From contig JAABTS010000054.1 of assembly GCA_011389735.1 (NCBI GenBank), positions 1 through 34,132 of the forward strand: DNA of 34,132 nt, given 5' to 3'. The position numbers were made by a program, and so were the translations under genes. A model generated the notes under the pieces. The model was not told where the DNA came from, did no database searches, and saw nothing but the letters and a program-made list of their open reading frames with translations. Below are positions 1-34,132 of the stretch, one piece after another; positions within the stretch are counted from its first letter, which is position 1; each line of letters opens with the position of its first letter. Origin of the DNA: Desulfobacteraceae bacterium (GTDB taxonomy: Bacteria; Desulfobacterota; Desulfobacteria; Desulfobacterales; JAABTS01).

Positions 1-19
1 GGACGACGTTCAAGAAACG

Positions 20-1198
20 TCAAAAAGTCATCCAGTCGCTCAATATTTCGTGTTTCCCTTCGTCCAAACATTTCATTAAAAAAACATGATTGATTCCCTG
101 CCGTGATTTGGCGTCATTGGGATTAAAGGGCTTGAATGAAACCGGAGGCAAAATTGTCTTATAGTTTTGTATCCCTTCCATTGCATCGACAAACCGCTCC
201 CGTGTCAAATTCCGTCCGCATCTTTCAATGGCTTCGGCTACAACATCGGCGAACCCGACGCCGGCATGGTAAAACACCCCCCAGTCAATGTCGCTTTTTC
301 CCAGCCGTTCATGAGCCGCTTTGTATTTTGCCAGGAGAGGCGTTTCATCGAAATCGACGCCGGTGGTCGCAATCATACCCTTGATCAATCCCCGGCTGAT
401 TTTATAAAGCTGGGGAAAATCCGAAAAGCTGCTGCCCGCCATCCACTGGGGAGAATAGTTCATTTGCTTGCAAAGCTTCATAATTCGAAGCGTATGGAAC
501 GGATTAATCCATAAAATGACGGCTTCGGATTCTGATTTTCGAAGTTGAAGCGCATACTCTTTTAATTTCGCCATGTCGTTCTTTTCAACAGGGATCTTCA
601 AATGCATCTCGATTCCCCGCCGGTTCAGCTCTTCGGCCACGCCTTTCAGTCCGGTGATCCCATAGGAATCGTTTTGGTAAACGACTGATATTTTGGTGTA
701 TCCAAGTTCCTGAACCGCATACCGGCACAGTACCTGGGCGTCCAGCCGATAATGTGGGTACATGGAAAAGAGATATTTTTTAGGCGGCGTCACCCAAACA
801 TCCGAACCTGATATCGGAGCGATCCACGGAATTTTCCGGTTCATAAAATAATCCATGACTGTAAGCCCGGTTGACGTTCCCACGCCGCCGATCCAGGCGA
901 ACATTCCTTTCGCCTCCTGGAGCCGCTTGACACCGTATTTGGTTTTGGCCGGATTATAACCGTCGTCGAACAGGTGATACACATATTTCCTGCCGTGGAC
1001 TCCGCCCTCTTCATTGATCAGATCGAAAACCAGCCCCGGACCGTAACAAACCGTACTCCAGAGCGATGTCGGCCCGGTCAGGGAACCGAACTGGCCGATA
1101 TGAATTTCATTGTCGGTGACTCCTTCTTCCGCACCGGCGGTAAAAGCGGTTCCCAGCAAAACGATCAAAAAAAACGGAACGTAATAACGTTTTAGCAT
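20..1198 (-). CDS. Periplasmic substrate-binding protein of an ABC transporter (branched-chain amino acid / LivK type)
   Basis: The 392-residue product begins with a clear signal peptide (about residues 1-23, basic start, hydrophobic core, AGA-EE cleavage region) and continues with an IHIGQFGSLTGP-like opening that is typical of the Peripla_BP_6 / LivK family, whose members bind amino acids, amides, urea or aromatic acids in the periplasm. Length is normal for the family. The start is fixed by a GGAGG ribosome site a few bases upstream (around 1201-1206). The stop TGA lies at 20-22, so the gene is complete although it touches the window edge. No permease or ATPase gene is visible here; they would have to lie to the left or elsewhere. 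A good extended -10 promoter is present just upstream. The family is confident; the ligand cannot be told from sequence. Confidence 0.88.
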   Translation of the reverse strand: MLKRYYVPFFLIVLLGTAFTAGAEEGVTDNEIHIGQFGSLTGPTSLWSTVCYGPGLVFDLINEEGGVHGRKYVYHLFDDGYNPAKTKYGVKRLQEAKGMFAWIGGVGTSTGLTVMDYFMNRKIPWIAPISGSDVWVTPPKKYLFSMYPHYRLDAQVLCRYAVQELGYTKISVVYQNDSYGITGLKGVAEELNRRGIEMHLKIPVEKNDMAKLKEYALQLRKSESEAVILWINPFHTLRIMKLCKQMNYSPQWMAGSSFSDFPQLYKISRGLIKGMIATTGVDFDETPLLAKYKAAHERLGKSDIDWGVFYHAGVGFADVVAEAIERCGRNLTRERFVDAMEGIQNYKTILPPVSFKPFNPNDAKSRQGINHVFLMKCLDEGKHEILSDWMTF

Positions 1199-1226
1199 AT
1201 TTCCTCCATAATCAAGTTCGAAACCC

Positions 1227-1255
1227 AGAATACCATTTTACATGTACAATTGCAA
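1227..1255 (-). promoter_or_regulatory. Sigma-70-like promoter for the substrate-binding protein gene
   Basis: On the minus strand TTGCAA (1250-1255) is followed after 17 bp by TATTCT (1227-1232), with TG one base before the -10 box (extended -10). The predicted start of transcription is about 20-25 bases before the ATG at 1198. Seen in sequence; not tested. Confidence 0.5.
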
Positions 1256-1287
1256 CAGGAACAAACTTTTCATTCAAATCAGTGCGT

Positions 1288-1392
1288 TATAGGTTTCAGG
1301 TATTAAATTTCACAATGCGGTGCGCCTGGGATAGTCCTGTTCATAGATCCCGGGCCGACAACGCAGTGAAATTTAATTTCTGGCAGATTATA
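1288..1392 (-). repeat. Palindromic repeat family 1, full copy
   Basis: It starts TATAGGTTTCAG, then TATTAAATTTCAC, has a core of CCTGGGAT...GATCCCGGG, then GCCGACAACGCAGTGAAA and TTTAATTTCTG, and ends near TATAG. The outer arms are inverted copies of each other (GTGAAATTTAATTTC type) and the core is a second palindrome. Orientation is taken from the CCGACAACGCA arm, which lies on the right here. Confidence 0.8.
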
Positions 1393-1467
1393 GCTGTTTG
1401 TTGCGCGTAAACGTCCCCTATTTTTTCCTGCAATTACGATGGGTTTTTTTTAAAGCGAGGTTTATTC

Positions 1468-1527
1468 AGCCTTCCGGAAATAAAATTTCAAGACGCCGCC
1501 GGTCGCCTGGTGAAGTTCAAATTCTAA
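1468..1527. repeat. Palindromic repeat family 1, core-deleted copy
   Basis: AGCCTTCCGGAAATAAAATT, followed by TCAAGACGCCGCC and then GGTCGCCTGGTGAAGTTC. Both outer arms are recognisable but the CCTGGGAT/ATCCCAGG core is missing. It is degenerate, and the assignment rests on arm similarity. Confidence 0.5.
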
Positions 1528-1548
1528 AAAACCGTAACGGCCGCTTTT

Positions 1549-2430
1549 CTATTTTGCTTCAGGTTGCAGCCACCAACTTGTATCCGGCGATACAAAGTCT
1601 TCCGGCAAAACCGGATTTTTCAATTTAAACAGGTTTCGTTTTGCGATATCGGCCCGTTCAATGATATCTTCATGAAATTTCAAAAAAAGGGCTTTAAAGG
1701 AACCGTCTTTAAGGGCGGATTCAAGTCCTGCACGAATCCTTTTCGCAAGCTTTGTATCCTTTTTGTTGACAAAAAAATAAACCGGATAAGGATAATAGAG
1801 GGCAAGGTGTGGATCGACAACAATGTCAGGATATTTTTCAGCCGTTTTTTCCACTTCCATCCACGCCTCGTTGATACCCCTTGGGAAATAGTCAAATCGT
1901 TTGATCTGTAGCATCTTGAAAAGAGTTTCATAAGTCGCCACGCCTTCCACCTTGATCTCGTTTGCTTCGAGTATCGCAATGTCGGCCCATTGGCTTCCAA
2001 AACCCGCCACAAAATCGGAGCGGAGCCGGTCAAAGGTTTTGACTTTCGAAAATGCATTCAAATTATCTTTGTGTATCAAATTGACGCGATATCCGAGAAC
2101 GCCCGCCATGATGGGAATTTTGACCGGCAGCATATCTTTTTCTCTTTCCTTGCTTGTCGGAAGAAAGGCGACATTGACTTTGCCGCCTCTCTTCAAATAT
2201 ACCAGACCGCGGTTCTGGGACATATCTTTCATAATCGGAGCCATCCTGAAAAGGCCATACTCCGTTTCCGTTTTTTTCATCGCCAGTTCCAGAAGCTGAA
2301 TACGGTAATCATACCGTGTGTCTGTCTGGAAATAGCGCAATTCGGTCGGCTCGGCATATACAAAATGCGTCGAGAGGATTGTTGAAAATATAAAAATTCC
2401 AATAATGATAATTTTTATTACCGGTTTCAT
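1549..2430 (-). CDS. Periplasmic solute-binding protein, family 3-like
   Basis: About 293 residues with an N-terminal signal peptide (KPVIKIIIIGIFIFSTILST, cleavage near YAEP). The body has alternating domains like bacterial extracellular solute-binding protein family 3: an RYFQTDTRYDYR start, a central YLKRGGKVNVAFLP stretch, and a C-terminal LAKRIRAGLESALKDGSFKALF helix. Close relatives are often annotated only as transporter substrate-binding domain proteins, and no permease is adjacent. A GTG six bases upstream (2436) is in frame, but GGGAG sits at the right distance from the ATG at 2430, so that start is preferred. The ligand is unknown. It is separated from ppiB by two repeat copies, so it is probably its own unit. 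Confidence 0.7.
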   Translation of the reverse strand: MKPVIKIIIIGIFIFSTILSTHFVYAEPTELRYFQTDTRYDYRIQLLELAMKKTETEYGLFRMAPIMKDMSQNRGLVYLKRGGKVNVAFLPTSKEREKDMLPVKIPIMAGVLGYRVNLIHKDNLNAFSKVKTFDRLRSDFVAGFGSQWADIAILEANEIKVEGVATYETLFKMLQIKRFDYFPRGINEAWMEVEKTAEKYPDIVVDPHLALYYPYPVYFFVNKKDTKLAKRIRAGLESALKDGSFKALFLKFHEDIIERADIAKRNLFKLKNPVLPEDFVSPDTSWWLQPEAK

Positions 2431-2485
2431 AATCACTCCCTGATTTCTCGAATTGCAAAAAGTTAATTGCCTCTTACGGCGCCGA

Positions 2486-2580
2486 TTTTCTGGAATTAAA
2501 TATTACAAAACGGCGGGCCCTGGATATTGTACTCAGTATATCCAGGGCGGCCGGCGCAGTGAAATGGATTTTTTGAAAAG
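2486..2580 (-). repeat. Palindromic repeat family 1, diverged full copy
   Basis: TTTTCTGGAATTAAATATTA on the left, core GGGCCCTGGATAT...ATATCCAGGGC, then CCGGCGCAGTGAAAT on the right. The core palindrome is preserved by matching changes on both arms (CCTGGATAT/ATATCCAGG), unlike the TGGGAT of other copies. Confidence 0.75.
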
Positions 2581-2608
2581 CGGCAGGGCGGGATTCCTCC
2601 AACGCCTG

Positions 2609-2640
2609 TAGCCTTCGGGAAATTAAATTCCTGAAAAACC
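2609..2640. repeat. Palindromic repeat family 1, fused ends only
   Basis: TAGCCTTCGGGAAATTAAAT followed by TCCTGAAAAACC. The two outer arms are joined with the whole interior missing, giving a short palindrome (TTCGGGAAATTAAATTCCTGAA-like). Confidence 0.5.
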
Positions 2641-2695
2641 CGTAAAAAGGCATAACCGCATCAAAAAATACGCTGAACGACCATTGGAAACTTTT

Positions 2696-3202
2696 CTATG
2701 CAGCGTCCGTGATTTCAGCTTTTGTGATAACAATCGGCTCGACCGGGACATCGTCATGCATGCCTTTTCTTCCGGTGGCCACCCCTTTGATCTGATTCAC
2801 CACGCTGTGCCCTTTGACCACCTTGCCGAAAACCGTATATCCCCAGCCCTTGTCGGTTTTCGCCGTATGGTTCAAAAACGTGTTGTTTTTGACGTTGATA
2901 AAAAATTGAGATGTTGCGCTGTGAGGGTCTGACGTGCGTGCCATGGCGACAGTATACGCCTGATTTTCGAGACCTCTGTCGGCTTCGTTTTCAACAGGCG
3001 CGTCAACGCTTTTTTCTTTCATATCGGATGTCATGCCGCCGCCCTGAATCATGAATCCATCGATCACCCGGTGAAAAATCGTGCCGTCATAATGCCCTTT
3101 ATTGACGTAATTCAAAAAGTTCTCTGTTGTTTTCGGCGTCTTATCTTCAAAAAGATCGATCACGATATCGCCCATCGTTGTTTCTAATTTTACCAATTTC
3201 AT
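2696..3202 (-). CDS. ppiB: Cyclophilin-type peptidyl-prolyl cis-trans isomerase
   Basis: 168 residues, no signal peptide, so a cytoplasmic PpiB-type enzyme that catalyses cis-trans isomerisation of Xaa-Pro bonds. The family core is intact: [13 protein letters not shown] (residues 43-55, with catalytic Arg45), [29 protein letters not shown], and the PpiB-like ending [14 protein letters not shown]. Length matches E. coli PpiB. The start has a clear GGAG site (AAAGGAGA before ATG). It is the last gene of a closely spaced minus-strand run, 21 bp after the small membrane protein gene. Confidence 0.95.
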
Positions 3203-3223
3203 TCTCCTTTCAATCCGTGCTTA

Positions 3224-3706
3224 TTATTCAGCGTCTCGGTTTTCCGCCGCTGTTTCCGTTTTTTGGGCCGCAGCCGGAGCTGCGGCGTTTCGAATTCGAT
3301 ATCCGATTGTATATTCAAGAATTTTTTTTATCGCCTCACGGTCACTCGTGGTCCAGGACACAATTTTAGCGCCGGTGCGCATAAATTCAAACGCAATCCA
3401 GATCAGCGTCAAAACGCCGGCTCCCAGTATAACAAGGGATGCGACCGCCGCTATCTGAACATCAAAGTTGGGAAGGCTCAGAAATTCGTTGATCGCGCTG
3501 TTCCATTTCCCATAAATTTCGATAAAAGCGTCCGGATTTTTTAATGCGGCGTATATCATGTTAAACAGCTTGAAACTGAAAACAACCCCCGCAATAATGC
3601 AAAACAGGCCGACAAGATTAGACAGAACGCGGACCAATCCGCCGATGGTTCCAATCATGTCCACCGGTTCATCTTGTTTGTCACGCCGGTAATCATAAGT
3701 CGCCAC
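3224..3706 (-). CDS. Two-helix membrane protein of unknown function
   Basis: 160 residues starting at GTG (3706), preceded by AAAGGAGG. Two hydrophobic segments are visible (about residues 28-55 and 84-108), separated by a loop with aromatic and acidic residues. The C-terminus is hydrophilic, ending in an Ala/Thr/Glu-rich tail (AAAPAAAQKTETAAE) likely to be disordered and cytoplasmic. I do not recognise the family. It lies 28 bp after the K+ channel gene and 21 bp before ppiB, so it is probably co-transcribed with both. Confidence 0.75.
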   Translation of the reverse strand: MATYDYRRDKQDEPVDMIGTIGGLVRVLSNLVGLFCIIAGVVFSFKLFNMIYAALKNPDAFIEIYGKWNSAINEFLSLPNFDVQIAAVASLVILGAGVLTLIWIAFEFMRTGAKIVSWTTSDREAIKKILEYTIGYRIRNAAAPAAAQKTETAAENRDAE

Positions 3707-3734
3707 GATTCCTCCTTTACTTCAACCGTCCATG

Positions 3735-4751
3735 TTATCCGGCGCTGAAGGCCTTTTTCGCTCTTTGAATATCGGCCATTTCACCCATAACGATAATGAT
3801 CGAGTTTTTTTCAATTTTATAATCGGGCGAGGGATTGAAGTCGATATCCCGATCTTCGACCTTCGACCCCAGGATCAACAAATTGTACTTGTCCTTAATA
3901 CCGGATTCAATGATCCGTTTCCCCACCATTCCGGAATGCCGGGGAATGGCTATTTCATGAATCCGTAAAGCTCCTTTTTGACTCCGGAGCATATGATCGA
4001 GAAAATTTACGACCGTCGGCCGAATCATTTCCGACGCCATACGCAAGGCGCCGATAGCGTTCGGGGAAACAACGCAATCCGCGCCCGCTTTTCGAAGTTT
4101 GGGCTCCAAATTGAAATCGGTCATTCGGCTGACGATCCGGATGGTCGGATTCATCATCCTGGCCGTCATGGTGATATACAAATTATCTTTATCGGAAGGC
4201 AGGCAGGTGGCGATTCCGGCGGCTTTTTCAATTCCTGCGGCCGCCAAATGATGATCCAGAGTCGCATCCCCGGCCACATACAGCAGTTCTGAAATGGCCT
4301 GGCACTGGGCCGCTTTATCCTGATCCTGCTCGATCAGAACGACGGTTTCAGTGTTTTTGATCAATTCCTCTATCAACGGCCGACCGGTTTCACCACCGCC
4401 GCAGACAATGTAATGATTGTTCAGCTTCCTGATTTTTTTTTCCATTCGTTTTTGCCGTAAAATTCCGGAAAGTTCGCCTTCAACCATCAAAACGGTAAGC
4501 GTACTGATGCCATAAAAGATGATCCCCATGCCGAATGTAATAAGGATCATTGTGAAAATTTCCGCGCTTAAATTCCCCGTTACAGGAATGATTTCTCCAT
4601 ATCCCACGCCGGTAAGGGAAATAATGGTCATGTACATACATTCCATGAACCTTTGCTCTCCCCTGAAAAGGAGGAAATAACCATTGCTTCCAATCATCAC
4701 CACGATAAAAATGGCGATAAGAATCAAGAATAGCCGGTTTCGAATATCCAT
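3735..4751 (-). CDS. Two-helix potassium channel with RCK (TrkA-N/TrkA-C) domains
   Basis: 338 residues. Two transmembrane helices (about 6-28 and 62-90) flank a pore loop with the K+ selectivity filter TGVGYG (47-52). A cytoplasmic Rossmann RCK-N domain follows (YIVCGGGETG at 114-123, then VVLIEQDQDK and an AGDAT motif), and a C-terminal TrkA-C domain (IAIPRHSGMVGKRI onward). The layout is that of MthK-type ligand-gated channels in which the RCK ring binds Ca2+ or a nucleotide; the regulator here is unknown. The gene starts 20 bp after the iorB stop without a strong ribosome site. A potassium channel behind an oxidoreductase may simply be co-transcription. Confidence 0.9.
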   Translation of the reverse strand: MDIRNRLFLILIAIFIVVMIGSNGYFLLFRGEQRFMECMYMTIISLTGVGYGEIIPVTGNLSAEIFTMILITFGMGIIFYGISTLTVLMVEGELSGILRQKRMEKKIRKLNNHYIVCGGGETGRPLIEELIKNTETVVLIEQDQDKAAQCQAISELLYVAGDATLDHHLAAAGIEKAAGIATCLPSDKDNLYITMTARMMNPTIRIVSRMTDFNLEPKLRKAGADCVVSPNAIGALRMASEMIRPTVVNFLDHMLRSQKGALRIHEIAIPRHSGMVGKRIIESGIKDKYNLLILGSKVEDRDIDFNPSPDYKIEKNSIIIVMGEMADIQRAKKAFSAG

Positions 4752-4771
4752 CGCCGGGGAATTATCTATGG

Positions 4772-5386
4772 TTATCGGTTTTCATTGGCCGCCCCGGCGC
4801 CGAGTTCAAACGCCTTTAAATTCAATTCCACGAAATCTTTTTTTACCCGGGTTTCGATCGCTTCGATAACGCTTTCACGCGACACCGGAAGCGTTCCGGA
4901 CTCGACCGCAGCTCCCAGGAGTACGATATTCAAGGCCATGGCCGTTCCCGCTTCCCGGGCGAGTTTGGCGGCGTCAAACGCCATGAGACGGCCGGTCTTG
5001 TTTTGAATCAAACGTTTCACATGTTCCGGATCGGGATAGGTTCCCCGGCCGATCGCCACTGTAAACGGCGGCGAGGGCGCCGTGTTGGTGATCACAAACG
5101 TGCCGGCGTTGCACTTGTTGAGGGCTCGGAGCGTTTCCGAAGGTTCGAAGCCGATTAATACATCCGCTTCACCGTCGGAAATAATGGTGCTCGACGCATC
5201 GCCGAAAACAATAGCGGATTCCACGACTCCGCCTCTTTGCGCCATGCCGTGAATTTCACTCATACGAACTGGTATGTCCGAAAGCAAGGCCGCCTCTCCG
5301 ATAATTCGCGATGTCAACAGGTTTCCCTGTCCGCCGACGGCCACAATGATCAATCTGGTTGTCGTCATATTTTTTTCTTTCATCAT
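4772..5386 (-). CDS. iorB: Indolepyruvate:ferredoxin oxidoreductase, beta subunit
   Basis: About 204 residues of the pyruvate:ferredoxin oxidoreductase gamma-type domain. The family motif VAVGGQGNLLTSRIIGEAAL is near the N-terminus, followed by SEIHGMAQRGGVVESAI. It pairs with IorA to oxidise aryl 2-oxo acids (indolepyruvate, phenylpyruvate) to arylacyl-CoA with reduced ferredoxin. The ATG at 5386 overlaps the iorA stop as ATGA, the usual sign of translational coupling. In-frame ATGs at 5383, 5368 and 5413 are alternatives, and the conserved domain begins just after the 5368 ATG (MTTTRL). The choice of start is uncertain by up to about 15 residues; function is secure given the partner gene. 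Confidence 0.9.
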   Translation of the reverse strand: MMKEKNMTTTRLIIVAVGGQGNLLTSRIIGEAALLSDIPVRMSEIHGMAQRGGVVESAIVFGDASSTIISDGEADVLIGFEPSETLRALNKCNAGTFVITNTAPSPPFTVAIGRGTYPDPEHVKRLIQNKTGRLMAFDAAKLAREAGTAMALNIVLLGAAVESGTLPVSRESVIEAIETRVKKDFVELNLKAFELGAGAANENR

Positions 5387-7239
5387 GATACGGATTTTAA
5401 AGGTAATATGCACTTTTCAGGGCAGACCTGAGCGCAGACCGAACATCCGACGCATAATCCGGGATCGATCCGGGTTTTACCGTTATCGATATAAAACGCC
5501 GGACAGGCCAGTTCCAGAATACAATTTCGGTGATTCTTGCATTTATCGCTGACATAAAACGGTCTACCGCTCTTTTTCTTCAAACTTTTTGCATACAGGA
5601 CACATTGTTCGCGGGCTATAACGACGGATACGCCTTTAAAATCTAACGCCTCACGGACGGTTTCAATGCTTTTGCGCACATTGAAAGGCCGGATTACGGA
5701 TACATGAGAAACGCCCATAGCTTTGACAAGGTTCTCAATCGATACGCGCCCGTATCCTTCAAGATTCAATTCCGCCATATCGACGCCCGGATTGGGTTGA
5801 TGCCCGGTCATGGCGGTCGTTCCGTTGTCCAAAATCACGAGGGTGAAATTATGGTTGTTAAACACCGCGTTAATCAGTCCCGGAATACCGGAATGAAAAA
5901 AGGTGGAATCGCCGATAAAAGCCACCACTTTTTTATTGGTCGCCCTGGAAAAACCGCAGGCCGTTCCCACGGACGATCCCATGCAAATTAAAAAGTCGCC
6001 CATGGACAAGGGCGGCAAAAAGCCCAGAGTGTAACATCCGATGTCCGTCGGATAAATTGTGTCCGTTCCTTCAGCGGCTTTTTTAACGGCGTAATAGGTG
6101 GCGCGATGGGAACATCCAGCGCACAGGTTCGGCGGCCGGGCGGGCGATTCGGGCGCATCGGACAAATCCGGAATTTTCGGCGCATCATAGGGTACATTGA
6201 AATATTCGGCAATGTTTTTTCGAACCAACGCCGGATCGAATTCATTCAGCCGGGAAAACAGATTGTCCCCTTTTCCTGAAATCAGCACGTCCGTCCCTTC
6301 TTCCTGGGCAAAGGCTTTTACCGCTTCTTCCATATAAGGTTCACCTTCCTCGACCACCAGAACCTTTGACCGTTCCTTCAAAAAAGCGGTGATTTTGTTT
6401 TTCGGCATTGGATGGGAAAAGCCGATCCTTAAAACCGCGGTTTTGTCTTCTATTCCGAGATCCTTGACGGCGTCATGAACATAAGCATAGCTCACACCGT
6501 TGCAGATAACGCCGAATTCGCCACGGCCTTCCTCCCGGTTGTATTCCGACGCTTCGGACAGCTCCGCCGCTCGCGCCTGGTTTTCAAGCAGTTTTACATG
6601 AAGCTTGCGCGACACCGCCGGAACAGTCACCAGGTTCATGGGATCTTTTTGAAAATCGCCTTCTGATTGTATTTGAGCGATAGGTCCCAGCACAACAGGC
6701 GCCGTTGAATGGTTGATCCGGGTCGTCGTTCTGAAAATGACCGGTTCACGAAGCGTTTCCGACAGTGTGAACGCCTGTCCCATCATTTCCCGGGCCTCCT
6801 CGACCGTGGACGGTTCAAGCATGGGAAGTCCGGAAAGCTTCGCATAATATCGATTATCCTGCTCGTTCTGGCTTGAAAACATGAACGGATCATCGGCGGT
6901 GATGATCACCAGCCCTCCTTTCACGCCGACATAAGCGAGGGTCATGAGTGCGTCAGCCGCCACGTTGAGCCCCACATGCTTCATGATGCACAGGCTGCGC
7001 AGCCCGGAATTCGCCGCTGCCGCGGTCACTTCGAGCGCCACCTTTTCGTTTGTGGAATACTCGAAATAAAGCGGACTGTTCATTGAAATCTGAAAAAGGT
7101 TCTGTGAAATTTCCGATGACGGCGTCCCCGGATACGTGGCGGCGAAAGCCAGTCCAGCCTCCACAGCGCCTCTGGCGATAGCCTCGTTTCCCAGCAAAAG
7201 AAGCTTCTTTCCCGGACCGTCGGTTAATAATTTGTGCAT
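5383..7239 (-). CDS. iorA: Indolepyruvate:ferredoxin oxidoreductase, alpha subunit
   Basis: 618 residues, normal for IorA. Order: N-terminal 2-oxoacid:ferredoxin oxidoreductase domain (GNEAIARGAVEAG and YPGTPSSEI near residues 17-44), transketolase C-like middle part, then the thiamine-diphosphate domain (CAGCSHRATYY at 373-383; GDSTFFHSGIPGL at 443-455, the TPP/Mg motif; DNGTTAMTGHQ). A C-terminal ferredoxin-like domain has cysteines at 567, 573, 579, 596, 599, 602, 606 and 610. The second group is a standard CxxCxxCxxxC, while the first is spaced C-x5-C-x5-CP, so one cluster may be altered. It oxidises aryl pyruvates with CoA and ferredoxin in the cytoplasm. It heads the iorA-iorB-channel run; a candidate promoter lies about 170 bp upstream. 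Confidence 0.95.
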   Translation of the reverse strand: MHKLLTDGPGKKLLLLGNEAIARGAVEAGLAFAATYPGTPSSEISQNLFQISMNSPLYFEYSTNEKVALEVTAAAANSGLRSLCIMKHVGLNVAADALMTLAYVGVKGGLVIITADDPFMFSSQNEQDNRYYAKLSGLPMLEPSTVEEAREMMGQAFTLSETLREPVIFRTTTRINHSTAPVVLGPIAQIQSEGDFQKDPMNLVTVPAVSRKLHVKLLENQARAAELSEASEYNREEGRGEFGVICNGVSYAYVHDAVKDLGIEDKTAVLRIGFSHPMPKNKITAFLKERSKVLVVEEGEPYMEEAVKAFAQEEGTDVLISGKGDNLFSRLNEFDPALVRKNIAEYFNVPYDAPKIPDLSDAPESPARPPNLCAGCSHRATYYAVKKAAEGTDTIYPTDIGCYTLGFLPPLSMGDFLICMGSSVGTACGFSRATNKKVVAFIGDSTFFHSGIPGLINAVFNNHNFTLVILDNGTTAMTGHQPNPGVDMAELNLEGYGRVSIENLVKAMGVSHVSVIRPFNVRKSIETVREALDFKGVSVVIAREQCVLYAKSLKKKSGRPFYVSDKCKNHRNCILELACPAFYIDNGKTRIDPGLCVGCSVCAQVCPEKCILPLKSVS

Positions 7240-7630
7240 GATGTGTTTCCTCGAAAAACAGTTTTTAGCGTTTTTAAAACCGGATTATTCCGCTGGTTTC
7301 GACCTGAAGGCGAGCAAACGAAACTCGAACGTCATGGCGAAACAGGCTGTTGCGGCCTGTAGAACCATTCCATTCTTCACGGAAATATCGAATAAAAAAA
7401 TTATTCTTATAACACCATGCAAAACGATGTAAAGATTTTTTTCAAACCGGTCGCGCTTGAACGACTATCACGAAAAAAATCGGGGGGGCGGCGGTTTCCA
7501 TTGACCAACGGTTCACTGATCCGCAACACAAAATACACCGGTCATCCGTCCGTCAACAAGGCCCGCCGCTCTATGGCGTAAGGAAAAATTACAATTTTGA
7601 GAGGATGCGGGAATAGCCCGGTCAGGCTCA
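7240..7630. other. Gene-free stretch upstream of iorA
   Basis: It holds the candidate iorA promoter and leader, and otherwise low-complexity AT-rich sequence with a G-run near 7483-7491. I see no ORF with a ribosome site, and only faint resemblance to the repeat family near 7590-7620. Confidence 0.4.
7406..7433 (-). promoter_or_regulatory. iorA: Candidate promoter for the iorAB run
   Basis: On the minus strand TTTACA (7428-7433), 16 bp spacer, TATAAG (7406-7411), with TG one base before the -10 box. It would give an untranslated leader of about 160 bases before iorA. Judged from sequence only. Confidence 0.4.
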
Positions 7631-7786
7631 TTATTTTTTCATGTGTTCGTCAATGCCTTCTTCCCGCCACACTTTCAGCGTCTTTTCATCATTCGGTTTA
7701 ATTTTAACGCCGATTGCGTTAACGGGGTAATCGTATTTTTTTTGTATCTCCACCCAATTTTTCTTTACAGCCGGATCCAATGCCAT
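7631..7786 (-). CDS. Small 51-residue protein of unknown function
   Basis: The ATG at 7786 is preceded by a very strong ribosome site (TAGGAGGAGGT) at the right distance, which makes this more convincing than its size suggests. A longer in-frame reading back to 7837 would run through the ribosome site and is unlikely. The product is basic-to-neutral, soluble and without cysteine (MALDPAVKKNWVEIQKKY at the start, ending EEGIDEHMKK). I do not recognise it. Its neighbours are repeat-rich gaps on both sides, so it is probably monocistronic. Confidence 0.65.
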   Translation of the reverse strand: MALDPAVKKNWVEIQKKYDYPVNAIGVKIKPNDEKTLKVWREEGIDEHMKK

Positions 7787-7802
7787 TTTATACCTCCTCC
7801 TA

Positions 7803-7908
7803 CAGGTTTTCAGATATCGGATTTCAGAAAAAATCAAGGCGGGAGATCATGATAGTCGTTTATCCCCCGGCCGGCGGCGCACTGAAATATCATATCTGAA
7901 AGGCTATA
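7803..7908 (-). repeat. Palindromic repeat family 1, diverged copy
   Basis: CAGGTTTTCAGATATCGGAT at the left, then AAGGCGGGAGATCATGATAG, TCGTTTATCCCCCGGCC, GGCGGCGCACTGAAATATC and ATATCTGAAAGGCTATA. The core is eroded, but the CGCACTGAAAT arm and the TATA-ended right arm are clear. Confidence 0.65.
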
Positions 7909-8316
7909 AATTTCGATGTTCTCAATATTTACGCTGATGAACTTCCTTAATATCGCAATTCCATATATTTGTCAATTTGGAACACGACGCAGATCCTGAT
8001 TAATACACATATATAACAATGACTTATATTGAAATTCAATAGTTTCAAAGCCTGTGGTTACAGGCGGCGCAGCCATTCACTTATCCACTTTATAAAACCC
8101 GTCATTTCGATAACCACCGGATTTTTTAAATTCGCCGGCTTTAAAAGCTTTTAAAATTTGTAAATTTTTGATACCCGAATACATGGATATGGGTTCGCTC
8201 GACAAAGTTTTTTAGTTTTGCGGAAAATTGCCGTGAAAGGAAGTAGTAACTGAAAATGGATCGGGTTTTTCAGAGATGGTGTTTGAAAGGGGCGGCGGGA
8301 TGCTGTCGTATATATT

Positions 8317-8370
8317 CTTCCAGAAATTAAATTTCACTGCGTTGTCGGCCTGGGATATACGAATATTATT
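8317..8370 (+). repeat. Palindromic repeat family 1, left half only
   Basis: CTTCCAGAAATTAAATTTCA, then CTGCGTTGTCGGCCTGGGAT, then ATACGAATATTATT. The sequence follows the family consensus exactly to the loop of the core and then changes abruptly into the TTGAATG hairpin. The right half is not found downstream. Confidence 0.75.
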
Positions 8371-8449
8371 ATGTTGAATTTTGAATTTTGAATGTTGAAT
8401 GTTGAATGTGAGTCCCCTCATTTAGCATTTAACATTTAGCATTCAACAT
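8371..8449. repeat. Long imperfect hairpin of TTGAATG-like units
   Basis: The left arm is a run of short units (ATGTTGAATTTTGAATTTTG, then AATGTTGAATGTTGAATG). The right arm is their imperfect complement (CATTTAGCATTTAACATT, then TAGCATTCAACAT). A GTGAG/CCTCA pair closes a tiny loop at about 8408-8419. A stem of 33-41 bp with mismatches would form in DNA or RNA about 40 bases upstream of the next start codon. Confidence 0.7.
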
Positions 8450-8487
8450 AAATATGATTATAATTCGTGATGAAAGGAGCTGGAAAA

Positions 8488-8904
8488 ATGAAAAAAGAAA
8501 CGGAACAGGAATTGAACACGTTTATTGAAGCATGGAAAGAAACGCCGGAAATGAATAAAGCGGTGTTTTTGCACTTCAGGGATTATCTGGCCGCAAAAGA
8601 TGGCGTTAAGCTTGATTTCATATCCCGGCCGGGCGTCACTTATTCTCTCCGGGCGGTTCACGTGAATCAGAAGGACAAATCGCTTTTCGTGATGGTGGAT
8701 GTGATCGAAGATGATCCCCGATGGCTTTCTGTCTGTTTTTATGGGGATATGATTACGGATCCGGATGAAAACGGCGATTTTGTGCCCGAGGGATTGCTCG
8801 GAGACGACGCAGTCTGTTTCGATATTGAAGAACGCGATGAAGCGTTCATGCGTTATGTCGAAGCCCGTCTCGACGAAGCATGCGAATATGCGGCGAGAGG
8901 GTAG
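8488..8904 (+). CDS. Conserved-looking cytoplasmic protein of unknown function
   Basis: 138 residues from the ATG at 8488, which has GGAG eight bases upstream. In-frame GTG (8467) and ATG (8470) lie before that ribosome site and are less likely. The protein is acidic and soluble with no signal peptide. It opens with a helical MKKETEQELN segment; a beta-rich middle (LRAVHVNQKDKSLFVMVDVI) and an acidic GDMITDPDENGDFVPEGLLG region follow, and it ends with a helix (AFMRYVEARLDEACEYA). I do not recognise a family. It stands alone between repeat-rich gaps. Confidence 0.7.
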   Translation: MKKETEQELNTFIEAWKETPEMNKAVFLHFRDYLAAKDGVKLDFISRPGVTYSLRAVHVNQKDKSLFVMVDVIEDDPRWLSVCFYGDMITDPDENGDFVPEGLLGDDAVCFDIEERDEAFMRYVEARLDEACEYAARG

Positions 8905-8916
8905 GCGATCTTTACA

Positions 8917-9041
8917 GCTTTTTAGATATTAAAGTTCAGTGGGTAATAGATAGGAGATATACGACGTTGTCGGCCTGGGATATGCGAATAGTATTATCCC
9001 AGGCCGCCTCCTCGAGAAATTTAATATCTGAAACCCTATAT
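8917..9041 (+). repeat. Palindromic repeat family 1, full copy with extra sequence
   Basis: The left arm is AGCTTTTTAGATATTAAAGT, the core is GTTGTCGGCCTGGGATATGC, GAATAGTATTATCCCAGGCC, and the right arm is GAGAAATTTAATATCTGAAA, then CCCTATA. About 20 bp of unrelated sequence (around 8940-8960) sits between the left arm and the core. Confidence 0.8.
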
Positions 9042-9082
9042 CGTATTTCGACAATCCATAACCGCAACAGGAAAAACACTTG

Positions 9083-10195
9083 ATGAAACTAGACCCGTTC
9101 AAACTCGAACGATACTTCGCTCAATACGAATTTTCCGCCCCTTACATACTATGCGCCTCGGACTGCGAAAGCATGTCTTTGGGCGATTTGCTGGCTTTCG
9201 AACCGGATGCCCACGACCGATTCAAGTCTCTCCGGCTGGGGTACTCCGAACCGGCGGGCGCTCCGGATCTTCGACGGGCGGCGGCAACACTTTACGATAC
9301 GGTAACAGCGGATCAGATCCTTGTACATTCCGGGGCCGAAGAAGCGATCTTTAATTTCATGAACACCGCTCTGGCGCCGGGAGATCATGTTATTGTTCAT
9401 GCGCCGTACTATCAATCCCTGGGGGAAGTAGCTCGCGGCGTCGGGGCCAATGTTTCGGAATGGCGGGGAGATCCGGAAAAAGGATGGACTCTCGATATAG
9501 ACGTCCTGAAAAATATCCTTACAGAGCGGACCAGACTGGTCGTCGTCAACTTTCCCCATAACCCCACGGGATTTTTACCGTCCCCTGAGTTTGTAACCGA
9601 ATTATCGAACATTTCAGATCGGCGGGGGTTCATTGTTTTTTCGGATGAAGTGTATCGCGGGCTGGAACTGGAGCCATCCGGACGCCCTCCGGCGATGGCC
9701 GATATCAACGACCGCGCCGTATCTCTCGGCGTGATGTCCAAAACCTACGGTCTCGCCGGGCTTCGAATCGGATGGATCGCCACCCGGAACAAATCCGTTT
9801 TGGAAGACCTTTCCGCGTTCAAGGATTACACGACCATTTGCAACAGCGTTCCGAGTGAATTCTTGGCCGCACTGGCCCTGCGCCACGCCGGATCAATCGC
9901 CGAACGAAACCTTCGAATCATTCGGAACAACCTCGATCTTATCGATATGTTCTTCGCCGGACACAAAGACCGTTTCGCCTGGCGGCGTCCGGCGGCGGGA
10001 TCCATCGCGTTTCCCGCGCTTATTCAAGGCCGGGTGGATGAATTCTGCGCCGATCTTGTTCGCAAGGCGGGCGTTCTCCTGCTCCCCGGAACCCTTTATG
10101 GTTCGGATTACAATTCGTTCCGGATCGGCTTCGGACGTAAAAACGTTCCCGAAGCGCTTGAACAATTGGACGCCTATTTGCCACGGGTCTGTTGA
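9083..10195 (+). CDS. PLP-dependent class I/II aminotransferase
   Basis: 370 residues from ATG 9083 (a TTG three bases earlier is in frame; AGGA lies about 10 bases upstream). Fold type I aminotransferase landmarks are all present: LGYSEPAGAPDLR, NFPHNPTG (156-163), SDEVYRGLE (187-195), and the PLP lysine in SLGVMSKTYGLAGLRIGW (Lys220), with the phosphate-binding Arg in FRIGFGR near the end. It transfers an amino group between an amino acid and a 2-oxo acid in the cytoplasm. It resembles the broad AspC/capreomycidine-synthase-like subgroup. The substrate cannot be set from sequence, and no pathway gene is adjacent: repeats flank it on both sides. Confidence 0.88.
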   Translation: MKLDPFKLERYFAQYEFSAPYILCASDCESMSLGDLLAFEPDAHDRFKSLRLGYSEPAGAPDLRRAAATLYDTVTADQILVHSGAEEAIFNFMNTALAPGDHVIVHAPYYQSLGEVARGVGANVSEWRGDPEKGWTLDIDVLKNILTERTRLVVVNFPHNPTGFLPSPEFVTELSNISDRRGFIVFSDEVYRGLELEPSGRPPAMADINDRAVSLGVMSKTYGLAGLRIGWIATRNKSVLEDLSAFKDYTTICNSVPSEFLAALALRHAGSIAERNLRIIRNNLDLIDMFFAGHKDRFAWRRPAAGSIAFPALIQGRVDEFCADLVRKAGVLLLPGTLYGSDYNSFRIGFGRKNVPEALEQLDAYLPRVC

Positions 10196-10249
10196 AAAAA
10201 GCTTTCCTTTGGAGACCACTTGAAACGATAACGGCGAAACGGTGATAGT

Positions 10250-10343
10250 ATTTCGAAAATTAAATCTATATGTGTTGTCGGCCTGGGATATACGAATAGT
10301 ATAATCCCAAGTACGCCGCCTTGTTAAGTTTTTTTCCGACAAC
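10250..10343 (+). repeat. Palindromic repeat family 1, full copy between convergent genes
   Basis: TTTCGAAAATTAAATCTATA, then TGTGTTGTCGGCCTGGGATA, TACGAATAGTATAATCCCAA, then GTACGCCGCCTTGTTAAGTT. It lies between the ends of the aminotransferase and the receiver/kinase genes, and it could act as a bidirectional terminator-like hairpin. Confidence 0.8.
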
Positions 10344-10356
10344 CTGAAGATCCGGC

Positions 10357-11502
10357 CTAAGACGACTGAGCGGGGCCGGGGAAGGGAAGCCTCAAAGTAA
10401 ATTCAGTCCCTTCACTCACTTTGGAATCGACAAAGATATCGCCGCCGTATGACGCGGCCATTTCCTTTGAAGACGCCAGCCCGAGCCCCGTTCCGGTTGG
10501 CCTTCCGTCTTTGGCGGTCAGCGGTTTGGTGGTGTAAAACGCATCGAATATCGTTTCCTGTTTATCGACGGGAATACCGTATCCGGTGTCCCGGATACGG
10601 ATCAGCACGGCGTCTTTCTCTTCAGCGCTTCTGATGGTGAGTATTTTTTCCGGGGAATCGTACATGGCCTCGACGGCGTTGTGAATCAGATTGCCGAATA
10701 TCTGGCTGAAGTGAGCGTAAATGCCGGGATAGGGCGGTATGACGGATAGTTCCAGCCGGGTTTGCACCTCATATTTAAAGAATTGATTGGCCTGGAGAAG
10801 ATTGATTTGATCTTTGATAACCTGGTTGAGATCGATTTCAGCGGTGAATTCCTTGTTTTTTCGATGACTTGTAGTCAGAATGGTTCCGATGATCTCCTTC
10901 ATGTGAGAAGCGGCGTTTTTCAAGGCGCCGATGCTTTCGTTGGACGGATCATTTCTGGCGATCAGTTCCGCTTCTCCCATAATGATTTGTAACGGATTTT
11001 TGAGGTTATGAACAATGCCCGCCGCATAACGGCCGATTTCAGCCATTTTTTCAGCGTCCAGAAGCTGCTGGGTTCGTACCTGCACCTGCTCGTTCAATGT
11101 GGCGTTCAATTCCTGAAGTTGATCCTCGACCTGCTTGAGCCGCAAAAAAGCGCGCACTTTCGCCTGGAATTCGTCCTTATTGAAAGGCTTGCAAATATAA
11201 TCATCCGCCCCGGCCTCGTAACCCTTTATGCGCTCCTTCAATATGGTTCCGCTGGAAACCATTATAATCTTGACGGTGTTATAACCACCGTCGGAACGGA
11301 CTCTGCGGCAAACCTCAAACCCATCGATACCGTGCATGGTGACGTCCAGCAAAATAAGATCCGGTTTGAATACGGGAATGATTTCAAGCGCTTCTTCGCC
11401 GCTTCGCGCTTCCTTCAGGTTATATCCCTTCAGAATTTTTTTGATCATGGTGATGACCGGCGGTGAATCATCAACAACCAGTATATTATTATCGGCTGAC
11501 AT
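10357..11502 (-). CDS. Receiver-domain histidine kinase (response regulator fused to kinase)
   Basis: 381 residues, soluble. A receiver domain comes first (DD at 11-12, phosphoacceptor Asp53 in LLDVTMHGIDGFE, Lys105 in CKPF), then a coiled-coil linker (about 122-155). The HisKA H-box is GIVHNLKNPLQ with His165, and an HATPase domain follows with N-box GNLIHNAVEAM, G1 RDTGYGIP and G2 GTGLGLASSKEM. Such proteins receive a phosphate on the receiver from another kinase and pass the signal on by their own kinase activity. The H-box has N-L-K where many kinases have E-L/I-R. The gene is divergent from the large double-receiver protein, across a shared 490 bp gap. The ribosome site is weak. Confidence 0.92.
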   Translation of the reverse strand: MSADNNILVVDDSPPVITMIKKILKGYNLKEARSGEEALEIIPVFKPDLILLDVTMHGIDGFEVCRRVRSDGGYNTVKIIMVSSGTILKERIKGYEAGADDYICKPFNKDEFQAKVRAFLRLKQVEDQLQELNATLNEQVQVRTQQLLDAEKMAEIGRYAAGIVHNLKNPLQIIMGEAELIARNDPSNESIGALKNAASHMKEIIGTILTTSHRKNKEFTAEIDLNQVIKDQINLLQANQFFKYEVQTRLELSVIPPYPGIYAHFSQIFGNLIHNAVEAMYDSPEKILTIRSAEEKDAVLIRIRDTGYGIPVDKQETIFDAFYTTKPLTAKDGRPTGTGLGLASSKEMAASYGGDIFVDSKVSEGTEFTLRLPFPGPAQSS

Positions 11503-11764
11503 GAATTTTATTTACCCCGTTCAACAGCGATGCTGCGTATATGATTTGAAATTAAAATGATTGTAGATATCCTTCTTTCCAAAATTTGGATTAAAAAGTC
11601 AATGGGGAAAAGAGTGTATTTTATATACGCTTTCGAAGATGTTGCGCTTTAAAAAAGGCGAATAACGAAGGATCGACGGGAATTACGTTCGATTCATTGT
11701 GTTCCGGAATTATGTGGATCCCGCTCCGGTTTTAACATCGCGATCATCACGGGTACTGATCAGG

Positions 11765-11825
11765 TGATTACGAATAGTATGATCCCAGGGCCGCCGCCTT
11801 GTGAGCTTCAATTCCTGAGAACCTT
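11765..11825 (+). repeat. Palindromic repeat family 1, right half
   Basis: TGATTACGAATAGTATGATC, CCAGGGCCGCCGCCTTGTGA, then GCTTCAATTCCTGAGA. The left half before the core loop is missing, the mirror of the copy at 8317. Confidence 0.7.
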
Positions 11826-11937
11826 CAATATCCGAGAGTCCGTATCATGTTCTTTTTTTCATTGCAATTCAAAAGCCCATGGTTTCCTGTCACTCCATGA
11901 TAGACCCTGGGAACGGTTCAATACCTTATTCTTGTTC

Positions 11938-11966
11938 TTGTGAAATCGTCATTTTCATGTTACATA
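11938..11966 (+). promoter_or_regulatory. Sigma-70-like promoter for the PEP/pyruvate-binding protein gene
   Basis: TTGTGA (11938-11943), 17 bp spacer, TACATA (11961-11966), with TG one base before the -10 box. It lies about 26 bases before the ATG at 11992, so the leader would be short. Confidence 0.45.
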
Positions 11967-11991
11967 AAAATAAAGATGCAAAGGGTGCTAT

Positions 11992-14991
11992 ATGTTGTCC
12001 AATGAATCCGATTCAAAACCGGAAAAAATAGTTTATCAAAAGATTTCGGACGATTTCGATCTTTCGTTCAAAGTTTATCACGATTTAATGGCCCGCCGGG
12101 TCAGTGAAATTCTTCTGGTTTCGAGCGCTTATGACGCATTTATCATGGAAGAGGACGGGCGACTGGCGGAACGGATTATCCATGAATATCGTGGTTTGAA
12201 TTTGACCCGGCCTCCCAGAGTCACATGGGTGCCGGATACGAAGCATGCGTTTGTGGAACTTGCGCGAAAACGGTTTGATCTAATCCTGACCATGCCTCGG
12301 TTAGACGACCTTGACCCTTATCTGTTCGGGAAAGAGATCAAACAAAAATATCATAACCTGCCTGTATTTCTGCTCACCCACGGAGGCAGCGCCGTTGTCG
12401 AACCGGCCGGAAACGATTCGACCATCGACCGGCGTTTCGTATGGACCGGTAACACCGATTTGCTCCTGGCCCTGATCAAAAATGTGGAAGACTGCATGAA
12501 CGCTCCGTTCGACACCCGCCGGGCGAGGGTCCGGGTTATCATCGTGGTCGAAGATTCGCCTCATTATTCTTCTTCACTCCTCCCCATGCTTTACAAAGAG
12601 GTCGTAACCCAGACCAATGCGGTCATCGAAGAGTCCCTCAATGAAGAACATCGAATTCTGAGAATGCGTGCAAGACCGAAGATCATTCTGGCTCAGTCGT
12701 TTGAACAGGCGGTACGGAATTATAATAAGTATAAACCGTATCTGCTCAGTATTTTTTCGGATGTGAGATTTCCAAAAGCGGGCGTCGTCGACGCTCACGC
12801 CGGTTTCAAACTGCTCAGCGCCGTCAAGGAACAGATGCCGAACGTTCCGCTGCTGATGTTGAGCGCCGAAGAAGAAAACCGGGACATGGCCGCCAAAATA
12901 CCCGCAGAATTTTTGAATAAAAATTCTCCGAATTTATTGTCTGAAATCAGAACGTTTTTGCAGGAACATCTCGGGTTCGGCCCCTTTATCTTTCAAGAGG
13001 AAGACGGAACTGAAATCGGCAGGGCTTACAATACCCATGAAATGGAAATCATGCTGCCCGCCATATCCGATGAATCGATCTGGTATCATGCGGTTCGGCA
13101 TCATTTTTCACGATGGCTGATGGCTCGTTCCGAAATCCAGTTGGCCGCCAAACTAAGGGCGGCCGACGCCGGCGATTTCAGCGGCCCGGGCGCTATAAAG
13201 CAGTATCTGATCGATTGTATCAGAGAACGAAAAAAAGGGCGTCAAAGAGGTGTCGTAACCGATTTTATACGGGAAAAATTCGATCCGGATATGGATTTTT
13301 TGAAAATCGGGAAAGGATCTCTCGGCGGAAAGGCCCGGGGCCTTGCTTTCATAAGCACTTTATTGAAAAACACTTCGTCTCTTAGGAATAAATTCCCTGG
13401 CATTGTCATATCCGTGCCTAAATCGCTGGTAATTTCGACGGAAAGTTTCGACGCCTTTATGAATTTGAATGGATTCAAGGCCTCCGAAATTTGCGAAAAG
13501 GGAGATACGGCGATTCGGAAAATGTATCTGGCGGCTGAACTTCCGGAGCGTTTAATGCTTGATCTTCGCCGCTATCTGGCGGATGTGCGGTATCCCATCG
13601 CCGTCCGGTCGTCGAGTCTTCTGGAGGACGCTCAATATCAAGCGCGAGCCGGGATATACATGACATACATGACGCCCAACAACGATCCCGATATAGACGT
13701 AAGGCTCCGGCGGTTGGCCGACGCCATCAAACTCGTATACGGATCGACCTATATGGAATCGGCGGTTACCTTCTCCAGAAGCACTCATCAACGCACCGAA
13801 GAAGAAAAAATGGGCGTGGTGATCCAAAAATTGACCGGAGTCCGGTATGGTGATTTGTTTTTTCCGGCTCTTTCCGGCGTGGCTCAATCGTACAACTTTT
13901 ATCCCATATCATATATGAAACCGGAAGAAGGTATTGTTCATGTTGCGGCGGGCTTGGGAAGAACAGTGGTCGAGGGGGGCACGGCGATGCGTTTTTCTCC
14001 CGGACATCCTCAATTTTTGCCGCACCTGTCTTCCGTGGACGATATTTTGAAACACTCCCAGCGTCTGCTGTATGCTCTGGATATGAAACATTCAGGGAAT
14101 TGGCCGGCTTCCGGGAATGAAGATACGCTTTTACGTCTTGAAATAGATGATCCAAGGGTCGCCGGCGTTTATCCGCTAAGGTTGCTATGCAGCACCTACG
14201 ATCCCAATGACCACAGGATCAGGGACGGCGCCGCCGGACGAGGTTACAAAGTGCTGACCTTCGCATCAATTTTAAAATACAATATGTTTCCCCTGGCTGA
14301 AGTGGTTTCCGAAATTCTTGAGATGGGACGAAAAGGCATGGGCGGTCCCGTGGAAATCGAGTACGCGGTCAATTTATTCGAAGACCCCGCCAGGCCTGCG
14401 GAATTCGACCTGCTACAGGTACGTCCCATGGTTCTCAACCAAAAAAATATGATGGTTGAAATCACCGATGACGACATCCGGGAGGCGGTCTGTTTTTCAA
14501 CCAACGCCCTTGGGAATGGAATCGCAACGGATATTGCGGATATCGTGACGGTTGATCCGAAAACGTTTGACCCCTCGCAAACCATCAAAATAGCCCAGGA
14601 AATCGACACTATCAACAAAGAAATGATTCATGAAGGCCGAAAATACTTGCTTATCGGACCGGGGCGTTGGGGTTCGGCGGACCGGTGGCTGGGCGTGCCG
14701 GTGGCGTGGAATAATATTTCAAACGTCGGAGCTATAATTGAAGCGAGCCTCCCGGCATTGAAGGCCAATCCGTCTCAAGGTTCCCATTTTTTCAACAATA
14801 TCACATCTCTTGGAATCAGTTACATCACTATATCCGAGACCAGCGACGATTTTATCGACTGGGATCGAATTATGTCCTGGCCGTCGGAAAAGAAGACCCG
14901 TTTTTTGTGGCGTATCCGATGTAAGCAGCCTATGGTTATCAAGGTGGATGGAAAACAATCAAAATCCGTGATACTTGAAAATGGATCGTGA
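11992..14991 (+). CDS. Double receiver-like protein with PEP-synthase/PPDK ATP-grasp domain
   Basis: 999 residues, soluble. Residues about 1-170 form a receiver-like alpha/beta domain lacking a clear phosphoacceptor, and about 180-330 a second receiver (VRVIIVVEDSP; candidate Asp257 in SIFSDVRFPKAG). From about 435 comes a PPDK/PEP-synthase N-terminal ATP-grasp domain (KIGKGSLGGKARGL at 438-451, then VRSSSLLEDAQYQARAGIY at 538-556). The distinctive C-terminus includes LLIGPGRWGSADRWLGVPV and SQGSHFFNNITSLGI. I see no swivelling phosphohistidine domain and no PEP/pyruvate TIM barrel, so it should not be annotated as PEP synthase; a nucleotide-dependent phosphotransfer role is an inference. It has its own candidate promoter and diverges from the receiver/kinase gene. 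Confidence 0.85.
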   Translation: MLSNESDSKPEKIVYQKISDDFDLSFKVYHDLMARRVSEILLVSSAYDAFIMEEDGRLAERIIHEYRGLNLTRPPRVTWVPDTKHAFVELARKRFDLILTMPRLDDLDPYLFGKEIKQKYHNLPVFLLTHGGSAVVEPAGNDSTIDRRFVWTGNTDLLLALIKNVEDCMNAPFDTRRARVRVIIVVEDSPHYSSSLLPMLYKEVVTQTNAVIEESLNEEHRILRMRARPKIILAQSFEQAVRNYNKYKPYLLSIFSDVRFPKAGVVDAHAGFKLLSAVKEQMPNVPLLMLSAEEENRDMAAKIPAEFLNKNSPNLLSEIRTFLQEHLGFGPFIFQEEDGTEIGRAYNTHEMEIMLPAISDESIWYHAVRHHFSRWLMARSEIQLAAKLRAADAGDFSGPGAIKQYLIDCIRERKKGRQRGVVTDFIREKFDPDMDFLKIGKGSLGGKARGLAFISTLLKNTSSLRNKFPGIVISVPKSLVISTESFDAFMNLNGFKASEICEKGDTAIRKMYLAAELPERLMLDLRRYLADVRYPIAVRSSSLLEDAQYQARAGIYMTYMTPNNDPDIDVRLRRLADAIKLVYGSTYMESAVTFSRSTHQRTEEEKMGVVIQKLTGVRYGDLFFPALSGVAQSYNFYPISYMKPEEGIVHVAAGLGRTVVEGGTAMRFSPGHPQFLPHLSSVDDILKHSQRLLYALDMKHSGNWPASGNEDTLLRLEIDDPRVAGVYPLRLLCSTYDPNDHRIRDGAAGRGYKVLTFASILKYNMFPLAEVVSEILEMGRKGMGGPVEIEYAVNLFEDPARPAEFDLLQVRPMVLNQKNMMVEITDDDIREAVCFSTNALGNGIATDIADIVTVDPKTFDPSQTIKIAQEIDTINKEMIHEGRKYLLIGPGRWGSADRWLGVPVAWNNISNVGAIIEASLPALKANPSQGSHFFNNITSLGISYITISETSDDFIDWDRIMSWPSEKKTRFLWRIRCKQPMVIKVDGKQSKSVILENGS

Positions 14992-15000
14992 ACATACAAC

Positions 15001-15120
15001 GCTTTTTCCAAAATTCAATTTCCTAAACCGTTGGACCGAAGCCATCCGCTGATGATCCCTTCCGGCGGCGCAACGGAAACGATTTGCCGTAAAAAGTGTC
15101 TTGCGTAAATTTAATTTTTA
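15001..15120. repeat. Possible heavily decayed family 1 repeat
   Basis: AAAATTCAATTTCC at the left, then TGATGATCCCTTCCGGCGGC and GCAACGGAAA, then TAAATTTAATTTTTAAACTA. The pieces are in the family order but poorly conserved. Treat as tentative. Confidence 0.3.
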
Positions 15121-15190
15121 AACTATAAAACGGCTGTTTCATCAAAATCGCCGCAATGAATCTTACGGCGCATTCAGACCGGAGGAAAAC

Positions 15191-15517
15191 ATGGGGAAAA
15201 TAAGTATTCCCGAGAGCCTGCGTCTTTTCGATAAATATTGGCAGTCGAAAATTATCGGCGAATTCAACGGTCAGAATGTAAAGCTGACGAAAATGAAAGG
15301 CGAATTCGAATGGCATCACCACAATCAACAGGATGAATTGATATTGGTCATCAAAGGGACATTACAGATTCATTTTCAGGAAGAAGACATCAACCTTGCA
15401 GAAGGAGAATTGTTCATACTGCCGCGCGGCGTCAGCCATAAACTGAATGCGGCTCAAGAAACGCAGGTCATGGTTATCGAACCGAAGTCAACCGTGAATA
15501 CAGTTAAAAGTGAATAA
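15191..15517 (+). CDS. Small single-domain cupin protein
   Basis: 108 residues, one cupin_2 barrel. The metal-binding set is complete: HxHxxxxE in WHHHNQQDE (His42, His44, Glu49) followed by FILPRGVSHKL with His83. The family includes metal-dependent isomerases, dioxygenases and sugar-binding regulators, so the reaction is not predictable. The start has a strong GGAGG site (CCGGAGGAAAAC before ATG). The next gene follows after 18 bp, probably in the same transcript, but the two share no obvious pathway. Confidence 0.88.
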   Translation: MGKISIPESLRLFDKYWQSKIIGEFNGQNVKLTKMKGEFEWHHHNQQDELILVIKGTLQIHFQEEDINLAEGELFILPRGVSHKLNAAQETQVMVIEPKSTVNTVKSE

Positions 15518-15535
15518 AAAAGGAGTACATTGTTT

Positions 15536-16003
15536 ATGCTTGGTTTTGTAATTATCGTTGTCGCTGTTTTTGTAGCCGCATTGTTAATATCATTCATATT
15601 TTTCGGACTGGGATATCTCTTATCGTTGTTGCTCCCCCTGACGCTGCCTCAATCCATAGCCCTGGCGTTCGGGTCGGTGTTTATAGGCGTTTCGGCTCTT
15701 TTTGCCGTGGCTTTATTATATCGCTTTTCAACGGATTTTGAATACAAACACAAGAGATTCGGCGGGAGAGGCGATTATGAAGATGATGAAGAATACGACG
15801 ATTACGATGACGATGAGGATGAGGATGACGATGATGATGAATACGACGCCGGCGACAAAGCCCATACAGAGAAGAAGGGTTCCAGGACGAGCTGGTTTCC
15901 GCGCAATGTCACCGTCGTCAATTCCTCGAAAATCGGAAGAAACCAGCCTTGTCCATGCGGCAGCGGAAAAAAATACAAGCTCTGCTGCGGTAAAAACAGA
16001 TAA
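15536..16003 (+). CDS. Membrane-anchored SEC-C motif protein with acidic linker
   Basis: About 155 residues. Two strongly hydrophobic helices (about 2-28 and 35-63) are followed by a cytoplasmic acidic low-complexity linker made almost wholly of Asp, Glu and Tyr (about 79-105). It ends with a textbook zinc-binding SEC-C motif, [19 protein letters not shown], of the kind found at the end of SecA. SEC-C binds zinc and in SecA contacts SecB and ribosomes, so a membrane-tethered zinc finger near translocation is a guess. A TTG at 15530 is an alternative start: the AAGGAG site is 4 bases from it and 10 from the ATG. The function is unknown. Confidence 0.8.
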
Positions 16004-16059
16004 GGATTATGGGTTCGGCTTTCCTTTCCTGCGATACGATACGCCCTTTCAAATAACCC

Positions 16060-16140
16060 TTTCTCTGTGACGCGGGCCCGGGATAACCACTGTATATTAT
16101 CCCAGGCCCGCCCTTTTAGTTTAAGTTCTTCCCTGAAAAG
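16060..16140. repeat. Palindromic repeat family 1 variant between convergent genes
   Basis: The core GGGCCCGGGATAA...TTATCCCAGGCCCG (16074-16110) forms a long hairpin followed by CCCTTTTAGTTTAAGTT. The outer arms are eroded. It lies between the SEC-C gene and the end of the AOR gene and, being followed by a short T-run, may terminate the plus-strand transcript. Confidence 0.6.
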
Positions 16141-16175
16141 CGATCCGCCCTTAAACGGAATCCGCAATCCGCTGT

Positions 16176-17912
16176 TTACCAGTTAAACACCGTATCGAGT
16201 TCTTCATCGGACACATCAAATATCACGTTGTGCGGCGCCAGTGATTCACGAGTGAAAAAACGAGGCAACCGGTCGTGGGCGCTGGTGAATCCGGCGCGTT
16301 TGTTGAAATCGCGTTCCATGCTGAGGATTTTGCGGCCGAGGGCGTTGACGTCGTCGGCGGTCATGTTCAGCCCATACATGGCGTTTATCGAATCGACCAT
16401 TGCATTGAAAGTTTCCGGCTGGTCAAGAATGGCGAACGCGATAAACAGGCAATAACCGGTGGAGTCCAGAGCGGCGGTGGCGATCTGAAGATTTCTGGAC
16501 AGTTCTATCTGTCCCTCAGGTTTCAAAGGATCGACATCGCCTCCCACCTTCATGATATTCGTGGCGACGGCGTATCCGGCGGTATGGTCCGCGCCCATGG
16601 TGCTGGTGGCGTAAGTTACGCCGATCCCTTTAACTGCTCTGGGATCATAAGCCGGCATGGCCTGGCCTTTAACCACGGGCGCTTTTTCAATACCGAACGC
16701 TTTTGCCGTGACAGCGGCGCCGGCGCCGAGGATTCTGCCGAGCGGGGTGCCTTTGCCGACTTCTTCGATCAATCGGACGGCCCCTTCGGCATCGCCGAAA
16801 GAAATCAGTCCGGCGTCCATGGCGACGCCGATAGTAGCCCCCATTTCAATGGTGTCAAGACCATAGTTGTCATCCATAAAATCCATTCGGGCGATAACGT
16901 CGGGATCGCTGATTCCGCAATCCGCGCCGTGCGCCCATACGGTTTCGTATTCAGGCTGTTTGGTGACGTAGTTTCCGTCTTTATCATTAAAAATTCCCGA
17001 GCATTGAATGACGCATCCCCGATGGCATCCGTGAGTCGGATTGCCGCCGCGTTGTTTTTCAAGTTCCGCGAAGGTTTCTCCACTGATCCTGGCTGCGTCG
17101 TCAAAAGAGCCCTGCCTGAAATTGAATGTGGGGAACGCCCCCGCTTCATTGATCACGTTCGTAAGCACATTGGTGCCGTATGCGGGAAGCCCCTCGCCGG
17201 TGACCGCGTGGCCTCTCAAACCTTGAGTGAACAATTTGTTGGCCGCCTTGAATTTATCCGGTTCTTTTGCCTTGCGCATTCCCATTCCAGTATCATCCAG
17301 GATAATGGCCTTGATTCCCTTGGCTCCCATAACGGCTCCGACACCGCCCCGGCCTGCGTGCCGCGTGGGCCTGACTTCCATGTCCGTGATTGCAATGGAT
17401 GATGCGGCCATCTTCATTTCGCCGGCCGGCCCAACTGAGATTACGGTGATCTTGTCGCCAAACTCGGATTTCATCGCATCCACAAGATCGTAATTCGGTT
17501 TCATTTTCAAGCTGTTGTCTTTTAATACGGAGACACCGTCCTTGTTGATGAAGATCTTGTATGTGTCGTCGTTTTTAGGCGCGCCTTCGATGATGACAGC
17601 GGCGTATCCGAGCCTGGCCATGACCTGGCCCGCCTGCCCTCCGGCGTTGGCCTCCTTGATTCCGCCGGTCAAAGGACTTTTGCATCCGATCGAAATCCTG
17701 CCGGATGTAGAAGCCGCAGACCCCGCCATCAAACCGGGAGCTATAACCAGCTTGTTTTCAGGTCCCAGCGGATGACAATCCGCTGGAACTTCTTTTGAAA
17801 CCACCATGGACGTCATTCCCCGCCCGCCCATGCCGGCGTATTCCCCCAGGTCGCTGACCGTAGCGACGGGTCCGTTTTCACCGCCTGTATTTATTCTTAA
17901 AATTTTGTCCAT
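16176..17912 (-). CDS. aor: Aldehyde:ferredoxin oxidoreductase (tungsten/molybdopterin AOR family)
   Basis: 578 residues, complete for the family. The pterin-binding N-terminal domain is intact (LGEYAGMGGRGM, TSGRISIGCKSPLTGG, and RPTRHAGRGGVGAVMGAKG at 181-199). The [4Fe-4S] ligands are GCHRGCVIQC (Cys296, Cys300, Cys304) and Cys488 in STGYCLF. PEYETVWAHGADCG (320-333) is the usual AOR signature. The enzyme oxidises aldehydes to acids with ferredoxin as acceptor (or the reverse) using a bis-pterin tungsten centre in the cytoplasm. The start has GGAGGAG just upstream. It begins 27 bp after the hybrid kinase gene, so the two are likely co-transcribed. No cofactor-synthesis gene or ferredoxin partner is adjacent. 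Confidence 0.93.
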   Translation of the reverse strand: MDKILRINTGGENGPVATVSDLGEYAGMGGRGMTSMVVSKEVPADCHPLGPENKLVIAPGLMAGSAASTSGRISIGCKSPLTGGIKEANAGGQAGQVMARLGYAAVIIEGAPKNDDTYKIFINKDGVSVLKDNSLKMKPNYDLVDAMKSEFGDKITVISVGPAGEMKMAASSIAITDMEVRPTRHAGRGGVGAVMGAKGIKAIILDDTGMGMRKAKEPDKFKAANKLFTQGLRGHAVTGEGLPAYGTNVLTNVINEAGAFPTFNFRQGSFDDAARISGETFAELEKQRGGNPTHGCHRGCVIQCSGIFNDKDGNYVTKQPEYETVWAHGADCGISDPDVIARMDFMDDNYGLDTIEMGATIGVAMDAGLISFGDAEGAVRLIEEVGKGTPLGRILGAGAAVTAKAFGIEKAPVVKGQAMPAYDPRAVKGIGVTYATSTMGADHTAGYAVATNIMKVGGDVDPLKPEGQIELSRNLQIATAALDSTGYCLFIAFAILDQPETFNAMVDSINAMYGLNMTADDVNALGRKILSMERDFNKRAGFTSAHDRLPRFFTRESLAPHNVIFDVSDEELDTVFNW

Positions 17913-17939
17913 TGCTCCTCCTTCCTTTTTTTCATGAGT

Positions 17940-20243
17940 TTACGATATATTGAAATCCTCCGATTCCATGCGCTCTCGAATCCCGTTCAGCGTTTGCCGG
18001 GCCGTCTTGAATTCCAGCAAACCCGCTTGTTTTTCCAGTAGCCTGAATTCATTTTCAAATTCCGTTTTCTGAATCGCGGGAAACAAGTTTTCAATGATCT
18101 CCTCAGCGTTTAAACTGTTCCTTTCAAGCATTAGATCCAGATCTTCGATCATCCGTCGAACCTCTTCAGTTATTTTAAAGGGCCGTCGTTCTTTGGCGTC
18201 GCCGGTGTCGCCCGCCGGATCTCCTCCGCCGTTGAATACGTTTTTCCATACGAGTACGGAATCGACGACCTCTGCAAGGGCCCCTTCGAATTCGGCAAGG
18301 AAAAAGGTTACGAATTCGGCTTTTTCATCCACAATAGCGCTTTTCAATTTTTTAGCCGAATCCACAATCCGCAGCGCCGATAAATTGCCGGCCACACCCT
18401 GAATAACGTGAAGCTGTTCCATTACCTGTTTAATATTGCCCGCTTCCAGATCCTTTCTCAGCCCATGGCGCATATATTCATACTTTTCCGAAAAATTCAT
18501 CAGGCGTGAATAAAAAGCCTCCCGGTTGCCCCCGAACCTTGAAATGGCCCGGTTCATATCGATTCCGGTCGGCGTTCCCGGTTTTTTGAAGATCGTTTCC
18601 CCGGACGCCTTGAGAACCGTTACGCCTGAATCTGATGTTTCTTCGGGAAGCAGCGAATCAAACACCATAAGAAGCCGATTCGGTTCTATGGGTTTTGCCA
18701 CATAGTCGTTCATCCCTGTTTCCAGACATCTCTGAATATCCGACACGCCGTTATGAGCCGTCAGTGCGACAATCGGGATATTGGATCCGGTTCTATTCCC
18801 CATTTCCCATTCCCTTATCGCCTTCGTCGTCTCATATCCGTTCATGGGCTCCATTTCAATGTCCATCAAAACGATGTCGTACTGGTTGGACTTGAGAGCC
18901 TCCAGCGCATGCTTGCCTCCGCTCTTGATATCGATATGATTTAATCCGACGCCCTGAAGAATATCCATTTCAATTTCCTGGCTGATCGAATCGTCTTCCA
19001 CCAGGAGGACTCGGGCGTTTTTAATCTTTTCAGCGGACAAGTCCTGTTCGACCTTGATCGAATCCGGCTTAAACACCTGTAGGTTCGAGAATTGGAGATC
19101 ATTTTCAATTTGTTCGGCCGACGGCGCCCATAAAGGCAGAGTGAAATAAAATTCCGTGCCGTTGACCGGCATACTCGCTGTTTTCAACTCGCCTCCCATC
19201 ATTTCGACATATCGTTTGCTCAGCGCAAGCCCCAGGCCGACTCCACCGTATTTACGGGTTGACGATCCGTCCCCCTGAATGAACGGCTTGAAAAGTTGCT
19301 CAGCCTTATCCTGAGGCATGCCTATACCGGTGTCCTTGACACTAAAACGGAGCATCGAGCTGTCTTCGTCCGTGGAAGCAAGATCCACATCCACCGATAC
19401 AAAACCCTTCTCAGTGAATTTGACGGCGTTTTGAGTCAAACAGATTAAAACTTTTTCGATTTGAGCTGGTTCGCCGAACAATATTCGAGGGACCCGCGCC
19501 GACGAACGGATGCTGAATTCAATATCCTTATCAATGGTTTCCGGTAAAATGGTTTTGAACACATTTTCCAATATTCGATTGATATGGAAACATTTATTTT
19601 CAAACGTGTTTTTTCCTGAATTCAATGCTGAAAAGTCAAGAATACTATTGCTGACCAGCAATAAAGACTGAGCCGCCTTGTGAATATTGTTCAGATAATC
19701 TTTCTGGCTCGGGGTCAATGCAGTTCTCTGTAAGGTGTCGACCAGTCCGGTGATGGCGTTGAGGGGCGTTCTGATCTCATGGGTGATATTGGCTAAAATT
19801 TCTCCGCCTACTGTGTTCAATTCATCGGAATCTGCGATACGCCCGATCTCGGCTCCGCCGTCCGCCCGGTCTTTTTCAATGCAAACATCGGTTTGTCGGT
19901 TTTGCGAAGCTTTCTGAAAAATCTCGAGCGCACGGATCAGCCGGTTCATTTCCGGATAAACCCCTTCGCCATTAAAGCCGTCTTCCGGAACCTCGCCGTT
20001 GTACGACCTCTCGATTCTTTCCGTTATCCTGGCCAAAGAACGCTTCCATCGGATAAAATTAAAAATTACGGCCGCCAGCGCTAAAATAAGAATCAACGCC
20101 GCCAGCGCCGGCAGCGATGGAGATAAACCGCCTTGATCGGCCGGCGAAACGCCCTGGTTCGCCCACGCGGCCCCCTTCGCGCAAAAAACGACGGCGGGAA
20201 TCAATATTATTCTATAAGCTGAATATCCGGAACGATACGGCAT
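17940..20243 (-). CDS. Hybrid sensor histidine kinase with receiver and Hpt domains
   Basis: 767 residues. Two N-terminal hydrophobic segments (about 9-27, possibly a signal peptide, and 44-63) enclose only a very short periplasmic loop, so no classical sensor domain is seen. A linker follows. The HisKA H-box is ANITHEIRTPLNA (His155), with HATPase motifs QNAVKF, KDTGIGMP and GGVGLGLALSK. The receiver has Asp461 in VLMDIEMEPMNGY. The C-terminal Hpt domain has LHVIQGVAGNLSA with His612. In canonical Hpt motifs a Lys follows three after the His (HxxKG); here it is Gln615. An ArcB/BarA-like internal phosphorelay is expected. Its position directly upstream of the AOR gene is notable. The start ATG has no good ribosome site, so it may lie elsewhere. 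Confidence 0.9.
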   Translation of the reverse strand: MPYRSGYSAYRIILIPAVVFCAKGAAWANQGVSPADQGGLSPSLPALAALILILALAAVIFNFIRWKRSLARITERIERSYNGEVPEDGFNGEGVYPEMNRLIRALEIFQKASQNRQTDVCIEKDRADGGAEIGRIADSDELNTVGGEILANITHEIRTPLNAITGLVDTLQRTALTPSQKDYLNNIHKAAQSLLLVSNSILDFSALNSGKNTFENKCFHINRILENVFKTILPETIDKDIEFSIRSSARVPRILFGEPAQIEKVLICLTQNAVKFTEKGFVSVDVDLASTDEDSSMLRFSVKDTGIGMPQDKAEQLFKPFIQGDGSSTRKYGGVGLGLALSKRYVEMMGGELKTASMPVNGTEFYFTLPLWAPSAEQIENDLQFSNLQVFKPDSIKVEQDLSAEKIKNARVLLVEDDSISQEIEMDILQGVGLNHIDIKSGGKHALEALKSNQYDIVLMDIEMEPMNGYETTKAIREWEMGNRTGSNIPIVALTAHNGVSDIQRCLETGMNDYVAKPIEPNRLLMVFDSLLPEETSDSGVTVLKASGETIFKKPGTPTGIDMNRAISRFGGNREAFYSRLMNFSEKYEYMRHGLRKDLEAGNIKQVMEQLHVIQGVAGNLSALRIVDSAKKLKSAIVDEKAEFVTFFLAEFEGALAEVVDSVLVWKNVFNGGGDPAGDTGDAKERRPFKITEEVRRMIEDLDLMLERNSLNAEEIIENLFPAIQKTEFENEFRLLEKQAGLLEFKTARQTLNGIRERMESEDFNIS

Positions 20244-20378
20244 TGAATACGATTCTTTTTTTGAATTGTTAGTATAGGTCTGTTTTTAACATTACGCGGA
20301 TTTTTTTACAAACACTAATTTTATTCAATGGGAAACAAATTAACTTTTTTTTTCGGAGCTTCGACCCCGGCTAAGGCC

Positions 20379-20475
20379 AATACTGGCGCATGGATACAAT
20401 TCATATTTTTGAACAAAATTATAATTGCGCCGGCAGGGGGTTTGAACAGGCAAGGATGCCTGTTCTACGGGGATA
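20379..20475 (-). repeat. Repeat family 2, copy A (reverse orientation)
   Basis: Its reverse complement matches 33721-33820 over nearly its whole length: TAGAACAGGCATCCTTGCCT, GTTCAAAC, then CGCAATTATAATTTTGTTCA and AAAATATGAATTGTATCCAT. The terminal inverted repeats are eroded compared with the other copy. Confidence 0.8.
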
Positions 20476-20547
20476 AAACCGGTTGAATGGTATTGCATTC
20501 AAGGGGATTGCGGCTAAGACGGGAGACTATGGATTGGATTACTGACA

Positions 20548-20652
20548 GGCTTTCAGAAATTTAATTTAACAAGGATGCAGATCCGGGACACCACTGCACT
20601 GTTCGTATATTCGATGCCGACAGCACAGTGAAATATAATTTCCGGAAGATTA
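20548..20652 (-). repeat. Palindromic repeat family 1, full copy with decayed core
   Basis: The left arm is GCTTTCAGAAATTTAATTTA, then ACAAGGATGCAG, a core with GTTCGTATAT, and the right arm GCCGACAGCACAGTGAAATA, TAATTTCCGGAAG. The arms are well kept while the core palindrome is degraded. Confidence 0.75.
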
Positions 20653-20655
20653 AAC

Positions 20656-20690
20656 AAAAAAAGGGGTTTGATATTTATCAAACCCCTTTA
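20656..20690 (-). terminator. Rho-independent terminator of the initiator tRNA gene
   Basis: On the minus strand AAAGGGGTTTGATA pairs perfectly with TATCAAACCCCTTT across a minimal loop, followed by a run of T (the A-run at 20655-20662 on the plus strand). It sits about 10 bases after the tRNA 3' end. Confidence 0.85.
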
Positions 20691-20699
20691 TGGCGTTTT

Positions 20700-20776
<77 letters not shown>

Positions 20777-20796
20777 TCATCCGAATTGAACTTAGA

Positions 20797-20825
20797 GATA
20801 TACCCTGTTTTAAAATTGATGTCAA
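20797..20825 (-). promoter_or_regulatory. Promoter of the initiator tRNA gene
   Basis: On the minus strand a perfect -35 box TTGACA (20820-20825), 17 bp spacer and TATATC (20797-20802). Transcription would start about 12-15 bases before the mature tRNA end. Confidence 0.75.
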
Positions 20826-20876
20826 GGAAATTTTGGAGGGATCAAAAATTAATTTGCCAAAACCGGCGGTTTTAAA

Positions 20877-21206
20877 TCAAGCCAGCAAATTTCTCAGCCT
20901 GGATTCAATTGTCTTCGAGTGTTTCATTGTATCACCGTTTTCGGGAGCCCGGCAGAGAATGGATTTATTTCTGCTGTTTTGCCCGGACACGATGGACAAT
21001 GATGATTTGGGGGTTTTCAGGAGTTTGGCCAGATAATCGATACAGGCTTTATTGGCCGCGCCCTCGACCGGAGGGGAGGTGATTTTTATTTTCAGAGCGT
21101 CTCCGTGAACGCCCGACACCATATTTCTGGACGATCGAGGCTGAACCAAAATACGAATCAGAACACCTTCGTCTGTTTTTCGAATGAATGACTCCGTTGA
21201 ACTCAT
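20877..21206 (-). CDS. DUF167 / YggU family protein
   Basis: 109 residues, soluble. It carries the DUF167 signature LVQPRSSRNMVSGVHGDALKIKITSPPVEGAANKACIDYL in divided form: VQPRSSRN, ALKIKITSPPVEGAANKA, and IVSGQNSRNKSI. The family is a small alpha/beta fold of unknown biochemical role, widespread in bacteria and archaea. Its ATG overlaps the hldE stop (ATGA), so it is translationally coupled and the last gene of the thrH-thioesterase-hldE run. Confidence 0.9.
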   Translation of the reverse strand: MSSTESFIRKTDEGVLIRILVQPRSSRNMVSGVHGDALKIKITSPPVEGAANKACIDYLAKLLKTPKSSLSIVSGQNSRNKSILCRAPENGDTMKHSKTIESRLRNLLA

Positions 21207-22648
21207 TTTGCCTTGATATTTTGAATAATCCCGGTTGACGAAACATTGTCCAGTACCGGCAAAATAACGACTTCCCCGCCGTATTGGGTCACGATCCGTC
21301 TTCCGAACACCTCGCCGGTTTCATAGTTGCCGCCTTTGGTCAGGATATCCGGCCGGATTGCTTCGATAAGACTTTGCAGCCCGTTGCCGGAAAAAACGAC
21401 TACATAATCGATGCTGTCCAGAGCGCAAAGGATGCTGACCCGCTCTTTTTCGCCGATCACCGGTCTTCCGGGGCCTTTGATCGCCGCTACGGAACGGTCG
21501 TCGTCAATGGCTGCGATCAAAACGTCTCCGAGCTTTTTGGATTCGGCAAACAGTCTGATATGGCCTGCGTGCAGCAGATCGAAGCAGCCGTTGGTCAATA
21601 CGATTTTTTGGCCGCGGCGGCGAAGATCGCTCAGTATGGGAAGCAATGCTTCCATTCGTTTGTGTTTCCGGAGTCCGGTGTCGGCGCCGTTTTCAAGGGA
21701 GGCGGCCAGTTCATCCGGGGAAACCGTAGCTGCGCCCACTTTGCCGACCACAACACCGGCCGCGGCGTTGGCGATTTCGGCGGCTTCAACCCACCCCATA
21801 CCTGACGCCATCGATAATCCCAACACCGAAACGACCGTATCGCCGGCTCCGGATACGTCATACACCTGGCGGGCGTCGGTGTTAATCTTGAAGGGAGGCC
21901 GTTCCTTCTCAAAAACAACCATTCCGTCTTTTCCACAGGTGATCAACAAATTTTCGATTCCGGATGTTTCCATAATCCGGTAGCCGGCCGCGAATAATTC
22001 CGCTTCACTTCCGATCGATATTCCCGACGCCAGGGAGGCTTCCTTTTTATTGGGCGTCAATATGGACGCTCCGGCGTATTTGGCGAAGTTCATCCCTTTG
22101 GGATCGACAATAGTAATTTTGTTCTTGCGGTTCGCAATATCAAACACGCCGGACAATAGAGAAGCCGTGAGCAGTCCTTTTCCATAATCGGAAATCAGGA
22201 TCACATCAACGTCTTTGATGTTACGTTCAATATAATTCATAAGCCGATTGCGTGTGTCATCGGTTATATCCTTGATCGTTTCCCGATCCACGCGAAGGAC
22301 ATGTTGTCCCGACGCGATAATCCGGGTTTTCCGGGTCGTATAGCGGCCCGGTTCGATAATAACGCCTGAGGCGTCCACCCCGATCCGCTCGAATTCACGC
22401 AGCAGGAGCCTTCCGTTTTCGCCGTCGCCGATAACGCCGGCAGTCAGCACATCGGCCCCCAGAACCGATAAATTGTTGACCACGTTGCCGGCGCCGCCCA
22501 AAATGAATTCCTCACTTTTTACTGCAACCACCTGAACCGGAGCTTCAGGGGAAACACGATCCACTTCGCCCCATAAATATTCGTCGATCATCAGGTCGCC
22601 GACTACCAGAACGTTACGCCGCTTGAATTGCTCGATATCGAAGGTCAT
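21203..22648 (-). CDS. hldE: Bifunctional heptose-7-phosphate kinase / heptose-1-phosphate adenylyltransferase
   Basis: 481 residues from ATG 22648 (MTFDIEQF). A TTG at 22720 would extend it into the preceding gene and is unlikely. The N-terminal ribokinase-like (PfkB) domain has FILGGAGNVVNNL and the catalytic DVSGAGDTVVSVL. The C-terminal nucleotidyltransferase has TNGCFDLLHAGHIRLF with the HxGH motif, then GRPVIGEKERV. The two halves phosphorylate D-glycero-beta-D-manno-heptose 7-phosphate and, after a phosphatase step, adenylylate the 1-phosphate in the cytoplasm, giving ADP-heptose for the LPS inner core. No GmhA, GmhB or HldD is in this window. It follows the thioesterase gene by 7 bp. 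Confidence 0.95.
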   Translation of the reverse strand: MTFDIEQFKRRNVLVVGDLMIDEYLWGEVDRVSPEAPVQVVAVKSEEFILGGAGNVVNNLSVLGADVLTAGVIGDGENGRLLLREFERIGVDASGVIIEPGRYTTRKTRIIASGQHVLRVDRETIKDITDDTRNRLMNYIERNIKDVDVILISDYGKGLLTASLLSGVFDIANRKNKITIVDPKGMNFAKYAGASILTPNKKEASLASGISIGSEAELFAAGYRIMETSGIENLLITCGKDGMVVFEKERPPFKINTDARQVYDVSGAGDTVVSVLGLSMASGMGWVEAAEIANAAAGVVVGKVGAATVSPDELAASLENGADTGLRKHKRMEALLPILSDLRRRGQKIVLTNGCFDLLHAGHIRLFAESKKLGDVLIAAIDDDRSVAAIKGPGRPVIGEKERVSILCALDSIDYVVVFSGNGLQSLIEAIRPDILTKGGNYETGEVFGRRIVTQYGGEVVILPVLDNVSSTGIIQNIKAK

Positions 22649-22655
22649 GGGCCCA

Positions 22656-23153
22656 CTATCCTCTTTTTCCGGCTCCGCCTTTATTTTCTTCCTTTCCGTC
22701 CATTTCGGAAAGTCGCCCAAAATACCGGTCGACCAGCTCCGTAATAAACTTCGGAGGCCTCACCACCTTACCGGTTCTATCCAGAAATGCATGCCTGGTG
22801 TAGCCTTCGGCGATCCGCGATTCGTCCCGGCCGTTTTTAAAAATACGATAATTGAATTTTATTCCCGCCCTGATCGAGGTGTCCACCACGGTTTCCACCC
22901 ATAAAAGATCATCATATTTTATAGGAGCGATGTATTTACAAAAGGCTTCGGTGATCGGCAGGAAATAGCCTTTTTCTTCGATCCATGCGTAGGGCGCGCC
23001 GATCGACCGGAACAATTCGGCGCGGCCCGTTTCAAACCATCGAAAATAGTTGGCGTGATACGCAATGCCCATGCTGTCCGTGTCCCCATAAATCACCCGG
23101 CATTCGGCTCGATGGGAATAAGACGGCTGATTTGGTCCGCAATCCGTTTTCAT
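22656..23153 (-). CDS. YbgC/FcbC-type acyl-CoA thioesterase
   Basis: 165 residues with a single hot-dog domain. The active-site signature YGDTDSMGIAYHANYFRWFE (21-40 region) carries the catalytic Asp26 by alignment with E. coli YbgC Asp18. ADP-heptose or fatty acyl metabolism are both possible contexts. The family hydrolyses acyl-CoA or acyl-ACP thioesters in the cytoplasm, often near the Tol-Pal genes, which are absent here. The C-terminus has a charged Gly/Lys/Glu tail. The ATG overlaps the thrH stop (ATGA). The precise substrate is unknown. Confidence 0.88.
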   Translation of the reverse strand: MKTDCGPNQPSYSHRAECRVIYGDTDSMGIAYHANYFRWFETGRAELFRSIGAPYAWIEEKGYFLPITEAFCKYIAPIKYDDLLWVETVVDTSIRAGIKFNYRIFKNGRDESRIAEGYTRHAFLDRTGKVVRPPKFITELVDRYFGRLSEMDGKEENKGGAGKRG

Positions 23154-23752
23154 AAGCCTGCGTCCCTCAAAAGCGTTTTCAGCGTATCATATTCTTCTGC
23201 CGCCGGGAATTGCGGAAATTCATCGGCGAATCCGGCCGGCGGCCGGAAGAGAACACCCCTGTCCGCCTCCTTGAGCATATTGATATCATTATAGGAGTCC
23301 CCGAAAGCCGCAACCCGGTAATTCAAATCTTTGAGCGCCAGGACAACCCGCCGTTTTCCGTCTTTCCGGCGCAACACGTAGTCCGATATGGTTCCGTCGC
23401 CGTCAATTTTCAGCGTATTGCAAAACAGCGTGGGCCATCCCAGTTTTTTCATGAGCGGGCCCGCGAATTGTTCGAAGGTGTCTGAAACCACAATGACTGG
23501 AGCCCTTTCCCGGAGCCAGTCGAGAAATTCCCGGGCGCCTGCGAGAGGTTCCATATGGGCGATAACATCCTGAATATCCTGTATTTTTAGATTGTTTTCC
23601 TTTAAGAGGGCGATGCGATTGCGCATCAGGACATCGTAATCCGGAATATCCCTGGTTGTCAGCTTCAGTTTTTCGACTCCGGTCGCTTGAGACACGTTGA
23701 TCCAAATTTCAGGTACAAAAACGCCTTCCAAATCACAGCATACGATATTCAT
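23150..23752 (-). CDS. thrH: Phosphoserine phosphatase / homoserine phosphotransferase
   Basis: 200 residues of the HAD superfamily. It matches Pseudomonas ThrH in layout: nucleophile Asp7 in CCDLEGVFVPEIW (the second acidic position is Glu9, as in ThrH), TTRDIPDYDVLM, motif II Ser90 in IVVSDTF, motif IV GDSYND (151-156) and the ending EFPQFPA. ThrH removes phosphate from phosphoserine and can pass it to homoserine, giving O-phosphohomoserine for threonine synthesis. The neighbour hom (homoserine dehydrogenase) supports that role, as no homoserine kinase gene is present. AGGAG lies five bases before the ATG. It heads a coupled run through the thioesterase, hldE and DUF167 genes. Confidence 0.93.
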   Translation of the reverse strand: MNIVCCDLEGVFVPEIWINVSQATGVEKLKLTTRDIPDYDVLMRNRIALLKENNLKIQDIQDVIAHMEPLAGAREFLDWLRERAPVIVVSDTFEQFAGPLMKKLGWPTLFCNTLKIDGDGTISDYVLRRKDGKRRVVLALKDLNYRVAAFGDSYNDINMLKEADRGVLFRPPAGFADEFPQFPAAEEYDTLKTLLRDAGL

Positions 23753-23785
23753 GACGACTCCTAATCCGATTGGTTTTTATTCAAT

Positions 23786-24004
23786 ATAAACTTCCGGAAA
23801 TTCAATTTCGCCGCGTTGTCGGTCCGGGTTATATGAATAATATAGGTTTTCAGAAATTAAATTTCACAAGGCGGCAGGCCTGGGATCATACTATTCGTAT
23901 ATCCCAGGCCGACAACACAGAGAAATTTGATTTCTGGAAGGCTATAGTATTAGCCCAGTCCCGCCGCCTGGTGAAATCCATAGCCTTTCAGATATTAAAT
24001 TTAA
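23786..24004. repeat. Nested cluster of palindromic repeat family 1
   Basis: A left half (23786-23830, GCCGCGTTGTCGGTCCGGGT then TATATGAATA) is interrupted by a complete copy in the other orientation (about 23831-23946). The right half follows at once (GTATTAGCCCAGTCCCGCCG, CCTGGTGAAAT). Joining the flanks restores TATGAATA-GTATTAGCCC, the normal loop and core of the family. A further arm (CATAGCCTTTCAGATATTAA) follows to within a few bases of the hom stop codon. The inner copy is the best-preserved of the window. Confidence 0.85.
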
Positions 24005-24009
24005 GTTCG

Positions 24010-25326
24010 TTATCCGTCCTCGGATTCATCTTCGATTCTGATAAGAACCGGCTTATCGCCTACAATATCGAGTTCGGATATTCGTTTCAACGCCGTTTGT
24101 ACATCCGCCTCCTTCGCGAGATGGGTCAGCATGACAATGGGCACCGGCCCTTGGGTTTCCCTGCCTTTTTGATGCACCGACTTGATGCTGATGTTCAACG
24201 CCCCCAAAATCCCCGCAATTTTCGATAATACGCCGGGTCTGTCCAGAGCCGAAAACCGGAAATAATAATTGGTCGCAATTTGATCGATCGGCGTGACCGG
24301 AATGGTTTTCATGTGTTCCCATTGACAGGAAAGGAAGGGGATTCTGTTGCGCGCCCCGGACAAAATATTCCGGGCGATATCGGTGATATCGGAAACCACG
24401 GCGCTGGCGGTCGGCTCCCTGCCGGCGCCATGGCCGTACAACATTATATCATCGACCGAATCTCCGGATATCGTCAGCGCGTTCAAGCTCCCATTGACAT
24501 TCGACAGCATGTTGTGGAAGGGAATCATGGTCGGATGGACCCTTGCATCCACCGTATCTCCGTTGTTTTTGCTGATCGCCAGCAATTTGATTTTATAGCC
24601 GAATTCCCGGGCGAATTCGATATCCATCGGCGTGATTCCGGAAATGCCTTCGATGTAAATATCGTTCAGATTGATTTTCATGCCGTAGGCCAGAGAATTT
24701 AAAATCGCCAGTTTATGAGCCGTATCGAATCCTTCGACATCCAGAGTCGGAACCGCTTCGGCGTATCCTTTTGCCTGGGCTTCGGCGAGCGCCGCCGGAA
24801 AGTCGCTCCCCTCATCGGTGATCTTGGTCAAAATATAATTGCAGGTTCCGTTTAAAATACCGATCATGGAACCGATCCGGTTGCCCACAAGCGATTCCCG
24901 GATTGTTTTTATGACCGGCATGCATCCGCCGACGCTGGCTTCATAATACAGATCCACGCCTTTTTCCCATGCAGCCTGGAACAATTCATCACCGTGTTCC
25001 GACAGCAGCGCTTTGTTCGCAGTGATGACGTGTTTGCCGTTCTGAATTGCTTTCAATATCATGTCTTTGGCGATTCCCTGGCCGCCGATCAATTCCACTA
25101 TGATATGAACTTCGGGATCATTGACCACGCTGTGGATATCGTCCGTAAATACGCCCGGTTCGAATGTGACGCCGCGGTCCGTTTCAAGGTCGATGTCCAC
25201 GACGGACTTGAGCCGCATTCGAGCGCCGATTCTTGATTCGAGCAGCGCCTGTTTTTCGAGCAGTAATTTGGAAACCCCCGCGCCGACGGTTCCGCATCCC
25301 AATATTCCGATATTGATCTCTTTCAT
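24010..25326 (-). CDS. hom: Homoserine dehydrogenase with ACT domain
   Basis: 438 residues from ATG 25326, chosen because AAGGAG is 8 bases upstream; an ATG at 25347 is less likely. The NAD(P)-binding domain opens with IGILGCGTVGAGV; the catalytic region has EASVGGCMPVIKTI, GILNGTCNYILTK and the DVEGFDTAHKLAIL segment. A C-terminal ACT domain (about 350-430, YYFRFSALDRPGVLSKIAGI) probably gives feedback control by threonine. It reduces aspartate semialdehyde to homoserine in the cytoplasm, for threonine and methionine. It is 46 bp after the alaC-like gene; the gap to thrH is filled by the repeat cluster. Confidence 0.96.
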   Translation of the reverse strand: MKEINIGILGCGTVGAGVSKLLLEKQALLESRIGARMRLKSVVDIDLETDRGVTFEPGVFTDDIHSVVNDPEVHIIVELIGGQGIAKDMILKAIQNGKHVITANKALLSEHGDELFQAAWEKGVDLYYEASVGGCMPVIKTIRESLVGNRIGSMIGILNGTCNYILTKITDEGSDFPAALAEAQAKGYAEAVPTLDVEGFDTAHKLAILNSLAYGMKINLNDIYIEGISGITPMDIEFAREFGYKIKLLAISKNNGDTVDARVHPTMIPFHNMLSNVNGSLNALTISGDSVDDIMLYGHGAGREPTASAVVSDITDIARNILSGARNRIPFLSCQWEHMKTIPVTPIDQIATNYYFRFSALDRPGVLSKIAGILGALNISIKSVHQKGRETQGPVPIVMLTHLAKEADVQTALKRISELDIVGDKPVLIRIEDESEDG

Positions 25327-25372
25327 TCGGATTTCTCCTTGATCCATTTTGATGATACAGGTTTAGCGGAGC

Positions 25373-26539
25373 CTATAATACTTTGCGAATCCCCCGAACC
25401 GCTTGATTGATCCGCATATTGTTTTCGATCAATGCAAAACGGACGTATTCGTCGCCGTATTCACCGAATCCCAGCCCGGGCGATACGGCGACATCGGCCT
25501 CGCGGATAAGAAATTTGGCGAATTCCACCGAACCCATATGAATGTATTTATCCGGAATTTTGCCCCACACAAACATGGTTCCTTTGGGACTTGGAATATC
25601 CCATCCAATGCGGGAAAGCCCGTTGACCAGTGCGTCCCTGCGCGCTTTATAAGTTGACCGGATTTCTTCGACGCAATCCTGAGGCCCGTTCAATGCGATA
25701 ATCGAAGCAATCTGGATCGGCTGAAAAATCCCATAATCAAGATAGCTTTTAATTCGGCGCAATGCAGCGATGACATCCCGGTTTCCGACACAAAACCCCA
25801 CCCGCCATCCGGGCATGCTGTAACTTTTGGAAAGTGAAAAAAATTCGACCCCCACATCTCTGGCGCCGTCGACCTGCATGAAACTCGGCGCCGTGTATCC
25901 GTCAAAAACCAGGTCGGCGTATGCGAAATCATGAATCACCATGATATTGTGTTCTTTGGCGAAGGCCACGATTTTTTCGAAAAACGCCGGGTCTACGACC
26001 TCTGTGGTCGGATTATGCGGAAAACTGATGATCAATATTTTAGGCCTTGGCCAGGTCTGGCGTGTGGCGTTGAGCAGGTTCTCGAAAAAATCGGTTCCCG
26101 GCGCCAGCGGAATCCCCCGGACATCGCCGCCTGAAATAATGGCGGAATATGGATGGATCGGATAGGTGGGGTTAGGAGTGAACACCACGTCGCCGGGCCG
26201 GATAGTCACCAGCACCAGATGGGACATGCCTTCTTTAACGCCGATCGTAACCACTGTTTCCGTGTCCGGATCGATATCCACGTCAAACCGACGTTTATAC
26301 CAATTCGCAATGGCCAGCCTCAGCTTGGGAATTCCCATGGAGGCGGAATAACGGTGATTATGCGGCTTTTGAGCCGCCTCTACGAGCTTCTCTACAATGT
26401 GCGGAGGCGTTCCGATATCCGGATTGCCCATGCCTAAATCGATAATGTCCTTGCCCGCGCGCCGGGCGTCCATTTTGATTTCATTTACGGTGGCGAATAC
26501 ATAAGGCGGTAAACGGTCAAGTCTGGCGAATTCTTTCAT
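25373..26539 (-). CDS. alaC: AlaC-like PLP-dependent alanine/glutamate aminotransferase
   Basis: 388 residues, fold type I aminotransferase. The N-terminus [20 protein letters not shown] and [13 protein letters not shown] is typical of AlaC/Yfd[25 protein letters not shown] and the PLP lysine in [15 protein letters not shown] (Lys238) follow. AlaC makes alanine from pyruvate with glutamate; in deltaproteobacteria close homologues lie beside hom and are sometimes called LL-diaminopimelate aminotransferase-like. The start has GAGG seven bases upstream. It is the first gene of the run and is divergent from purM across about 150 bp. Confidence 0.85.
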
Positions 26540-26623
26540 GGATAATAACCTCGCTGGTTTCGAAAATGAATAATTAAATCCGGATTTTTACAATAACAGC
26601 GAATGGATGTCAAAAAAATTGTT

Positions 26624-26650
26624 TTGACTTTTGAACCATATCAGTATAAT
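26624..26650 (+). promoter_or_regulatory. purM: Candidate promoter of the purM run
   Basis: TTGACT (26624-26629), 15 bp spacer, TATAAT (26645-26650). The boxes are close to consensus but the spacing is two short of optimal. It would start about 30 bases before the purM ATG. Confidence 0.5.
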
Positions 26651-26687
26651 TTTACATTTTTTTACAGGATGGTTTCAGGAGAAAACG

Positions 26688-27734
26688 ATGACCCAATCAA
26701 TGACATACGCCGATTCAGGCGTCGATATCGATAAGGCTAACACGTTTGTCAACACGATCAAAAAACTGGCCCGGGATACGCCGAGATCCGGAGTCATGGA
26801 TGAAATCGGCGGATTCGGGGGCTTATACGCACTCAATATCGCCAACACGGAAAATCCGGTGCTGGTCAGCGCCACCGACGGCGTCGGCACAAAACTCAAA
26901 ATCGCTTCGATGATGCAAAAACATGACACTGTGGGGATCGATCTGGTGGCCATGTGTGTCAACGATATCATCGTTCAGGGCGCCAGACCACTGTTTTTTC
27001 TTGATTACCTTTCCATGGGAAAACTGAACACGTCCATCGCCACCCAGGTGATTGAAGGCGTCGTAAAAGGATGCAAAAAAGCCGGCTGCTCCCTTATCGG
27101 CGGTGAAACCGCTGAAATGCCGGGATTTTATGCCGAAAACGAATATGATCTGGCCGGGTTTGCGGTCGGGCTTGTTGATGACAAAAAAATTATCGACGGA
27201 TCGGATATCCGGGTCGGACATATGTTGATCGATATACCCTCGAGCGGTCTTCACAGCAACGGGTATTCCCTGGTCAGAAAAATATGTTTTGATCTGTTAA
27301 AGCTTGATATTGATTCGTATGTTCCGGAACTAGGGCGCGCCATCGGCGAAGAACTTCTGATTCCGACTCGAATTTATTCGGAAACCATTCAAAAACTGAT
27401 TCGAGATTTGCCGATCCACGGGCTGGCGCATATTACCGGCGGAGGCATTGTCGAAAACGTTGTCCGGGTCATTCCCAGCGCTTGCAGTATCATCCTCCAC
27501 AATGGAAGCTGGGACGTTCCGCCGATTTTCAATTACCTCCGGGAGGCCGGAAACATTTCCGAAGGCGAAATGATGCGAACATTCAACAACGGAGTCGGAA
27601 TGGTCGCCATTGTTCCGGAAAAATGCGTGCCGGACGTTCTGGGCAGACTTCGAGCCATGAACGAGAACGCCTACGTGATCGGAGAGATCGTCGAGAGAAA
27701 GTCCACGACGGAGTCTCGTATCAAGTGGTTGTAA
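26688..27734 (+). CDS. purM: Phosphoribosylformylglycinamidine cyclo-ligase (AIR synthetase)
   Basis: 348 residues from ATG 26688, preceded by CAGGAG; an upstream in-frame start at 26631 has no ribosome site and lies in the promoter. PurM signatures are clear: MTYADSGVDIDKAN, SATDGVGTKLKIA, DLVAMCVNDI, FFLDYLSMGKL, GGETAEMPGFY, SSGLHSNGYSLVRK and HITGGGIVENV. The enzyme closes the imidazole ring in purine synthesis, using ATP to convert formylglycinamidine ribotide to aminoimidazole ribotide in the cytoplasm. It begins a plus-strand run of closely spaced genes; no other purine gene is present. Confidence 0.96.
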   Translation: MTQSMTYADSGVDIDKANTFVNTIKKLARDTPRSGVMDEIGGFGGLYALNIANTENPVLVSATDGVGTKLKIASMMQKHDTVGIDLVAMCVNDIIVQGARPLFFLDYLSMGKLNTSIATQVIEGVVKGCKKAGCSLIGGETAEMPGFYAENEYDLAGFAVGLVDDKKIIDGSDIRVGHMLIDIPSSGLHSNGYSLVRKICFDLLKLDIDSYVPELGRAIGEELLIPTRIYSETIQKLIRDLPIHGLAHITGGGIVENVVRVIPSACSIILHNGSWDVPPIFNYLREAGNISEGEMMRTFNNGVGMVAIVPEKCVPDVLGRLRAMNENAYVIGEIVERKSTTESRIKWL

Positions 27735-27744
27735 ATCCCGCGAC

Positions 27745-29613
27745 ATGTTCAGAGAATGGCTGACGACGCCTGGTTATCCGTGGTACATCTTTTTTCTGGG
27801 GACATTCGTATCTTCCCTTCTGCTCACCCCCTTTGTACGGTTTCTGGCCTTTAGATACGGCTGGATCGCCCATCCCGTAAAAGACCGGTGGCATCAAAAG
27901 CCTACCGCGCTCATGGGCGGAGTCGCCATTTACCTGAGCATAGCGATTCCTCTGGCGGCCCTGGCCGATTTCAGCGGCGTCCTGCCGGCTATCAAAAGCA
28001 CCTCCTATCTCACATCCCCGCCTTCACTGGACGCGGCGATTCTGATTGGAGCGACCATGTTGTTTTTGTTGGGTTTGATCGATGATTTGATTCAAATCAA
28101 GCCCTACACGAAACTTGTCGGTCAAATCTTGACCGCCTCCCTTATGACGCTCATGGGATTCCGGCTCCACTGGTGCGAATCCATGACCCTGGACACCCTG
28201 ATCACGCTTATATGGATCGTGGGCGTCACCAACGCCTTTAACCTGATTGACAACATGGACGGCCTGTGCGCCGGCGTCGCTGTCATTGCAGCGGGCTATT
28301 TCTTTTTGCTTTTCAGCGGCCATGATCCGGACGCCGCAATCGTGGCGATTCTAGCCGCCGGAGCCTTTGCAGGGTTTCTCGTCTATAACTTCAATCCGGC
28401 GTCAATTTTCATGGGAGATTGCGGCAGCCTGGTCATCGGGTTCACGCTGGCCATGATGGCTGTTCAAATAGCCGGGGATGTGACGGCCAACGCGGTTTCC
28501 CCTTACACCGTGCCTGTCATGGTTCTTATGGCCCCTATCCTGGATACGACGCTGGTGACGTTTATCCGGTTTTTAAGCGGCCGGAAAGCGTCCATCGGAG
28601 GCCGGGATCATACCTCTCACAGGCTCGTGTTGATCGGTTTCGGAGAAAAAGGGGCGGTTCTTTTTCTTTACGGCGTCGGCGCGGTGTCCGGACTATCCGC
28701 GATGTTCGTCAGCCGGAGCGACGCCCTGACATCTCCGGTTTTCATTATTCCCCTGGCCGTTGCGCTCCTTTTGATGGCCGTATACCTGGCTCAACTGCGA
28801 ATTTATCCTGAAAAAGAATTTTCCCGGCTGAGAGGCAAACTCTATACGCCGGTTTTGATCGAACTGACCTACAAACGACAGATCGTTCTCATTATTCTCG
28901 ATTTCGGGTTGATCGCCTTTGCGTATTATTTGTCTTACCGGTTGAGATTCGACGCCGAAGACTTCCCATACTATTTCACGATTTTTTTGAACTCCCTGCC
29001 CGCCGTGATCGCCTGCAAGTTCGTGGCTTTTTATACAATCGGCATATACCGGGGGTTTTGGCGTTATCTGAGCAGCAGCGACGTGTTCGTTTTTCTCAAG
29101 GCCTCCTTTTTCGGAAGTCTTCTGTCTGTGGTGATGGTCACCTTCATTTACCGGTTTGAAGACTTTTCCAAAGGCATTTTTCTTATTGACTGGCTTTTGA
29201 CGACCGGCCTGCTTCTCGGCGCGCGGGGCTCGTTCCGAATGTCGCTTGATGCAATGCGTCGAAAAACCTTGATCGGCGAAAATGTTTTGATATACGGCGC
29301 GGGAAGAGGCGGTGAAATTCTGTTGAGAGAGCTTTTGAACAATAAACGCCGGGAAATAAAACCTGTCGGCTTTATCGACGACAATCCGGTCAAAACCGGC
29401 AAAAAGATTCAGGGATATCCGATACTGGGCGGATTCCGAAATATTGACGAGATTACGGCCAAAACACAGGTGAGCGGCCTGTTGATTTCGTTTCATAAAG
29501 ATGATAACGGCAGAATCGACGACATTAAACGCTACTGCAAAACCAGAGGATTATTTCTGAAACGGTTTGCGATCAACCTGACGGATGTCGACCTTGAAAA
29601 TACTCGGAATTGA
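27745..29613 (+). CDS. WecA/MraY-like polyprenyl-phosphate sugar-1-phosphate transferase fused to a second membrane and Rossmann module
   Basis: 622 residues. The first half (about 1-350) is a multi-helix glycosyltransferase-4 transferase with all motifs: GLIDDL (110-115), NAFNLIDNMDGL (163-174), NFNPASIFMGDCGS (215-228) and GGRDHTSHRL (285-294). The second half has about four more helices (about 380-495) and then a Rossmann fold (LIYGAGRGGEILLREL, 515-530). It resembles the front of CapD/WbpM nucleotide-sugar dehydratases but lacks their catalytic SDR domain. The first half would load a UDP-sugar phosphate onto undecaprenyl phosphate; the role of the second half is unknown. It begins 10 bp after purM and overlaps tsaD by 29 bp. 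Confidence 0.9.
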   Translation: MFREWLTTPGYPWYIFFLGTFVSSLLLTPFVRFLAFRYGWIAHPVKDRWHQKPTALMGGVAIYLSIAIPLAALADFSGVLPAIKSTSYLTSPPSLDAAILIGATMLFLLGLIDDLIQIKPYTKLVGQILTASLMTLMGFRLHWCESMTLDTLITLIWIVGVTNAFNLIDNMDGLCAGVAVIAAGYFFLLFSGHDPDAAIVAILAAGAFAGFLVYNFNPASIFMGDCGSLVIGFTLAMMAVQIAGDVTANAVSPYTVPVMVLMAPILDTTLVTFIRFLSGRKASIGGRDHTSHRLVLIGFGEKGAVLFLYGVGAVSGLSAMFVSRSDALTSPVFIIPLAVALLLMAVYLAQLRIYPEKEFSRLRGKLYTPVLIELTYKRQIVLIILDFGLIAFAYYLSYRLRFDAEDFPYYFTIFLNSLPAVIACKFVAFYTIGIYRGFWRYLSSSDVFVFLKASFFGSLLSVVMVTFIYRFEDFSKGIFLIDWLLTTGLLLGARGSFRMSLDAMRRKTLIGENVLIYGAGRGGEILLRELLNNKRREIKPVGFIDDNPVKTGKKIQGYPILGGFRNIDEITAKTQVSGLLISFHKDDNGRIDDIKRYCKTRGLFLKRFAINLTDVDLENTRN

Positions 29614-30622
29614 AACATCCTGCGATGAAACCGCGGCGGCGGTGGTGATTGACGGCAAGGAAATTTTATCTTCGATCGTGGCGTCCCAGATCGATATTCA
29701 TCACCGTTACGGGGGCGTGGTGCCGGAACTGGCGTCCCGGAAGCATATGGAGGCTATTGTACCGGTGGTCGAGGAAGCGCTCGAACAAGCGGGCGCCGGT
29801 TTGACAGATATCGACGGAATCGCCGTAACCCAGGGGCCCGGACTGATCGGATCTCTGCTTGTGGGGCTTTCATTCGCCAAATCTCTGGCCTTTTCACTAA
29901 ATATCCCCTGGATCGGGGTCGATCATCTGGAAGGCCATATCAATTCAGTGTTTTTGACTCCTGACCCTCCGGAAACGCCTTTTATAGCCCTTTTGGCCTC
30001 CGGAGGCCATACTGCCGTTTATTATGTGTCCTCCCGGACGGACATGGCGCTCATGGGAAGAACTCGGGACGACGCAGCCGGCGAGGCCTTCGACAAAGTA
30101 TCCAAAATGCTAGGCATGGGGTATCCAGGCGGAGGCGTTATCAGCCGTCTGGCGGAAAACGGAGATCCTGAACGAATTCATTTTCCAAGGGCGCTGCATG
30201 ACAAACCCAACTTTGATTTCAGTTTCAGCGGGCTTAAAACCGCCGTCAAACGGTATATCCAAACCCATCCCGATGAAACCGGCGAACCCGGAGTGTATCA
30301 CATCGCCGCCGCTTTTCAGGAGGCCGTGGCCGATGCGTTGATCGACAAACTCATTGCGGCCGCCCTGACCGCGAATTGCCGGCGTATTGTGGTTGCCGGC
30401 GGCGTTGCCGCCAATCGAAGGCTAAGGGATAAACTGGCTCTGGCAGCCGAATCGAACCGCCTCTCCCTTCACATCCCGCCGGTCGATCTTTGCGGAGACA
30501 ACGCCGCCATGATTGCGGCGATTGGAACCAAATACTTGCAAATCGGCCGCCGTTCAGGTATCGATACGGATGTGTATTCGAGGAGTACGGGAATTTCTAT
30601 TTGGCGAGGGGAAACGGAATAA
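29585..30622 (+). CDS. tsaD: tRNA N6-adenosine threonylcarbamoyltransferase
   Basis: 345 residues of the ASKHA superfamily. Family motifs: LGIETSCDETAAAVV, RYGGVVPELASRKHME, QGPGLIGSLLVGLSFAKSLA, the metal-binding GVDHLEGHINS (His114, His118), LASGGHTAVY, and VDLCGDNAAMIA with the C-terminal Asp ligand. Together with TsaB and TsaE it transfers threonylcarbamoyl to A37 of ANN-decoding tRNAs; TsaC makes the precursor. None of the partner genes is here. The ATG overlaps the upstream gene by 29 bases, suggesting coupling. An internal TTG nine bases later is possible but less likely. Confidence 0.96.
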   Translation: MSTLKILGIETSCDETAAAVVIDGKEILSSIVASQIDIHHRYGGVVPELASRKHMEAIVPVVEEALEQAGAGLTDIDGIAVTQGPGLIGSLLVGLSFAKSLAFSLNIPWIGVDHLEGHINSVFLTPDPPETPFIALLASGGHTAVYYVSSRTDMALMGRTRDDAAGEAFDKVSKMLGMGYPGGGVISRLAENGDPERIHFPRALHDKPNFDFSFSGLKTAVKRYIQTHPDETGEPGVYHIAAAFQEAVADALIDKLIAAALTANCRRIVVAGGVAANRRLRDKLALAAESNRLSLHIPPVDLCGDNAAMIAAIGTKYLQIGRRSGIDTDVYSRSTGISIWRGETE

Positions 30623-30686
30623 TCCCCGGATAATATTAAGCGGCCGGTGCGATTGTATCGGCGGCGAACGGGAAGGAGCCTTCGAA

Positions 30687-31004
30687 ATGCTGTTGTCCGA
30701 TGAAAAAGAATGGCTGAAAAAATTTTATGACGGATCGATGCTGGTCAAAGGCTGGAAACAACGCATGAAAGAAATTCTGGATCAAACGCCCAAAGCGCAG
30801 CAGGATGAAATACGGCCTCTTCTGGAACGGCTCGGGAACAAAATCGGTCCCGAATGGGCCAGAGACAACCGTGTGCGCCGGATAGACACGGCGATGCTTC
30901 AGCGATGGGGAGACGATCTTTTGCTGGCTCAAAAAAAGGGCAAAACGTCTTTGATTGAAACAATTTATCGTATCGACAGAGATGTCGATCATATATTGGC
31001 GTGA
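30687..31004 (+). CDS. Small helical protein of unknown function
   Basis: 105 residues from ATG 30687, which has GGAAGGAG at the right distance. An in-frame upstream start at 30513 would overlap the end of tsaD and lacks support. It is charged and helical (SDEKEWLKKFYDGSM, LVKGWKQRMKEILDQTP), without hydrophobic segments or cysteine, and ends IYRIDRDVDHILA. I do not recognise the family. It lies 64 bp after tsaD and 95 bp before the CoA-transferase gene. Confidence 0.7.
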   Translation: MLLSDEKEWLKKFYDGSMLVKGWKQRMKEILDQTPKAQQDEIRPLLERLGNKIGPEWARDNRVRRIDTAMLQRWGDDLLLAQKKGKTSLIETIYRIDRDVDHILA

Positions 31005-31098
31005 ACGTGGTTTCGTAGCAGTCAGGATTCATTACGAATCCGGGCTTGATCCGAAACCGCTTTGAAAATAACCTCAATTAGACTGAAATAGAAACGTT

Positions 31099-32958
31099 AT
31101 GCATCCAAAAAAGAAAGAAGATTGGAAAAAGAAAATTGTCAAGCCGGAACAGGCGATCTCCAAAATCGTGCCCGGCATGTCCATTTATTTAAGCACCGGG
31201 TTTGCGGAACCCGGCACCCTGATCAGGCACTTGATGATGTCGGATTCTTCAAATCTTCAGGATTTGGAACTGATCCAACTGGTAAGTATCGGAGATATCG
31301 TCGCTGAAAACGAATTACGTTCCTCGAAGTTCCGGCTTAAAACTTTTTTTTCAGGATGGGTGGCCAGCGATGCGATCACTCAGGGACGAGTGGATCTTAT
31401 CCCCAGCCGGTTTTCGAATATCCCTAAACTGATCGAATCGGAAATGATTCATGTCGATGCGGCTTTTATCCAGGTGTCTCCGCCGAACCGGGCCGGCTAT
31501 TGCAGCATGGGAATCGCCGTGGACGCCGCTCGGGAAGCCATGGACAAGGCCACTCTGAAAGTGGCTGAAATCAATGAAAAAATCCCTCTGACATATGGAG
31601 ACACGTTCATCCCGATGACCGATTTCGACATGGTGGTCATAAGCGACGAGGCTCCGATCTGGTACGACCGGTTTCCCAAAGATGAGACCTATGATCAGGT
31701 GGCCGCCAATATCGCATCCGAAATCGATGACGAAAGCTGCATCGCCTTTTCCATCGGCCCGATATTCGAAGCCCTGGCCGACCACTTGAGGCATAAACAT
31801 CATCTGGGCATTCATTCTCCGTTTTTTACGGACAGCTTGATGGAGCTTGTCGAAAGCGGAGCCGTATCTAATCGGTACAAGGAAATTTTTCGAGGTAAAT
31901 CGCTGGCCTCCTATGCCTTTGGAACCCCTGAACTCATGGACTGGTTGAACCGGAATCCCCTGGTTGAATTCCAGGGCATTGAAAAAGTATTCAACCCGCT
32001 TCAAATCGGCCGGAACCCAAAATTCGTGGCGGTGTTTCCGGCCCGGAAAGTGGATTTGTCCGGCAGAGCCGCACTTCCTTATGGTAAAGGGAATATCACC
32101 GCGGGTCAGGCTGAAACCATGAGTTTTTTTAACGGCGCCGAACTTTCGGAAGGAGGACAAAAAATATTCGCCCTGCCCAGCCGCAACCGAAAAGGCGAAT
32201 CGAATCTGCTTCTTTCGGTTGAAGGTTTTCCGAATCTGTTCGGTTTGAGCGAGGTCATCGACATGGTGATCACGGAGTACGGCACGGCGTCTCTCGTGGG
32301 CCGGACGATCCGCGAACGCGCCCAGGCGCTCATCGACATAGCTCATCCCGACGACCGGCCGAAACTGGTCGAAGAAGCCAAGGAAGCGCGAATCCTTTAC
32401 AAGGACCAGATCTTTCTGGCGAAAAGCGCTTTATTTTATCCTTCGGAGATCGACACCAAGGAAACCTTCAAAAATGGCGTAACCGTAAGGTTCCGGGCTA
32501 TAAAACCGTCGGATGAGGAAGGCATGAGGCGCCTGTTCTACCGGTTTTCGGATAAAGCGGTCTACTACCGGTATTTCAGCCCCATTAAAACCATGCCCCA
32601 TGAAAAAATGCAACAATACGTCAACGTGGACTACAAAAAGGTGATGTCCATTGTCGGGCTCAAGGGCGATCCCGGCAAAGGCCGGATTATAGCCGAAGCC
32701 CGTTACGTGCAGCACAAAAACCACCCGTATGGAGATGTGGCCTTTGTTGTCGATGAGGAGTATCAGGGAATCGGGATGGCTACGTTTATGTATAAAATGC
32801 TCATTCGCCTGGCCAGGGAAAAAGGGCTTCAAGGATTCACCGCCGATGTGCTGGCGTCGAACAAAAGCATGATGAAAGTATTTGAAAAAGGCGGGGAAGT
32901 CGTCAACGCCAAACTCGAACACGGCGTGTACCAGTTGACGATCCGGTTCAATCAATAG
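31099..32958 (+). CDS. Acetyl-CoA hydrolase/CoA-transferase-like protein fused to a GNAT acetyltransferase domain
   Basis: 619 residues. Residues about 12-445 follow the acetyl-CoA hydrolase/4-hydroxybutyrate CoA-transferase family: IQVSPPNRAGYCSMGIAVD (124-142), the segment NPLVEFQGIEKVFNP (286-300) with a candidate catalytic Glu290 by family pattern, GQAETMSFFNGAELSEGGQK and GLSEVIDMVITEYGTASL. From about 470 a GNAT domain follows (VRFRAIKPSDEEGMRRLFYR, the CoA-binding DEEYQGIGMATFMYKML, ending in a beta strand). Such fusions may link acyl-CoA turnover with acetylation of protein or small molecules, but no substrate is known. The ribosome site is weak. It is followed 43 bp later by a membrane-anchored protein. 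Confidence 0.9.
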   Translation: MHPKKKEDWKKKIVKPEQAISKIVPGMSIYLSTGFAEPGTLIRHLMMSDSSNLQDLELIQLVSIGDIVAENELRSSKFRLKTFFSGWVASDAITQGRVDLIPSRFSNIPKLIESEMIHVDAAFIQVSPPNRAGYCSMGIAVDAAREAMDKATLKVAEINEKIPLTYGDTFIPMTDFDMVVISDEAPIWYDRFPKDETYDQVAANIASEIDDESCIAFSIGPIFEALADHLRHKHHLGIHSPFFTDSLMELVESGAVSNRYKEIFRGKSLASYAFGTPELMDWLNRNPLVEFQGIEKVFNPLQIGRNPKFVAVFPARKVDLSGRAALPYGKGNITAGQAETMSFFNGAELSEGGQKIFALPSRNRKGESNLLLSVEGFPNLFGLSEVIDMVITEYGTASLVGRTIRERAQALIDIAHPDDRPKLVEEAKEARILYKDQIFLAKSALFYPSEIDTKETFKNGVTVRFRAIKPSDEEGMRRLFYRFSDKAVYYRYFSPIKTMPHEKMQQYVNVDYKKVMSIVGLKGDPGKGRIIAEARYVQHKNHPYGDVAFVVDEEYQGIGMATFMYKMLIRLAREKGLQGFTADVLASNKSMMKVFEKGGEVVNAKLEHGVYQLTIRFNQ

Positions 32959-33001
32959 CCCTGACACGCCGGGGAAAAGCGGGAAAAACAGGGGAAACAT
33001 T

Positions 33002-33706
33002 ATGATGAACGAGCGGGATTATTATTATATTGCATTGCTTGTAGTTGTAGTCGTTATCGCGTTTTTCGTGAACCGGAAGCGCGACGCCCAGGGAAAAATT
33101 TCATTTATTGACAAGAACAAGATGGGCGTTCTGGGCGTTATGATCCAGGCCTTCGAGGAAGACGTCAAAACGGGTGTCTGGTTTCTACCCCTGTGGCACC
33201 CCATCAACCGCTTGATCCTGGATGTGACGATCCTGTTGGGCAAAGGGGAATACGGCGTGGAGGTTTACTGGGAGAATGTCATTCACAAGCCTTTGGGGGA
33301 TATGTTCGAAAAAGAACCGCCCGATCAGAAGCGTAGCGTCGAAATCCTGAGCGAGATGCGGCGGTTTAGGATTCCCGGCGACGGGCCTGTGCAATTCGTC
33401 CTGAAAGGGTCGGGCAAAAAACTCGCTATTGATTCGCCCACGCTTACATCCGGCAAAGCAAAAACCGATGCTTTTCCGATCCTGATAGAAGATCCGGATC
33501 TTGAAAAAACAGCCGTTCGTCTTCAAAAGGATAAATCCCGGAAAACGAGGGAAATACTTGAAATACCCCTCGTGGATCCCCGAATATCCAAATCCGTCAA
33601 AAATAAGGTCAAAACGCTTCAACACAAACTGGACGGCCTGATTATCCAAAATGAAGAATTGAAGACGAACCTGGATACAGCGGTCAAGGGAAATTTGAAA
33701 AAATAA
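33002..33706 (+). CDS. Membrane-anchored protein of unknown function
   Basis: 234 residues. One N-terminal transmembrane helix (about 7-24, ALLVVVVVIAFFV) is followed by basic residues, suggesting an N-out, cytoplasmic body. The middle (WFLPLWHPINRLILDVTILL onward, then KGEYGVEVYWENVIHKPL) has no recognised motif. The C-terminal 45 residues are heptad-like and charged (KNKVKTLQHKLDGLIIQNEE), consistent with a short coiled coil. The start has AGGGGA upstream. It closes the plus-strand run. I do not recognise it. Confidence 0.75.
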   Translation: MMNERDYYYIALLVVVVVIAFFVNRKRDAQGKISFIDKNKMGVLGVMIQAFEEDVKTGVWFLPLWHPINRLILDVTILLGKGEYGVEVYWENVIHKPLGDMFEKEPPDQKRSVEILSEMRRFRIPGDGPVQFVLKGSGKKLAIDSPTLTSGKAKTDAFPILIEDPDLEKTAVRLQKDKSRKTREILEIPLVDPRISKSVKNKVKTLQHKLDGLIIQNEELKTNLDTAVKGNLKK

Positions 33707-33720
33707 CCGGTTTTAAGCCC

Positions 33721-33820
33721 AATACCCGTGTAGAACAGGCATTCTTGCCTGTTCAAACCGCCTGTAAGCGCAATTTTTAATTTTGTTCAAAAATATGAAT
33801 TGTATTCATGCACGGGTATT
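33721..33820 (+). repeat. Repeat family 2, copy B with intact terminal inverted repeats
   Basis: A 100 bp element bounded by a perfect 10 bp inverted pair, AATACCCGTG at the left and CACGGGTATT at the right. Inside, GAACAGGCA TTCT TGCCTGTTC forms a perfect 9 bp stem and is followed by the AT-rich TTGTTCAAAAATATGAATTG. It matches copy A at 20379-20475 in reverse orientation. It has no coding capacity, so it is a MITE-like element. Confidence 0.8.
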
Positions 33821-33849
33821 GTTTTTAAGCCGGAGCAATTGGGAGATGT

Positions 33850-34107
33850 TCAGATGTCGGCGTCACGCGGTTTTCGATTTTGAAAAATCGCAGCAGACGT
33901 TCTTATCTCACAAAGTTCGCAGGACTCATCAATAAATGCCCCCTCATCGCCGTTGGATTCGAATTCATAATTTTCATATTCATCATCCGGGCCTTTTACG
34001 TATAATTTTGGGCTACCGCCATAAAGCGGGACACGCGTCATAACTGTGTCATATGTGCAGGGCCCTCTTGCTCTGAATGCTCTGAGCGGGTTTGTAACCC
34101 GCGCCAT
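33850..34107 (-). CDS. Doubtful small ORF at the right end
   Basis: 85 codons if started at the ATG at 34107, ending at TGA 33850-33852. The first codons run through a GCGGGTT/AACCCGC palindrome, which argues against that start. An internal ATG at 34041 (MTRVPLYGG, 63 residues) has no ribosome site either. The product is acidic in the middle (GPDDEYENYEFESNGDEG) and resembles nothing I know. Confidence 0.25.
   Translation of the reverse strand: MARVTNPLRAFRARGPCTYDTVMTRVPLYGGSPKLYVKGPDDEYENYEFESNGDEGAFIDESCELCEIRTSAAIFQNRKPRDADI
34086..34102. repeat. Short palindrome at the window edge
   Basis: GCGGGTT TGT AACCCGC, a 7 bp perfect stem, followed by a GC-rich GCGCCAGGCTCCGGCTCC stretch. It may be the edge of another dispersed repeat that continues past the window. 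Confidence 0.35.
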
Positions 34108-34132
34108 ACGAAGCGCCAGGCTCCGGCTCCAT

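Follow-up and report, generated by a model that had tools for sequence, protein, structure and literature searches.

One member of a repeat family lies inserted in an older member of the same family within the window (the whole stretch of DNA that was analysed, 34,132 nucleotides from a sulfate-reducing Desulfobacteraceae bacterium). Very probably, the inserted copy is a non-autonomous miniature inverted-repeat element (MITE) of IS630 type (Tc1/mariner superfamily) that entered the older copy in cut-and-paste style. Sequence and a profile search resolved positions 23785-24003 into three members of the family, with the following parts.

23785..23840, + strand: older copy, left part, up to the GAATAA loop (model 1 to about 56)
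23841..23946, - strand: inner, younger copy, 106 bp including both flanking TAs
23841..23842, no strand: TA target duplication, left copy (from sequence, calibrated on sister events L089, L151, L159, and L044)
23843-23944, - strand: inner element proper, TAG...CTA, within the inner copy
23945..23946, no strand: TA target duplication, right copy (calibrated on the same four events)
23947..23976, + strand: older copy, right part (GTATTAGCCC...GTGAAATC), up to model about 87
23980..24003, + strand: third copy, terminal fragment (ATAGCCTTTCAGATATTAAATTTA; 87% over 23 nt, E=0.01)

The nesting of one family member in another is confirmed. The inner copy has the ends TATAGG...GGCTATA, matched the family profile at 117.7 bits (nhmmer, E=5.7e-35), and is 97% identical to its closest relative in the genome (C206:42378-42483). 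The two parts of the older copy matched separately: 23785-23843 aligned to model 1-59 (41.7 bits, E=2.3e-11), whereas 23944-23977 aligned to model 53-86 (18.5 bits, E=3.5e-4). When the inner copy was excised and one TA retained, they became a single match that covers model 1-87 and scores 67 bits, with the junction at about model 57. The reversed sequence gave no matches in the profile search at the same threshold, which excludes chance as the source of the nested matches. The remainder of the older copy's right arm is absent beyond about 23976, and the third-copy fragment fills 23980-24003, so the older copy does not itself end at 24004.

These results bear out much of the preliminary description of this locus, which had a full element in reverse orientation interrupting an older copy and took this as a sign that the family is mobile. 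It also called the inner copy the best conserved, which is true within the window (117.7 versus 67 bits), and put the break in the apical loop of the core. That position agrees with the fold of the element: the insertion site is the GAATA hairpin loop of the older, decayed copy. Divergence suggests that the inner copy is far younger than its host. However, the left edge had been set at 23831, about 10 nt too far left; the inner copy starts at 23841, and a cut of 23831-23946 would also take a piece of the older copy, 23831-23839 (ATATGAATA). The joint that had been given, TATGAATA followed by GTATTAGCCC, matches excision of 23840-23946 (107 nt).

The family itself encodes no protein. Its members are imperfect palindromes of about 106 bp (TATAGYCTTCCAGAAATYAAATTTCACTGYGTTGTCGGCCYGGGATATACGAATAGTATKATCCC...GCCTTGTGAAATTTAATTTCTGAAAACCTATA) with terminal inverted repeats of 26-27 bp (TATAGNYTTYCAGAAATTAAATTTCAC and its partner). 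The inner copy folds into a long hairpin with GAATA as its apical loop (z = -6.6 versus shuffles). There are 116 occurrences of the core pattern in the 6.5-Mb genome and none of its reversed control. Contigs picked regardless of copy number held 181 matches per 0.88 Mb. Extrapolated genome-wide, this gives about 1,300 matches (copies and fragments), or about 1.5% of the sequence. Most copies are intergenic: in this less biased contig sample, 163 of the 181 fall in the gaps of a crude ORF prediction. In a second form, subtype B, the ends are TATAGCTTTTCAGATAATTAATTTCAC and the loop holds TGTTGAATG arrays together with their inverse. These heptamer arrays, followed by the inverse CATTCAACA, are hypervariable and span about 58 to 600 nt (8312-8456 in the window, L093 13690, L043 71, and L101 11717), making subtype B a palindrome that is mobile and has a tandem-repeat hairpin built in. 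No family covering the element was found in Rfam, and no description of it was found in the literature searched. The window holds the following further members.

1288..1392, - strand: complete copy
2484..2581, - strand: decayed copy
7802..7908, - strand: decayed copy
8312..8456, + strand: subtype B copy with a left arm at 8312-8371, TGTTGAATG/CATTCAACA cargo in the loop, and no right arm
8914..9039, + strand: copy
10245..10346, + strand: copy
11768..11825, + strand: right half-copy, model 47-104, without the left arm
16060..16143, + strand: partial copy
20545..20652, - strand: copy

Another inverted-repeat family (CAATACCCGTGAATGAATACAATTCATATTTTTGAAC...) is present at 20378-20475 and 33723-33821; it also occurs in the subtype B loop of L085, near 14710-15186.

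The high copy number allowed the target site to be read within one genome, with hundreds of intact copies representing the empty state and nested copies the filled sites. Four clean self-insertions (L089, L151, L159, and L044) duplicated exactly one TA. All have the layout host-[TA]-TAG...CTA-[TA]-host, and keeping one TA restores the family consensus. The junctions of L089 read ATTCGGA[TA]TAG..CTA[TA]GTATGATCC, and those of L151 read GATACGAA[TA]TAG..CTA[TA]GTATTATCC; both use the loop TA that was also hit in the window (GAA-TA-GTAT). TA flanks both ends of 101 of 186 complete A copies and one end of 71 more. The left junction in the window is unlike those of L089 and L151, because GAATAA stands before the TA. 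A TA duplication there implies that the older copy's loop was already GAATAATAGTATT (GAATAATAGTAT) before the insertion, 3 nt longer than the consensus. This need for three extra bases counts against the TA model at the window junction. An excision footprint was considered as their origin and rejected, since TA-A-TA is unlike a 2-3-nt footprint.

If the duplication were ATA instead, the older copy could have had the plain consensus loop, and the 107-nt excision does leave an exact consensus joint (TATGAATAGTATTAG). With a plain empty loop (GAATAGTATT), the insertion would have added 107 nt and duplicated something other than TA. We consider this unlikely. L089, L151, L159, and L044 duplicate TA alone, and therefore the ATA at the right-hand junction is best read as the element's own terminal A followed by TA. 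Moreover, the longer loop GAATAATAGTAT exists in one intact copy elsewhere (L020), and loops in the family vary from 4 to 9 nt. The duplication had earlier been described as "ATA or TA," of which the TA alternative stands and ATA does not. The accompanying statement that excision restores the consensus without gain or loss is correct for the 107-nt cut only, and the family's mechanism makes no such cut. Recombination or template switching between copies could also be imagined to build a nested structure without transposition. The hundreds of near-palindromic copies offer many substrates, and the half-copies at 8312 and 11768 show that breakage or rearrangement happens. Against this, the inner copy is complete, is bounded by TA on either side, and is far more recent than its host, and the sister nestings have an exact single-TA duplication in hosts that are otherwise unbroken. 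An origin without transposition is thus highly improbable.

The preferred reading, insertion of an IS630-type MITE, takes as given the nesting, the four sister events with their TA duplications, the high copy number, the intergenic position, and the ends shared with Desulfonema magnum described below. A transposase supplied in trans, presumably of IS630 type, would bind the 26-27-bp terminal repeats, release the TAG...CTA element, and join it to a TA. Repair would then duplicate the target TA. The TA chosen here would have been in the apical loop of the older copy's core hairpin (GAA-TA-GTAT, in a form lengthened by three bases).

The core loop had also been proposed as a preferred target, with the copies at 8317 and 11765 cited as further examples of breakage there. 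Neither contains an insertion. The first is a subtype B copy with heptamer cargo and no right arm, and the second is a half-copy that starts in the loop and has no left arm. A first scan for split copies found 29 of 29 interrupted copies broken at model 40-62, but these were mostly subtype B (inherited cargo, not independent insertions), and the scan was blind to short end pieces. We therefore discarded a loop preference based on these 29 when a joined-flank test, in which no position is hidden, left TA-type elements with no excess. The 100- to 110-bp flanks of complete elements were joined and then matched to the model. By this test, 9 of 211 family copies (4.3%) were self-nested, with junctions at model positions of about 15, 33, 53, 57, 57, 58, 60, 83, and 87. 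Five of these nine are in the loop, versus 57% of the internal TAs. M3, a TA-type MITE, had three of nine junctions at model 43-62. Self-insertions and M3 together had 8 of 18 in the loop, matching the TA share (p=0.34). Therefore, the loop is not supported as a preferred target for self-insertion; there is nothing special about it beyond its TA richness.

A broader proposal is that the family and unrelated small elements alike favour the loop of the palindrome for insertion, recognising it as an extruded hairpin or by its sequence. Unrelated MITEs do occur in the loop, namely, M2 with 9-bp duplications (L034, L065, and L138), M3, and the gatgtacagcg family. For the 106-bp family, M2, and M3 pooled, 12 of 26 joined-flank junctions were in model 43-62, which is 19% of the length (p=0.001 versus uniform). 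Only M2 hints at an excess of its own, with four of its eight junctions in the loop (p=0.046 without correction). On the other side, the TA-type insertions follow the TA share, and TA sites in the arms are used too (L159, L044, L038, and several M3 insertions). Self-nesting at 4.3% is also below the 10-14% expected from random intergenic TA insertion. These loop and nesting counts were made on 28% of the genome, partly chosen as copy-rich contigs, with crude gene calls and with old nestings that may be too decayed to detect. It is unlikely that the loop is a favoured site, and equally so that it serves at least three unrelated small-element families with differing target duplications as a shared landing pad, perhaps through an extruded cruciform. 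If it did, the family would grow by palindromes stacked in palindromes and by gain of loop cargo, as in subtype B.

M2 has the ends GGGCTTGRTTCTAATTTCGGCC and 9-bp duplications, and M3 has the ends TATAGTGCTTGAACGAAAA; about a quarter of the tested copies of each sit inside 106-bp family members. Loop insertions by other elements were seen in L034, L041, L065, and L138, and a repeat starting gatgtacagcgattttt comes after the core GATAT(A) in L069, L132, and L045.

A candidate for the mobilising transposase came from D. magnum. There, locus L235 encodes an IS630-family transposase (NF033545, 174 bits; cut-off, 100) in a 1,326-bp element (849-2174) that is bounded by TATAGATGTTCAGAAAAATAATTTCAT and inverted TATAGTTTTTCAGAAAAATAATTTCAC and ends at TATA. 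A second copy in that genome (L232) has 98.7% identity over the transposase region and the same CTATA end. A D. magnum MITE (L206) is identical to the IS630 element at 26 of 26 terminal bases. The subtype B terminus of the source genome matches the two IS ends at 22 of 27 and 24 of 27 positions, and the best shuffled matches were 15-18 in 49 of 50 cases. ISY100, an element of IS630 type, is known to target TA and to duplicate it (PMC2170065). Because the ends are shared with the D. magnum IS630 element and ISY100 duplicates TA, IS630-type (Tc1/mariner) mobilisation in trans is the reading that these sequences best support.

The D. magnum transposase had no match in the source genome, an incomplete 477-contig draft assembly, and no IS630 transposase with the family ends was found there either; absence from such a draft is weak evidence. 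A partner transposase in the same genome is usual for a MITE but not required, and a MITE can outlive its partner. Other candidates were rejected. L031, the sole IS630 gene here (a DDE_3 match), has unrelated 42-bp ends. DUF4096/IS427-type transposases (PF13340; one here and four in the genome of Desulfatirhabdium butyrativorans) had no family ends at four of five loci. The flanking ends at L253, the PF13340 match in the source genome, are 80 nt apart, as in a neighbouring MITE copy. A search of 1.85 Mb for lone ends paired around ORFs gave just weak chance pairs among the matches listed.

Elements with the same ends occur elsewhere in the order Desulfobacterales, including D. butyrativorans (G031), D. 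magnum, and several further genomes. Two of these (G067 and G186) have many mutually similar copies. The G031 elements are about 80% identical and differ in the core stem. Searches of genome and viral contigs with the exact core pattern found nothing outside the source genome, and the TIR pattern detected relatives but none in viral contigs. Many of the G186 relatives are nearly identical (L208, L212, L217, L222, and L225), some with another core (GTACAAATCAGTAC), and G186 may hold an active version of the element. One half copy, together with an identical flank of 30 nt, was seen in both a Desulfobacteraceae MAG and a Sumerlaeota MAG (L197 and L199), which suggests a mis-binned contig.

The nested pair lies in the 257-bp gap between hom and a HAD-family gene, which is occupied by the three repeat copies. 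The two genes are also adjacent in 10 of 11 relatives, where the gap is shorter. The gap could not be aligned in the 11 relatives examined, and no orthologous empty site for the junction was found among them. It is possible that the repeat-filled gap affects transcripts.

The ends and loop of the family presumably resemble the terminal and core sequence of Correia/NEMIS elements. By description, those Neisseria elements (about 107 and 155 bp; PMC2229807) are also alike in size classes, terminal repeats of ~24-26 bp, TA termini, a stem-loop, and a short form and a long form with extra internal sequence, although the long form here has a heptamer-repeat hairpin. The repeat unit of pneumococcus (RUP) is 107 bp, and its mobilisation by IS630-Spn1 has been proposed (PMC2229807, PMC3049150). 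The likeness to RUP, again by description, is in size, terminal inverted repeats shared with IS630, a TA target, intergenic position, and about 100 or more copies. However, RUP is from another organism, and its terminal repeats are 9 bp (PMC2229807) rather than 26-27 bp; the copy number is higher here, and the IS630 partner was found in a related genome instead of the same one. RUP, BOX, and SPRITE are reported to be inserted into one another (PMC3049150). BOX (boxA-boxB(n)-boxC; PMC3049150) resembles subtype B in having a variable tandem array between conserved ends, but here each heptamer array pairs with its inverse within a hairpin loop. REP/BIME sequences, which are struck by IS1397, ISKpn1, and IS621 (PMC1525189), are likewise palindromic intergenic repeats hit by mobile DNA; target choice there is a property of the transposase, whereas self-insertion here follows TA content. 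Identity with REP/REPIN, whose associated transposase is RAYT (Y1), was rejected: a REP/REPIN palindrome measures 20-40 bp and bears a tag such as GTAG on one side (PMC3733652), whereas members here measure 106 bp and have long TIRs and terminal TAs.

Taken as sequence, the family is short, has TIRs in common with an IS630-family transposon, and duplicates TA, and it probably belongs to the IS630-type MITEs, RUP/Correia-like by description; the insertion reading as a whole has a high probability. A 2007 review noted that experimental support for the movement of such MITEs was lacking (PMC2229807). The D. magnum IS630 element is a concrete candidate transposase for moving a bacterial MITE. Furthermore, nested copies make filled and empty sites available within a single genome, with no second strain needed, and they thereby fix TA as the target of a family that extends across the Desulfobacterales and reaches high numbers in several of their genomes.
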